From the NCBI GenBank assembly GCA_003167215.1, contig PMTV01000040.1:74410-126215 (forward strand): a stretch of 51,806 nucleotides of DNA. Reading direction: 5' to 3'. The notes under the pieces were generated by a model. The model was given only the letters and a program-made list of their open reading frames with translations, was not told where the DNA came from and did not search any database. Origin of the DNA: Acidobacteriota bacterium. Its GTDB lineage: Bacteria > Acidobacteriota > Terriglobia > Acidiferrales > UBA7541. Of the stretch, positions 1 through 51,806 are shown piece by piece. The position numbers and the translations under genes are program-made. Numbering within the stretch: position 1 is the stretch's first letter; the number at the start of each line of letters is the position of its first letter.

Positions 1-510
1 CCGTTTATGTGTGATGATTCTCTTTGCCGGCCTTTCTTGAGATTTCACACCAAAATGGATTCGAAGCCATCGGCGATGGAGAGTTCGTCGCTGTTGCGGG
101 AATTTGTGGGCGAAATAATCCTTCGATATGGCAAGGGACCTGCGACGACTTTAAAACTTGGAAATGAGCGTGGGCCTGTCAAACGCGTGAGGGATTGCCT
201 TGAAAGTCGCTATGCGGAAAATTTGACGTTGGAGGAACTCGCACGCATCGCGAACTTGAGCCCGTTTCACCTAATCCGAGTGTTTCGGAAAGAAGTCGGA
301 CTTCCGCCTCATGCATATCAGACTCGCGTTCGGTTGAATCGCGCCAAGGAGTTGCTCGCGAAAGGCGCTCCGATTGGAGAGGCGGCGCTGAACACTGGCT
401 TCTTCGATCAGAGCCATTTTACGAATCATTTCCGGAAGGTGTTTAGCTTCCCGCCGGGTGTTTACTTGAAGGGGTTGACGTCCAGCAGCAACTACTCCCA
501 AGACCGCTAG
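1..510 (+). CDS. AraC-family transcriptional regulator, C-terminal part (5' end outside window)
   Basis: The frame is open to the left edge, so the start and probably an N-terminal cupin-type sensing domain lie outside the window. About 100 C-terminal residues form the double helix-turn-helix of AraC/XylS proteins. The first HTH contains 'LEELARIANLSPFHLIRVFRKE'-type residues (roughly 190-300 nt) and the second the diagnostic 'GFFDQSHFTNHFRK' signature followed by 'FPPGVY'. It should bind DNA and regulate transcription, but the target and effector cannot be seen. The gene points towards the DUF899/DUF2182 cassette, which starts about 310 bp downstream, so regulation of that cassette is possible but unproven. 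An internal ATG at 7 could be mistaken for the start. Confidence 0.88.
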   Translation, partial: PFMCDDSLCRPFLRFHTKMDSKPSAMESSSLLREFVGEIILRYGKGPATTLKLGNERGPVKRVRDCLESRYAENLTLEELARIANLSPFHLIRVFRKEVGLPPHAYQTRVRLNRAKELLAKGAPIGEAALNTGFFDQSHFTNHFRKVFSFPPGVYLKGLTSSSNYSQDR

Positions 511-818
511 AAGCGCCTTTGCTAATGTGTGCTGCGATGAGCACATCACTTTAAGAGCGCAAGAACATCCAAGACTTTCAGCCGTGGCATCCGGCAAGCT
601 CATATTGCCCACCTTTGGTGAGGCGTGGGACGAAACGCGCTTCATGCCGCGCGCGTTAACACGCGGCGCACATTTGGGATGTTCGCCATAGCTGGAAGTA
701 ACTTCAGCTCGAACGCGAGATTTGCGAAATCGTGTGGCTGGCGGCCAGCGAGCATCTTTCCAACCTGGCTAGCATCTGAGCACCCATTGGCACATATCAT
801 GCGATAGGAGCTACAACT
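511..818. other. Intergenic region with a small palindrome
   Basis: No convincing gene is seen here. A GC-rich palindrome CGCGT-TAAC-ACGCG lies at 652-665, inside a looser GCCGCG/CGCGGC inverted repeat (646-667). It could be an operator for the cassette that starts at 819, but no promoter hexamers could be tied to it. The end of the stretch carries the AGGAGC ribosome-binding site of the next gene at about 807-812. Confidence 0.35.
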
Positions 819-1628
819 ATGACTCACCATAAGACCGGAACACGTGAAGAGTGGCTTGCAGCCCGGCAGGAACTGCTCAAGGCAGAGAAAGAGTTAACGC
901 GGCGCGGCGATGAGCTGACGCGACAGCGGCAGGAGCTGCCTTGGGTTCCCATCGACAAGGAGTATCGATTCGAAACCGAGGAGGGAAGCGCGTTGCTGAC
1001 CGACCTCTTCTGTGGACGCTCGCAACTCTTCGTCTACCACTTCATGTTTGGGCCCGGCTATACCGCCGGCTGTCCGACCTGCTCGACGACGGCGGATAGC
1101 TTCAACGGGGTTCTCCCGCATCTCGAGGCCCGCGACGTGACGTTGATCTGCATCTCTCGCGCGCCGCTTGAGAAGCTGCTCGCTTACCGCCGACGCATGG
1201 GCTGGAGCTTTAACTGGGCGTCCAGCTACGAAGGCGACTTCAACTTCGACTTCGGAGTATCCGCCACCGAGCCGCGGCACGATACCACGTCGCTGCTTGA
1301 GGCCAACGAGGTCGCGGCGTTTCGGCTGGTGGGCGACAAGCGGTTTCGCGACAAATTGCCCCCGATCGCCGCTCAAAACGCCAGCGCGACCGGAACTGAT
1401 CTACCCGGCTACTTCTCCGAGGGGCACGGCGTCAGCGTCTTTGCGCGCGAGGGCAACATCGTTTACCACTGCTACTCCACCTACACCCGCGGTACGGAAT
1501 TCCTGATGGGCTACTACGCGATCCTTGACCGGACGCCGAAGGGCCGTGACGAAGGCGGCCCGATGGGGGCATGGATACGCCGCCACGATGAATACGAAAA
1601 AGGCGCGTCAAAAGACTGTTGCTCTTGA
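819..1628 (+). CDS. DUF899 family thioredoxin-fold protein (first copy)
   Basis: A 269-residue protein of the DUF899 family, predicted to have a thioredoxin-like fold. Family features visible: the N-terminal charged helix 'EEWLAARQELLKAEKELTRRGDELTRQRQELPWV', the 'FETEEG...LLTDLFCGRSQLFVYHFMFGP' strand-helix block (about 50-80), a GCPTCS motif near residue 90 with a redox-type CxxC, and 'RMGWSFNWASS' around residue 130. The start is an ATG preceded by AGGAGC at good spacing. The gene runs into a DUF2182 membrane protein 14 nt downstream and a second DUF899 gene follows, so the three probably form one operon. No enzymatic activity is established for the family; a redox or peroxiredoxin-like role is inference. 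Confidence 0.9.
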   Translation: MTHHKTGTREEWLAARQELLKAEKELTRRGDELTRQRQELPWVPIDKEYRFETEEGSALLTDLFCGRSQLFVYHFMFGPGYTAGCPTCSTTADSFNGVLPHLEARDVTLICISRAPLEKLLAYRRRMGWSFNWASSYEGDFNFDFGVSATEPRHDTTSLLEANEVAAFRLVGDKRFRDKLPPIAAQNASATGTDLPGYFSEGHGVSVFAREGNIVYHCYSTYTRGTEFLMGYYAILDRTPKGRDEGGPMGAWIRRHDEYEKGASKDCCS

Positions 1629-1642
1629 ACGACCGCCGCTAC

Positions 1643-2461
1643 ATGACGGACCAACTGCAACATAAAACTTCAGCTAGCGGCAATGACGCCACACTGCCAG
1701 CCGAATTTATCGCGGTTTGTGCCTTTGCGTTCGCGGCCAGCGTGGCAGGCACCGTTTATTTCTCCCGCTCAATGTCCGGCGGAATGGAAATGCCTGGCGG
1801 CTGGACAATGTCCATGACCTGGATGCGGATGCCTGGACAATCTTGGACGGCATCGGCGGCGATGTTCCTGCTGATGTGGCTGACGATGATGGTCGCCATG
1901 ATGCTCCCATCCTTGGTTCCCATGCTGCTGCGCTACCGGAACGCTGTGGACGGGGGAGGCGAGACGCGCCTCGGGCCGCTGACGACACTCGTGACCGCGG
2001 GCTACTTCTTCGTCTGGACCGTATTCGGGGTGGCCGTTTTCGCTACCGTTACCGCGCTGGCGGCGGTCGTGATGGAGCGGCCGGCACTGGCGCGCGCCGT
2101 ACCGATCGCGGTCGGTGTGGTCGTTCTGCTCGCTGGCTCCCTTCAGCTCTCCGAGTGGAAGGCGCGTCACCTTGTCTGCTGCCGGGAATCACCCGGGCGC
2201 GACCGAATGATGCGGGCTGACGTAGGCACAGCTTGGCGACACGGCCTGCGTCTCGGCTTTGAGTGCGCCCAGTGCTGTGTAGGTCTCATCGCGATCCTCC
2301 TGATCATGGGAGTCATGGATTTTCGCGCGATGGTTGTTGTGGCGGCGGCCATCAGCGCCGAACGCCTCGCACCGCTAGGCGAGCGCGTCGCGCGAGCCAT
2401 CGGGGCGGTCGTCGTTGTGGCGGGGTTGTTTCTGATCGCGCGAGCCGCCGCGCTCCTATGA
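1643..2461 (+). CDS. DUF2182 integral membrane protein
   Basis: About 272 residues with five or more hydrophobic segments. The typical DUF2182 block is present: a methionine-rich first loop ('GGMEMPGGWTMSMTWMRMPG'), the helix 'MFLLMWLTMMVAMMLPSLVPML', the 'W..RHLVCCRESP' loop and the C-terminal 'HGLRLGFECAQCCVGL' helix with paired cysteines. The family is described as a predicted metal-binding membrane protein and its substrate is unknown. The Met- and Cys-rich loops make copper or another soft metal plausible (inference). I chose the ATG at 1643. A TTG at 1619 would extend the frame but overlaps the upstream stop. Same-strand neighbours on both sides are DUF899 proteins. Confidence 0.88.
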   Translation: MTDQLQHKTSASGNDATLPAEFIAVCAFAFAASVAGTVYFSRSMSGGMEMPGGWTMSMTWMRMPGQSWTASAAMFLLMWLTMMVAMMLPSLVPMLLRYRNAVDGGGETRLGPLTTLVTAGYFFVWTVFGVAVFATVTALAAVVMERPALARAVPIAVGVVVLLAGSLQLSEWKARHLVCCRESPGRDRMMRADVGTAWRHGLRLGFECAQCCVGLIAILLIMGVMDFRAMVVVAAAISAERLAPLGERVARAIGAVVVVAGLFLIARAAALL

Positions 2462-2510
2462 TCAGCGGCGTAACCGCCAAACGTAAGTACAAACTCTAAA
2501 GGAGAGAACC

Positions 2511-3290
2511 GTGACAGACCTCGCGAAAGATGAACTTGGAGCCCCTAATGTAGTGGACCGGGCCACTTTTCAGACCGAATTGGATGCGCTACGGGTTCGG
2601 GAGAAGGCTCACACGCACGAAGGTGACGCGATTGCAGCCGGCCGCAGACGGCTGCCGATGGTGCAGGTGGATGGTGCCACACCGCTCATTGGCGAACGTG
2701 GCGCGGTGACACTGTTGGACGCGTTTGAGGAACGCCGGATGCTCATCGCCTACTATTTCATGTGGCAGAGCGGCCACTCTGCGCCGGAGCAGTGCGAGGG
2801 GTGCACCTGGGTTACATCGCAGGTCCGCGAGTTGTCTTATATTCATTCTCGCAACGTCACCTTCGCAGTGTTTTGCCAAGGCCCATACAAAGAGAGCGCC
2901 CGATACCGCGACTTCATGGGGTGGGAGATGCCTTGGTACTCGGCCCAGGGCTCGCTCGACACCTTCTTAGTTGGACGCCGAGTCGGCAGGATGCACATCG
3001 TTTGCTACCTGCGACAAGGATCGGATGTCTTCGAGACTTACTGGACCACAATTCGCGGCGTGGAGGCTATGGATAACAGCTATCGGTTGCTCGACTTGAC
3101 CGTCTATGGGCGCCAGGAGAAGTGGGAGGACTCGCCCGCCCGTTGGCCACAACACTGCTCCATCACGCGGACTAAAGGCGGCGCGCCCGATTGGCCACCT
3201 GTGCCAGTGTGGCCGGAGGGACGCCCCATCTCCCAGTGGCCTCGCCTCAAGGCCGGGTATTCGGACGACCTAGGAACTGGCAGGCGGTGA
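2511..3290 (+). CDS. DUF899 family thioredoxin-fold protein (second copy)
   Basis: A 259-residue paralogue of the protein at 819. It keeps the family core: 'LLDAFEERRMLIAYYFMWQSGHSAPEQCEGC' (about 70-100) with a CEGC pair, 'GWEMPWYSAQGS' near 140 and a C-terminal 'YRLLDLTVYGRQE' segment. The start is GTG with GGAGAG about 8 nt upstream. It lies 49 nt after the DUF2182 gene and completes the cassette. Sequence divergence from the first copy is large (different CxxC context, different C-terminus), so this is not a recent duplication. Function is unknown, and a redox role is inferred from the fold and the CxxC pair. Confidence 0.88.
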   Translation: MTDLAKDELGAPNVVDRATFQTELDALRVREKAHTHEGDAIAAGRRRLPMVQVDGATPLIGERGAVTLLDAFEERRMLIAYYFMWQSGHSAPEQCEGCTWVTSQVRELSYIHSRNVTFAVFCQGPYKESARYRDFMGWEMPWYSAQGSLDTFLVGRRVGRMHIVCYLRQGSDVFETYWTTIRGVEAMDNSYRLLDLTVYGRQEKWEDSPARWPQHCSITRTKGGAPDWPPVPVWPEGRPISQWPRLKAGYSDDLGTGRR

Positions 3291-3696
3291 ACCGGTCCAT
3301 CCACAACAGCGACGGAACCGGATCGCCAACCTGATTGGCCGATCCGACCAAAAGTTCATCGTCTGTGAATCACGCAATCCGCTCAACAGATTTATGCGTC
3401 TTGGATTGAAATGACAGTCTCCTATTGATGACGAACAATGCGATCGTATCCAGATCCCATGCCTCAATCAATCTAGGAACGACCTTATTTCACAGACGCA
3501 GGCGCCGTGACCTTAGATTTATGACAGGATTGGCTTGTAGGATGGCTCAGACAGGATTTAAGCAACTGCTTACGAGGCAGGAGGGCCGGACACAAGAACT
3601 GTCTCACAATAGGGGTTCACTCCATGGAAGCGAAATTGGTCAGATGGAGCAACAGTTCTGTTGGGAAGTCCTTTATAATCTTTACGTACTTCATGT
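3291..3696. other. Intergenic region upstream of tRNA-Pro
   Basis: No gene is supported here; open frames in it have no recognisable content. Its right end carries the -10 box of the tRNA-Pro promoter. Confidence 0.4.
3674..3679 (+). promoter_or_regulatory. -10 box of the tRNA-Pro gene
   Basis: A perfect TATAAT hexamer whose predicted start point (about 3686) lies some 11 nt before the mature tRNA 5' end. No good -35 hexamer is visible at 16-18 nt spacing, so this rests on the -10 box and position. Confidence 0.55.
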
Positions 3697-3773
3697 CGGG
3701 GCGTAGCGCAGCCTGGTAGCGCGCCTGCCTTGGGCGCAGGAGGTCTGGAGTTCAAATCTCCACGCCCCGACCA
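3697..3773 (+). tRNA. tRNA-Pro(TGG)
   Basis: A complete 77-nt cloverleaf can be folded by eye. The acceptor stem CGGGGCG pairs with CGCCCCG, followed by A and an encoded CCA. The D-arm GCGC...GCGC and the anticodon stem CCTGC/GCAGG enclose loop CTTGGGC, giving anticodon TGG. The T-arm TGGAG/CTCCA encloses TTCAAAT. The last 51 nt (3723-3773) occur again exactly at 24262-24312, and a tyrosine integrase fragment lies just downstream, so this gene is the attachment site of an integrated island. Confidence 0.97.
3723..3773 (+). repeat. attL-type direct repeat (51 bp, within tRNA-Pro)
   Basis: Anticodon arm, variable loop, T-arm and acceptor 3' strand of tRNA-Pro, including CCA. Identical at all 51 positions to 24262-24312; the flanking bases on both sides differ. 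Confidence 0.9.
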
Positions 3774-3803
3774 CCCTTCTCAATGAGTTAGCGAACTCGC
3801 ACA

Positions 3804-4312
3804 TCATTGCACTCGCTCCACTGTAGTGACTTTTGTAGTGACTCTCTGACTTCTAGTCGCAAGTTCATTCGCATTCGCCACCTTGAACTTTTCCATTTTT
3901 GCCACTGCTGCGCGTTTGTGTTCCTCTGCTGGATGAACGTAGCGCATCGTCATCTGGATACTAGTGTGTCCGAGTAAAGCTGCAAGCGTCGGAAGGTCCA
4001 CACCTGCCATGACGGCACGCGATGCGTACGTGTGCCTGAGATCGTAGAGTCTGAATTCCGGCGCTATCTTGGCCCGACGAACAGCAGCATCGTGGGCTTT
4101 TCGCACGCTACCGATTGGCTTCTCGGGGTTGTCAGGAGAGGAGAAGGCGTACGGACCTTTCGACGACACTGTGCGTTCCTTCAGGATCGACCAAACTTCG
4201 TCGGTCATGGTGAGTTTGCGCCTGGCAGCCTTCGTCTTGCCAAATGGGTTGAGAATTGTGCGCTGAGGGAAATCCAGATTGGCTATCTCGATGCGTAAAT
4301 CGGGAGGCTGAA
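3804..4312 (-). pseudogene. Tyrosine recombinase/integrase, truncated C-terminal catalytic domain
   Basis: The last 134 residues (from an ATG at 4208) carry the integrase catalytic core: 'LYDLRHTYASR' (the HxxR box, with Tyr for His), 'LAALLGHTSIQMTMRYVHP' (LGH box and the nucleophile Tyr). Reading the same frame further upstream to about 4312 gives 'LRIEIANL', 'FPQRTILNPFGKTKAARRKLT', which is normal integrase sequence (Arg box and the KTKAAR strand) but with several residues missing. At about 4290-4312 the homology stops and a helicase fragment begins in another frame. The N-terminal arm-binding and core-binding domains are absent. Its position 30 nt after tRNA-Pro and orientation towards it mark it as the island integrase, now broken. 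Confidence 0.82.
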
Positions 4313-4801
4313 TAGAGGATTCTTACGCTCAAACGCCTTTTCCAATAAATCGAGGAGCCGGCCGTAGGTCTGCCGGATTGAATAGTCTGCGACGATTGGT
4401 GGCTTTCGCTCCGGAAACGCCGCTGCGGTTCGATTCTCGCGGATCTGGCTTTCGCGCGCGTAGGCGCGACTGCGCTGCACGACGAGGTGACGGAATATTT
4501 GGTCGCCAGTCAAAGTGTCCTGGGCCTCGGCAAGGTTTTCGCTAATTCCCAACTCGTCTCCACCAAGGCGCTTTCGCAGGGCCTTTTCCATGTTATTGAA
4601 GTGGGCGCGCAGATTATTCACACCCAGGGTCCGTGCGAAGTAGGCTTCGTCTCTTCGCGTGAAAAGCTCGGCCATGTGGCGGAAATCGCTCAGGCGATTG
4701 TTAATCGGCGTGGCAGTGAGCATATATCCACATCGATTGGTCTTATGATCAGGAGACTTCCCATTATCGGTTGCCGGTACGAAATTTATCGGCTCGGTCA
4801 T
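4313..4801 (-). pseudogene. SNF2-type DEAD/DEAH helicase, internal fragment
   Basis: About 150 residues resemble the middle of SNF2-type helicases found in phage-defence and restriction loci. They include the motif III stretch 'YMLTATPINN' followed by 'LSDFRHMAELFTRRDEAYFA', 'FRHLVVQRSRAYARES' and 'YGRLLDLLEKAFERKNPLFSLPIY'. Helicase motifs I and II (N-terminal) and IV-VI (C-terminal) are missing. The sequence upstream of the LTATP block has no helicase character. The 3' end runs into the truncated integrase in a different frame with a stop near 4283. It is best read as a leftover of a deleted defence-type gene. The exact family cannot be fixed from this piece. Confidence 0.65.
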
Positions 4802-5595
4802 TCTTTCTCGAAAGGCCTGGAAGGCAGCAAGAGCTGCAATCCAAAGTAGCCAACGAAGTATGGCTGGGTGGTTCCTGCTGTTTGCACGCTGCGTCCGGCC
4901 ATTAAGAGGAGGATTACCGGGGGATGTATCTTGTAGCGAAGACCTCCCTCCAGCGTTTCTTGGTCGGTGGATGGATGGAACGTTCCAGTCGAGTAGAATT
5001 CAGCGTCCAGTTCCAAGTTCTTAGTAAATTCGTGACCAACGACAATGCCGGCGAGCCAACCATCCGGGCCGCGGTGTACGAGATTGTAGCCAGCCTCCCA
5101 ATTCAGATCGATCGGGCCGAGCTTTTTCGAAAATTCGAGAGGCAAGATCAAGCTCGCACCTCGCGGGGTGATTCCTCGCTCGACGGAGTTATTCGGATTA
5201 TTGATGGAGAGCTGCGGAAAAAGTGACATAGCGAATCCCGAATCCTGATTGTCGTAGAATCGCCACTTGAATCCCAATTGATCCTGCCCTAGTCCGAATC
5301 TCACCGGCGAGGGATTGTCCACGCGCAGCCACGCGTTTTCGTAAGTCAACTGGATTCGATCGCCGAGGCCAAAGTTGATGTCTACGTCCGGAGTGTGCGC
5401 GACCGAATGGTCGGGATAAAGAAAAGGCATGTAGGCCAGATTAATCTCCCATTGCAGGTTTCCAGGGGTACCGGGATCGTTGGTGTAATACGGCGGCCCG
5501 CCTTGCGCAGAAACGAATGGGCAGAAAAATACGAAAAGCCAGAATAGAAAGAGTGAGTATTTTTCGAGATGGAAGGGACGAGGCCCTGATTTCAC
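4798..5595 (-). CDS. Secreted outer-membrane beta-barrel protein, transporter-like
   Basis: A protein of about 265 residues with an N-terminal signal peptide (hydrophobic 'YSLFLFWLFVFFCPFVSAQG'). Alternating amphipathic strands follow, rich in Trp/Tyr/Gly ('LQWEINLAYMPFLY', 'IQLTYENAWLRV', 'GFKWRFYDN', 'LNWEAGYNLVHRG', 'LDAEFYSTGTF', 'YFVGYFGLQLLLP'). It ends in a terminal strand like those of outer-membrane barrels, resembling the MetA/phenol-degradation-type barrel families. The start is taken as GTG at 5595; GTG at 5622 or an upstream start overlapping the YncE-like gene is possible. It is the last gene of the receptor/phosphatase set. Substrate unknown. Confidence 0.7.
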   Translation of the reverse strand: MKSGPRPFHLEKYSLFLFWLFVFFCPFVSAQGGPPYYTNDPGTPGNLQWEINLAYMPFLYPDHSVAHTPDVDINFGLGDRIQLTYENAWLRVDNPSPVRFGLGQDQLGFKWRFYDNQDSGFAMSLFPQLSINNPNNSVERGITPRGASLILPLEFSKKLGPIDLNWEAGYNLVHRGPDGWLAGIVVGHEFTKNLELDAEFYSTGTFHPSTDQETLEGGLRYKIHPPVILLLMAGRSVQTAGTTQPYFVGYFGLQLLLPSRPFEKE

Positions 5596-5656
5596 TAACT
5601 TCGGGCACCCTTTCTGGCCGACACAACGCACTCCGATCAAGCGCGTCCCCAGGCAG

Positions 5657-6616
5657 CTACTTTCCGAATACCATGACACCGAATCTTCCGGATTCATTCG
5701 CGGGCACAAAAAGCTGGTGGGTTTTCTGATCAAGCGCCATCGTCTTGGACCCAGGATGAGTGGGGACTCGCGCAACGGTAGAATATTGATCCGGGGAATC
5801 CTGATGAAAAACATCGACAGTTCCCTCTCCGGTAGAATTGAAAATCAGACCGGTAGAAGGATCAAAAGCTGAGGCGTCCACATGATCACCGATGGGAAAC
5901 GTCGTGATCACTTTGCCGGTTTCCGCATTCACAATAGCCAGCACCTTGCTGCGACACCCAATGAATAGGCGATGATTCGTGCGATCGATGGCCATGCTTG
6001 AAGGGTGCTCGCAAGGAGCGAGGGGCCAGCGATCCTTCACCGCTAATGCGCGCGAATCGATTCGCAAAACCAGACTTTCATCTTCGAGGTTGACGAAAAC
6101 GTTTCCCGCTCCGTCTGCTGTCGCAAATTCCGGAGCACCGCCTAGATCAATCGTACCGGCGACTGTGCCGGTGGTAGCGTCGATTGCAGTAGAGCTATTG
6201 CTTCCACCATTCATGGAAAAAACTCGGCTGGTAGCGGGATCGTAAACGATCGCATCCGGCTTCTTTCCGGTGGGAACCTGGGCAACCGGGCTAAGCGTCT
6301 TTAGGTCAAAAACGGTGACTGTGTTCGCGCGGCCGTTGCTGGTGAAGCCGCGGTTAAGCTCCGGCGCGATTGCAATCCCGTGAACGCCGAGCGTATTCGT
6401 GATTTTCCCTACCACGTTCGCGGAATCCGGATCCAGCACATCCACCTGCGTCTCGTGCGAGACATATACGCGGCGGTTTGCTTCGTCGACCGAGAGATAA
6501 TCCCAGCTCCCCTGGCCGCCCACGGGAATGGTTTTCAGTAGATGATAGCCGGAAGCGGCAAAAGCCGCTGCGATCGTGCCCAGAAGGATTGCGGGTGTTA
6601 GCATAAACTTTTTCAT
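5657..6616 (-). CDS. YncE-like secreted beta-propeller protein
   Basis: A 319-residue protein with a signal peptide ('MKKFMLTPAILLGTIAAAFAASG'), followed by repeated 40-45-residue blades. Blade motifs are seen as 'GSWDYLSVDEANRRVYVSHE', 'VLDPDSANVVGKI', 'GIAIAPELNRGFTSNGRA', 'AIVYDPATSRVFSMNGG' and 'SMAIDRTNHRLFIGCR'. This is the YVTN/YncE seven-bladed propeller pattern. The start at 6616 is preceded by GAGGAGA. It begins 10 nt after the metallophosphoesterase stop, so they are co-transcribed. Such propellers sit in the periplasm or on the surface and bind ligands or partners; no catalytic site is evident. It may help the receptor or phosphatase handle substrate (inference from context). Confidence 0.88.
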   Translation of the reverse strand: MKKFMLTPAILLGTIAAAFAASGYHLLKTIPVGGQGSWDYLSVDEANRRVYVSHETQVDVLDPDSANVVGKITNTLGVHGIAIAPELNRGFTSNGRANTVTVFDLKTLSPVAQVPTGKKPDAIVYDPATSRVFSMNGGSNSSTAIDATTGTVAGTIDLGGAPEFATADGAGNVFVNLEDESLVLRIDSRALAVKDRWPLAPCEHPSSMAIDRTNHRLFIGCRSKVLAIVNAETGKVITTFPIGDHVDASAFDPSTGLIFNSTGEGTVDVFHQDSPDQYSTVARVPTHPGSKTMALDQKTHQLFVPANESGRFGVMVFGK

Positions 6617-6626
6617 CAGCGTCTCC

Positions 6627-7535
6627 TCATTGGCAGCTTCCAGTTCCGGAATCGCGAAACTTTTTCCCAGCTTCAGGAATGAACTCCCAATCATAGCTAT
6701 GCGGGCGCAGCGTCAGCTTAAGGAGGCCAAACGTGTCGGCGTTGCGGACTTCGCTGTTAGCCTCGGCCTTGCCGAAAGGACGATGATTCTTTCCGCCTGT
6801 CCCTACGACAAATTCGCGGACACCTTTTTGTGGGTCAGGCTTGCCATCCGGATCTTGAGGCGCGAAGCGCTCGTAATCATGATCGTGGCCGTTGAGAATC
6901 AGAGAAACATGCGCAGCGTAAAGATCCTGCCAAAACGGTTTTATCTCTGGGTCGTCTCCATGCTTCGCACCGGAGCTGAAGAGCGGCTTGTGCCAGTACG
7001 CCAGCGTGCAGACCGCGGGATGCGCTTGCAAATCGGCGCGCAGCCATTTCTCTTCCGCGGAGCCCGCTTGGCAGCCTCCAACTTCCGCGCACTCGCTGTT
7101 CAACACGATGATATGCCACACCCCAAGCTCGTAGCTGTAATAACCCTGTTTCGGATCGCCGGCGTTTGCGCCAAAGTAATCGAAATAGGGCGTCGCGCCT
7201 CCCGAATGGAATTCGTGATTGCCAACCGAAGGTCTAGTCCGAGCCTTATGCCGGCCCCAGGTGGGGTCGTAGCATTTTGCGAACTGCTCCGCTGTGCCTC
7301 CTTCGTACGCGTTGTCGCCAGCCGTGAACACCGTGCCAGGAATGGCGTCGAGCAATTTTGCCGTGGCCTCTGCTCCGGAAATGTCCGCACAGTCCGCAAT
7401 ATCTCCTGCACCAACAAGCACAGCGACTTGATCGCTCTTCTGTCGCGCTGAGGTTGATTTCGCGCCGGCGGCCAGGATAAGAACGGCGACGAGCCACGGC
7501 AGCCAAACTCTTGTACTCTTTATTTTTCGGTTCAT
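6627..7535 (-). CDS. Secreted metallophosphoesterase (calcineurin-like)
   Basis: About 302 residues with a signal peptide ('VWLPWLVAVLILAAGAKSTSA'). All metal-binding boxes of the calcineurin-like phosphoesterase superfamily are present: GDIADC, GDNAYEGG, GNHEF, 'AYWHKPLFSSG' and GHDHDYER. The last box and overall length resemble purple-acid-phosphatase-like bacterial enzymes. It should hydrolyse phosphomonoesters or diesters in the periplasm with a dinuclear metal centre. The gene lies 64 nt after the TonB-dependent receptor and 10 nt before the YncE-like gene. ATG at 7535 is preferred over a GTG at 7547 because the Shine-Dalgarno (GAGGGGA) sits too close to the GTG. Confidence 0.9.
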   Translation of the reverse strand: MNRKIKSTRVWLPWLVAVLILAAGAKSTSARQKSDQVAVLVGAGDIADCADISGAEATAKLLDAIPGTVFTAGDNAYEGGTAEQFAKCYDPTWGRHKARTRPSVGNHEFHSGGATPYFDYFGANAGDPKQGYYSYELGVWHIIVLNSECAEVGGCQAGSAEEKWLRADLQAHPAVCTLAYWHKPLFSSGAKHGDDPEIKPFWQDLYAAHVSLILNGHDHDYERFAPQDPDGKPDPQKGVREFVVGTGGKNHRPFGKAEANSEVRNADTFGLLKLTLRPHSYDWEFIPEAGKKFRDSGTGSCQ

Positions 7536-7599
7536 CTCGCGGTTCACTCCCCTCAGCTCTGTTGTACCCAGAAATCAGCGGTGGCGTCTGTAGTTCGAC

Positions 7600-10488
7600 T
7601 CAATCTCGTCTGAGCGGGTACCAGCGGAAGCCGAGCGAATAAGTGGGCTTGTAATACTCGCGCTGATCCACGTAGATCGTACGGCCGGTGTAAAAACCGA
7701 AAACTTCGTTCGTGAGGTTCTCACCCTGCGCCAAAATACTGAGTCCACTGTGCAAACGGTAGCTTACCTGCGCATCGATCTGGAGGTGCGGATACAAATA
7801 AATGTCGCCTGCCGGGCCCTTGACGCCGAGATTCGACGTGTCAGTAGCGGTTGTGTATTGGTACTGGTAAATCATGGCGCTGTTGTAAGTCACCCCGACG
7901 TGGACAGACAACCGGCCCCGATCGTAGCTTGGGAGAATGTTGAAGGAGTTAGGCGCCTGGCGCTGAAGAGCAGGGTGGTCGGTTCTTCCCAACAAGCCGC
8001 TGGCCTGAGAGTAAGTGTAAGTGTAGTTTGCGGCTAAGCCGAGTCCGCTGAGCGCTCCAGGAAGAAAATTGAAGCGCTGCAAATAAGCAAGCTCGACGCC
8101 GCCAACGTAGGCGTTAGATCCATTGACTATTGTGCTGGTAGGGCAGGTAGGCGCACCCGTAGGTCCGCACAACGGATTCGCGACGTCGAGGTTGGTGGTG
8201 TAATAAATCGGGTCGATAAGCTGCTTGTAGAAGTAGCCCGCTTGAATCACGCCGTATGGCTGCAGATAGTGCTCGTACAAAATATCGAAGTCGTTTGCAT
8301 GCTCCGCCTTTAGGTTCGGGTTACCCAGAGCGATCTGATAGGGGTTTTGCGATTGGTCGACTGTTACATAGGGCACCAAATCGTACGGGTTAGGTCGCGA
8401 AATCCCTCTGCCGTACACAGCACGTATATCCGAGTCCGCAGTAAGCTGATAGCGCAGTTGTACGCTGGGAAGAGGGTCTATGTACCATTGATTGGAATGC
8501 GTTTCTATGGTGCCGGTCCAGTTTCCGTTGCTGTCGTCCATAGCATTAAAGCCCTGTATGTACAGTTGCGTGGCTTCCACGCGCAGGCCAGTCTGCAATC
8601 GCCAGCGGCCGAATTGCAGCGTATTCATAATGTAGCCGGCCGTGACGCGCTCGGTTAGGTTGTAGTTGGCAGGGTCTGAACCCAAATGGGTGGCGCTGAC
8701 GTCTTCGGTGAAGTCGCCGGGATTGGCTTTGAGGAAGTTGTTCAGTTTACTGAAACTTGTAACTGGGCCTAGACTGTAGCTTCCATTGTAGTAATCAGAG
8801 TTTGTGAAACCGCTCAGAAAATCGCTCATCAGGAAATTGCTATTTGGATCCAAAACCGGAGAGACCGCGTTCTGGTAGTCGTGGGAGTTACGAATCTTGG
8901 CGCCAAACTGAAAGGTGCCGTCGTGGGAGCCCCATTTGTAATTTTTCCCGAACGACGCCGAACCCTGCAGGCTCACCTGGTCCGTCGGACCTGTTGATGT
9001 GTCGAACTCGCTCATCGAGTACTGAGTCGGGTCGAAGATTGCAGCGCCTGGTGCAACGCAGCCAGGGTTGAACTGGGGCCTGAACGGATTCTTCGTGGCG
9101 GCTGGATCGTAAGAACAGTTGGCGGACCCGTTATAAACGAAAGTGACTCCTGGATTGCCCGCTGCCCCGTTCTCCCGGCCGTTGGAAATGGAAACGTCCC
9201 ACGCGATCCAGGAATTAGAAAAAACGTGCTTGCCACCGCCTGATATGCTCCCAATCGAGTAGTCCGGAACGCGCTGGGAAGTCGAGAACACCTCATTGCA
9301 TGGGTTCGGCGGGATCACATTCGGTCCGCATACGCCGTCATTGGTCACCGTGTAAGCCCACTTATTGCCATAATCCTTGAAGTCGGAATACAAGTAATGC
9401 AGATAGATGTTCGAGTCCTGGGAGAGCCTGTCATCCGCGCCCCCAGCGAGACCCCAACGCGTTCGTTGATATCTGTACTCGCGAAGGTCAACACTGGTGT
9501 AATTGGGGATCTGGGAAGTGGGGTCAATGGCAGGTTCGATGTCGTCAATGCCGCGGCCGTTGTAATCATATGTAAAGCCAATCAGGGCGCCGAACTGTTT
9601 GTTCGCGCCGAAGCGTTGTCCCACGGTGGCGTTTGTCTGGCCTACGTAGCGGCCACCAATTATTGGCGTGTATCCGCCTATCCCGCCGAGTATAAGCGTC
9701 GGCTGGTCGCCGGCGTTTTTGAGCCTTAAATCTACTGTGCCGCCGATGGCATCGCCGTCCTGGCTTGCCGAGAGAGTTTTCTCCAGCACGACAGACTCGA
9801 CGAGATCAGCCGGAATGACGTCCAATTTGATTTGCCGGACTGCGACTTCCGGAGACGGGACGTTGATTCCTTCGATCGTCACGTTAGTCAGACGCGGCTC
9901 GGTGCCGCGGACTTGCACATATTTTCCTTCGCCTTCATCGCGCTCGAGCGTTACGCCCGGGAGGCGGCCAACGGCGTCGGCAATATTGGCGTTTGGAAGA
10001 CTCGTAATGACATCCGCGGAGATCACGTTGACGATATCTTCAGACGTGCGCTGGACTTGTATTTGCTCGGCCTCGCCTTGGAGATCCGCGTGCACACTTA
10101 TTGATTGGTCGGACGGCGCAACCTGTAGCACAGCGTTAACCGAAGCTGTTTGGCCCCCGGCCACATCCACGGTTTTATTGAACGACGAAAAGCCGGAATA
10201 AGAAATTGTGACGGTGTACTTGCCCGCGGGCAAGTTGCCGGCGTTGAATTGGCCTTGGACGTCGGACACGGTGGAATATCCGCCAGGCTGAACCTTGACC
10301 AAGGCTCCCTGGAGGACTCCTCCCGCGACATCCGTAACGTACCCCGTGATTGCACCCCTTCCGACCTGAGCGGGAGCGGGACTGATGGCATTACCACCTG
10401 GCTGTGAGCGATCAGTTTGCCCAAACGCACAAGCTGTCCCTAACATCCACAATGCCACGATCATTGACGTTCGAAGCTTTGACGACAT
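7600..10488 (-). CDS. TonB-dependent outer-membrane receptor with carboxypeptidase-regulatory domain
   Basis: A 962-residue receptor. In order: signal peptide (1-24, 'IVALWMLGTACAFGQ'), a CarboxypepD_reg-like beta-sandwich (about 44-120, 'GAITGYVTDVAGGVLQGA'...'LPAGKYTVTISYSGF'), a plug domain (about 150-260, 'LPNANIADAVGRLPGVTLERDEGEG', 'VQVRGTEPRLTNVTIEGI', 'VVLEKTLSASQDGDAIGGTVDL') and a large beta-barrel ending in 'YSLGFRWYPLRRD'. The plug resembles the TonB-Xanth-Caul type of receptor. It imports a bulky substrate with energy from TonB-ExbBD, which are not in this window. The start at 10488 follows GGGGAGAGTGGAG. Co-directional phosphoesterase and propeller genes downstream and a sensor pair upstream suggest a dedicated uptake operon, perhaps for phosphorylated organics (inference). 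Confidence 0.95.
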   Translation of the reverse strand: MSSKLRTSMIVALWMLGTACAFGQTDRSQPGGNAISPAPAQVGRGAITGYVTDVAGGVLQGALVKVQPGGYSTVSDVQGQFNAGNLPAGKYTVTISYSGFSSFNKTVDVAGGQTASVNAVLQVAPSDQSISVHADLQGEAEQIQVQRTSEDIVNVISADVITSLPNANIADAVGRLPGVTLERDEGEGKYVQVRGTEPRLTNVTIEGINVPSPEVAVRQIKLDVIPADLVESVVLEKTLSASQDGDAIGGTVDLRLKNAGDQPTLILGGIGGYTPIIGGRYVGQTNATVGQRFGANKQFGALIGFTYDYNGRGIDDIEPAIDPTSQIPNYTSVDLREYRYQRTRWGLAGGADDRLSQDSNIYLHYLYSDFKDYGNKWAYTVTNDGVCGPNVIPPNPCNEVFSTSQRVPDYSIGSISGGGKHVFSNSWIAWDVSISNGRENGAAGNPGVTFVYNGSANCSYDPAATKNPFRPQFNPGCVAPGAAIFDPTQYSMSEFDTSTGPTDQVSLQGSASFGKNYKWGSHDGTFQFGAKIRNSHDYQNAVSPVLDPNSNFLMSDFLSGFTNSDYYNGSYSLGPVTSFSKLNNFLKANPGDFTEDVSATHLGSDPANYNLTERVTAGYIMNTLQFGRWRLQTGLRVEATQLYIQGFNAMDDSNGNWTGTIETHSNQWYIDPLPSVQLRYQLTADSDIRAVYGRGISRPNPYDLVPYVTVDQSQNPYQIALGNPNLKAEHANDFDILYEHYLQPYGVIQAGYFYKQLIDPIYYTTNLDVANPLCGPTGAPTCPTSTIVNGSNAYVGGVELAYLQRFNFLPGALSGLGLAANYTYTYSQASGLLGRTDHPALQRQAPNSFNILPSYDRGRLSVHVGVTYNSAMIYQYQYTTATDTSNLGVKGPAGDIYLYPHLQIDAQVSYRLHSGLSILAQGENLTNEVFGFYTGRTIYVDQREYYKPTYSLGFRWYPLRRD

Positions 10489-10591
10489 CTCCACTCTCCC
10501 CAATGGATTTCGCGTCTCATATATAGAGGAGGAAAAACAATGCGGGATGAACCAATGTTCACTGCTGTTTGAATAATGCCTGAAGAAATTT

Positions 10592-12025
10592 TCAGATTCG
10601 AGAACTCGTCTCGGTCTGCGGTTGCGCCGAAGGTAGGCTCGCGGGATTTCTTGGCGCGAAAGGCAAATGAACTTGGAAAACGGAGCCCATTCCGAGTGCT
10701 GACTCGACATGCATCGCACCACCGTGCTTTTCGACGATCCAATTGGCGATGGAAAGTCCAAGCCCAACGCCGCCTTGCTCTCGAGAGTGTGCTGGATCCG
10801 CTCTATAAAATCGCTCGAAAATATGGGGCAAATCCTTTTCGGAGACTCCTATCCCAGTGTCACGAATCTCGACGAGTGCGGCATCCTGCGACTTTTGGTA
10901 CCGGACACTGATTTTGCCTTCCGGGTGCGTATATTTCACCGCGTTGTCGACGAAGATGAGGAAGACGCGCTCGATTGCAGCGGCGTCGGCGTTAATCCAT
11001 ACAGGCTCTTCTTCGAAGTCACCCGCGACTCGAATTTCTTTTGCTTCCGCGAGAATCGCAGCTTGTTCTTGGACTTTTCGTAAGCATCTTATGAGATCAA
11101 CGCGGCAAAATGTTAATTCCTCGGCACCTGCGTCGGCCCGGGCCATCTGAAGAAGATTCTCCAGCAGCAGAGTCATTTCTCCGGAGGCCGCGACGATGCT
11201 CTCGAGGACCTCACGATAATCCTGCTCCCTGCGGGGCCGGCGCAAAGCCACTTCTGCCGTAGTGCGCAGAAGCGCCAGAGGTGTGCGAAGTTCATGGGAA
11301 GCATCCGCTGTGAACTGGGTAACCCTCCTCATGTTCGCTTCGATTCGGCTCAGCATTTCGTTAAGCGTTTCGGTTAACCTTTGAAGCTCGTCGCGCGGGA
11401 GCGGAACCGGCAGACGGCTGGACAGATTTTGTCCGCCAATGCTTCTAGCAATTTGAATAATCTCATCTACGGGTTCGAGGGCGCGCCGACTCAGCCAATA
11501 TCCGCCAAGAGATGCGAGGATGATCAATAGCGGCGAGGCCAGCTTGAGAATCCATCGAAATTGATCGAGTGATTGATCAAACGCTTCGGTTGGCGTTGCC
11601 ACCGCCGCATCAAAAACCCGCCCATTGATATACACCCGCCGGGCGCTAATTCGATATTGGATTGCGGCCACGTTAGCCGTATAACTGCCGGAGTTTCCAG
11701 CTTCCAGAGCGTCTATTTTTGTGCGGGCAAATGTCGGGGATTGAAAAATCAGTTGTCCGGACTCATCTGTTACTTTCAGGGCCGCGCTACTCCCCCAAAT
11801 GTCCGCTAATTCGCCGAGCTCGTGACTTACTTTGTCCGTACCCTTGGATGACGACTCAGAAATTACGCGCTCCGCCGTCAAGAAGTTTCCCTGTAAAGAC
11901 TCGTCCATCGTTCTGGCAACGCTATGGCGGAATCCGAAGTCAACGACCCAGCCGAAGAGAACAAACGAGAAAATCAATACGACGAAATACCACGCCGTTA
12001 AGCGTGTACGCACGGTGAAATTCAT
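10592..12025 (-). CDS. Sensor histidine kinase (OmpR-partner type)
   Basis: A 477-residue membrane kinase: TM1 (about 10-30), a periplasmic sensor region (about 31-158), TM2 (about 160-178), HAMP (about 180-235), HisKA with the phospho-accepting histidine in 'ASHELRTPLALLRT', and HATPase_c with the N box 'FVDNAVKY', 'DTGIGV' and 'GGVGLGLSIA'. The start ATG overlaps the stop of the response regulator as ATGA at 12022-12025, a clear sign of translational coupling. It should phosphorylate that regulator. The receptor/phosphatase operon follows 103 nt downstream on the same strand and is the likely target. The signal is unknown. Confidence 0.95.
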   Translation of the reverse strand: MNFTVRTRLTAWYFVVLIFSFVLFGWVVDFGFRHSVARTMDESLQGNFLTAERVISESSSKGTDKVSHELGELADIWGSSAALKVTDESGQLIFQSPTFARTKIDALEAGNSGSYTANVAAIQYRISARRVYINGRVFDAAVATPTEAFDQSLDQFRWILKLASPLLIILASLGGYWLSRRALEPVDEIIQIARSIGGQNLSSRLPVPLPRDELQRLTETLNEMLSRIEANMRRVTQFTADASHELRTPLALLRTTAEVALRRPRREQDYREVLESIVAASGEMTLLLENLLQMARADAGAEELTFCRVDLIRCLRKVQEQAAILAEAKEIRVAGDFEEEPVWINADAAAIERVFLIFVDNAVKYTHPEGKISVRYQKSQDAALVEIRDTGIGVSEKDLPHIFERFYRADPAHSREQGGVGLGLSIANWIVEKHGGAMHVESALGMGSVFQVHLPFAPRNPASLPSAQPQTETSSRI

Positions 12026-12702
12026 TCGGCGGACTCCTTTCTGACGCAATATCCAAATCCGCGCCGGGTCTCGATCAATTTCAGATCCTCTCCCAAATCA
12101 ATTTTTTGCCGGAGGAGCTTCACAAAAGCGTCAAGTGTATTCTCTTCGACGGCTTCGCCACTCGGCCAGATTTCGTGAAGGATTGCCTCCCGTGTTGCGA
12201 CCCTGCCCTTCCGCAACATGAGAAATTCCAACAGGCGGAATTCAGTCTGGGTCAGTTTGATCTCTCGTTTTCCGCGAAACACGCAGCGCGTCTCCCTCTC
12301 CAGCACCAGGTCTGCGACACGCAGGGACCGCGGGTGGGAATCAAGACGGCGCCGTTCAATCGCTCGGATCCTTGCCAGTAAAACCTCGAATGGAAATGGC
12401 TTTGTGATGTAGTCGTCCGCACCACAATCCAGTCCCTTCACCATGTCGGGAACCGTGTCGCGGGCTGTCAGCATCAAGATAGCGACGGATTGCGTGGCCC
12501 TGCGAAGTCTTCGTGTAACTTCAAAGCCGTCGATTCCGGGAAGCATGAGATCGAGGAGAATCAAATCGAAGTGATCGCTTCCGCCCAGCTCCACGGCGGA
12601 GATACCATCCGCCGTCATCGTGACGGAGTAGCATTCTTCCTCCAGCCCGCGCCTTAACGCTTGCGCCATTCTTTTCTCGTCTTCAACCACCAAAATCTTC
12701 AT
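12022..12702 (-). CDS. OmpR/PhoB-family response regulator
   Basis: A receiver domain is followed by a winged-helix DNA-binding domain. Receiver residues: 'ILVVEDEKRMA' acidic pocket, phospho-Asp in 'LILLDLMLPGIDGFEV', Thr in 'ILMLTARD' and Lys in 'DDYITKPF'. The output domain has 'LTQTEFRLLEFLMLRKGRVATRE' and 'TLDAFVKLLRQKID', ending 'IETRRGFGYCVR'. The ATG at 12702 has GAGGCGG about 8 nt upstream; an ATG at 12717 is also in frame. It is first in the set with the kinase, which overlaps it by 4 nt. Confidence 0.95.
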   Translation of the reverse strand: MKILVVEDEKRMAQALRRGLEEECYSVTMTADGISAVELGGSDHFDLILLDLMLPGIDGFEVTRRLRRATQSVAILMLTARDTVPDMVKGLDCGADDYITKPFPFEVLLARIRAIERRRLDSHPRSLRVADLVLERETRCVFRGKREIKLTQTEFRLLEFLMLRKGRVATREAILHEIWPSGEAVEENTLDAFVKLLRQKIDLGEDLKLIETRRGFGYCVRKESAE

Positions 12703-13220
12703 GTTCTGCCGCCTCACTCCAATCTCGGTTGCATTATTTGAGTCACCTAAGAAGGGTTTTGATTCGACAGGTGCCAGCTCATCGCCCCTGGAGGAATCGT
12801 GCTACGGCAATGTGACAATCAGATGAATACGGCGGATATTTCTTGGAGGAACTTCAACTCCGGCTTTTTGACAATTATGGAATTAAGGTAGGCATAAACC
12901 GCCGCAGACGCAGCTCCACCACTATCTCCGGACATGCAGCCCCAAAAACACTTCTTTTTGAGGCGCCGCACGCATACTTTTGGGCAAGCGAATTCATTGC
13001 GATTTCGACATCCTAGGAAATACGGATTTTGGGCAGAGAGGGTTTTTGGGCAGGCTTCGCCCTGCTGATCCTATCGGAGTCATCGGAGATGATTCACGAT
13101 ACGTTCAGATTCGCCAACGAACGGTAAAATTAAATGAGTGGCTGGAAGTCCGCTATAGGGTGAATACTTGATTCAGCGCCCGTAGCTCATTGAGGGCTAA
13201 AACGGTGATACCTTACGCGA
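12703..13220. other. Intergenic region, no gene seen
   Basis: About 500 bp without a convincing coding sequence. It should hold the promoter of the minus-strand two-component operon. A short hairpin GCAGG/CCTGC occurs near 13047-13062, without a following T-run on either strand. Confidence 0.35.
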
Positions 13221-13394
13221 TCATGGCCGATTCGAACGCGCTTTCGCCCCGCCAAATAGATGAATGACCAAAGCGATTACCGCGAACAGAAGAAGCAAGT
13301 GAATAAGGGCGCCCGCCACGTGAAATATTACAAAGCTCCCAACCCACAACACGAATAAAACTAAGGCTAGTCCGAGAAATAGACCAAATCGCAT
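13221..13394 (-). CDS. Small membrane protein, lmo0937/DUF5670-like
   Basis: A 57-residue protein made of two hydrophobic helices with a short basic C-terminal tail. Segments: 'FGLFLGLALVLFVLWVGSF' (3-21), 'HVAGALIHLLLLFAVIALVI' (25-44), then 'HLFGGAKARSNRP'. The pattern of a first helix, a short F-H/A-G-A-hinge and a second helix with 'IHLLLLFAVIALV' is that of the lmo0937 family of tiny stress-associated membrane proteins. The ATG is preceded by GGAGAACCT at ideal spacing, which supports real translation. Function is unknown; the family is often found near stress genes. Confidence 0.75.
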   Translation of the reverse strand: MRFGLFLGLALVLFVLWVGSFVIFHVAGALIHLLLLFAVIALVIHLFGGAKARSNRP

Positions 13395-13809
13395 AGGTTC
13401 TCCGTCAGTCTGGTTAGGGTGCGTGTCGACGTTAGAAGCATCGGCGGCCCCGCTTTATTTCCGTTAAGCCGCGAGCTTACTTTGTCGCGGCCATATGAAC
13501 ATTCAACAGAGAGTGGAAAATCCGCTTCTAATGCTCGGCATCGGCTTTTTTGCGTCGCATTGTTGTCACTGAAAAAGAGTTCAGGTAGATTTAAGTGGTT
13601 GGTTCTCATATTAGCGATTCAAAGAAACGTAGAAGGCTGCTTAGGTAAAATGAAATACATGCCGCGCCAAAGCGATTCGTTTTATTCCAACTGCCACGGC
13701 GCGAGCAAAATCCGGCAGATCTGGGTAGACTTACGGTCGATAGTGTTATCAAAAAGCTCAGCAAATGTCACCCGGCTCCTACGTTGAGTCTTCCCTGAAA
13801 GATAGGAAA
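13395..13809. other. Intergenic region, no gene seen
   Basis: About 415 bp with overlapping open frames on both strands but none with a recognisable domain or a Shine-Dalgarno. Confidence 0.3.
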
Positions 13810-14016
13810 ATGCCAGACGAAGAGTGGATCAAAAAACTTCCAGATGGCAGAAAAGTGAAATTCTTCTACCACGAACTGCCGGAGGACGGTGCGTTTATCA
13901 CCGCGCAGATTCAAGGTAATGAGGTCGTCTACTCCGTCGTATTGGCCAGAGCGGGAAACCCGCTTAGTCGCGAAGGTGTTGAAAGTCATTTCAAGGGCGA
14001 ACTTTTGAAAAAGTAG
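13810..14016 (+). CDS. Small hypothetical protein
   Basis: A 68-residue soluble, charged protein ('EEWIKKLPDGRKVKFFYHEL', 'FITAQIQGNEVVYSVVLARAG', 'HFKGELLKK') with an alternating strand pattern that suggests a compact beta-rich fold. The composition is protein-like and the frame is clean. The ATG at 13810 has AGATAGGA just upstream (spacing short); an ATG at 13765 would add 15 residues. I do not recognise a family. It stands alone between the small membrane protein and the second two-component system. Confidence 0.45.
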   Translation: MPDEEWIKKLPDGRKVKFFYHELPEDGAFITAQIQGNEVVYSVVLARAGNPLSREGVESHFKGELLKK

Positions 14017-14774
14017 TGACGTTCCGCAAAGGTTGCTGTTCGACTTCCCATTTTTTCATTGTACATAGACATCTGAACTTGCGGCGCGAAGTGTGCAAAA
14101 AGAGACAGCAGCTGCTTTATAGTGGTGTCAGCATGGGGTATGAAGCAGAAGAAATATAAGAAACAAGACAAACGGACCCTCGCCAGCGTTGTCAAAGAAA
14201 TGGCGCAGCCTCGCTTCGCTAAATCCGCCCGAACGGGAGAAGAAAAGACGCCCGGGGTTAATGCCTTCGTTGGTAAGAATGTCCCGGAGGAAGTTGTCCC
14301 ATTAACAAGCGGACATGAGCATGACTGACTCAATAACCGATGCGTTCAAGTGCGTTTTGAGGACGCTAGAGTGCAAGATCGAGGGTTGGGTTCGGTTGGA
14401 CGAACGGCGTCTTGCTCGAATTACTGCATACATTGCCACCGGAGTTGGCCGATCGGCTGAAACGAGAACAGAACTAGAGTCTCAGGACGGGATGACCCAT
14501 GCCTGCCCAGAAGCAGTTCTTTGTGGCCAACCAGACTCATCAATTTGCGTTACGTAGAATCAAAGGCTTGCGAGCGGTTCGACAATTAGGATTTTGGGCA
14601 AGACTGGTTCGTCGGATTCAAATCGCATTTTTAGGGCATCAAATGCCGCGCAGCCCTCATAACAAGCTTACCGGAAAAGTAAAGTGCTAGTTTAAACCTC
14701 CGGGATCACAACATTTGAGAACTTCCCCGCATCCTACGTTTGGGTGTAGAGTTTCCGAGAGGTTGGAAGCCTTC
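14017..14774. other. Gene-poor stretch inside the island
   Basis: About 750 bp. Two short frames (14140-14328, a Lys-rich 62-residue peptide; 14315-14557) could be small genes but have no Shine-Dalgarno, no domain and weak composition, so I do not call them. A TATAGT hexamer occurs near 14119. The right end holds the leader of the response regulator starting at 14775. Confidence 0.3.
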
Positions 14775-15452
14775 ATGCGTTTACTGCTGGTGGAAGATGA
14801 TCTGGCCATTCGAGGATTCCTCAGACGGGCACTAGGCGAGGCTGGATACCAGGTAGATACAGCCACCGATGCCAAGACGGGGGAACTCAAGGCCTTGGAA
14901 GGCAGCCATGACGCCTTGATCATTGATCTCGGCCTTCCCGACATGGACGGATTGGATTTGATCGCGCGTTGCCGGGCCCAAGGTAGTTCCACTCCAGTGC
15001 TAATCCTATCCGCACGCCGCTCAGTGGACGAGCGAGTGAGGGGATTGGAACAGGGCGGAGATGACTACCTGACGAAGCCATTTGCCCTTGCGGAACTGCT
15101 TGCGCGAATTAGAAATCTTCTACGTAGATCTTCTGCTCCACAGAATGACTCGGTACGGCTGCAAGCTGCGGACCTGCAGCTTGACCTTGTGCGTCATGAG
15201 GCTCGGCGCGGCGATCAGTTGCTCCAGCTGACCCCACAGGAGTTTTCCCTCCTGGAATATCTTTGCCGAAATGCCGGGCGTGTCGTTACTCGTACCATGA
15301 TCCTGGATCACGTCTGGCGAATGCGAATTGATACCGCAACTAATGTAGTCGATGTCCACATTTATCGCCTGCGCAACAAGGTAGACCTCAATGCATCCGA
15401 GCCACTAATCCACACCATTCGCGGCGTGGGATACGTTCTTAAAGATGCGTAG
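14775..15452 (+). CDS. OmpR-family response regulator (second system)
   Basis: A 225-residue regulator: receiver ('LLLVEDDLAIRGFLRRAL', phospho-Asp in 'ALIIDLGLPDMDGLDL', 'LILSARRSVDERV', Lys in 'DDYLTKPF') and a winged-helix output domain ('LTPQEFSLLEYLCRNAGRV', 'VVDVHIYRLRNKVD', 'IHTIRGVGYVLK'). ATG at 14775 is chosen over an upstream one at 14715 because it begins exactly at the receiver and has GGAAG about 7 nt upstream. The kinase gene starts inside its last codons (15445), so translation is coupled. It differs clearly from the first island regulator at 12022. Confidence 0.94.
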   Translation: MRLLLVEDDLAIRGFLRRALGEAGYQVDTATDAKTGELKALEGSHDALIIDLGLPDMDGLDLIARCRAQGSSTPVLILSARRSVDERVRGLEQGGDDYLTKPFALAELLARIRNLLRRSSAPQNDSVRLQAADLQLDLVRHEARRGDQLLQLTPQEFSLLEYLCRNAGRVVTRTMILDHVWRMRIDTATNVVDVHIYRLRNKVDLNASEPLIHTIRGVGYVLKDA

Positions 15453-16869
15453 GGTCATACGCACAACCGCAGCGTGGCGCCTTTCGATTTGGACAACCCT
15501 GGCATTCGCGCTTGGAACAGGGCTGGCATTTTCGATCGTTTACTTCCTAGTAGCTCAGGGCATTCAAGAAAGAAGTGACGCCTGGCTTCGGGGTGAAGCT
15601 AAGGTTCTTGCGCAAGTTTCAGCGGATACGCCCAGGGACCACCTGTACCATCGCGTCGTTTCAGAGGTAGTTGAGCTGGCAACCCGAGAAGTGCCGGATG
15701 AGCGAAATGCGCAAGGGGAAAGTTTGAATGCCGTATTTTTCTTGGAGGAGGATCCCAATAATAGCGATGGTCCGCTGTGGGTCGGCCCAACCGAAGAAGG
15801 CGCTTTTCTCACCGCAATCCAGCGAGCCAAGCCTGTTGCGGGCATTCCGCAGCCTATAAAGGTTGACGGCTGGCCCACAACATTTCAGGTAGTTGCGCTG
15901 TACGAAAACGGGCGAACTATCTACCTGGGGCTTTCCAATCGCGGCGCCGAGCATTTACTGGGCAATTTGATTCGCCGTTTCCTTGTGGTGTGGGCGGGTA
16001 CGGTCCTCATGGGGTTCTTGATCTCGTACCTGAGTGCGCGCCGTACTCTGCTTCGCGTGGAACGTATTACAGAAACCGTGGCGCGCATCGGAACTGAAGA
16101 CCTCTGCGAGAGATTGCCTGCGCAAGCGAAATCGGATGAGATCTCACGACTGAGTGAGACTTTCAATCAGATGCTGGATAGGATTCAGTCCACGGTCAAC
16201 CAGCTTCGCTGCGTGACCGATGCGGTCGCTCACGATCTGAAGAGTCCGGTAACCTCGATTCGCGGCACACTCGAATCCGCTTTATGTAATGAGCCGACAG
16301 AAATGTGGCGTGAATCCATTGGCGAAGCGATCGAAGGCCTTGATAGACTTTTGCACGTTCTGAACACCACGTTGGATGTCGCTGAAGCACAAGCTGGAGC
16401 GCTTCACATGGATCGCAGCACTGTTGACCTCTCGGATGTTGTGAGAAAGCTAGTGGATCTCTACCATCCTGCAATGGCTGAACGTCGTCATGAAGTATCG
16501 GTTGACCTAGAAAGCCACGCGATTGTAGATGCAGACGTCCATCTGCTGAATCGGGTGGTTAGCAATCTCCTCGAAAACGAACTGACTCACTTGCCCGCAG
16601 GACATAGGATAGCGATTCGACTTCGTTCGTACAACGGATCGACAGAGCTAGTGATCGAAGACAACGGCCCAGGATTTCCGCCCGACGTAAGTAACCGAGC
16701 GTTTGAGCGTTTCGTTAAAGGAAAACACTCCCCGGGGCACGGTCTTGGACTTGCTTTCGTCGGTGCGGTTATCCATGCACATGGTGGCGTGGTCCATATC
16801 TCCGATCGTCCAGCCGGCGGTGCTGTCATAACCGTATCGCTGCCGGCCAGCGTGCTCCAGCCTGCTTAA
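15445..16869 (+). CDS. Sensor histidine kinase (second system)
   Basis: A 474-residue kinase: TM1 (about 12-37), a periplasmic domain (about 40-172), TM2 (about 175-197), HAMP (about 198-250), HisKA with histidine in 'AVAHDLKSPVTSIRG', and HATPase_c with 'NLLENELTHL', 'EDNGPGFP' and 'GHGLGLAFVGAV'. The H-box variant HDLKSP is common in QseC/CpxA-like kinases. It overlaps its response regulator by 8 nt. Glycosylation genes start 175 bp downstream on the same strand and may be a target, but nothing in the sequence proves this. Confidence 0.94.
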   Translation: MRRVIRTTAAWRLSIWTTLAFALGTGLAFSIVYFLVAQGIQERSDAWLRGEAKVLAQVSADTPRDHLYHRVVSEVVELATREVPDERNAQGESLNAVFFLEEDPNNSDGPLWVGPTEEGAFLTAIQRAKPVAGIPQPIKVDGWPTTFQVVALYENGRTIYLGLSNRGAEHLLGNLIRRFLVVWAGTVLMGFLISYLSARRTLLRVERITETVARIGTEDLCERLPAQAKSDEISRLSETFNQMLDRIQSTVNQLRCVTDAVAHDLKSPVTSIRGTLESALCNEPTEMWRESIGEAIEGLDRLLHVLNTTLDVAEAQAGALHMDRSTVDLSDVVRKLVDLYHPAMAERRHEVSVDLESHAIVDADVHLLNRVVSNLLENELTHLPAGHRIAIRLRSYNGSTELVIEDNGPGFPPDVSNRAFERFVKGKHSPGHGLGLAFVGAVIHAHGGVVHISDRPAGGAVITVSLPASVLQPA

Positions 16870-17043
16870 CGAGGAGTCGTCTGTTCTAAAATGAATAACT
16901 TGTCATCTTCGCGACGCCACAAAGTCATTTTCGATTGTTAGTCTTCAGCACAAAGCCTTTCTGATGAATCGTTCAAGGGCTTATTCGCCAATGGGATCTA
17001 GCCATTTGCAGGGCCACTACTATGGAGGATCGCGCGACCGAAG

Positions 17044-17880
17044 ATGAAGCCCATTGCATGTATTGTGCTCCCCACCTATAATGAAGCCGAGAATTTGCGC
17101 GTTCTGTTGCCTAGAGTTTTTGCCCAGCAGGAATGGATTTCCTCCCATGAATTGCACGTTCTTGTAGTCGATGACAATTCGCCGGATGGCAGTGGCCAGG
17201 TTGTTGAGAATTTTCGCAGCCGCTTTCCCTTTCTGCACATCATGCGCGGACGAAAGAAGGGCCTTGGAGAAGCTTACAAACGAGGGATTCGGCATGCCAT
17301 AAAGCTTCTGAATCCAGAGTTGGTTTTAACCATGGATGCTGATCTGCAACACGACCCGGCCCTTCTGTCTCATATGATCGAAGCGTGCAGCCAAGGATAC
17401 TCTCTAGTAATTGGATCCCGCTATGTGGATGGGGCTCAGGTCTTGAGCTTTTCGGGATGGCGTGTGCTTCTGAGCCACACGGGCAACTCGCTCGTTCGTT
17501 GGGCAGGAGGTCTGAAGATTCAAGACTGTACTTCGGGCTACCGTGCTATTCGAAGTGATTTACTGCTTACCTGCGATCTCGAACACCTTTCCACGCGTGG
17601 TTACTCATTCTTGTCTGCCCTCCTCTGTCAATTAGTCTGGAATGGCGCGCGTGTCCTTGAAATCCCCATTACATTTGGCGTGCGCGGCCACGGAAAATCG
17701 AAATTATCTGTGCGTGATCAGGCGGAATTTCTCGGACGCGTCGCAAGAATCTTTTTTCTACGCAAGCGTTATCGAGGCGCCCTCGTCAATCCTGCAATGA
17801 GCACCGAGACGGGTGAAGTGATTTTAAACATCACGCCAAACCTACAGAGCAATTCCGCCGGAGAAAAAAAAACGCAATGA
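17044..17880 (+). CDS. GT2 glycosyltransferase, polyprenyl-phosphate mannosyltransferase-like
   Basis: A 278-residue family 2 glycosyltransferase of the dolichol-phosphate-mannose synthase type. Motifs: 'VLPTYNEAENL' at the N-terminus, 'VVDDNSPDGSG' (about 40-50), 'GLGEAYKRGI', the metal-binding DXD as 'TMDADLQHDP' (about 95-105), 'VIGSRYVDG' and 'DCTSGYRAI'. There is no C-terminal membrane domain, so it is the soluble/peripheral form. It should transfer a sugar, probably mannose from GDP-mannose, to a polyprenyl phosphate at the inner face of the membrane. Its last codons overlap the start of the GDP-mannose dehydratase (ATGA), and a GT-C-type membrane protein follows, which would use such a lipid-linked donor. 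Confidence 0.92.
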   Translation: MKPIACIVLPTYNEAENLRVLLPRVFAQQEWISSHELHVLVVDDNSPDGSGQVVENFRSRFPFLHIMRGRKKGLGEAYKRGIRHAIKLLNPELVLTMDADLQHDPALLSHMIEACSQGYSLVIGSRYVDGAQVLSFSGWRVLLSHTGNSLVRWAGGLKIQDCTSGYRAIRSDLLLTCDLEHLSTRGYSFLSALLCQLVWNGARVLEIPITFGVRGHGKSKLSVRDQAEFLGRVARIFFLRKRYRGALVNPAMSTETGEVILNITPNLQSNSAGEKKTQ

Positions 17881-18887
17881 AAAGAGCTCTCATTACCGGG
17901 ATTTCCGGCCAAGACGGATCCTATTTGGCTGAATATCTCTTGCAATTGGACTATCAAGTCTTCGGAATTGTGCGGCGGGAACCGGGAACTATGCGGTGGC
18001 TAGAGGGCATTCGGGATCGTGTTGAACTTCTGTACGGAGACCTGCGCGATACACAGTCCCTGGAGGTCGCCTTCTATAAGGCGTGGCCGGACGAACTTTA
18101 CAATCTGGCAGGCCAGGTGTTCGTACCCACCAGTTGGGAATGCCCGGCGGAGACTCTCGACATAAATACCGGCGGCCTCGCTCGCCTGCTCTTGATTGTG
18201 GAGCGTCGCAAATCAGACACTCGCGTGTATCAAGCATCTAGCTCAGAAATGTACGGCAACGTGGATGGTTTCTGCCGGGAGAACACTCGATTTCAGCCAA
18301 CTTCACCGTATGGGATTTCGAAGGTGGCCGCGCATAAGCTGGCCGAATCCTATCGCGCGAGAGGCATCTATGCCGTTGGCGGGATTCTTTTCAACCATGA
18401 ATCGCCTCGCCGCGGTCCTGAAATGGTGACCCGCAAGATAACTCGCGCGGCGGCTGGATGGGCTGCGGGCGACAAAACAAAGCTGAAGCTTGGGAATTTG
18501 GAAGCACGCCGGGACTGGGGCTTTGCCGGAGACTACGTAAAAGCCATGCACGCCATGCTGCAACAACCAACTTGCAAGGACTACGTCGTCGGTACTGGCG
18601 AATCTCATAGCGTCGCTGAATTTGCGACTCTGGTATTGGCCGAGTTGCGGGAGCGGTTCCATGGAAGATTCACGAACGCTAAGCTCGAAGACTTTGTCGA
18701 ATTGGATCCCAGGCTGCTGCGAACCGGGGAAATCCACGATCTCCGTGCGGATCCCACCCTGGCTCGCACCGAACTCAATTGGAAGCCGAAGGTCGACTTT
18801 CCAGCGCTTGTAAGGCTGATGGTGGAAGCTGACCTTGCCGCGAATGGCATTTTGACCCCGTCCTCGCTTTCGTTGGGCGCTTCTTAG
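17877..18887 (+). CDS. gmd: GDP-mannose 4,6-dehydratase
   Basis: A 336-residue extended short-chain dehydrogenase. It has the N-terminal NAD(P) motif 'ALITGISGQDGSYLAEYLL', 'YNLAGQVFVPTSWECP', 'SSSEMYG' with the catalytic Ser/Glu, the YxxxK pair in 'SPYGISKVAAH', and the Gmd signature 'LFNHESPRRGPEMVTRKIT'. It converts GDP-D-mannose to GDP-4-keto-6-deoxy-D-mannose, the precursor of fucose, rhamnose and related deoxy sugars. No epimerase/reductase (fcl or rmd) lies beside it, so the final sugar cannot be told. It overlaps the GT2 gene by 4 nt. Confidence 0.93.
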   Translation: MKRALITGISGQDGSYLAEYLLQLDYQVFGIVRREPGTMRWLEGIRDRVELLYGDLRDTQSLEVAFYKAWPDELYNLAGQVFVPTSWECPAETLDINTGGLARLLLIVERRKSDTRVYQASSSEMYGNVDGFCRENTRFQPTSPYGISKVAAHKLAESYRARGIYAVGGILFNHESPRRGPEMVTRKITRAAAGWAAGDKTKLKLGNLEARRDWGFAGDYVKAMHAMLQQPTCKDYVVGTGESHSVAEFATLVLAELRERFHGRFTNAKLEDFVELDPRLLRTGEIHDLRADPTLARTELNWKPKVDFPALVRLMVEADLAANGILTPSSLSLGAS

Positions 18888-18891
18888 TGTT

Positions 18892-20394
18892 ATGGAACCT
18901 GCTCTTCCATCAAACAATGTAAGCCTCGTCCCCGGGCTGCCTGCTCTACCTTCCCATTCGGCCAAGATTCGAGACTGGCTTGCGCTTTGGGGCTTAGCCC
19001 TATTCGCGCTTATCACGTCAATATGTCCGATTGTCCGGGCGTTCTATCATTTTGAAATAAACTATGTCGACGGGTGGAACGTTTACAACGCGCTCAGGAT
19101 AGTCCAACATGTCCCGTTGTACGGAGCGAAATACGCTTGGACAACCGTTAACTATCCGGCACTATCGTTTTACGTCAACGCATATCTCACGCGCTACACA
19201 CATTCCTATTTGCTGACCGGACGGCTGATATCGCTTCTTTCTCTGGCACTATCCTGCCTCTTGATTGGCCTCATCATTAGGAAGCTGACGGGTAACCTTG
19301 CTGCGGCTTTTTTTGGAGGATTTTTTTGCCTGGCGCTCTTCTGCGCCGTCGCTACGCGCTACGTAGGAATGAATGATCCTCAAATGTTTGCCCAAGTATT
19401 TTTTCTTGCCGGTTTGCTGGTGTATGTTTCAAAAACGCCCACGCTGGGCGGTATAGCGATTGTTGCTATTCTTTTCATCTTGGGTGGCAACATTAAGCAT
19501 AACCTCCTTGAATTTCCAATCGCTGTTTTCATAGATCTTTGCCTCACGTCTCGGCGGAAAGCGATCCAGTTCGCGCTGTTATCCGCCGTGCTGCTCGGCG
19601 CTTCAATTATGCTTAACACAAAGTTAGGCGGTCCCTTTTTCGTCTCAAATCTATTGAGTCCGCGTGAGTATTCTTTCCTGGGTGGAATCGTTGATTTCTT
19701 GGGGAACTATTGGCCGATCCTTTTGCCTTTGGCCATAGCATGTATTTGGGTGAAGATGAATTGGGGCGATAAAACGAGACGGCTGATCTGCATCTTTTTT
19801 GTTGTTTCGCTGATTGTGGATGTAAGCATCGCCGGAGGAATCGGAATCTCCATAAACACTTACTTCGGCAACTTCTTTGCAATATCGATAATTATGGGGT
19901 TTGTTCTCTACGATGCGTGGCAGCCTTCGAGCAACTTTTTAATTCAACATCCGATCTGGAGGCGCCGTATTCCTCCTATTCTGTTTGTATCCTTGCTGTT
20001 GCCGATGTCCTTGTCGGGCTATTTTTGGTTTTGGAACGGGCTAAAGAAGATGCCTGAACAGCAGAGGCGATTTGACTCGGAAGCTTCTTTTGTTAGGGCA
20101 CAGCCCGGGCTTGCCATATGCGAGAGCCTTCTTCGCTGCTACTACGCAGATAAGCCCGAGGTCTTTGAGCCTTTTAATAGTACCAGGCTTATAAGAGCAC
20201 ACAAGCTGGACAGCGCCGAGATCGTCCATAAGATCGAAACGTACCAATACGGAGCCATTCAACTGCACGGGCCGGTGGGATCGCTGGAACGGCCGAACGA
20301 GCGTTTCCCAAACGATGTCTTAGACGCGATCGGTTTACACTACGTTCTTTCGGTCGACGATCCTGATTGTGCAATCTACGTGCCTGGGAAGTAA
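18892..20394 (+). CDS. Polytopic membrane glycosyltransferase, GT-C/PMT-like
   Basis: About 500 residues with ten or more predicted membrane helices spread over residues 25-390, and a C-terminal soluble domain of about 110 residues. The first periplasmic loop has 'HFEINYVDGWNVYNA' with an acidic residue at the place where GT-C enzymes keep their catalytic Asp/Glu, then 'VPLYGAKYAWTTVNYPALSFY', similar to ArnT/PMT-type proteins. The gene starts 4 nt after gmd. It probably transfers a sugar from a polyprenyl-phosphate donor in the periplasm. Base composition looks more AT-rich than in the hydrogenase genes, in keeping with its place in the island. The acceptor is unknown, and general membrane-protein annotation would also be fair. 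Confidence 0.75.
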   Translation: MEPALPSNNVSLVPGLPALPSHSAKIRDWLALWGLALFALITSICPIVRAFYHFEINYVDGWNVYNALRIVQHVPLYGAKYAWTTVNYPALSFYVNAYLTRYTHSYLLTGRLISLLSLALSCLLIGLIIRKLTGNLAAAFFGGFFCLALFCAVATRYVGMNDPQMFAQVFFLAGLLVYVSKTPTLGGIAIVAILFILGGNIKHNLLEFPIAVFIDLCLTSRRKAIQFALLSAVLLGASIMLNTKLGGPFFVSNLLSPREYSFLGGIVDFLGNYWPILLPLAIACIWVKMNWGDKTRRLICIFFVVSLIVDVSIAGGIGISINTYFGNFFAISIIMGFVLYDAWQPSSNFLIQHPIWRRRIPPILFVSLLLPMSLSGYFWFWNGLKKMPEQQRRFDSEASFVRAQPGLAICESLLRCYYADKPEVFEPFNSTRLIRAHKLDSAEIVHKIETYQYGAIQLHGPVGSLERPNERFPNDVLDAIGLHYVLSVDDPDCAIYVPGK

Positions 20395-20540
20395 CAACCC
20401 GTAGGCTGCCGAGGTCAGCGTCCGATTAAAGTAACGATTAACGGCGAGGTAGTAACCGCTCGAAATCCTCCAAGACACATAAGACTCAAAGGACCATCGC
20501 CATCGATCAACGAGGTCGCAGTTAGGCACACAGCAATCTC

Positions 20541-22262
20541 CTAATTTTTTAGGCCATATACGACCACCCCATAATTTTTGGGGAAATGGGTCGGGCGACT
20601 TCCGCAGTATCGCTTCAGTCCTTCCTGATCGCCGGCGTTTGCAATGAACACTTTTCCATTCGCCACCGTTGGTGGCACAAAACGCGCAAGCAGTCCGAAG
20701 CTGTCGGGAGTGTCCGTCTCGGCATCGGTGGCTTGGCTCCTCCATAGCTCTTGCGAAACATCCTCCGCGTTAAGCGCCAACAGCATTCCCTTCACACCAC
20801 GAAATGTGTTTGAATCTCCATTGGCTGGGACCAGCGCCCACACAATACCGGTTCCCATTCGGTTTCCGTCACTCGATAGGGCGAGAATCCCTCCAGGCAT
20901 CCAATTCCGCGCCGGCTTATGACAAATCGGTGGGGCTTGCCGAGGAGGTTTCCACGCACTCATCTTGACGTCGTCTTTGCCGGTCTTGAATCTTCCGCTA
21001 GCAAAAGGAAAAGCCTCCAGGTTTTTCGCTTCAGCCATCACATACACCCATTGATTGCCGTCAGGCCCGCTCCAAAAAAGTGGCGAACCGTGAATGTGTC
21101 CCCGATTTACCGGCACAACTTGCAAAACCTTGTCTGAATCGCTGCACTGCTCTTTGTGCCATCCACCCGAGACATATCCTCCCAAATGATCGCGATTCAT
21201 TAAGTATAAATTCCCAAACTTTCCTCCGCCCAAAATTAAATTGCCCGGCAACAAAAGCGGTGCGGCTGAACCCATATCCAAATCCTGTTGATTCAGATAC
21301 GACTGATTGCACGGCGTGAAGGCGTCCACCAACTTCAGCTGATTTTCCTCAAATTCCAGTTTCACCAGGCTGTTGCCATATTGATTTTGATTTGGATCGT
21401 AGTCACCGTTTCCCGTTTGGAGATAAACAGCTCCCGTTTGGTCCGCCACCGGACCGGTACCCGACATCCAGATACCGCCGCTCTTCCCGCCAGGCTCCGG
21501 GCTCCAAACTGTCTGGAGCCGCAAGCTGGCGACATCGTAAACGAAAAGCCAACCGGCCACACCTCGCGAGTTGTCCCCGCCAAACGCGATATAAAGCAAA
21601 CCATGGTCCAGCAATAAACCCGCACGCTGCCTGCGAAGCTGTTTCCAATTCTTGTTGTGCTGAGCAAACAAACTTCCTTTCACCGACCCTTCTATAACGA
21701 CGGGACCCTTCACCGTTTCGCCGGTCCGCAGGTCGAGCGCATAAATGCGAAACATCTGATCGCTGTTCCAAGCAACCACGTAAATGAGATTATTTGCGAG
21801 GTCAATCGCCGGAGTCCCCAGGACGCCCCACGATGGGTCATCGAGAGCCGCCTCGTCAATTTCATGCGCGCCCACGCGCGGACGCCCGAGAGACTTGGAC
21901 CAGATCAGCGTGTCACTTGAAGCTGTAGGTTTCTCATCGGCCATGTAAGCGTAGACGGTGTCATTCATTGAAGCGAATATGACCGCATTGCAGCCTTGTG
22001 GGCATTTGCTGCTTACAAGACCAGAAACGTAAAGCGGCTGCGCCATAATCTTGGCGTCGGAATAGAGGGTCCACAATTTTCCGAAGCGAGTCTTCACGCT
22101 CGATTGACTAAGTTCCGTCTCGGCTAGATTTACTCCACTACGCTGGTTATCAACCCGCTGCGTATAGACGTTAAAGGGCTCTTTCGCGCCTTGCTGGCGG
22201 ACGAGACAAAGAAGTGGCAACACCCCAAGTATCAAGACGTTCCTTTTAGCCACGAGTCCCAT
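20541..22262 (-). CDS. Secreted PQQ-type beta-propeller protein
   Basis: A 573-residue protein with an N-terminal hydrophobic export segment ('NVLILGVLPLLCLV'). Its blades resemble quinoprotein dehydrogenases: 'GKLWTLYSDAKIMAQPLYV', 'VIFASMNDTVYAYMAD', 'GVLGTPAIDLANNLIYVVAW', 'IYALDLRTGE' and 'LLLPGNLILGGGKFGNLYLM'. The Trp-docking pattern is partial and I see no clear PQQ ligand set, so catalytic activity is doubtful. Many soil bacteria carry such proteins of unknown role. The ATG at 22262 is preceded by GGGAGAGAGG. It is convergent with the GT-C gene. Confidence 0.8.
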   Translation of the reverse strand: MGLVAKRNVLILGVLPLLCLVRQQGAKEPFNVYTQRVDNQRSGVNLAETELSQSSVKTRFGKLWTLYSDAKIMAQPLYVSGLVSSKCPQGCNAVIFASMNDTVYAYMADEKPTASSDTLIWSKSLGRPRVGAHEIDEAALDDPSWGVLGTPAIDLANNLIYVVAWNSDQMFRIYALDLRTGETVKGPVVIEGSVKGSLFAQHNKNWKQLRRQRAGLLLDHGLLYIAFGGDNSRGVAGWLFVYDVASLRLQTVWSPEPGGKSGGIWMSGTGPVADQTGAVYLQTGNGDYDPNQNQYGNSLVKLEFEENQLKLVDAFTPCNQSYLNQQDLDMGSAAPLLLPGNLILGGGKFGNLYLMNRDHLGGYVSGGWHKEQCSDSDKVLQVVPVNRGHIHGSPLFWSGPDGNQWVYVMAEAKNLEAFPFASGRFKTGKDDVKMSAWKPPRQAPPICHKPARNWMPGGILALSSDGNRMGTGIVWALVPANGDSNTFRGVKGMLLALNAEDVSQELWRSQATDAETDTPDSFGLLARFVPPTVANGKVFIANAGDQEGLKRYCGSRPTHFPKNYGVVVYGLKN

Positions 22263-22641
22263 ACCTCTCTCCCTTCCAATGCGTGCTTTCTTTTGAAAAA
22301 TCACTGCCTTCCCAAAAGCTTCCCGTCAGTTTGCGAATGAAGTCCCCCAAGGATTATCATACGACTTCAAAAGCTCCTTCCGTATTTTCGACATGGAGAT
22401 TTGCTTTCCGATGCCAAGCGAGGCGAGCTGTCCCCAAAGTGGGGTAGCTCATAATGTTCCGCAACGTTCAGTGGTTTGCGCTGAAATACAAAATTAAACA
22501 GACTCCTGTCACCACGCTGACCACTGTCCATCCTACATATTGTCAATCGCGTTCCTAAGGAGAATGACAAATTTGTAATCCCCTAGATAGGTGCAATTCA
22601 TCCCTGATTGCTAGTGTGGTTCCTTCCAAAAGGAAATCAGC
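22263..22641. other. Divergent intergenic region
   Basis: About 380 bp between the propeller gene (minus) and the VirB10-like gene (plus), so it should hold two promoters. I could not assign -35/-10 pairs with confidence. AAAAGGAAA just before 22642 is the ribosome-binding site of the plus-strand gene. Confidence 0.35.
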
Positions 22642-24123
22642 ATGAGGGGCGTGATTTTCGCAGTTCTGCTCGCCTGGGCCTGTATCGGTGCAGCACAGGC
22701 CCAAGACGCAACTCCAGCGCCCGCTGCCGCGACCGGATCAACCCCTGATCCTGTACTGGCCCACAGACCCGCAGCCGCAACTCCAAGATCTCCAAAGATT
22801 GATGTCATTACTCTCACCGTTCCGAAAGGCACGCCGATGCAGGTTGCGCTCGATGAGGAAACACGCATCCGGAAAGTGGGTCAGCCAATCCACGGCCACA
22901 TCGTGGAACCTGTGTACGCGTTCGACCAGTTGGTAGTTCCGGTGGGAACAGAAGCGGCGGGACAGATCACCAAGATTGAACCTGTCTCCAAAGGAAAACG
23001 CACTCTCGAAGCTCTAAATGCGGATTTCACACCGCCGCGAAAAATCGACGTGGAGTTTATGGAACTAGTTTTCGCGGACGGGAAACGCCTTCCGATTCGC
23101 ACCCTCATTACTCCTGGTTCCGGACAAGTGATTCGGCTCGTGACGACCGCGGACGAAACGAAAAAGGGTGTGAAAGATGCTGCATCCGAAAAAGCAAAAC
23201 AGGCAAAAGAACAAGCCAAGCAGGAGTGGAACACTGCCATGCAGCAAGTGAAACAGCCGGGGAAAGTTCACAAGATCGAGAGGTATGCGATTGCCCAGCT
23301 CCCCGCTCATCCGCAGTATATCGATGCCGGTACCGTCTATTTCGCTGAACTGCAGGATCCGCTTGATTTCGGCAGCGAGCCGTTGACTCCGGAGATGGCA
23401 ATTTCACTGGGAAGTCTGCCGCCCGCAGGAAGCTTTATACATGCATGGCTGGTGACTCCGCTGGATTCGGCCACGGCTCAAAAAGGCGAGAGCATTGCAG
23501 CGGTCCTCTCTCAGCCTTTGTTCAACGGGAAAAATCTGATTGTCCCGCAAGGCAGCCGCCTGAAAGGATCCGTCGTGCAGGTTCAGCCCGCTCGCTACAT
23601 GAGCCGCAACGGACAGCTACGCATAGTATTTCATGAACTCATACCTCCCGACGGACCCGACGGAGTAGTCATGGCACAGAAAGTGGATGCAAGTCTCGAA
23701 AGTGTCCAGTCGGGTAAAGCGGAGAATGTGAAGCTCGATTCTGAAGGCGGTGCGAAGGCGACCACGCCGAAGACGCGTTATTTGACGACAAGCATCGCTA
23801 TCGGATTGGCCGCGCTGTCGTTTGGCAGAGATTCCGACGCTGTGGGAGGAGATGCCGCTGGGAACACCAGTAATCGCGTCGCAGGCGGAGCAGGCGGATT
23901 CAAGCTTGTGGGTATCGTCCTGGGGATACTGGTCCATTCCCGCCCTTTCGGCTATAGCATGGGCGCGTACGGCGCGGGCATGTCGGTATATACGCATTTC
24001 ATCGCACGCGGTCGCGACGTGGTTTTCCCGAAAAATACAGCCATCGAGATTGCCATCGGGATGCGTCAATCCTCTCTTTCTCCAAGCCCCTCGAAGGGCA
24101 GCCCGGCTAAACTTGAGAACTAA
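22642..24123 (+). CDS. Secreted protein with two VirB10/TrbI-like repeats
   Basis: A 493-residue protein with a clear signal peptide ('VIFAVLLAWACIGAAQAQ') and a Pro/Ala-rich linker (to about 50). A first domain around 55-130 contains 'GQPIHGHIVEPVYAFDQLVV' and then P-V-G-T-E. A charged helical stretch follows (about 170-210, Lys/Ala/Glu rich, coiled-coil-like). A second domain around 270-340 contains 'GESIAAVLSQPLFNGKNLIV' and then P-Q-G-S-R. Both domains share the pattern P-(V/L)-(Y/F)-x-x-x-x-L-(V/I)-V-P-x-G-(T/S), typical of the VirB10/TrbI C-terminal barrel. No other type IV secretion genes are near. A Gly-rich segment and a hydrophobic stretch lie near the C-terminus. Role unknown; a structural envelope protein is the best guess. 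Confidence 0.7.
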   Translation: MRGVIFAVLLAWACIGAAQAQDATPAPAAATGSTPDPVLAHRPAAATPRSPKIDVITLTVPKGTPMQVALDEETRIRKVGQPIHGHIVEPVYAFDQLVVPVGTEAAGQITKIEPVSKGKRTLEALNADFTPPRKIDVEFMELVFADGKRLPIRTLITPGSGQVIRLVTTADETKKGVKDAASEKAKQAKEQAKQEWNTAMQQVKQPGKVHKIERYAIAQLPAHPQYIDAGTVYFAELQDPLDFGSEPLTPEMAISLGSLPPAGSFIHAWLVTPLDSATAQKGESIAAVLSQPLFNGKNLIVPQGSRLKGSVVQVQPARYMSRNGQLRIVFHELIPPDGPDGVVMAQKVDASLESVQSGKAENVKLDSEGGAKATTPKTRYLTTSIAIGLAALSFGRDSDAVGGDAAGNTSNRVAGGAGGFKLVGIVLGILVHSRPFGYSMGAYGAGMSVYTHFIARGRDVVFPKNTAIEIAIGMRQSSLSPSPSKGSPAKLEN

Positions 24124-24261
24124 AATGAATCCGTTGATGTTCTCCATCCCGAGCCGCAACTTCAACTAGATTTCGAGTGCCGCGCCCTCATGACTGCCCG
24201 GAAACATTTCTTGAGGTTCCTATCGAGTGATTGAAAATAAATTGCTTAAGGGAAGTGAGGA

Positions 24262-24312
24262 GCCTGCCTTGGGCGCAGGAGGTCTGGAGTTCAAATCTCC
24301 ACGCCCCGACCA
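24262..24312 (+). repeat. attR-type direct repeat (3' half of tRNA-Pro)
   Basis: An exact 51-bp copy of 3723-3773: anticodon arm through CCA of tRNA-Pro, without the acceptor 5' strand and D-arm, so it cannot be a functional tRNA. It marks the right end of the island, 23 bp from the stop codon of the symporter gene. Confidence 0.9.
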
Positions 24313-24335
24313 ATTTTTCGAAAAGAATTATCGAG

Positions 24336-26270
24336 CTAGTTTCCCGCCCGTTGCCCAGCGTCCTGGATTGTCACAGAGGCAACTTCCAGCGCGCCTTGCC
24401 CGCAGGTTAGCTCTCTAGCCATGCGCCAGGCGCATGCCGCCGCGATCAGAAGCAGAAATATCCCCAGCAGCCAATGGTGCAGCAGCAATTTACCAACCCC
24501 AAATAGAGCGCTGTAGACCATCACACAGCCCAGAATCCAGCACCAAAGATTCCGCCCAATGTCGTGCGTTCTCGGGATTTCGGGGGCCAGCGTGGCGATG
24601 GCCTTCCAGCCGGTGACGTCCGGCCGTACTCTTCGATAGAACGACAGCAAAATGCTGTCAGGCTCTCTCTTCGTCAGCATAGTGACGACTACCCACACAA
24701 TCGTTGTTAACAGCGTTGTAGCCAGAACATTTTTTGCGAACAGCACTGTATCGGACCCGGTGAAAATTGTCGGGCGTCCGACCATCGCCTCAGCCAGCGC
24801 TTCCCAATGCAAAGCGAGTGTCAAAACGAGCGCCGTAATCATCGCGGAAATCTCGCTCCAGGCGTTGATGCGCCACCAATACCAGCGCAGCATATATACG
24901 CTGCCGGTTCCCGCGCCGACCTGCAACACGACTTGCCATCCAGAACGGATCGAAGCTAACTGCGCCGATACGTATCCCGTGAGAACCACCAGCAGTACCG
25001 TCACGAGTTGCGAAATATGAACGTAGTGGCGCTCCGAAGCGTTCCGAACCAGAAAACGCCGGTAAAAATCCTCGACGATGTAAGACGTTCCCCAGTTTAG
25101 CTGCGTCGCGATTGTGGACATGAACGCGGCCAGGAAACCTGCCACGATGATGCCTCGGAGCGCATGCGGGACATGATCGTTCACGATCATCATATAACTC
25201 GTCTCCGGATGCTGAAGCCCGGGGTAGAGAACGATGGCCGCAAGGGCCGTTAGAATCCAGGGCCAAGGACGAAGCGCGTAATGCGCGATGTTGAACCACA
25301 GCACTGAAAATAATCCCTGACGTTCGTCACGCGCGCTGAAAATGCGCTGCGCGATGTATCCGCCGCCGCCCGGCTCGGCTCCGGGATACCAGAAAGCCCA
25401 CCATTGCACCCCCAGGTATACGGCGAAGGTGATGACAGGCAGCGTCCACAAAGTGTCGCTCGCAAAACCGCGCGAAAAGTCCGGAAGAAACGCCAGCGGA
25501 TCGGACGCTCCATTCGTGGCGCGCAGTGCGCCAATCTGGTCGATCATCGATTGCATGCCGCCCACGGCTCGCACGGCGTAGTACGCAATAGCTATCACAA
25601 TCCCCATTTTCAGGACGAACTGAAACATGTCGGTCCACAACACACCGGAAAGGCCGCCTAAAGAAACGTAGAATCCGGTGAAAGGAATCAGAAAGAAAAT
25701 GCAAATAATCAGAGCTTGGCCGTCCGTCCCGGAGAATACCGGCCCGAAAACTCGGTTGAGCGCGCCGGAAAAAACTTCGAGAAAACGCCAACCTTGCATC
25801 GTGGGACCGAGGGTCGTCCCCACGATGTTGATCATAGCTTTGGTGACCCATCCGAGAATAAGGCAGTTCATCAACAGTCCCAGATAGATGGCGCGGAACC
25901 CGCGAAGGAACGCGGCGGGCTTGCCGGAATATCGCATCTCCGCGAACTGCACGTCCGTCATTAGTCCCGAGCGGCGCCACAAGCGGGCGAACAGAAACAC
26001 AGTCATCATCCCGGAAGGCAAAAAAGCCCACCAAATCCAGTTCCCTGCTATTCCTTGGGTGTAAACGAGGCCTGCGACAAGCAGTGGCGTGTCCGCGGCG
26101 AAGGTCGTGGCCACCATGGACGTTCCGGCCAGCCACCACGACGCTTTCCGTCCGGACACGAAGTAATCTTCCGAACTTCTGGTAGAACTGCGCCGAAAAT
26201 AGAGCCCGAGAATAAGAGTAATTGCGAGATAACCGATAATCGCAGACCAATCGAGCAGCGTAAACGCCAT
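24336..26270 (-). CDS. Sodium:solute symporter (SSS family)
   Basis: About 644 residues with 13 or more membrane helices. The SSS N-terminus is typical: 'DWSAIIGYLAITLILGLYF', 'SSEDYFVSGRKASWWLAGTSMVATTFAADTP' (the first broken helix with the Na+ site), then 'GNWIWWAFLPSGM' and 'FAEMRYSGKPAAFLRGFRA'. The middle has 'GYIAQRIFSARDERQGLFSVLWF', which is conserved in a family subgroup common in Acidobacteriota and Bacteroidota. It should import an organic solute with Na+. The substrate is not evident. The start at 26270 matches the family N-terminus; ATGs at 26291 and 26312 are alternatives. Its 3' end is the first native gene beyond the island. Confidence 0.92.
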   Translation of the reverse strand: MAFTLLDWSAIIGYLAITLILGLYFRRSSTRSSEDYFVSGRKASWWLAGTSMVATTFAADTPLLVAGLVYTQGIAGNWIWWAFLPSGMMTVFLFARLWRRSGLMTDVQFAEMRYSGKPAAFLRGFRAIYLGLLMNCLILGWVTKAMINIVGTTLGPTMQGWRFLEVFSGALNRVFGPVFSGTDGQALIICIFFLIPFTGFYVSLGGLSGVLWTDMFQFVLKMGIVIAIAYYAVRAVGGMQSMIDQIGALRATNGASDPLAFLPDFSRGFASDTLWTLPVITFAVYLGVQWWAFWYPGAEPGGGGYIAQRIFSARDERQGLFSVLWFNIAHYALRPWPWILTALAAIVLYPGLQHPETSYMMIVNDHVPHALRGIIVAGFLAAFMSTIATQLNWGTSYIVEDFYRRFLVRNASERHYVHISQLVTVLLVVLTGYVSAQLASIRSGWQVVLQVGAGTGSVYMLRWYWWRINAWSEISAMITALVLTLALHWEALAEAMVGRPTIFTGSDTVLFAKNVLATTLLTTIVWVVVTMLTKREPDSILLSFYRRVRPDVTGWKAIATLAPEIPRTHDIGRNLWCWILGCVMVYSALFGVGKLLLHHWLLGIFLLLIAAACAWRMARELTCGQGALEVASVTIQDAGQRAGN

Positions 26271-26406
26271 TGGCCCAGCTTTATTGCACATCGCCTCGGC
26301 GGGAAGCAACATGAAATCGAATGAAGTGCATTAACGCGGATCGCCGGCGCCACTTTCAAAAACTAATGTATTCGGCTCGGGAAATATTCCGAAGTGATCC
26401 TGCAGA

Positions 26407-26730
26407 CTAGCTCTCCGCCGGGGCGAAAAAAACCAACACGATCAATTCTTCTTTAATCTCATGGAAGTAGTGTTGTACTCCCGCTGCGACGAAAATTACG
26501 CTGCCTTCGGTCACAATGTGCTCCTCGGCCGCGACGCGCATGCGAGCCCGCCCTCGAACCACATAATACAATTCATCTTCTTTATGAGGGCTTTGAGAAT
26601 CTTTCCCGTCTGTTGGCAGGGCGTAAATCCCGGCACTCATCGCAGGCACCCGCAAGAATTCCAAATAAGGCTTTCCGCCTTGTTCGCGCCGTTTCTGCAA
26701 TTCAACAATATTGAAGAAATCTACCAGCAT
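26407..26730 (-). CDS. Cupin-domain protein
   Basis: A 107-residue single-domain cupin. The two conserved motifs are visible: 'SPHKEDELYYVVRGRARM' (cupin 1, His/Glu metal ligands) and 'EGSVIFVAAGVQHYFHEI' (cupin 2 with the last His). It probably binds a metal and a small ligand; enzymatic function is not predictable. ATG at 26730 is preceded by AAAGG and lies 7 nt after the stop of the Ogt gene, so the two are co-transcribed. Confidence 0.85.
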   Translation of the reverse strand: MLVDFFNIVELQKRREQGGKPYLEFLRVPAMSAGIYALPTDGKDSQSPHKEDELYYVVRGRARMRVAAEEHIVTEGSVIFVAAGVQHYFHEIKEELIVLVFFAPAES

Positions 26731-26737
26731 GCCGCGC

Positions 26738-27256
26738 TTACCTTTCTGCCGGAACGCCACCGTCAAACGGAAGAAACTCGTGCTGCTTCTCGAGGAATAG
26801 TAACGCCTTTTTGTTCGAGAGTCCGCCGCCGTAGCCAACCAGGCTGCCGTTGCTCCCGATCACTCGATGACAAGGAACAACGATGGGGATCGGATTAGAC
26901 CCATTGGCTAAGCCTACGGCGCGCGCCGCCTTCGGATTCCCAACACGGCACGCCAACTGACCGTAAGAAATTGTTTGTCCGTAAGGAATTTCACACAGGC
27001 TATGCCAAACGCGGAGTTGAAAATCGGTGCCCTCAAGCGACAGTGGCAGATCGAAACTTTTTAACTCTCCTTGAAAGTAAGCTTGCAACTGGCGGATCGT
27101 CTCGGCGAAGGGCGCACAATCCTTATGCCAGGCCGATTGCGGGCGCTCAGGCCGCTTTCCCGACGCAAAACTGATCAGCCGCAACCCGCGATCATCTGCC
27201 GCAAGCAGCATCATGCCCATGGGACTTTCGAAGTTTGTGTAACAGATCCGGCTCAT
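26738..27256 (-). CDS. ogt: Methylated-DNA--protein-cysteine S-methyltransferase
   Basis: A 172-residue DNA-repair protein. The catalytic centre 'IPIVVPCHRVIGSNG' with the alkyl-acceptor Cys at about residue 129 is intact. The DNA-binding helix 'YGQTISYGQLACRVGNPKAARAVG' with the Arg finger and the Asn-containing 'GLANGSNP' hinge are also present, and the C-terminal 'GYGGGLSNKKALLFLE' completes the family signature. It removes alkyl groups from O6-alkylguanine in a suicide reaction. There is no Ada regulatory domain. The ATG at 27256 fits the family start. It overlaps no neighbour and precedes the cupin gene by 7 nt. Confidence 0.95.
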   Translation of the reverse strand: MSRICYTNFESPMGMMLLAADDRGLRLISFASGKRPERPQSAWHKDCAPFAETIRQLQAYFQGELKSFDLPLSLEGTDFQLRVWHSLCEIPYGQTISYGQLACRVGNPKAARAVGLANGSNPIPIVVPCHRVIGSNGSLVGYGGGLSNKKALLFLEKQHEFLPFDGGVPAER

Positions 27257-27314
27257 AGCGGAGGAATATCCTTTATTCTCATGGCATCGAATAACGGTAG
27301 CAATTTCAAATCCT

Positions 27315-28121
27315 CTACTGCGACACCTTCGCGGAAGCCGCGCCGAGAATTTTACGGCTCTTTTTTTCTTGTACAAAAGCTACCACGTGCAGATTCTCCG
27401 GCTTCCAGCGTGACTCGAATTTCACTCGACCATCACCCTTGAACGATACCGATGGCGCGCTTACATCCGCAGTCCCGACCTTGTGCAGCGACCGCACAGT
27501 CCCAGTGTGATGCAGGACGTGTCCGGCGTTCTCTCCTCGATTCACCGTCGATTGCAGGCCATCTTCCGTCACTGCCACCCAGACCTCCGCAACATCTCCG
27601 GTTGTGTTTCCCGCAAGCTTCCCAACCGATACCGTGAACCGTTGCGAGCCGTGCGTATCCGACTTTTCGGAATTTATCGCGACATCCGTTTGCACCCGAT
27701 GTGCTGCTTTTTCGATTTCCGCGACTGCTTGCCGTCCGTTGCTTCCCACGAATTGGCTCTGCCCATCCACAATCATCTGCGGCGTATATTCCGTCTGGTT
27801 AAAGATGGTCCGATAAACGGTCTGTCTTTCCGTCCATTCCGCAGAAGAATATGGATCGTTCCACCCATCATGATTCCAATAATCCACGTGCACTTCCACT
27901 GGAACGATCTCGGCTCCGGCGACGGGCTGTTGCGCTTCCAACTTCTGCAATAGCTCATCGGCGACCGGGCATGTGGAACATCCCTCGGAGGTGAACAACT
28001 CAACGATCACCGGCTTGCGCTCAGCCTCCCCTGCAGGCGTTTGCGCTTTCGTGTTTGAAACGGGGGCGTTGCACAAAATGAGGAGTGCTACAGGCAGCCT
28101 GAACACTATCTTTGCAAACAT
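27315..28121 (-). CDS. DUF1223 secreted thioredoxin-fold protein
   Basis: A 268-residue exported protein: signal peptide 'MFAKIVFRLPVALLILCNA', then the DUF1223 core 'PVIVELFTSEGCSTCPVADELL' with a CSTC redox pair near residue 50. Family strands follow ('PVEVHVDYWNHDGWNDPYSS', 'ERQTVYRTIFNQTEYTPQMI', 'DGQSQFVGSNG'). The C-terminal part is a beta-rich domain. The CxxC suggests thiol-disulfide activity, but none is established. The start at 28121 is chosen for the AAGGGG sequence 6 nt upstream; ATGs at 28127 and 28145 are in frame. Confidence 0.88.
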   Translation of the reverse strand: MFAKIVFRLPVALLILCNAPVSNTKAQTPAGEAERKPVIVELFTSEGCSTCPVADELLQKLEAQQPVAGAEIVPVEVHVDYWNHDGWNDPYSSAEWTERQTVYRTIFNQTEYTPQMIVDGQSQFVGSNGRQAVAEIEKAAHRVQTDVAINSEKSDTHGSQRFTVSVGKLAGNTTGDVAEVWVAVTEDGLQSTVNRGENAGHVLHHTGTVRSLHKVGTADVSAPSVSFKGDGRVKFESRWKPENLHVVAFVQEKKSRKILGAASAKVSQ

Positions 28122-28231
28122 TCGCATCCCCTTCTTTATTCCCATGCTTGGAAGGTCTAGTTTGCGCCAGGGTTGCTCCTGACTGCTGGCGCGTGGGGTT
28201 AAAGGGCGAAAAAACTGTCCGAGAGTGGATG

Positions 28232-30085
28232 TTACTGATGCGCCGTAGGCATCACGAGTTTCTCCACCACTGGGACGGGCAGCGGGCCCTGATCGAGCAC
28301 GAGGTCGTGAAACTTCAGCATATCGAAATTCTTCCCCGCATCCGCCTGATACTTTTTGCGGAACGCAAGCCATTCGCGCAGACCCACAAAGTATGTCGGC
28401 AATTGAGTCGAGCTAAGCTTCGCGCGCGCGAGCTTGCCTTCAGCTTCCGCTTGCGTCTGAAATGCATCCTTGGTCATTAAATCCATGGCCTGCTCGTCGG
28501 TCATCCCCATGGTCTGCATCTTGACGTCGAGAATCGCATTGGCCAGCAATCGCAGGCGGATTTTTCGCATCACCATTCTGAATCGCGGATCGTTGTTCAG
28601 AAAGCCTTCGTCCATCATCACCTGCGCGATGTACTCGGCCCAGCCTTCCACGTAAGCGCCGTTGGCAAACAGCGAGCGCAGCAGCCTGCGCCTTTCAGGC
28701 TGAATATTGTTCAGATGCTCGAATTGAACGTAATGGCCGGGCAGCGCTTCGTGGATGCTTAGCCAATAAAGCGTGTAATTGTTGTACTCGCGCAGCTTGG
28801 ATTCCACTTTGTCCGCGGGCATTTTCGGATCGATGGGAGTCACCCAGTATTCCGCTTCGGCTTGAGGCTCCAGCGGCGGCGCGCTGTGGAATCCAGCCAC
28901 CGAATAAATACCGCGCTCGAACGGCGGCGTCGGAATCACTCTCAAATTGTCGCGCGTGCCCAGCGATACAATCTTTTTCTCGCGTATAAATTGCTTGATG
29001 CTTTCGAGGTCGGCTTCGATGGTCTGCTGCAACTGTCCGGGCCGCGGATGTTCGTCGGAAATCTTGCGCAGCACTTCGGTAATGATCAAATTCTGGCGCT
29101 CGTGTATAGCCAGGTCGGAGTGATCGGTATGATCCGGGTACATCTCTGCGTGCATGGGCAGCGCCAGATCGAGCATTTCGGCGCGCACCGATCTCAATCC
29201 CTCTTCAGCATCCGCGAGCACCTGTTCGGGAGTGACCGCCGTCTCCATGACCAGCCTGAATTTCTGATCGTAGGATTCTTTGCCTAGCCTCCAAGTCATA
29301 TGCGACGGCCGCTTGGCTAAATCGTTTTGCAGCCACTGAGAAAAATCCTTCAGAGCGGCGATGGCCGGCGGCGCAACCTTGTCATACTCCGCTTTCAGCG
29401 GCGACCCTGCCGGGATTTCCGAGGCAATCGCGTTTTCAATCAGGTCGATGTTGCCGTCATTCTCCTGAATCGCAGTAGTGATGAAAATGGGGTCGGAATC
29501 GCCGAGGTATCGCTTTACCTGGGTTAAAAGTCGCGGAATCGCGCTCACTCTGGAAAGAACGTGTCTGACGCGAACGTCAAGCGGCGCGTAATCCTGCGTC
29601 AGCGGCAGAAAGAGCGCGTTTCCAATCAGCTCCACGGGAACCGTCGGATTGTGGCGATAGTTCTGAATTTTGTCGAATTCGAGTAAGTTGAGCCCGATCT
29701 GATCGTCGATCAGTTGCCAGTCCGCTGCATCCTGAGCATCCAGCGCAGAAACCGGCGTCTCATCGTGAAATCGTTCGCGCCAGTGCTGATAAAACGCGCG
29801 CTGCTCCTCCACGGCCTCCAAACTCATATCGTCCAGCAAAGCATCCAGCTCGATTGTCTTGCCGGTTTTTGGGTCCACGTGCTTGTGGTAGCCGGCCGCG
29901 GAAGCACTCGTGGGAGAGAGCGCCAAAGAATCCTTCATGAATTGATCGCTCAGTTCCGCAAATTTCTGCGCAGGCGAAGCGCCGGAGGGTTGCACAGCCG
30001 AATTTACCTTTTGCGGATTGGAAAACATTGCAAATGTCACCAGCCACAGAGTAGCGCAAACTGACAAAGTCATCACACGTGTCAT
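28232..30085 (-). CDS. DUF885 family putative zinc metallopeptidase
   Basis: A 617-residue protein with an N-terminal signal peptide ('LSVCATLWLVTFAMFSN'). The conserved 'SIHEALPGHYVQ' at about residues 443-453 gives an HExxxGH zinc-type motif, and 'YVEGWAEYIAQVMMDEG' downstream supplies the third acidic ligand expected in this family. The N-terminal half is a helical domain with 'SLALSPTSASAAGYH'. Members are annotated as DUF885 and probably act as periplasmic peptidases; the substrate is unknown. ATG at 30085 has AAAGGAAT upstream and follows the MerR-TPR gene by 32 nt on the same strand. Confidence 0.9.
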   Translation of the reverse strand: MTRVMTLSVCATLWLVTFAMFSNPQKVNSAVQPSGASPAQKFAELSDQFMKDSLALSPTSASAAGYHKHVDPKTGKTIELDALLDDMSLEAVEEQRAFYQHWRERFHDETPVSALDAQDAADWQLIDDQIGLNLLEFDKIQNYRHNPTVPVELIGNALFLPLTQDYAPLDVRVRHVLSRVSAIPRLLTQVKRYLGDSDPIFITTAIQENDGNIDLIENAIASEIPAGSPLKAEYDKVAPPAIAALKDFSQWLQNDLAKRPSHMTWRLGKESYDQKFRLVMETAVTPEQVLADAEEGLRSVRAEMLDLALPMHAEMYPDHTDHSDLAIHERQNLIITEVLRKISDEHPRPGQLQQTIEADLESIKQFIREKKIVSLGTRDNLRVIPTPPFERGIYSVAGFHSAPPLEPQAEAEYWVTPIDPKMPADKVESKLREYNNYTLYWLSIHEALPGHYVQFEHLNNIQPERRRLLRSLFANGAYVEGWAEYIAQVMMDEGFLNNDPRFRMVMRKIRLRLLANAILDVKMQTMGMTDEQAMDLMTKDAFQTQAEAEGKLARAKLSSTQLPTYFVGLREWLAFRKKYQADAGKNFDMLKFHDLVLDQGPLPVPVVEKLVMPTAHQ

Positions 30086-30117
30086 AGCATTCCTTTCAAG
30101 GGAGTGACTGCATGAAA

Positions 30118-31107
30118 CTAGCTGGGACGTCGGAAGGGTATGGGCACGGCGTTTTTTCGGCGCGCTGAATACCGCCTGAGCCGCGCGCGGGCTTGTTCCG
30201 CCCAGGTGCCGTTTGGCGCGTGACGAAGATAAAGCGTCCATTGATCGCGGGCCGCGCGACGCTCACCCCTCTTCTCGTAAGCCAATGCAAGGTTGAAATG
30301 GACATCGGCGTGGCCGGGCATCGCGCGAGCAGCCCGCAGTAAATGCTCGATGGCCCCGTTATACTCGCCCATTTCCTCAAGGGTGCAGCCGAGGTTGTAA
30401 CGCGAGATGCCATTTAAAGGATCGAGCGCGACCGCCGCTGCAAACGCCGCACGGGCATCGGAAAGCTGGCCCATCTGGTAGTACGCGACTCCCAGGTTGA
30501 TGTGCGCTTCAATCCAATCCGGCGCGAGCTCCACCACGCGCAGATAATTCTCGATCGCTTGTGGAAGCAAGTCTTGCTTCGTCTCGCAACTCAGCGCCGT
30601 CTCGAAGAATTCTTCCGGCGTCGGGCCGGCCATTGAATGCAATTTCGCGGGCCGCGCCGGAATATCGAATGGAAAAGCCCACTGCTGCAGGAAGGGATTA
30701 AAAGGTCTCTCGGCGCCGGGAGGAACTACGAGAACATCGCGCCCCAGTTCCACGAGACGAAGTTGCTGCAGAGGCAGAGAATAGCCGCCAAATTGCTGCT
30801 CGATGAGCGCAACAGTGCGCCGCAATTTCCGCGCGGGAACTCGATTTAGCGTGATCCTTTGGATCGACCGCAGAGCAACTAGGTCGCCAAAACTATAGAA
30901 CCGCTGGCCCCATCGCACTTCGGGCCGCACAAGCCGCAGCCGCTCCCAATAGCGAAGCCGCCCCTCCTCAAGCCCTAAGATTCGCCCAACCTCATTTCGA
31001 GTATATCGGTCTGCCAAGCCGGCGTCCCCCGCCTCGCTTCCACTTTCTCGAACGATTATGCACCAATTGTCAAATCGTGTGTGGCCGAGTTTCCTGTGAG
31101 CATTCAT
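30118..31107 (-). CDS. MerR-type DNA-binding domain fused to TPR repeats
   Basis: A 329-residue fusion. Residues about 33-105 are a MerR winged helix ('YTRNEVGRILGLEEGRLRYWERLRLVRPEV...RFYSFGDLVALRSI'). A linker follows, and from about 170 to 305 there are four to five tetratricopeptide repeats ('IEAHINLGVAYYQMGQLSDARAAFAAAVALDP', 'RYNLGCTLEEMGEYNGAIEHLLRA', 'VHFNLALAYEKRGERRAARDQW'). It has no coiled-coil dimerisation helix or cysteine effector pocket of classical MerR proteins, so the TPR part may replace effector sensing with protein binding (inference). It is upstream of the DUF885 peptidase on the same strand and divergent from a NarL-type two-component pair. Confidence 0.9.
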   Translation of the reverse strand: MNAHRKLGHTRFDNWCIIVRESGSEAGDAGLADRYTRNEVGRILGLEEGRLRYWERLRLVRPEVRWGQRFYSFGDLVALRSIQRITLNRVPARKLRRTVALIEQQFGGYSLPLQQLRLVELGRDVLVVPPGAERPFNPFLQQWAFPFDIPARPAKLHSMAGPTPEEFFETALSCETKQDLLPQAIENYLRVVELAPDWIEAHINLGVAYYQMGQLSDARAAFAAAVALDPLNGISRYNLGCTLEEMGEYNGAIEHLLRAARAMPGHADVHFNLALAYEKRGERRAARDQWTLYLRHAPNGTWAEQARARLRRYSARRKNAVPIPFRRPS

Positions 31108-31224
31108 TCAGTCCCTGCCATTCGCTCGTGTTAGCGCGATTACCATAAGCATACAGGCGCGTGCGCGCTCTGTCCGGCTTGCAACGTCCGCTTGTTAAAC
31201 TTGATTGGAGAATCGCCCGCCACG

Positions 31225-32895
31225 ATGCCTCTCGATAGCGCCGAACGATTGTATCTGGAGCGCCAGGTCACCCTGGCTCGATCCATCCTCGTAGCGCTTG
31301 CGCTCGTGGCTCTGCTCGAAATGCCTGGCAGAACGCAACGGCCTGCCTCGGTTCTGTTTCTTGCTGTTTATCTTGGCATCGCGCTGGCGGTTGTGCTCTA
31401 TCAGCGAATCGTAAGCGAGGCGCATTTTCAGATTCCGCTCGCCGCCGATGTTGCGGTTCTGGCCATTTTCCTGATCCTCACTCCATCGGTTTCCGCTTCC
31501 TGGTTTCTGTTCCTATTCGTGGTTTTTGCTCTGGCCACCCGGGGAAACATGCGCGCAATGCTCGGCCTCGTGAGCGCGGCGTCGGTAGCTATTATTTTGC
31601 GCGTAGCTGCAACCGAGACGTTTAGTTGGCGCGGGCTTTGGCATTGGCTTTCGATCGGATTAGTTACTCTGGTTTCGGGATTGGGAATGGGTTTTCTAGG
31701 CGCGCGAGAAAGAAATCACCTCGAACGTCGCCAGTTCCTGGAAAAGGTGACGCAGTTATTGCAGTTCGATCGCGGCTTAACCGAGTCGATTCGCCAGGCG
31801 CTGGGCGAGTTGATTCTCGAATTTGGATGCGAGCAGGCCTGCCTGGCAATTCGCGATGATGAACTTGAACGGATCTTTGTGTGGAAAGTTCGGGCTGCGG
31901 AAAGAGAGCCCGCCGGTCCGGAAACCGTATCGCCCGCGCGGTCCGATACTTTCCTTACCGACGCCATGGAGGTGTCCCTGTGCTGGGAATATAAAGACGG
32001 CAAAAATGGCGGCTTTGGATGGGATCGGCGCACCGGCCATCGAGTTCGAAACCCGCTCGCGCCTCCGCCTTCCACACGCGAAGAGTTTGGGGCCCGGTCG
32101 CTCCTGGCGGTGACCATCGATGCCAGTGGCCGTCCAGCCGGGCGTGTGCTGCTCATAAATCCGGACAAGCGATTCGCACCCGCCGATCTGCACTGGCTGG
32201 AACAGATTGTTCGGCACATCGGTCCTCCCATGGAAAATGTTTTTCGCCTGCGCCACTTGCGTGCTCGGGCCGTGGAATCAGAACGCAGCAGAATTTCGCG
32301 CGACCTACACGACGGAATCCTCCAAACCTTGCTGAGCTTGAATATCCAGCTCGACGTCCTTCGCCGCAAATTTCCATGGACCCCCGAACAGGCGGGCAAG
32401 GAGCTCGAGACGCTGCAGACAACCGTAAAGCAAGAGAGCGAAGAGCTCCGCAGAATGGTGACCGACCTGCGGCCAATACGTGTGGAAAGCGCGGATATGC
32501 GGGAGTTGATGTTCGGTTTTGCGGAACGTTATCGCAATGAATCCGGCCTGGCCGTCGATCTCTTCATCGAAGACCGCAGCTTGCGCCTTCCCGACCGCAT
32601 TTGCCGCGAGATGTTCCAGATATACAGGGAAGCACTTAACAACGTAAAAAAGCATGCGTCGGCCAGCCACGTCGTGGTAAAACTAGGGCAAGACGAGGCG
32701 AAAGTCTCTCTCGTTGTAGACGATAACGGCCGGGGCTTCAGTTTCTCTGGGCGGTTCACAAGCGAGGAGCTGGACCGGTTGCGTCTCGGGCCAATTTCGA
32801 TCAAAGAGCGAACACGAAGCGTAGGGGGAACGCTAACGGTGGAGTCGAATCCCGGGCACGGGGCGCGTCTTACGGTAGAAATCCCACTAAATTGA
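31225..32895 (+). CDS. NarL-type sensor histidine kinase with GAF-like domain
   Basis: About 556 residues: five or six N-terminal membrane helices (about 15-160), a GAF-like region (about 190-340, 'LGELILEFGCEQACLAIRDD', 'SLLAVTIDASGRPAGRVLLIN'), a HisKA_3 dimerisation domain with the phospho-His in 'SRISRDLHDGILQTLLSLN', and an HATPase_c domain ('EALNNVKKHASASHV', 'VDDNGRGFS', 'GARLTVEIPL'). This is the LuxR/NarL-partner class. ATG at 31225 is preferred; a TTG at 31192 extends the frame by 11 residues. Its stop is 2 nt before the start of its response regulator. The multi-helix sensor suggests a membrane-derived or intramembrane signal. Confidence 0.93.
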   Translation: MPLDSAERLYLERQVTLARSILVALALVALLEMPGRTQRPASVLFLAVYLGIALAVVLYQRIVSEAHFQIPLAADVAVLAIFLILTPSVSASWFLFLFVVFALATRGNMRAMLGLVSAASVAIILRVAATETFSWRGLWHWLSIGLVTLVSGLGMGFLGARERNHLERRQFLEKVTQLLQFDRGLTESIRQALGELILEFGCEQACLAIRDDELERIFVWKVRAAEREPAGPETVSPARSDTFLTDAMEVSLCWEYKDGKNGGFGWDRRTGHRVRNPLAPPPSTREEFGARSLLAVTIDASGRPAGRVLLINPDKRFAPADLHWLEQIVRHIGPPMENVFRLRHLRARAVESERSRISRDLHDGILQTLLSLNIQLDVLRRKFPWTPEQAGKELETLQTTVKQESEELRRMVTDLRPIRVESADMRELMFGFAERYRNESGLAVDLFIEDRSLRLPDRICREMFQIYREALNNVKKHASASHVVVKLGQDEAKVSLVVDDNGRGFSFSGRFTSEELDRLRLGPISIKERTRSVGGTLTVESNPGHGARLTVEIPLN

Positions 32896-32897
32896 AA

Positions 32898-33563
32898 ATG
32901 ACGAAAGCGAAACAGGTGATTCGCATCCTGGTAGCGGACGACCACGCTATCTTTCGCGATGGTCTGCGCAAATTGCTCGAAGCGGCCGACGAGATCCAAA
33001 TTGTCGGCGAGGCTTCGAACGGGAATGAGTGCGTTAAGATGCTGGCGAAACTCAAACCTGACATCCTTCTGCTTGACCTGCGCATGCCGGAAAAAGACGG
33101 CCTCGGAGTCCTCGAGGAAGTGAATTTCGAGACCCTGCCGACGCGCGTGATCGTGCTTACGGCAGCCGAAGATGACCGCGACGTGGTTCGCGCCATGCGC
33201 CTTGGAGCGCGCGGAGTGGTTCTGAAGCAGTCAGCCAGCGACTTGCTGGTGAAAAGTATCCGCAAGGTTTTCGACGGTGAGATCTGGCTCGACAACCGCA
33301 TGACCGCCGAAGTGATCGATGCGTTTAAGAAGTCCGCGGAGTCCGGCCAGCGCCGCGAAAAGCCGCTACTGAGTGAACGAGAGAAAGAAATCGTTCAGCT
33401 CGTGGCCCAGGGTTTCCGCAACCGCGAAATCGGCGAAAAGCTTTTCATCAGCGAACAGACGGTGAAAAACCATCTTCATAACATTTTCGACAAGCTCGGC
33501 GTTTCCGACCGCCTCGAACTCGCCCTCTACGCGATTCACCACCGCCTGATCGACCAAGCCTAA
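32898..33563 (+). CDS. NarL/LuxR-family response regulator
   Basis: A 221-residue regulator: receiver with 'ILVADDHAIFRDGLRKLL', phospho-Asp in 'DILLLDLRMPEKDGL', 'VIVLTAAED' and 'VVLKQSASD'. A LuxR-type HTH follows with 'LSEREKEIVQLVAQGFRNREIGEKLF' and 'SEQTVKNHLHNIFDKLGVSDR'. It is the partner of the kinase directly upstream (2-nt gap). Targets are not visible; the following TPR and ClC genes lie on the same strand about 90 nt downstream and could be in the same transcript. Confidence 0.95.
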   Translation: MTKAKQVIRILVADDHAIFRDGLRKLLEAADEIQIVGEASNGNECVKMLAKLKPDILLLDLRMPEKDGLGVLEEVNFETLPTRVIVLTAAEDDRDVVRAMRLGARGVVLKQSASDLLVKSIRKVFDGEIWLDNRMTAEVIDAFKKSAESGQRREKPLLSEREKEIVQLVAQGFRNREIGEKLFISEQTVKNHLHNIFDKLGVSDRLELALYAIHHRLIDQA

Positions 33564-33656
33564 TATTTACTCTCACCACCGATTTTCTTAGCCAAATTCT
33601 TCTCTCTCTCTTCTCCCGCGCGCGAATTAAGGTATGCTTTCATCCGGAAATTCAGA

Positions 33657-34835
33657 GTGAGTTCCACGGCAATTACCGGCGCACCAGGAAAGAAAAGCCC
33701 GCGAATTTATTCGCGCGAAGCGGTTCTGTTCGGTTGCATCGTTTTGCTCGTTTTGTTCGTCCTTACCACCGCCGCCATTTCCCGGATGTATCATAAGAAA
33801 ATCCACGTCTTGGCCGACAACTGGTTTGCCGAAGGCGAAACCAGTTTTCAGGCGGGCGATGTGCAGTCCGCCCTGATCGACTACCGCAACGCGCTGGTCT
33901 ATTCTCCCGGCAATGCCAAATTCCAATTTCACCTGGCGCAGGCACTGGCCGCTGTGGGTCGTGGTGACGAAGGCCGCTCGTATTTGCTGAATCTCTTGTC
34001 GGAATCTCCTGGCAGCGGAGAAGTGAACCTGGCCTTGGCCCGGATTGCGGCGCACAAAGGTGTGACCTCCGAAGCGATTCGTTATTATCACGCCGCAATA
34101 TACGGCGAATGGGAGAACGGCCCGATCGCGATGCGCTGGCAGGTTCGTCGGGAGCTTTCCGAATATTTACTGGATCGCGGAGAAGCGCGGCAGGCGGTGC
34201 CTGAAATCATCGCGCTAGCCGACAATACGCCCGCCGATGATCCGGAACGCCGCAAAATTGTGGGGAATTTGTTGCTGCGAGCCAAGCTGTGGCCTCGGGC
34301 GCTAGACGGTTTTCGCTCCCTGATTTCTGCGAACAATCAGGACCCTGACGCGCTGCTGGGCGCTGCGATATCCGCTTTCGAGCTTGGCCAGTATGATCTT
34401 GCGCTGGATTATTTCGACCGCTTGCCGCAACAGGAACGCGAGGCTCCGGATATCGTCGAGATGTATCGGACCGCCCGGCAGGTTAACGCCGTGAATCCGT
34501 TTGTTGCGGGTCTTTCGCGCGAAGATAAAGCGCGCAAGGCAGCGGACGCGCTATCGCTAGCCGGCAAGCGCCTGCAGGACTGCGCCGGCCAAGAAGGCCA
34601 ATCGCTATCGGTAACGCCGCCGCAAACGCCTCTGCAAAAAGTCTTCGCCGACAGCAAAGAATTGGAAGCCAGAGGAAGTTTGCAATACATCGAGAAGCAT
34701 CCCGAAACGATTGAGGATGTGATGGCCCACGTTTTCGAAATGGAGAATGCCGCGGCTGACGCCTGCGGAGAACCGCAAGATGCCGATCGCGCGCTCTGGC
34801 TCTTTGGGCGCAGTCGCGGAGTTCCAGCCCAGTGA
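33657..34835 (+). CDS. Membrane-anchored TPR protein
   Basis: A 392-residue protein: a short cytoplasmic N-terminus, one transmembrane helix (about 23-42, 'AVLFGCIVLLVLFVLTTAAI'), then a TPR-rich periplasmic part ('WFAEGETSFQAGDVQSALIDYRNAL', 'FHLAQALAAVGRGDEGRSYL', 'LLGAAISAFELGQYDLALDYFDRL'). The start is GTG. It overlaps the following ClC gene by 4 nt (GTGA), so the two are coupled. It probably organises an envelope complex. No enzymatic motif. Confidence 0.82.
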   Translation: MSSTAITGAPGKKSPRIYSREAVLFGCIVLLVLFVLTTAAISRMYHKKIHVLADNWFAEGETSFQAGDVQSALIDYRNALVYSPGNAKFQFHLAQALAAVGRGDEGRSYLLNLLSESPGSGEVNLALARIAAHKGVTSEAIRYYHAAIYGEWENGPIAMRWQVRRELSEYLLDRGEARQAVPEIIALADNTPADDPERRKIVGNLLLRAKLWPRALDGFRSLISANNQDPDALLGAAISAFELGQYDLALDYFDRLPQQEREAPDIVEMYRTARQVNAVNPFVAGLSREDKARKAADALSLAGKRLQDCAGQEGQSLSVTPPQTPLQKVFADSKELEARGSLQYIEKHPETIEDVMAHVFEMENAAADACGEPQDADRALWLFGRSRGVPAQ

Positions 34836-36622
34836 CTGAACCGATGGGTGTTGCTTCGACCGCCCCTACTCCTCCATTATCTGCCGCGCCTTCGGATCAA
34901 AGCTCCACTTCCGGCTTTCGTGCTCTGTGGGAAACCTGGACACATCGCATCTTTACCATGCGGGAAGATCAGTTCTTTCTCTTTCTCGCTGTGCTGATTG
35001 GCATCCTGTCTGGCCTCGCCGTAGTTTGCTTTCGCATCGCAATTGAGTGGACACAAATCGAGCTGCTGGGCTCCTCGCTGGCTCCCTCAACCCTGCGCGT
35101 CGTTCTTGCTCCGACCCTCGGTGGCCTGGTCGTGGCGTTCCTCGTCATTTACGCTTTTCCTCGCGCGCGCGGCAGCGGAGTGAACCAAACAAAATCCGCC
35201 GTGTACGTTTCTAACGGCTACATTCCGTTCAACACGGTCATCGGCAAATTTGTGACCTGTGCCTTGGCGATCGGCAGCGGACAATCGCTGGGGCCGGAAG
35301 ATCCGTCGTTGCAGATGGGCGCGGGGATCGCTTCGCTCATCGGGCGCCGATTGCGTTTGTCGCAGGAGAAAGTCCGTTTAATCGCACCGGTAGGAGCGGC
35401 TGCAGGTCTCGCCGCAGCGTTCAATGCGCCAATTTCCGCCGTCCTCTTCGTTCTCGAAGAGGTGATTGGAACGTGGAGCGCCGGGGTGCTCGGCGCGATC
35501 GTTCTCGCCGCCATATCAAGTGTAATGACCATGCGCGCGTTTCTTGGGCCCGAATCGATGTTCAGAGTTCCACCCTTTCGCGTAGCCAAGCCCGTGGACT
35601 TGTTGGCCTACATCGCGCTGGGAATCGTCGGCGGGCTAGCTTCTTTGGTTTTCCTGAAGTGGCTGGCCTACGCGCGGCCTCGCATCCAATCCCTCCCTCG
35701 CTGGACGCAGCATTTTCAGCCCGCCGTCGCGGGATTGCTGATCGGCTTAATCGGTATAAAGTTGCCACAGGTTATGGGCGCGGGTTATCCCATCATCGAC
35801 CAAGCTATGCACGGGCAATTCGCTTGGAAGCTGCTCCTAGTCTTAGCCGCGCTAAAAATCCTGGCCACTGGCTTTTCATTTCTGAGCGGCACTCCAGGGG
35901 GAATGTTCGCACCAAGTCTGTTCATCGGCGCGATGCTCGGCGCCGCCGTCGGCGCAATCGAACAGCATTTTTTCCCTGGTCTTCCGGGTACGGTCGGCAC
36001 GTTTGCGCTGGTTGGAATGGGCACGTTTTTCGCCGGCTTTCTGCGCGTGCCGATCACTTCAGTTTTCATGGTGATCGAGCTTTCCGGAAACTATACGGCT
36101 ATTCTGCCTGTAATGATTTCAAGTCTCATCGCCTACGGAATCTCTCGTTCGTATGTCAAAGTTCCACTGTTTGACATGCTGGCGCGCCAGGACGGGCTGG
36201 TCCTGCCCTCGGTGGAAGAACGCCGCGAACAGTTAATTCTTACGGTGGAAGACGCTATGCGCCTTGATGCCGCCGTGGTCTTGGAACCCGGCGACAAGGT
36301 GTCTGAAGCGCTCAAGCGCGTGGAAAGTAAGAAAGGGAGTTTGTGCTTTATGCGCGCGCGGCCGGGAGAATGGCACCACGTCGAGCCTGCCGAGCTCCAA
36401 CGGCTGGACACCGGCGCTTCCCAACCTTGCACCGTTGCGCAAGCTAGTTCCAAAGGCCCGTTGCCGTTTGTTTTCCGGGATATGTCGCTCGAAGAGGCGC
36501 TCCACTGGGCAGGAGATTGGCCCGCCCTCCCGGTGCTGAACCGCGCGGACCTGAGCAAGCTTGAGGGCGTTATTACTCTAGACGACATCCTGAAGGCATT
36601 CCGCAAAGTCCCGGTTGCATGA
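34832..36622 (+). CDS. ClC-family chloride channel/antiporter with C-terminal CBS domains
   Basis: A 596-residue ClC protein. Signature regions are seen but modified. GSGIP is GSGVNQ ('ARGSGVNQTKSAV'). GREGP is GPEDP ('SLGPEDPSLQMGAGIAS'), which keeps the gating-type glutamate. GIFAP is 'GTPGGMFAPSLFIGA'. The internal proton-path glutamate position is kept in 'AVLFVLEEVIG'. The C-terminal about 150 residues hold two CBS-like halves ('VEDAMRLDAAVVLEPGDKVSEALKRV', 'LPVLNRADLSKLEGVITLDDILKAF'). Retention of both acidic positions favours an H+-coupled antiporter (inference). The start overlaps the upstream TPR gene; an ATG at 34844 is also possible. Confidence 0.9.
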   Translation: MTEPMGVASTAPTPPLSAAPSDQSSTSGFRALWETWTHRIFTMREDQFFLFLAVLIGILSGLAVVCFRIAIEWTQIELLGSSLAPSTLRVVLAPTLGGLVVAFLVIYAFPRARGSGVNQTKSAVYVSNGYIPFNTVIGKFVTCALAIGSGQSLGPEDPSLQMGAGIASLIGRRLRLSQEKVRLIAPVGAAAGLAAAFNAPISAVLFVLEEVIGTWSAGVLGAIVLAAISSVMTMRAFLGPESMFRVPPFRVAKPVDLLAYIALGIVGGLASLVFLKWLAYARPRIQSLPRWTQHFQPAVAGLLIGLIGIKLPQVMGAGYPIIDQAMHGQFAWKLLLVLAALKILATGFSFLSGTPGGMFAPSLFIGAMLGAAVGAIEQHFFPGLPGTVGTFALVGMGTFFAGFLRVPITSVFMVIELSGNYTAILPVMISSLIAYGISRSYVKVPLFDMLARQDGLVLPSVEERREQLILTVEDAMRLDAAVVLEPGDKVSEALKRVESKKGSLCFMRARPGEWHHVEPAELQRLDTGASQPCTVAQASSKGPLPFVFRDMSLEEALHWAGDWPALPVLNRADLSKLEGVITLDDILKAFRKVPVA

Positions 36623-36699
36623 GCCTTCTCTGGAATCTATCGAAACGTTGGCTTTCGGTGCAGTTTATTCGCTAGGTCTAGTACTTTTGTACTCATAGG

Positions 36700-36728
36700 T
36701 TGTCAAGAATTGAGGCTTTCGCTCTATT
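36700..36728 (+). promoter_or_regulatory. Candidate sigma-70 promoter of the PilZ gene
   Basis: TTGTCA at 36700-36705 and TCTATT at 36723-36728, separated by 17 bp, located about 55-85 nt before the PilZ start. The hexamers match consensus at 5/6 and 4/6 positions. Confidence 0.45.
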
Positions 36729-36783
36729 GGTGGAAAGGGGCCTGGGCTCCACGATAGGTGCGTACTTAGGGAGGTAGTTTCCT

Positions 36784-37119
36784 GTGGCTCTAAAAGAGCG
36801 ACGTGCAACACGAAGATTTCTAATGCGCTTGCCGCTCACCGTCCGTTGGACGGATGAAAGCGTGGTAGGCGAGGCCGCAACTGAATCGCGCGAAGTAAGT
36901 TCGCGCGGCCTCTATTTTCACTTGCCCAAAGGTTTGCGCAGCGGTTCGCCGGTGGAGATCGTGATGACTCTTCCCCACGAACTTACTCAGGCGGGCCCGG
37001 TTCGCGTCCGATGTCTCGGACGTGTTCTGCGATCCAGTCCCGAAAATGCGGGCGAAGTGGGAGTGGCAGCGGCAATCGAGCGTTACGAGTTCATGCGTAA
37101 CGGCGAATCCGCCGCTTAA
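36784..37119 (+). CDS. PilZ-domain protein (probable c-di-GMP binder)
   Basis: A 111-residue single PilZ domain. The N-terminal 'ERRATRRFLM' supplies the RxxxR motif and 'SREVSSRGLYFHLP' the (D/N)xSxxG motif that together bind cyclic di-GMP. The rest is a compact beta-barrel ('SPVEIVMTLP', 'RVRCLGRVLR', 'GVAAAIERYEF'). It should act as a c-di-GMP effector; the partner is unknown. The GTG start has GGGAGGT 8 nt upstream and a likely promoter, so it is transcribed alone. Confidence 0.88.
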   Translation: MALKERRATRRFLMRLPLTVRWTDESVVGEAATESREVSSRGLYFHLPKGLRSGSPVEIVMTLPHELTQAGPVRVRCLGRVLRSSPENAGEVGVAAAIERYEFMRNGESAA

Positions 37120-37274
37120 AAGTTTCTTACCCAGACCCTGCGGAGATGGGTGAGAAGAGCCGGGCGGCTAGGGTCCCTCAGCCTAAGCCCCCGGCTGTTT
37201 TCCTACGCTTTGAATTATCATTCCACACATCATTCGTCTCGCTGGAAAACTCACCTAGCGAAACTGCCTTACGA

Positions 37275-37778
37275 TCAATTGAATTCCCTCTCAGGCGGAG
37301 TTTGCTCGGCACCAACGCGTCCCACAACGATTTCGGCGCGAGAATAATTTTCCGCGCGCACCCGCGAGCCAGCAAGCCGCCGCAACATCGAGATTTGCCC
37401 GATGTGAGTAAGCATGTCCGCGAGCGCTCCCTGGAAAAGTTTTTCGGGTGTACAACTGAGCGCTGCGTCCGAGCCGATATAATCGTCAAGCGCTTTCAAA
37501 CTGGCGAAAAACCTCTTCGCCCCATCGTCCCAAGCAATCGGTTTCGAGTCGCTCCACTTCTCTTTCCCACTGACTTGAGAAAGAGCCCAATCCAATAGAT
37601 CTCCGAGGTGAGCCAGAATTTGCCCGGGAGTACGAGTGGTATCAGAAGCGTGGAATTCCGCGAAGCCGGCGGGAGCGCCGCGCATCGCCTTGCCGCCACG
37701 GTAGGCGACCGTCGCGACCACATGGCGCAGGAACTGCCGGCTAGTCTCCGCCGAATCTTTAGCATTTCTCGTTTCCAT
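37275..37778 (-). CDS. DinB-like helical protein
   Basis: A 167-residue DinB/YfiT-like four-helix protein. Conserved features: 'GQILAHLGDLLDWAL' with a metal-type His in helix 2, and 'ALADMLTHIGQISMLRRLAG' with the second His pattern in helix 4. Members bind a divalent metal and some are thiol transferases; no substrate can be named here. The ATG at 37778 is preceded by GAGG. It is divergent from recQ. Confidence 0.8.
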   Translation of the reverse strand: METRNAKDSAETSRQFLRHVVATVAYRGGKAMRGAPAGFAEFHASDTTRTPGQILAHLGDLLDWALSQVSGKEKWSDSKPIAWDDGAKRFFASLKALDDYIGSDAALSCTPEKLFQGALADMLTHIGQISMLRRLAGSRVRAENYSRAEIVVGRVGAEQTPPEREFN

Positions 37779-37939
37779 ATAGCCTCACTCAGTTTGCTGG
37801 AAGATTTCAGTTACAGCGCGCGAGCTATTGTAAACCTAAGCATTGGGGCTGAGCAATTTTCGGCACGACGCAAGTGAAGACTTCCGGAATCCGGGCCTTC
37901 CTGGACGCAACCTGGTTCGAAAAACACTATACTGATAGC

Positions 37940-39571
37940 GTGAATCTCGAAATGGAGTTGCTGCCCGCGTTGCGCCGATACTGGGGATATGATTCGTTTC
38001 GCCCTCTGCAAGAAAAAATCGTTCGAAGCCTGCTGCAAAAGCGCGACACCTGCGTGGTGATGCCGACCGGCGGCGGCAAATCTCTGTGTTATCAGTTACC
38101 CGCCGCATTGCTCTCTGAGCAAACCGTGATCGTAATATCGCCTTTGATCGCGCTGATGCAGGACCAGGTGGCACAGCTCACGCAGATGGGAATTGCGGCA
38201 GCGCTGTTGAACAGCTCTGTAACAGGCGCGCAGCAGGCTGAAATCATGCGCCAAGCGAAGAATGGCACATACCGGCTGTTGTACCTTTCACCCGAACGGC
38301 TTGCGCGCGCGGATACGATCGAGTGGCTCCGAACCGTACCCGTCTCATTTTTCGCGATTGACGAGGCCCATTGCATCTCAGAATGGGGACACGAGTTTCG
38401 CCCGGAGTACCGGCAGATGAGCTCTCTCCGCGCACACTTTCCCGACCGGCCCATTGCGGCTTTCACCGCTAGCGCCACGCAGCGAGTGCGTCACGACATC
38501 ATCGAACAGCTCCAATTGCGCCAGCCCGACAAATATATTGCCAGCTTTCACCGGCCGAATCTCCGTTACATCATCAAGGAATGCAGCGGCCAGCAGCAAT
38601 CGACCTTCCTGCTGAAGGCGCTGCGCCAATATGCGGATGCCAATGTGATTGTCTACGCGCCGACCATCAACAAAGTTGAGGAGACCGTTGATTTTCTCGA
38701 GGGGCACGGAATCTCGGCCATCGCCTATCACGGCAAAATGGATAGCGATACGCGAAGGGAAAATCAGGAACGCTGGATGTCGGATGAAGTTCGCGTTCTC
38801 GTCGGCACCGTTGCTTTCGGACTCGGCATCAACAAAGCAGCCGTGCGCGCAGTGATTCACCTCTCGCTGCCGAAATCAATCGAGCAATACTATCAGGAAG
38901 CTGGACGCGCGGGCCGCGACGGACAGCCCGCGGACTGCGTCGTGCTTTGGCAGAAAAAAGATGCCGGACTCCTCGCCTATTTCATCGGACAGTTGACCGA
39001 TCCCGCCGAAAAAGATCGTGCCTGGCAGCGCTATCACATCATTCGGGGTTTTGTGGAATCGGCAAACTGCCGTCATCGCCAGATTTGCTCTCATTTTGGC
39101 GAGAGCCCAAAATGGCAAGAATGCGACGCATGTGATACCTGCGGCTGCGCTCTGGATTGGCTCGCAGATACAGTCGCTGCACCACGTCCCACGCGCCCGA
39201 AATCTGCAGCATCGGCTGCCGTTCCCGCACACTCTGACCGGCCCGGATCCGCAGCCCAACCGGCCATTGCAGGAGTCGATCCCGAACTGCGTGAATATCT
39301 TCGCGAGTGGAGGCGAGTCGCGGCAAAGCAGCAGGGTGTTCCGGCTTACGTCGTGATGCATGACACGTCGCTCGACGAGCTTTGCCGAAAACGTCCCACT
39401 TCGATAAACCAGCTTCTCCATGTTTCCGGATTCGGTGAAATGAAGTCTGAGATGTATGGCCAGCAGATTTTCGACGCGTTCAAGCGATTTCGCTATGGCG
39501 CTCGCGTTGACCCGGAGCCAGAGAAAACATCGAGGTCCGCCCGCCGTCACAGGACGCGAAAAACGAGATAG
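37940..39571 (+). CDS. recQ: RecQ-family ATP-dependent DNA helicase
   Basis: About 543 residues. Helicase motifs: 0/Q 'YDSFRPLQEKIV', I 'MPTGGGKSLCYQLPA', II 'IDEAHCISEWGHEFRPEY', III 'AFTASAT', V 'VGTVAFGLGINKAAVRAVIH' and VI 'QEAGRAGRDG'. The RecQ-C-terminal zinc site follows ('CRHRQICSHFGE', then 'CDACDTCGC'), a Pro/Ala-rich linker, and an HRDC domain at the end ('YVVMHDTSLDELCRKRPTSINQLL'). It unwinds recombination and replication intermediates 3'-5'. The start is uncertain: GTG at 37940 matches the family; GTG at 37874 and ATG at 37952 are possible. Confidence 0.93.
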   Translation: MNLEMELLPALRRYWGYDSFRPLQEKIVRSLLQKRDTCVVMPTGGGKSLCYQLPAALLSEQTVIVISPLIALMQDQVAQLTQMGIAAALLNSSVTGAQQAEIMRQAKNGTYRLLYLSPERLARADTIEWLRTVPVSFFAIDEAHCISEWGHEFRPEYRQMSSLRAHFPDRPIAAFTASATQRVRHDIIEQLQLRQPDKYIASFHRPNLRYIIKECSGQQQSTFLLKALRQYADANVIVYAPTINKVEETVDFLEGHGISAIAYHGKMDSDTRRENQERWMSDEVRVLVGTVAFGLGINKAAVRAVIHLSLPKSIEQYYQEAGRAGRDGQPADCVVLWQKKDAGLLAYFIGQLTDPAEKDRAWQRYHIIRGFVESANCRHRQICSHFGESPKWQECDACDTCGCALDWLADTVAAPRPTRPKSAASAAVPAHSDRPGSAAQPAIAGVDPELREYLREWRRVAAKQQGVPAYVVMHDTSLDELCRKRPTSINQLLHVSGFGEMKSEMYGQQIFDAFKRFRYGARVDPEPEKTSRSARRHRTRKTR

Positions 39572-39729
39572 CAACCGGTACTACAGAGTGCATATTCCAG
39601 GCGATCGCGATACTTGTCCCGCGACTGCGTCTCCTCGGGCCTCCTACGAGTACCGCTTTCGTTGGCCTCCTTCCATCAGTTGCAACCAAACACGAAGTTG
39701 CGTAACATTCTTTCCTAAGCGTTCCCTGG

Positions 39730-39769
39730 TGAGCGTAGCTCAGCTGGTAGAGCATCGGTCTGTGGCTCA
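39730..39769 (+). pseudogene. 5' half of a tRNA, His(GTG)-like
   Basis: The acceptor 5' strand GTGAGCG, a canonical D-arm (TAGCTCAGCTGGTAGAGCA) and an anticodon loop with GTG are present. The anticodon 3' stem then fails to pair, and there is no T-arm or complementary acceptor strand in the following 100 nt. It cannot be a working tRNA. With an alternative pairing the anticodon would read GGC (Ala), but D-arm spacing favours His. Confidence 0.6.
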
Positions 39770-39803
39770 GACCGTCGCAATTCCCTGTGTTATCGACATG
39801 GGG

Positions 39804-39833
39804 GCAGCCTGGTACCGTGCCTGCCTTGGGCGC
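39804..39833 (+). pseudogene. tRNA-Pro fragment (D-arm to anticodon loop)
   Basis: 30 nt matching tRNA-Pro positions 3708-3737 at 28 of 30 bases, ending just after the anticodon loop where the sequence diverges. The acceptor stem and T-arm are missing. Confidence 0.65.
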
Positions 39834-40081
39834 CCACTATCCGACTCTGACCGCTCCATCGACTATTTTGGCTTCTGTGTGTTTTCAGCAATCTGGGAAT
39901 CTGCTCTTCGCTCAAAGCTAATCCCGATGTATACCCGTAACCGCCAAACTGTGATCTGGGTGGCAACAATACCTACGCACGAGGATTTCCCGTCTGATGG
40001 GGAGCGATTCGGCCCGCAAGGAAGCCGCCACCAAGCGCTGCGGTCGCAGCGGAACTTTTCCAGGCGTGTAAAATCTGATTT

Positions 40082-42361
40082 TCAGCTGGGGGAGCTATGT
40101 GCAGCCACAAGCGCCTGGCCGAGGCTCAGACCCCCGTCGCCCGCGGAGACTTCGGAATGTGTGAAAACTTCAAATTCGTCGGATTCCAGTTTGCAAATCA
40201 ACTGTTCAAAAACAAGTGAGTTGTTGAATGTACCGCCGCTCAAGCAGATCTGATTGATCGAGGATTCTTCTCGCAGCAAGCGTGAGAGGCGCACGAGAGT
40301 ATCCACCAGTCCGTTGTGAAATCGTCGGCTGATTGTTTCCGTGCCCACCTTCTGGCGGAGATCTTCGACGATGGCGCCGAACAATGCCGAGGAGTCGATC
40401 AGCCAGCACCTGTTCTCGCGGCGAATGGCGAAGGGATAGCCAGCCGTCTCGCACGACGACCGTCCCGACATTTCCAGTTCCATCGCGGCCTGTGCTTCGT
40501 AACTCACTTCTTGCCGAATCCCGATCAACGCCGCGACGGCATCGAACAAACGTCCGCAACTCGACGTCAAGGGAGAATTCACTCGCTGGTCCATCATGCG
40601 CAGGATCAGTTCCGCCCTCCCGCGCTCAAGTCGCTGCACGAAAGGAATGTCCAGGCCGAGGAAATCCTCGCCAAAAGCCTGCGCCAAATAACTCACCGCC
40701 ATCCGCCACGGTTCATGGATCGCTGCGGCAGCCCCAGGCATCGGTACGTACGCGAAATGGGCGCCCCGTTCAAAGCCTCCGCCATCGGCATAAAGCGCTT
40801 CGCCACCCCAGATATTGCCGTCCTTTCCGTAGCCTGTGCCATCGAGCACGAGTCCGATGACCCGCCCCTCGACTCCATTTTCCGCCAGGCAGGATGCGAT
40901 GTGCGCATGGTGGTGCTGAACTCCCACGACTCGGACGCCCTTCTGTCCAAGCGCCCATTTCGTCGACAAATAATCGGGGTGAAGATCGTGCGCGATGATT
41001 TCCGGTTCGATTTCGAGGATCCTCGAAAGATGGGAGATGGCATCGTGGAAGAAGTCGAGACTCTCGACGTTTTCGAGATCGCCGATATGCTGGCTCAGGA
41101 ACGCGAGGTTGCCGCGCGTCAGGCAGATCGTATTTTTCATCTCCCCGCCGACCGCAAGAATTTGCGGGAGTTCTTTGTGCAGTCGAACCGGCGCCGGCAC
41201 GTAGCCTCGCGACCTCCGTATCTGTCGCAGCCTCCCGGCCGAATGACGAACCACAGAATCGTCGCAACGGAGGAGAATCTCGCGGTCGTGCACAAGAAAG
41301 CAATCGGCGATGCCCCCTAGTCGATCCACCGCCTCGCGGTTTCCGATCGCAATCGGTTCTTCACTCAGGTTTCCGCTGGTCATGACCAACGCCGCGAATT
41401 TGCCTGCCGCCATGAGCAGATGGTGAATCGGGGTATACGGCAGGAAAATCCCGAGGTCGCGTTGGTTTGGCGCCACGCTTTCAGCAATCGCGGCGCCTTC
41501 AATTTTGGGCAACAGCACGATGGGCCGCTGACGGCTGGTCAGAAGTCTTCGTGCTTCAGCATCGATATCGCAAAATCGCGCCGCAGCTTCCAGATTCCGC
41601 ACCATCACGGCAAACGGCTTCGCAACGCGCCGTTTGCGCTCGCGCAGCCGTTCCACGGCGGCCGCGTTTACGGCATCTGCCGCGAGGTGAAATCCCCCGA
41701 GTCCCTTGACGGCGAGTACCTCGCCCAATCGAAGGTGCTCCACCGCCGCTTCGACGGGATCGCTGGCCGCGAGCGCGTGCCCTTGAGGGTTCCAGAATTC
41801 GAGCTGCGGGCCGCATTTCCAGCAGGCATTCGGCTGCGCGTGGAAACGTCGGTCTTCCGGGTCCTCATATTCCGCGCGGCATTGCTCGCACATCGGGAAC
41901 CCCGACATCGAGGTGCGCGGCCGGTCGTAGGGTACATCCCGCAAGATTGTGAAGCGTGGTCCGCAATTTGTGCAGTTGATAAAAGGATAGTGATACCGGC
42001 GGTCCCGAAGGTCGAACAGCTCCCGAACACAGTCTTCGCACGTTGCCACGTCCGGAGCGATCAGCGCGCTCACGTGTTGGCCGGTATGGCTAGACCTTAT
42101 TTCAAAACCTCGATCCAGCCGGCACGCCGTCTCGCGGACGGATACCTGGGTAATCTGTGCTAGCGCCGGCGCATCCTTCGGGAGGCGCGAGACGAAATCC
42201 TCAACCAGCTCCTGCGGGCCCTGAATTTCGATCGAAACTCCTGCCGCCGTATTGCGGATGTTCCCGCCGAGTTTGCGATCGGTCGCAAGACGATAGACGT
42301 ACGGCCGGAACCCGACTCCTTGCACGATACCGGCGACCTGGATTTCCTTGCGGACTTGCAT
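40082..42361 (-). CDS. hypF: [NiFe]-hydrogenase maturation carbamoyltransferase HypF
   Basis: A 759-residue multidomain protein. N-terminal acylphosphatase domain (about 1-90, 'GIVQGVGFRPYVYRLA'); two zinc-finger pairs (about 105-180, 'CEDCVRELF...CTNCGPRFTI' and 'CEQCRAEY...CWKCGP'); a YrdC-like domain (about 200-380, 'LAVKGLGGFHLAADA', 'KPFAVMVRN'); and a Kae1-like carbamoyltransferase domain with 'HDLHPDYLSTKWA' and 'VQHHHAHIASCLAENG' supplying metal-binding histidines. It makes carbamoyl-adenylate and loads HypE for cyanide ligand synthesis. It is the last gene of the hydrogenase operon, 6 nt after hypB, with no strong Shine-Dalgarno, suggesting coupled translation. Confidence 0.96.
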   Translation of the reverse strand: MQVRKEIQVAGIVQGVGFRPYVYRLATDRKLGGNIRNTAAGVSIEIQGPQELVEDFVSRLPKDAPALAQITQVSVRETACRLDRGFEIRSSHTGQHVSALIAPDVATCEDCVRELFDLRDRRYHYPFINCTNCGPRFTILRDVPYDRPRTSMSGFPMCEQCRAEYEDPEDRRFHAQPNACWKCGPQLEFWNPQGHALAASDPVEAAVEHLRLGEVLAVKGLGGFHLAADAVNAAAVERLRERKRRVAKPFAVMVRNLEAAARFCDIDAEARRLLTSRQRPIVLLPKIEGAAIAESVAPNQRDLGIFLPYTPIHHLLMAAGKFAALVMTSGNLSEEPIAIGNREAVDRLGGIADCFLVHDREILLRCDDSVVRHSAGRLRQIRRSRGYVPAPVRLHKELPQILAVGGEMKNTICLTRGNLAFLSQHIGDLENVESLDFFHDAISHLSRILEIEPEIIAHDLHPDYLSTKWALGQKGVRVVGVQHHHAHIASCLAENGVEGRVIGLVLDGTGYGKDGNIWGGEALYADGGGFERGAHFAYVPMPGAAAAIHEPWRMAVSYLAQAFGEDFLGLDIPFVQRLERGRAELILRMMDQRVNSPLTSSCGRLFDAVAALIGIRQEVSYEAQAAMELEMSGRSSCETAGYPFAIRRENRCWLIDSSALFGAIVEDLRQKVGTETISRRFHNGLVDTLVRLSRLLREESSINQICLSGGTFNNSLVFEQLICKLESDEFEVFTHSEVSAGDGGLSLGQALVAAHSSPS

Positions 42362-42367
42362 GATGTT

Positions 42368-43042
42368 TCAACAGGCGGCGGCCGCAGCGCGCGAGACTTT
42401 CCGCTTGCGATCCAGCCAAGAGAGCCATTCCGCCATTCCCTCGCGGGTCTGGCAGGACACCCGAACGATGTCCATATCGCGGTGGATACTCCTCGCGTTC
42501 GCTTCGGCAGCAACGACATCGAATGGCACGTAGGGCAGAAGGTCGATCTTATTCAGGATCAGCAGTTCCGACTTATGAAAGATCGAGGGATATTTGAGCG
42601 GCTTGTCTTCTCCCTCCGTCACGCTGAGAACAACGATTTTCGCCGATTCGCCCAAATCGTAGCTTGAGGGGCATACGAGGTTTCCCACATTTTCGATCAT
42701 CAGCAGGTCGAGATCTTCCAAACGCCAATCGAGAAGCGCCCGTTCGATCATCCGGGCGTCCAGATGGCATGTCCCGCCGGTCGTAATTTGCCTTACGGGA
42801 AACCCAAAGCGGGCCAAGCGTCTCGCATCGTTTTCCGTCTGAATGTCTCCGGTAAGAACTGCCACTCGTTCGCGACGATCGAAGCTTTCCAGGGTTCGTT
42901 CGAGCAGGCTGGTCTTCCCGGATCCCGGTGAACTAATCAAGTTCAGGCACAGAATATTGGCTGCTGCAAAGCGCGCCCCCAAACTGGCGGCAATGCGGTC
43001 ATTCTCGCTCAAGACTTTACGCTCGAGTGGCACGCGTTCCAT
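42368..43042 (-). CDS. hypB: Hydrogenase nickel-insertion GTPase HypB
   Basis: A 224-residue SIMIBI-class GTPase. P-loop 'SSPGSGKTSL' (37-46), 'VAVLTGDIQTENDARRL' with the switch Asp, the metal site 'TTGGTCHLDARM' (Cys and His), 'IENVGNLVCPSSYDLG' (dimer/metal Cys) and 'LNKIDLLPYV' for guanine specificity. It lacks both the N-terminal CxxCGC high-affinity nickel motif and the His-rich nickel-storage stretch of some HypBs. The ATG at 43042 is preceded by GGAGGT and starts inside the hypA gene (26-nt overlap). It hands nickel to the large subunit together with HypA. Confidence 0.95.
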   Translation of the reverse strand: MERVPLERKVLSENDRIAASLGARFAAANILCLNLISSPGSGKTSLLERTLESFDRRERVAVLTGDIQTENDARRLARFGFPVRQITTGGTCHLDARMIERALLDWRLEDLDLLMIENVGNLVCPSSYDLGESAKIVVLSVTEGEDKPLKYPSIFHKSELLILNKIDLLPYVPFDVVAAEANARSIHRDMDIVRVSCQTREGMAEWLSWLDRKRKVSRAAAAAC

Positions 43043-43382
43043 CTTCGACCTCCAGATAGGCGAGCTCCAGTTCGTCGCCTCCCAAGAATTGAGAATCCCG
43101 CACGCCGCAGTCCGGACATGCCAAATCTTCCTTGGGTGCAGCATAGGAGCGCCCACAGGATCGACACTGATAACGACGCGCGCAGAATTCAATTTCGAGT
43201 GCCAGCGGCTCAAGTTCCGTCCCACGCACGAGAGCTTCAAAACAAAAGCTCATCGCGTCCGGGTCCACTCCCGCGAGTTCGCCGATCCGCACGCCCACCT
43301 TGTAGATGTGGCGGGCCGGGAAGCGCCGTCTTTCCGCGCGAACCGCATCCAGCACCGAATTGGCAATACCGATCTCGTGCAT
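43017..43382 (-). CDS. hypA: Hydrogenase nickel chaperone HypA
   Basis: A 121-residue protein. The N-terminal 'MHEIGIANSVLDAV' holds the nickel-binding Met-His-Glu, and the zinc site is made by two CxxC pairs (Cys73/76 in 'CRSC', Cys89/92 in 'CPDC'). It delivers Ni(II) with HypB. The ATG at 43382 gives the correct MHE start; a TTG one codon earlier is not needed. It begins 10 nt after hypE and overlaps hypB. Confidence 0.95.
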   Translation of the reverse strand: MHEIGIANSVLDAVRAERRRFPARHIYKVGVRIGELAGVDPDAMSFCFEALVRGTELEPLALEIEFCARRYQCRSCGRSYAAPKEDLACPDCGVRDSQFLGGDELELAYLEVEDGTRATRA

Positions 43383-43392
43383 CAACCGGCCC

Positions 43393-44454
43393 TCAACAGA
43401 TTCTTGGCAATTGATCGCCGGAGAGTAGATCGACGATCCGCGATGTACCCAGCCGCGTGCGTAGCGTAACCATCCCTCGATGGGAGTCCGTCACCGTTCC
43501 AATGATCCTGGCGTCGCGGCCCAACGGATGCTGGCGCATGGCTTCGAGAATGGATTCCTCAGCAGCGGGCTCGACGACCGCCACCAGCTTGCCTTCGTTG
43601 GCCACATACAGGGGATCAAGACCCAGCATCTCGCAGGCGCCTTGGACTTCATCGCGGATGGGAATCGCACTTTCCTGCAGCTCGATGCTCACGTTGGATC
43701 GCTCTGCAATTTCATTCAGCGAACTCGACAGTCCGCCCCGCGTCGGATCCCGTAGACAGCGGATAGCGCCGCTCGCCCGCAGCATATCTGCTACCAGACC
43801 GTGCAGCGCTGCCGTATCGCTGTGAACCGCGCTTTCAAATTCGAGGCCTTCCCGTTGGGACAGAATCGTAATTCCGTGATCTCCAATGGTCCCGCTCAAC
43901 AGCACGAGATCCCCGGGGCGCGCCCGATCAGCGGAAAGTCGCACGTCGGATGAGACCAGTCCGATTCCGGAGGTATTTACAAACAATCCGTCGCCGTTCC
44001 CTTTTTCGACTACCTTCGTGTCTCCCGTGACGACGACAACGCCCGCAAGAGCAGAGGCGACGCGAATGGATTCCATGACCCGCCGGAGAGTATCAAATGG
44101 AAGCCCTTCTTCGAGGATGAGTGCGAGACTCAGGAAAAGGGGTTTCGCGCCGCCCATCGCTAGATCATTTACGGTACCGTTCACCGCCAGCGTTCCGATA
44201 TCACCACCGGGGAAAAATAGCGGCTTCACGACAAAGGTGTCCGTGGTAAACGCAATTCGCGATCCGTCGACATCTACAATGGCTTGGTCATCCAGGCGAT
44301 CGAGGACGGGATTTTGCAGAGCTGGAAGAAGGATCTCGCGCAGGAGCTTCGCGCTCATTCGCCCCCCGCTTCCATGGCCCAACAGGATAGACTCCGTTGC
44401 CGCGATCGGAACCGGACAATTCAAAGCAATGTCGAGTTTCGTTTCTTGACGCAT
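43393..44454 (-). CDS. hypE: Hydrogenase cyanide-ligand maturation protein HypE
   Basis: A 353-residue PurM/AIR-synthase-like ATPase. N-terminal 'LLGHGSGGRMSAKLL', the ATP region 'TTDTFVVKPLFFPGGDIG', 'VNGTVNDLAMGGAKPLFL', 'GDTKVVEKGNGDGLFVNTSGIG', and the invariant C-terminus PRIC, whose last Cys is carbamoylated by HypF and dehydrated to the thiocyanate that donates CN. Its ATG shares one base with the hypD stop (TGATG), so it is tightly coupled. Confidence 0.96.
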   Translation of the reverse strand: MRQETKLDIALNCPVPIAATESILLGHGSGGRMSAKLLREILLPALQNPVLDRLDDQAIVDVDGSRIAFTTDTFVVKPLFFPGGDIGTLAVNGTVNDLAMGGAKPLFLSLALILEEGLPFDTLRRVMESIRVASALAGVVVVTGDTKVVEKGNGDGLFVNTSGIGLVSSDVRLSADRARPGDLVLLSGTIGDHGITILSQREGLEFESAVHSDTAALHGLVADMLRASGAIRCLRDPTRGGLSSSLNEIAERSNVSIELQESAIPIRDEVQGACEMLGLDPLYVANEGKLVAVVEPAAEESILEAMRQHPLGRDARIIGTVTDSHRGMVTLRTRLGTSRIVDLLSGDQLPRIC

Positions 44455-45563
44455 CAGCGATTCGCCTTCGCCGTTAGCGCGTGTCGCCGATATCGGTAAT
44501 AAGCCGCACAGGCACCTTCGGAGGACACCATCGGAGCGCCCAGAGGATTTTCCGGAGTACAACGCGTCCCGAACGCGGAACAATCCATCGGTTTCTTGAG
44601 TCCCTGAAGCACTTCTGCGCTAATGCACTCCGCGGGCTCGTCCGCGGCCACACCTTCTGTGCCAAAAATACGATCCGCATCGAATGCGGAATACTCTTCG
44701 CGGAGATTAAGACCACTCTCCCGAATTCCGCCGATTCCGCGCCATTTGCGATCGCAGACTTCGAACACTTCTCGCAGTACCTTCTGAGCGAGGAGATTCC
44801 CTTCGTAGGATGCGGCGCGCACGTACTGGTTTTCGACCTCCGCGCGCCCTTCTTCCAACTGTTTCACCAGCATCAGGATCGCTTCCAGAAGATCGAGCGG
44901 CTCGAATCCGCCCACAACAATCGGCACGCGGAACTCCCGGATGAGTTCTTCATATTCGCGATAGCCCATGACCGTGCACACGTGGCCCGGACCAATGAAG
45001 CCTTGCACGCGATTGCGCCGTGAACCTAACAGCGCTCGAATCGCGGGCGGCACCAGGACGTGGGAGGCCAGCATCGAAAAATTCCCAAGTCCTTCTCGCT
45101 TGGCTTGCCAGACAGCCATGGCGTTCGCGGGAGCGGTCGTCTCAAAGCCGATGGCAAAGAACACCACTTTTCGCGCGGGATGGGCGCGCGCGAACTTGAG
45201 AGCTTCGGTCGGAGAATAAACCACGCGCACGTCTCCGCCCTGAGCCTTCACATGAAACAGGTCAGTGCGTGAACCCGGTACGCGCAGCATGTCTCCATAA
45301 GAAATTAAAGTCACATCAGGACGCGAAGCGATCTCAATCGCCTTATCGATCGTTTCCAGAGAGGTCACGCACACCGGGCATCCGGGCCCATGAACGAGTT
45401 CAATTCCGGCGGGCAGCATCTCATCAATGCCATAACGCATCAGAGTGTGGGTTTGCCCGCCGCAAATCTCCATGAGTACCCAGGGCCGTGTAGCGCGACG
45501 GCCCAGCTCGGCCACAATTCCGCGCGCAATTTTCTCATCCCGGTATTCGTCCAAATACTTCAT
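44454..45563 (-). CDS. hypD: Hydrogenase Fe(CN)2CO assembly scaffold HypD
   Basis: A 369-residue iron-sulfur protein. Conserved motifs: '[10 protein letters not shown]' (Cys34), '[14 protein letters not shown]' (Cys62/65), '[14 protein letters not shown]', '[12 protein letters not shown]', '[14 protein letters not shown]', and a C-terminal cysteine set ('VCDRKW', '[26 protein letters not shown]') that binds the [4Fe-4S] cluster. It forms a complex with HypC where CN and CO are attached to iron. The ATG follows AAGGAG and is 30 nt after hypC. Confidence 0.97.
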
Positions 45564-45593
45564 ACACTCCTTCGGAACTCCGCCGGCGTTGCC

Positions 45594-45866
45594 TTACTGC
45601 TCTGCTTGCGACTCTTCGAGCTCCGACTCCAGTTCGCCGTTGAGTAGTCCCATGGCTTCGAGCGCCTCATAACTCCGCTCAGCCTCTTCCCGGTCCACAA
45701 GGCTGATGGCGAATCCTACATGCACAATCACGTAGTCTCCGATCGACGCCTCTGGTACGAAGTCCAGGCAAGTCTCCCGCGTGATTCCTCCAAACTGAAC
45801 GCGTCCCACGCGAATTCCGTTTTGCAGTTCGCTACTAACGATCTTTCCCGGGATGGCGAGGCACAC
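45594..45866 (-). CDS. hypC: Hydrogenase assembly chaperone HypC
   Basis: A 90-residue HypC/HupF-type chaperone. The N-terminal 'MCLAIPGKIV' has the essential Cys2, and the OB-fold core 'GRVQFGGITRETCLDFV' and 'GDYVIVHVGFAISLVDREEA' is complete. A short acidic tail follows. The start is GTG with AAGGAAG upstream, 1 nt after the hyaD stop. It carries the Fe(CN)2CO unit from HypD to the large subunit. Confidence 0.96.
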   Translation of the reverse strand: MCLAIPGKIVSSELQNGIRVGRVQFGGITRETCLDFVPEASIGDYVIVHVGFAISLVDREEAERSYEALEAMGLLNGELESELEESQAEQ

Positions 45867-45867
45867 G

Positions 45868-46440
45868 TTAAACGCTTCCTTTTTCGCAAGGCTCGGAAAC
45901 TATCCGGTCCGAGTGTTGGCCACGCGGCAAGGCTGATGGTTGGAACTTCAAACCACGATCCGGTGATTCCTTCCAGAGATTCAACTGCGCCACCGCTGCA
46001 TCCACCAAGAGCACAAGGGCAGCCTCGACCTCGGGAGACAGGGTTGTGCCCCAATCGGTATTGGCAGGCTGCACGCCCAAGACAACAATCTCCTGAGGAC
46101 CGCTCGACACCAGGAACAGGGCGGCAATCAGATCGGCAACACCCAGCTGATGAACGCTTCTTCCTGCTGTCGTACCCAGCAAATCTTTTCCGGTCATTCG
46201 GGCGAGGGTTCCGGGTGCTTTGCCCGAGTTCATGGCGTCTAGGATCAATATCCGGGGGGCATCCGAAGCATACGGAATCAGCTCAAGACCGAGAGTGCCG
46301 CCATCCAGAATCGTCACACCCGCCGGTACTCGCGGATCACTCTCGAGCAGCCTTGCAGCATGCACGCCAACGCCCTCGTCAGAGAGGATCGTATTGCCCA
46401 CCCCTATCACCACTGTGTCCGAAAACCGGAAGTCTTCCAT
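45868..46440 (-). CDS. hyaD: Hydrogenase large-subunit maturation endopeptidase
   Basis: A 190-residue HyaD/HupD-type protease. The nickel-sensing residues are visible: 'IGVGNTILSDEGVGVHAARLL' (Glu), 'ILILDAMNSGKAPGTL' (Asp) and 'SVHQLGVADLIAALF' (His). It cuts the C-terminal tail of HyaB after nickel insertion. The ATG is 1 nt after the hyaC stop. The C-terminus is about 25 residues longer than in E. coli HyaD. Confidence 0.93.
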   Translation of the reverse strand: MEDFRFSDTVVIGVGNTILSDEGVGVHAARLLESDPRVPAGVTILDGGTLGLELIPYASDAPRILILDAMNSGKAPGTLARMTGKDLLGTTAGRSVHQLGVADLIAALFLVSSGPQEIVVLGVQPANTDWGTTLSPEVEAALVLLVDAAVAQLNLWKESPDRGLKFQPSALPRGQHSDRIVSEPCEKGSV

Positions 46441-46441
46441 G

Positions 46442-47239
46442 TCACGCTCTGGATTGGGAACTTTGTTCAGCAGCCGGCCTTGCTTCCCGGAGAACCTCGG
46501 CGTCCTCGTCGTTCTCTTCGGCGAGGGCCTTCCGCAGTTCATGCTCGGGAACGAATTTGTAACCGCTGAAGATGCTTTCCATCACACCATTTTCCTCTTC
46601 GATCGAAACCAGGATGGCTGTGTAGAGATGGTGAATGAAGAACATCCAGAACACGAACATCACCAGGAAATGAATTTCGCGAAGCCACTGAATGTCAACC
46701 AAGTGCGGAAGCCATCCGAAGAAGAAGCTGACGACCCGATTGCCTAAAATCCGCGAATAGAGCGCGAGTCCGGTTAGTATCTCAACCAATGCCAATCCAT
46801 ACATAACGGCATAGGAAGCGCCGGCCAGTGCGTTGTGACCGATGTGGGGAGTTGGCGACCAGACCATAAAGCCGTAATACTTCCCGGTCTCAGCGATATC
46901 CTTCAGGCGTTTTCTGGTTACCGGGATGAACTGATCCCAATGTGACCAGCGGTTTCCGATAAACATCCAAACGATCCGTATCAGAACCGCGCCAAGAAAC
47001 GCGAAACCGGAGAGCAGATGGACGAACCGCATCGTTCCCATCACGTAGGCGGTTCTTCCATGCGGAACGACAAACGGGGAATGCATGTAATAGCCGGTGA
47101 TCGAGAGCGAGACGATCGTGGCGAAAATGATCCAGTGCGCAAATCGCACCGGCCATTCCCAGACGTACACCCTCACTTGCCCGTGCGCCGGCCTCTTCCA
47201 TTCCGTCTCTTGGCCATGTCGCCTTTGTGTCTTTTTCAT
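46442..47239 (-). CDS. hyaC: Ni/Fe-hydrogenase b-type cytochrome subunit
   Basis: A 265-residue membrane cytochrome b with four helices. Haem-ligand type histidines sit in 'WEWPVRFAHWIIFATIVSL' (helix 1), 'MRFVHLLSGFAFLGAVLIR' (helix 2) and 'LREIHFLVMFVFWMFFIHHLY' (helix 4), and 'GYYMHSPF' follows helix 1. It anchors the small subunit and passes electrons from H2 to the quinone pool. The ATG at 47239 is preceded by AGAGGG; a TTG two codons earlier is in frame. It lies 18 nt after hyaB. Confidence 0.94.
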   Translation of the reverse strand: MKKTQRRHGQETEWKRPAHGQVRVYVWEWPVRFAHWIIFATIVSLSITGYYMHSPFVVPHGRTAYVMGTMRFVHLLSGFAFLGAVLIRIVWMFIGNRWSHWDQFIPVTRKRLKDIAETGKYYGFMVWSPTPHIGHNALAGASYAVMYGLALVEILTGLALYSRILGNRVVSFFFGWLPHLVDIQWLREIHFLVMFVFWMFFIHHLYTAILVSIEEENGVMESIFSGYKFVPEHELRKALAEENDEDAEVLREARPAAEQSSQSRA

Positions 47240-47257
47240 ACGCAACCCTCTGCCCGA

Positions 47258-48967
47258 TCAGGCTTCTGCGCGTGCGAGCACATGCCCTCGAGCGTCAACT
47301 ACGTGAACGGCGCAAGCGAGGCAAGGATCGAAGGAGTGAACCGTGCGCAGAATTTCGAGCGGACGTTCCGGATCCGCGACCGGTGTCTTGAGGAGTGCCG
47401 ATTCATACGGTCCCCGCTGTCCTCGTGCATCTCGCGGCCCGGCATTCCAGGTAGACGGAACGACGGCCTGGTAATTCTTGATAGCCTGGTCTTCGATCTC
47501 CACCCAGTGCCCGAGCGATCCGCGCGGCGCCTCAAAGAAGCCGAAACCCTGCGCGGTCTTGGGCCACGAGTTCGGGTTCCACTTTTCCCCGTTGTGAATG
47601 CGCACATTCCCACTCGCCAAATTATCTCCAAGTTGTTCGATCCAGCCCACCAGACGGCTCGCGAGCAGTTGCGTTTCAAGAGCGCGCGCCGCCACGCGCC
47701 CCAGCGTCGAAAATAATGCGGCGGGCGGAGCCTTGAGTTTTCCGAGCGTCGCATCGACCAGAGCTTTGACCTCCGGCTGACCCGAAGCGTACGCAACGAG
47801 GAGCCGTGCGAGCGGGCCGACCTCCATCACTTGGTCTTGATACCGCGGAGCCTTCAACCAGGAATATTTTTCATTCACCTCGAGGAATTCATAAGGGGGT
47901 TTCGGTCCCGAGTATTTCGGATTGGTTTCTCCGTTATATGGGTGCCTGGCGGCTTGGTCACCGCCCGAATATTCGTACCAAGAATGGGTCACATATTCCG
48001 TGACATTTGCGGGATCGACTGGGTGAACCTTGGAGAGATCACGGTCCAGGACGATCCCTCGCGGAAGAAAAAAGTCCGCAGGATCTTTGATGGAACCTTG
48101 GGGATAACCGCCATAGCACATGTAATTCCCAACTCCCGTGCCCAGCTTGAACCACTCGGGATAAAAACTCGCCACGGCAAGAACGTCGGGAACGTACACC
48201 TGATTCACAAACCCGATCGCCGACTTGGCCACCTGCACCAGAAAATCCATTCGTTCGGGGTTGATTGTCGCGCCCGGCTCGTTCGGATCCATGGCCGTGG
48301 CCATGCCGCCAACCAGGAAAGTCTGCAAGTGAGGATTCTTGCCGCCAAGAACTGCGTGAATCCGGATGAATTCCTTCTGGAACTGCAGCGCTTCCAGGTA
48401 ATGCGCGACGGCCATGAGGTTCGCTTCGGGCGGAAGACGGTAGGCCGGATGTCCCCAATATCCGGCGCCGAACAAGCTCAGTTGTTTGCTCGCAACCAAG
48501 GCGCTGACGCGGTCTTGTACACCCTTGAAATATTTCTCACTCGACACCGGCCAATCGGAGATCGATTGCGCAAGCTGCGCTGTCTTTGCCGGGTCCGCCT
48601 TGAGAGCGGAGAGGATGTCCACCCAGTCCAGGGCGTGCAAATGGTAGAAATGGATTACGTGGTCCTGGATCGTTTGCGTCGCGGCGATGATGTTGCGCAC
48701 CAAGCGCGCGTTGTCGGGAATTTCGATGCCCAGCGCATCCTCGACCGCGTTGACCGAAGCGAGCGCGTGGACCATCGTGCAGACGCCACAGATGCGTTGC
48801 GCCCAGATCCAGGCTTCGCGCGGGTCGCGGCCGCGCAAGATGAGCTCGATGCCACGGAACATCGTGCCGGAACTCCATGCGTCCGAGATCGTTCCGCCTT
48901 CGACTTGCGCTTCGATGCGGAGATGTCCCTCTATTCGCGTGACCGGATCCACCACAATCCGCGCCAT
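47258..48967 (-). CDS. hyaB: [NiFe]-hydrogenase large subunit (group 1 type)
   Basis: A 569-residue catalytic subunit. The N-terminal L1 motif is 'RICGVCTMVHA' (Cys60/63) and the C-terminal L2 motif 'DPCLACAVH' (Cys549/552), giving all four cysteine ligands to the NiFe centre. The 14 residues after His555 are the tail removed by HyaD. Other family stretches are 'EGHLRIEAQVEGG' and 'SLGHWVEIEDQAIKNYQAVV'. It catalyses H2 oxidation/evolution in the periplasm. The ATG has GGAGGA upstream and is 9 nt after hyaA. It travels through the Tat system with HyaA. Confidence 0.97.
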   Translation of the reverse strand: MARIVVDPVTRIEGHLRIEAQVEGGTISDAWSSGTMFRGIELILRGRDPREAWIWAQRICGVCTMVHALASVNAVEDALGIEIPDNARLVRNIIAATQTIQDHVIHFYHLHALDWVDILSALKADPAKTAQLAQSISDWPVSSEKYFKGVQDRVSALVASKQLSLFGAGYWGHPAYRLPPEANLMAVAHYLEALQFQKEFIRIHAVLGGKNPHLQTFLVGGMATAMDPNEPGATINPERMDFLVQVAKSAIGFVNQVYVPDVLAVASFYPEWFKLGTGVGNYMCYGGYPQGSIKDPADFFLPRGIVLDRDLSKVHPVDPANVTEYVTHSWYEYSGGDQAARHPYNGETNPKYSGPKPPYEFLEVNEKYSWLKAPRYQDQVMEVGPLARLLVAYASGQPEVKALVDATLGKLKAPPAALFSTLGRVAARALETQLLASRLVGWIEQLGDNLASGNVRIHNGEKWNPNSWPKTAQGFGFFEAPRGSLGHWVEIEDQAIKNYQAVVPSTWNAGPRDARGQRGPYESALLKTPVADPERPLEILRTVHSFDPCLACAVHVVDARGHVLARAEA

Positions 48968-48976
48968 GGATTCCTC

Positions 48977-50098
48977 CTACGCGCCGCGAGACTCCGGCGG
49001 TTCTTTTGTTTCTTCTGCGGTCTTCTTCGGCCGAAGTTTGTCGCGCACCATATTGCCGGCGACCTGCGCGACCATTGCCGCGCCCACTGCCGCTGTGGCG
49101 ACCCATCCGATCTCGTCGGCGGTCACGTCCACTCCGAACCCGGGCACCGACGGCAAGCGCTTATAGAACGGTGATTTCGTATCCCAAAAACGGTGCGAAG
49201 CACAGGCGATGCAGCCGTGGCCGGACTTCACCGGCCAACTCGTGCCGTCATTCCAGCGGACCGTGGGACAGTTGTAAGTCGCTTCCGGGCCTTTGCAGCC
49301 CATCTTGTAAAGGCAATAGCCCTTGCGATGGCCTTCGTCGCCCCACTCCTCCACGAAACGTCCCGCATCGTAGTGCGCGCGGCGCTCGCATTGATCGTGA
49401 ATGATGTCACCGTAAGCGAATAGCGGCCGGTTGTATTCATCGAGCGCAGGCAGATCATGGAACGTCAGATAATGGACCAGGACCGCTGCGGTGTTCGCGG
49501 GGTTATGTGGGCATCCTCCCAGATTGATGAGGTTCTTCAATCCCGGAACTGCTTCATGCAAGCCCAGGGCCCCGGTAGGGTTCGGGTTCGACCGTACCAA
49601 TCCGCCGTCCCAGGCGCACGCACCTACCGCGATATTGGCGGCGGCTTTGCTGCAAACGTGTTTGGCGATGTCCAGCGCGGCCTTGCCTCCGATCGTGCAG
49701 TAGACGCCGCCGTCGGCAGTTGGAATTGCGCCCTCCACCACGGCGATGTACTCGCCGGCGTGTTCGCGAACAACACGTTCGAGTGCGTCTTCCGCCTGCT
49801 TCCCAGCACCGGCCATCAACGTTTCGTGATACTCCCAAGACAGCAGATCGAGAACAAATTCTGCAACCGGGGGGTTGCTGCTGCGCAGCATGGATTCCGT
49901 ATTGCCTGCACAATCTTGAAACTCAAGCCACACCAGAACCGGACGGCTTGCCTGAGTGAGCGCCTTCACAACCGCGCCGAGATATCGCGGAGGCAGCGCC
50001 AGAGTAGCGACCATCGAGCTACAAAACTGCACGAATTCACGGCGCGAAACCCCGCGCGATTTCAGCGCAGCCGTTAAACGTGTTCTCGGTGAATGCAT
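48977..50098 (-). CDS. hyaA: [NiFe]-hydrogenase small subunit with Tat signal (variant proximal cluster motif)
   Basis: A 373-residue FeS subunit. Tat twin-arginine motif 'SRREF' (18-22) and a hydrophobic stretch to about 50. The proximal cluster motif is CAGN (Cys63-Asn66) where most group 1 enzymes have CxxC; the other proximal ligands are Cys161 and Cys196. The distal cluster ligands His234, Cys237, Cys262, Cys268 and medial Cys277, Cys296, Cys299 are all present. A C-terminal membrane helix (about 331-350) would anchor it to HyaC. The extra cysteine of O2-tolerant CTCC-type enzymes is absent. The ATG follows GGGGGGATACTA. First gene of the operon. Confidence 0.95.
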   Translation of the reverse strand: MHSPRTRLTAALKSRGVSRREFVQFCSSMVATLALPPRYLGAVVKALTQASRPVLVWLEFQDCAGNTESMLRSSNPPVAEFVLDLLSWEYHETLMAGAGKQAEDALERVVREHAGEYIAVVEGAIPTADGGVYCTIGGKAALDIAKHVCSKAAANIAVGACAWDGGLVRSNPNPTGALGLHEAVPGLKNLINLGGCPHNPANTAAVLVHYLTFHDLPALDEYNRPLFAYGDIIHDQCERRAHYDAGRFVEEWGDEGHRKGYCLYKMGCKGPEATYNCPTVRWNDGTSWPVKSGHGCIACASHRFWDTKSPFYKRLPSVPGFGVDVTADEIGWVATAAVGAAMVAQVAGNMVRDKLRPKKTAEETKEPPESRGA

Positions 50099-50233
50099 TA
50101 GTATCCCCCCGCAGGGACTGAGTCGGGCCGCGAACGGCGATTTCAGCGTGTGCACGCCTAGAATTCCTCCGTGCTCTGCTCTTCCAGTGACTCTAACGGT
50201 TTCGAAGAATCGCCCAATCAACTATCGCGTGTC

Positions 50234-50249
50234 TGTGACTGCCGTCACA
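50234..50249. promoter_or_regulatory. CRP-type operator in the hyaA/crp divergent region
   Basis: A perfect 16-bp palindrome TGTGAC-TGCC-GTCACA, matching the CRP consensus TGTGA-N6-TCACA. It lies 136 nt before the hyaA start and 70 nt before the regulator start. A TGTAGT -10-like hexamer at 50271-50276 would place the regulator's start point at about 50283, so the site centre is at -41.5, the class II activator position. Its rightward reading also makes autoregulation likely. Confidence 0.8.
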
Positions 50250-50318
50250 CACAGCTGTGGTGGAGAGCACTGTAGTTCATGGGTCGAGATGACAGCTTAG
50301 GTACAAGAGGTGCGTGCC

Positions 50319-51161
50319 ATGCAGAGACGTTCTAAGAAGCGGCACTTTAACGGTAGAGAGGCAAGGACCCTATTCGGGCACCCGGTTAACGAGCCGCTCG
50401 GACATCTGAGCGCCCGCTACCCGTTTCCCGCTCGTTTGAACGAGCGGTACGTGGAAAGACTGAAGGCATCGAATGTCGGGAAATTGTATCCGAAGGGGGC
50501 AATTCTTTACGACGAGGGAGACAAGCCCACCGGTGTCTATGTCGTCTTGGACGGGCGCGCCAAGCTTTCCGTGAATTCCTTAAGCGGCAAGACGCTGCTG
50601 CTCGGTTTCTTTGGCCCGGGCACGATCTTGGGATTGGCTTCTGCCATCTTGGGACGCACCCATGCGGCCACTGCGGAAGTCATGATTCCGACCAAGGTCG
50701 TGTTTGTGTCTCGCAAGGAACTGGTGAGAGAAATGCAGGGCGATGCGATGGCAGCTCGGCAAGCGGCGGAACTCGTGAGCGAGGCCTGCTATTTCATTTT
50801 GGCGAAGATGAGGGCCGTCGAGCTTTCCGAATCCACTGGGCAAAAGCTTGCACGTTGCTTGCTGGGATTGCTCGCTCACAATATAGGTTCCAGCGGTGAA
50901 GCAGCTCTGCAACTGGATCTGAGCCAGGAAACCATCGCGCAGATGGTCGGACTTTCCCGAGAAACCGTGACTCGGCTGATGTCCCGATTCCGCAGGGAAC
51001 ACATTGTGGACTGGAAACGTTCCGGGCTCATCATTCAAAACCGAAAGGCGCTCGAAAGACTCGCCGATTTTTCGGAGACAGACACGAGTTTCGCGGGAAA
51101 CGTTGCTGCGCAGAGAGTCGCCTCGACCAGTGGTGAGTTGCGTCCGCGTTCAACAAACTGA
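50319..51161 (+). CDS. Crp/Fnr-family transcriptional regulator
   Basis: A 280-residue regulator. A cyclic-nucleotide-binding-like domain (about 55-165) has 'LYPKGAILYDEGDKPTGVYVVLDGRAKL' and 'ILGLASAILGRTHAATAEV'. The phosphate-binding-cassette Arg is kept but the Glu that contacts cAMP ribose in E. coli CRP aligns with Ile. A long dimer helix and a winged HTH follow. The HTH contains 'SQETIAQMVGLSRETVTRLMSRF', in which the CRP DNA-contacting Arg, Glu and Arg of the recognition helix are all kept. There is no Fnr-type cysteine cluster near the N-terminus. The ATG at 50319 has AAGAGG upstream. It is divergent from the hydrogenase operon and very probably controls it. Confidence 0.93.
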   Translation: MQRRSKKRHFNGREARTLFGHPVNEPLGHLSARYPFPARLNERYVERLKASNVGKLYPKGAILYDEGDKPTGVYVVLDGRAKLSVNSLSGKTLLLGFFGPGTILGLASAILGRTHAATAEVMIPTKVVFVSRKELVREMQGDAMAARQAAELVSEACYFILAKMRAVELSESTGQKLARCLLGLLAHNIGSSGEAALQLDLSQETIAQMVGLSRETVTRLMSRFRREHIVDWKRSGLIIQNRKALERLADFSETDTSFAGNVAAQRVASTSGELRPRSTN

Positions 51162-51651
51162 CGGATTCGGGTTGTTCAAAACCGTGCTCCGAATCACGGC
51201 CAAGTCTTGAACAGCACCGGAAGAAAGGCTTGTCGGATTGAAAGGCCCGGTAATCCAACTCATGCTTGACTGCATCCGAATTCGGCGCTCGATTATGAAA
51301 ACCCGCGGACCTCGAAGAGGTGTGCGCGTTTGCGGCAGATGCAAGCATGAAAGCAAGGACTGAACCGCATCGGCTCGCGGCGGCCGGCAAGACTGTGAGC
51401 AAACTGAAGAAAACGGCCGCATCCTTACTACAACTTGCCAAAAGCCAGGAACCCAACAACTTCCGAACAGGTGGCGCCCTCATTCAATCTCATCCAGATG
51501 CGCCTCGTTAATGGCCTGATAATCGAGCATAAAAGAATAATTGCGAATTGTGACTCCAGTCACAGTCAAGGGCCTCATCAATATAGTAAGAACCGAACGA
51601 TTTAACGGACAACGTTGATCCGGGTCTCTGAAGATTACCTGAGGCAGAACA
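51162..51651. other. Intergenic region, no firm gene
   Basis: About 490 bp. Very short plus-strand frames near 51294 (22 residues) and 51347-51511 (54 residues, Lys/Ala rich) lack good Shine-Dalgarno sequences or known domains and are not called. The second CRP-type operator lies near the right end. Confidence 0.35.
51549..51564. promoter_or_regulatory. Second CRP-type operator
   Basis: A perfect palindrome TGTGAC-TCCA-GTCACA with the same half-sites and spacer length as 50234-50249. It lies 88 nt before the last gene. A TATAGT -10-like hexamer (51582-51587) puts the site centre near -38 to -40, close to a class II activator site. Confidence 0.8.
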
Positions 51652-51806
51652 ATGGCGCGCTTTAGAGTCTTCCGCTTGGCGGCGATTGCAACTCTTACCC
51701 TTCTTGGCGTTCCGCAGCCTCTTGTCCGCGCTCAAGAGAAACAAGCCGCAAAAAACACCTCAGCTGCGGCACCAGCCGCGGCTGAGGCGAAGCCTTCCGA
51801 ATACGC
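51652..51806 (+). CDS. Secreted protein, N-terminal part (3' end outside window)
   Basis: 51 codons are visible before the window ends. A clear Sec signal peptide ('FRLAAIATLTLLGVPQPLVRA' region, probable cleavage before QEKQ) is followed by an Ala/Lys-rich linker. The ATG has GAGG about 8 nt upstream, and a CRP-type operator and -10 box precede it. Function cannot be told. Its place in the Crp/hydrogenase neighbourhood hints at a role in hydrogen metabolism or envelope electron transfer, which is inference. Confidence 0.7.
   Translation, partial: MARFRVFRLAAIATLTLLGVPQPLVRAQEKQAAKNTSAAAPAAAEAKPSEY

Follow-up and report, generated by a model that had tools for sequence, protein, structure and literature searches.

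The window, i.e. the whole stretch of 51,806 nucleotides that was analyzed, very probably encodes a membrane-bound uptake [NiFe]-hydrogenase of the ordinary group 1f type from an aerobic acidobacterium, HyaABC with its own HyaD and HypABCDEF, in which the asparagine at the proximal cluster of the small subunit is the normal state of the family. The substitution is already known: since it is the normal published state of group 1f, and also that of Huc, its occurrence in this hyaA is ordinary. The features on which this reading is based are given below, with residues in the numbering of translation P0001.

48977..50098, minus strand: hyaA, [NiFe]-hydrogenase small subunit, with Tat motif SRREFVQF and a C-terminal hydrophobic segment (translation P0001)
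49901..49912, minus strand: proximal-cluster motif Cys-Ala-Gly-Asn (TGT GCA GGC AAT), Asn codon AAT at 49903-49901
49616..49618, minus strand: proximal ligand Cys164, invariant alignment column
49511..49513, minus strand: proximal ligand Cys199, invariant alignment column
49202..49399, minus strand: distal ligands H237, C240, C265 and C271 and medial ligands C280, C299 and C302 with P292, invariant columns
47258..48967, minus strand: hyaB, catalytic large subunit (PF00374, 770.6 bits), L1 RICGVC and L2 DPCLACAVH intact
46442..47245, minus strand: hyaC, b-type cytochrome that anchors the enzyme in the membrane and accepts its electrons (TIGR02125, 125 bits, above cut-off)
45868..46542, minus strand: hyaD, maturation protease (TIGR00072, 131 bits, above cut-off)
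45594..45866, minus strand: hypC (TIGR00074)
44454..45563, minus strand: hypD (TIGR00075)
43393..44583, minus strand: hypE, open frame that probably starts downstream of the TTG listed for it (TIGR02124)
43017..43385, minus strand: hypA, open frame MMHEIGIANSV..., identified by eye alone
42368..43240, minus strand: hypB, open frame that probably starts further downstream (TIGR00073)
40082..42361, minus strand: hypF (TIGR00143, 828.8 bits)

HyaABC is the only [NiFe]-hydrogenase of the assembly, which also encodes four full-length haem-copper oxidases; no match to cytochrome bd was found in the genome. Just upstream of hyaA and divergent from it, positions 50310-51161 encode a Crp/Fnr-family regulator (cNMP-binding and Crp helix-turn-helix domains), which may control the hya operon.

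The product of hyaA matched the small-subunit profile TIGR00391 at 396.5 bits, above the cut-off, as well as PF14720 and PF01058. Counted from the ATG at 50098 the motif runs from Cys63 to Asn66, and in P0001, which has three extra leading residues, from Cys66 to Asn69. It aligned with C17/C20 of R. eutropha HoxK, placing Asn opposite the second proximal Cys (C20) of HoxK and of E. coli Hyd-1. An earlier note on this DNA had read CAGN with AAT at 49901-49903, three Cys left for the proximal cluster and the remaining cluster ligands intact, all of which held: the codon lies on the minus strand inside the hyaA frame, and C66, C164, C199 and all distal and medial ligands are invariant across 56 group-1f-like Asn relatives. 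The ligands apart from the Asn/Asp site, the medial Pro and the distal His among them, are likewise invariant in 31 group-1f-like Asp sequences. An AlphaFold model from nine sequences (mean pLDDT 51.5) was too poor for use.

A total of 396 acidobacterial genomes were sampled, 99 of which had a small-subunit match, and twelve of the extracted small subunits read EFQDC[A/C]GN. When named public genomes were scanned with an alignment built from nine acidobacterial Asn sequences, 80 loci were recovered, spread over Acidobacteriota, Chloroflexota (Roseiflexus, Oscillochloris), Nitrospirota, Geobacteraceae, Myxococcota and a few Pseudomonadota, most of them with Asn at the proximal site. Of 171 small subunits, 77 had Cys at the second proximal site, 60 had Asn, 33 had Asp and one had another residue; relatives of the query are overrepresented in this sample, so the counts are not population frequencies. 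Asn was encoded by AAC 53 times and by AAT seven times. The earlier note had allowed for a sequencing error at 49901-49903, which the conservation of Asn in relatives contradicts. Relatives belonging to five or more phyla carry the same residue, which rules out sequencing or assembly error or chance, and a Cys codon (TGC/TGT) would need two base changes to become AAT. A decayed, non-functional hyaA copy, like an error, has a negligible probability, as the reading frame, the Tat motif, the remaining ligands and the operon as a whole are undamaged; no support for either was found.

To place the enzyme, a small-subunit tree was built without the Asn/Asp/Cys column. Asn and Asp small subunits formed one clade (98% SH-aLRT) including Geobacter, Geomonas, Nitrospirota, Myxococcota, Chloroflexota and Acidobacteriota, the last being closest to the query, with one four-Cys exception; the large-subunit tree agreed (clade support 95). 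The exception, L156 from Anaerolineales, carries CAGC and may be ancestral or a reversion. Asn is also present at L108 and L113, two Roseiflexus loci whose identity to tree row L107 is 87-90%. Asn or Asp was present at the proximal site in 87 of 88 sampled group-1f-like sequences, with Asn predominant in Acidobacteriota, Chloroflexota and Myxococcota and Asp in Geobacteraceae and many Nitrospirota. A single clade of all Asn rows was rejected (AU p about 1e-95); therefore Asn and Asp have interchanged within the group 1f clade.

An acidobacterial CAGN lineage (L045-L047 and L050) falls outside group 1f. Joining it to group 1f was weakly rejected by the large subunit (AU p 0.029) and was not rejected by the small subunit (p 0.33), for which reason a second origin of Asn outside group 1f is possible but not shown. 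Seven other acidobacterial sequences (L055, L058, L066, L067, L070, L073 and L078) read E[FL]QDCAGC, with flanks nearly as in group 1f, and retain Cys on another branch. Six sequences of the Asn type (L053, L125, L130, L136, L151 and L155, of which L053 and L130 are probably one contig) read CCGN, with an extra Cys right after the first ligand that could serve as an alternative ligand.

Assignment to group 1f is based on clustering with Geobacter and Roseiflexus enzymes. Enzymes of both genera are named group 1f in the literature, and the group is reported in Acidobacterium (PMC5364354, PMC5900883, PMC6776052). The query shares with Geobacter Hya and the Roseiflexus and Acidobacterium enzymes the Asn/Asp site, the Tat motif (here SRREFVQF), a b-type cytochrome partner (here TIGR02125, above cut-off) and the clustering of both subunits (PMC5364354, PMC5900883), and no difference of substance was seen. 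In A. ailaaui, group 1f is reported to act in the oxidation of H2 down to sub-atmospheric levels (PMC6776052, PMC7174314).

Other groups resemble the query in part. Group 2a Huc of M. smegmatis and cyanobacterial HupSL also have CxGN at the proximal cluster (HupS: PMC4070099), but HucS is distant, scoring 74 bits against the query, compared with about 300 bits for the best PDB matches, which are group 1 membrane-bound hydrogenases; the query is thus not of group 2a. Huc furthermore forms an octamer on the HucM stalk, cyanobacterial HupSL is without a signal peptide or transmembrane segment, and in Nostoc HupS Gln replaces His as distal ligand (PMC6616624). Group 1h, represented by HofK of R. 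eutropha (5aa5) and by acidobacterial 1h enzymes, is similarly non-Cys at the site but carries Asp (CDGD in HofK, as the earlier note had expected of this group), and the query is separated from it by its Asn, by a score of 71.6 bits for HofK and by its tree branch. The oxygen-tolerant group 1d enzymes (HoxK, E. coli Hyd-1) share the fold, the distal and medial ligands and the cytochrome b partner, but have a six-Cys [4Fe-3S] proximal cluster (CTCC) where the query has Gly68 and Gly169 at the places of the two extra Cys, which excludes it from group 1d. Because these cysteines are absent, the [4Fe-3S]/six-Cys mechanism of oxygen tolerance cannot apply.

The earlier note knew of no described Asn variant and expected Asp in group 2a, and the literature corrects it on both points. 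A 2016 paper describes Asn or Asp at this position in group 1f (Roseiflexus, Geobacter, Frankia), and Asn in group 2a and in mesophilic methanotroph HupS (Methylacidimicrobium) (PMC5364354). A mutational survey of 2014 records Asn in place of Cys at proximal position 2 of Nostoc punctiforme HupS, and the engineered C81N variant at the equivalent site of the A. macleodii hydrogenase was active (PMC4070099). M. smegmatis HucS, from a structurally solved enzyme, and a Roseiflexus group 2a small subunit aligned with it both read CSGN. The Roseiflexus group 2a small subunit at L189:1480-1944 contains in-frame TAG codons and is a pseudogene or an assembly error.

With only three Cys remaining, and with Asp at this place in group 1h, an altered proximal cluster and redox potential are a sensible reading of the motif. 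By analogy with Huc, which has the same CxGN, we infer a [3Fe-4S] cluster, or a [4Fe-4S] cluster with a labile, weakly held fourth iron; for the query enzyme, [3Fe-4S] is somewhat favored. A complete [4Fe-4S] cluster with Asn as fourth ligand (Cys3Asn), in which Asn would only shift the potential, is a serious contender at a little under even chances. The weakness of a neutral amide as a ligand of iron counts against it. So does Huc, the only solved structure found with this Asn, in which all three clusters, the proximal one included, are [3Fe-4S] by 1.52 A cryo-EM and EPR, a composition tied by its authors to the raised potential of the enzyme (PMC10017518). Conversely, a review citing Raleiras 2016 describes the proximal cluster of Nostoc HupS as [4Fe-4S] held by three Cys and one Asn (PMC6616624), the homologous substitution leaves the A. 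macleodii enzyme active (PMC4070099), and repeated interchange of Asn and Asp in the clade is as expected if both ligate. The slight lean to [3Fe-4S] over Cys3Asn is taken because the Huc precedent is a high-resolution structure of a complete enzyme.

Binding of the fourth iron by another residue, Glu125 or Cys137, is improbable. Glu125 aligned with position 76 of Hyd-1 and HoxK and is invariant in alignment A1, and its equivalent in E. coli Hyd-1, Glu76, binds the superoxidised cluster. Cys137 is Cys in all 60 Asn sequences and is often absent from Asp ones (raw Fisher p 0.0002), but it is also found in 69 of 77 four-Cys enzymes including HoxK, where it is not known to be a ligand, and its link with Asn reduces to two independent pairs on supported branches, which is not significant. 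Compensation by an extra Cys was rejected, as no alignment column holds Cys in Asn sequences alone: Cys152 also occurs in Asp forms, only 23 of 56 have Cys295, and Cys137 is widespread in four-Cys enzymes. The earlier note had held that CxGN throughout a characterized group, with four-Cys ligation through another Cys, would count against an unusual cluster; the former was found and the latter was not. Post-translational deamidation of Asn66, which would produce a Cys3Asp cluster like that of group 1h, is very improbable. Asp is the genomic state of many group 1f relatives, which speaks for it, but Asn-Thr is not a fast deamidation site. Furthermore, Huc, with Asn in its sequence, has [3Fe-4S] and not Cys3Asp (PMC10017518).

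Judging from its sequence, the enzyme is most likely an uptake hydrogenase of group 1f that is exported by the Tat pathway and anchored by cytochrome b. In Geobacter, enzymes of this group have a reported role in oxygen protection. H2 would be split at the NiFe site, presumably on the periplasmic side, and electrons would pass from the proximal cluster (three Cys and Asn) to the medial Cys3/Pro [3Fe-4S] and distal His/Cys3 [4Fe-4S] clusters, and from there through the b-type cytochrome and the quinone pool to the haem-copper oxidases. If the proximal cluster is indeed [3Fe-4S], the relay would sit at a higher potential, and the enzyme would tend to work in one direction only, oxidizing H2 at low concentrations in air.

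A more tentative and rather doubtful proposal is that the group 1f site toggles between a non-ligating Asn, with a [3Fe-4S] cluster, high potential and one-way H2 scavenging in air, and a ligating Asp with a [4Fe-4S] cluster. In a test of whether Asn accompanies an aerobic lifestyle, a full-length haem-copper oxidase was present in 42 of 46 Asn genomes versus 12 of 22 Asp genomes (Fisher p 0.001, a value not independent of phylogeny), and the association comprises only two independent pairs on supported branches and is not significant. Absence of an oxidase is weak evidence, because many of the genomes are incomplete metagenome bins.

Group 1f shares CxGN with Huc, an atmospheric-H2 enzyme of known structure, and Asn and Asp interchange inside one clade. 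A testable guess on cluster type follows for a widespread soil hydrogenase. Should the toggle be true, group 1f would represent a natural experiment, with a single residue determining both the cluster type and the H2 threshold.

Follow-up and report, generated by a model that had tools for sequence, protein, structure and literature searches.

Transcription factors of the Crp/Fnr superfamily combine a domain resembling the cNMP-binding domain with a C-terminal Crp helix-turn-helix. E. coli CRP reads the half-site TGTGA through Arg180, Glu181 and Arg185 of its recognition helix and has a cAMP phosphate cassette that includes Glu72, Arg82 and Ser83. FNR is characterized by an N-terminal cysteine cluster ([4Fe-4S]) and the half-site TTGAT. 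HcpR of Desulfovibrio is a Crp/Fnr regulator with a CRP-like site, which also occurs upstream of the cooM operon hydrogenase (PMC545781). In Acidobacteria, a group 1f [NiFe] hydrogenase has been reported for Silvibacterium bohemicum and A. capsulatum (PMC5900883). The papers found contain no description of the regulation of the acidobacterial group 1f hydrogenase and no transcription factor for acidobacterial hydrogenases, and the main text of PMC8407424, consulted for acidobacterial hydrogenase expression at low oxygen, does not mention hydrogenase. Searches of the open-access literature returned no account of 22-bp tandem Crp/Fnr operators in Acidobacteriota or of the regulon considered here.

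The window analysed here, a stretch of 51,806 nucleotides, forms the end of a 126-kb contig in a 3.78-Mb draft genome of an Acidobacteriota bacterium. It contains the following features:

40082..46542, minus strand: maturation genes (protease, hypC, hypD, hypE, hypA, hypB, hypF), assigned tentatively by sequence reading
46442..47245, minus strand: putative hydrogenase cytochrome b subunit (HyaC-like), assigned in the same way
47258..48967, minus strand: hyaB, [NiFe] hydrogenase large subunit
48977..50098, minus strand: hyaA, [NiFe] hydrogenase small subunit, with a Tat-type N-terminus
50234..50249, no strand: primary candidate Crp/Fnr-type operator, exact palindrome TGTGACTGCCGTCACA, between hyaA and the regulator
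50256..50271, no strand: weaker tandem partner palindrome TGTGGTGGAGAGCACT, centred exactly 22 bp from the primary site
50319..51161, plus strand: Crp/Fnr-family regulator with cNMP-binding domain, Crp helix-turn-helix and recognition helix SRETVTRL
51549..51564, no strand: candidate single operator, exact palindrome TGTGACTCCAGTCACA, upstream of the secreted protein gene
51652..51806, plus strand: N-terminus of a putative secreted protein, cut by the contig end

Judged from the sequence, site and recognition helix are CRP-like and the gene set is FNR-like. The half-site TGTGA, the 6 bp between half-sites, the SRETVxR helix and the domain order are shared with E. coli CRP, whereas the window regulator lacks the cAMP-binding residues, the targets have redox and stress functions and the operators are arranged in tandem at 22 bp. 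FNR/ANR-type regulators belong to the same family and have similar kinds of targets (universal stress proteins, hydrogenase, cytochromes, fermentative enzymes), and an N-terminal cysteine cluster is also present in a paralog encoded on contig C59 of the same genome. The window regulator has no such cluster, however, and the sites read TGTGA rather than TTGAT, with G instead of the T of FNR at the third half-site position. The Cx2C-x7-8C spacing of the cysteine-bearing paralogs also differs from that of E. coli FNR. HcpR resembles the present system in its Crp/Fnr type, CRP-like site, Arg at position 180 and redox and hydrogenase targets, but its core target hcp is not among the target families found here, and tandem 22-bp pairs are not mentioned for it in the available part of PMC545781. 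HyaA of the window is 80% identical to the small subunit of S. bohemicum S15, a comparison confined to the small subunit, whereas the 1f subgroup is defined by large-subunit phylogeny.

Palindromes, their rarity and the 22-bp spacing

The first-pass annotation had reported TGTGAC-N4-GTCACA on either side of the regulator gene, and both copies are indeed exact and correctly located at 50234-50249 and 51549-51564. Pattern searches of the whole genome yielded three exact copies (reversed control: 0), compared with about 0.2 per genome and 0.003 per window expected from base composition. The third copy follows the gene of the closest Crp/Fnr paralog on contig C59, 35 bp after its stop codon; genome-wide, all three adjoin the two regulators with an SRETVTRL helix. 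When two mismatches are allowed within the window, 1.27 sites are expected and 38% of shuffles reach two. This window count is unremarkable, so the weight is carried by the exactness of the match, by how rare the motif is in the genome and by the comparison with other genomes.

A genome-wide search had been suggested earlier as a check, and it found the sites to be rare and mostly intergenic: TGTGA-N6-TCACA occurs in nine copies, of which eight lie in intergenic DNA or at the ends of genes. Across 61 related genomes, TGTGAY-N4-RTCACA was detected 198 times versus 5 times in the reversed control. Genomes with a regulator homolog contain on average 4.8 sites and those without 0.5; at least two sites are present in 30/39 and 2/22 genomes, respectively (Fisher p 4e-7), with regulator presence scored from one query and one genome (G053) having nine sites yet no regulator match. 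On this evidence, TGTGAC-N4-GTCACA is very probably the operator motif of the Crp/Fnr family to which the window regulator belongs.

In 38 of 78 distinct sites, collected from six genomes and a few further loci, a second palindrome (at least 7 of 10 core bases) is centred exactly 22 bp away; other distances occur 0-3 times each. A direct search for such pairs returned 10 tandem matches in this genome (≤ 3 mismatches) and about 250 in the 61 genomes (≤ 2 mismatches), with a reversed control of 0 in both cases. The tandem 22-bp geometry, which is new here, is frequent in the operators of this family. Spacers and central bases (the N4 cores) differ among copies, and the tandem sites are therefore not a copied repeat; the reading as a dispersed repeat was dropped on this ground. 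Thirteen of the 78 sites are located inside called reading frames, some of which are doubtful, and some sites have no clear target. Three sites in a conserved layout precede hyaA in Acidobacterium-type MAGs (L225, L226, L228-L232), namely a 22-bp tandem pair near -180/-158 and a third site near -77.

The 50234/50256 pair is one of the 10 tandem matches in the genome, and the palindrome at 51549-51564 has no tandem partner. Seen from hyaA, which is read the opposite way, the stronger palindrome of the pair is the nearer one. It had further been claimed that the first palindrome is positioned at -41.5 relative to a -10-like hexamer of the regulator. The arithmetic is right, as TGTAGT (50271-50276) lies 32 bp from the palindrome's centre, but the hexamer is a weak match to TATAAT (4/6) and is touched by the partner palindrome at 50256-50271, which makes the proposed promoter doubtful.

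The window regulator and its cysteine-bearing paralog

The regulator gene starts at ATG 50319 or GTG 50310. Its product scores above the cut-offs for PF00027, PF13545 and PF00325, has Crp-family relatives in the PDB and contains both defining parts of the superfamily. Compared with SRETVGRI of E. coli CRP, its helix SRETVTRL keeps Arg-Glu-x-x-x-Arg, and hence the residues equivalent to Arg180, Glu181 and Arg185; the CRP-type Arg-Glu-Arg contacts noted in the first-pass annotation are present. The equivalents of Glu72, Arg82 and Ser83 are absent: in an alignment against E. coli CRP, LG-LASAILGRTHAATA replaces IGELGLFEEGQERSAWV, and the Gly-Glu and Arg-Ser of the cassette are missing.

The C59 paralog carries an N-terminal Cx2C-x8-C, and similar clusters are present in most homologs. 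Thirteen HTH_Crp_2 matches were found in the genome; among those compared at the level of single residues, which include some but not all of the weak ones, the RETVTR helix is seen in the window protein and the C59 paralog only. A Crp-type protein on contig C11 has VRELVSR in its place. The TGTGA motif is common to at least one paralogous regulator with the same recognition helix as the window protein. Only one other genome of the genus yielded close orthologs of the window regulator, so the comparative support comes mostly from cysteine-bearing relatives. The predicted control of the regulator over its own gene gains support from genome G013, in which the starts of both window-like regulators are closely preceded by a site, and many regulator homologs have the motif upstream of their gene.

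In four genomes, a small cysteine-containing protein of unknown family (MxKDxRDxLxVLxFELxFLxxGGYGR) is encoded divergently to a cysteine-type regulator (L023:9742-10464, L155:7938-8363, L281:8008-8511, L277:217-933); an NCBIfam scan of two of these proteins gave no match.

Candidate targets: hydrogenase, cytochrome and stress genes

In the 300 bp upstream of hyaA homologs of the class, the exact site is present in 7/30 cases and a site with at most one mismatch in 11/30, compared with 0 and 0.1%, respectively, in mononucleotide shuffles. Among named genomes, a site with 0-1 mismatch precedes hyaA in 17/33 Acidobacteriota (with the Acidiferrales genome L213 counted among them) versus 0/38 relatives from other phyla (Chloroflexota, Nitrospirota, others), which supports the predicted control of the hydrogenase. 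The hya promoters of Silvibacterium bohemicum and Bryocella elongata have such a site. Allowing up to two mismatches, the hya site is present in 15/20 motif-using genomes and 0/10 non-users (p 2e-4), a slightly circular comparison because an exact hya site adds to the motif total of its genome.

In almost all relatives, the regulator is not adjacent to hya. An independent case is G023, in which a cysteine-type regulator is divergent to hyaA with a one-mismatch site in between. Among the named genomes, the closest relative of HyaA (L202, 85%) lacks both a site and a regulator within reach, and a search of the 20 genomes available for the genus did not recover the block of hya, regulator and cytochrome. 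Conservation thus extends to the association of hydrogenase and motif but not to the local arrangement with the regulator. The local regulon proposed earlier, consisting of hydrogenase, regulator and secreted protein, is not supported, as the same motif occurs at several other promoters of the genome and hya operons elsewhere keep the site without a neighbouring regulator. Both observations point to regulation mainly in trans.

Sites matching the relaxed motif are located between divergent universal stress protein genes, between genes for a universal stress protein and an ADP-forming acyl-CoA synthetase, and upstream of genes for a zinc alcohol dehydrogenase, a BON-domain protein and a histidine kinase. 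Others are found between hya and the regulator, before the cut-off secreted protein gene and behind the C59 regulator. In total, about eight candidate operator regions are present in the genome, with a second regulator among the predicted targets. Universal stress proteins, Crp regulators and c-type cytochromes lead among 71 candidate target proteins, which also include hydrogenase and Rrf2; this tally covers the candidate targets only and is a description, not an enrichment test against non-target genes. Two loci of family f3 genomes (L165:7771-9158, L168:2223-3561) show a regulator followed by a site, an Rrf2-family gene and cytochrome genes. At L282:2038-5767, phosphoketolase and acetate kinase genes adjoin a cysteine-type regulator and an ADP-forming acyl-CoA synthetase-like gene, which suggests a fermentation island.

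The gene at 51652 ends before a first CXXCH, DmsE being recognized by CXXCH motifs and a match to TIGR03508. Its product is probably a multiheme c cytochrome of the DmsE type, as suggested by synteny and N-terminal resemblance. In genome G033 (L277), a regulator gene is followed in turn by a one-mismatch site and the genes for a DmsE-family decaheme cytochrome (TIGR03508), a large outer-membrane-like protein and a cytochrome c, and DmsE-type cytochromes are also found behind sites in G013, G001 and G036; this gene order and these cytochromes make a multiheme cytochrome the likely product of 51652. The outer-membrane-like protein next to the DmsE cytochrome (L277:3062-5650, 862 aa) gave no Pfam match and only a weak one to GSU2204 (E 7e-5). 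The rest of the cytochrome gene, or a full copy, was not found in this assembly. The window and the C59 contig share 23 bases at their ends (51784-51806 and L023:12080-12102), and the C59 contig encodes a similar secreted N-terminus before its end. This suggests two near-identical gene bodies left unplaced by the assembly, and the 51652 gene body is probably a collapsed repeat.

A candidate regulon and its alternatives

We consider it likely, from the sites, their rarity, conservation and tandem spacing, their co-occurrence with the regulator family and the identities of the targets, that both palindromes serve as operators in a redox- or oxygen-linked Crp/Fnr regulon that extends across the lineage Terriglobia (Acidobacteriota). 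Crp/Fnr-type dimers with an SRETVTRL helix would bind TGTGAY-N4-RTCACA and, at many promoters including 50234-50271, two dimers would sit side by side on one face of the DNA with their centres 22 bp apart, possibly in a cooperative manner. The cysteine-less window protein and the C59 paralog with its Cx2C-x8-C probably share operators, between them dividing the labour in some way, and probably control their own genes. Under a shortage of oxygen or of another electron acceptor, both would probably act as activators rather than repressors and induce the uptake hydrogenase, the universal stress proteins, the fermentative enzymes and the proteins that are probably multiheme cytochromes; such a signal is suggested by the target identities and the cysteines of the paralogs.

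An unlikely alternative is that the operators serve the cysteine-bearing C59 paralog only, the window regulator being a relative with its own or a lost function that is present by chance. The paralog type is far more widespread, with the motif both upstream and downstream of its homologs, and the window type occurs in few genomes. The window helix, however, is identical in its contact residues, and in G013 a site immediately precedes the start of each of the two window-type relatives. Two of the three exact genomic copies flank the window regulator, as would fit a regulator whose control is limited to hya, its own gene and the secreted protein gene, but we regard this as very improbable given the relaxed and tandem forms at several other promoters with a coherent gene set and the hya sites kept elsewhere without a regulator nearby.

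An E. coli-type global carbon regulon under cAMP-CRP would account for the half-site, the spacing and the Arg-Glu-Arg contacts, all of which are the same; it is just as improbable, since the Gly-Glu and Arg-Ser of the phosphate cassette are missing and the targets are redox and stress genes instead of sugar genes. The probability that the palindromes arose by chance or form a dispersed repeat element is close to negligible. Although the window count is ordinary when two mismatches are allowed, the exact count is far above expectation with reversed controls near zero, the mostly intergenic copies vary in spacers and N4 cores, and the tandem-pair searches in this genome and the 61 genomes already contradict it.

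We tentatively propose a previously undescribed Terriglobia-wide regulon in which two dimers adjoin on 22-bp palindromes, and in which cysteine-bearing (probably Fe-S) and cysteine-less paralogs may use common operators to adjust hydrogen oxidation, electron transfer through multiheme cytochromes and survival under stress. Members of the Acidobacteriota rank among the most common bacteria in soil and are involved in hydrogen uptake. The 22-bp pairing offers a natural case for the cooperative binding that adjacent Crp/Fnr dimers may display. With a defined operator of fixed tandem geometry, co-regulated genes can be listed at once, and the way in which Acidobacteriota control H2 oxidation can be tested directly in cultures of strains such as Silvibacterium bohemicum or Bryocella elongata.
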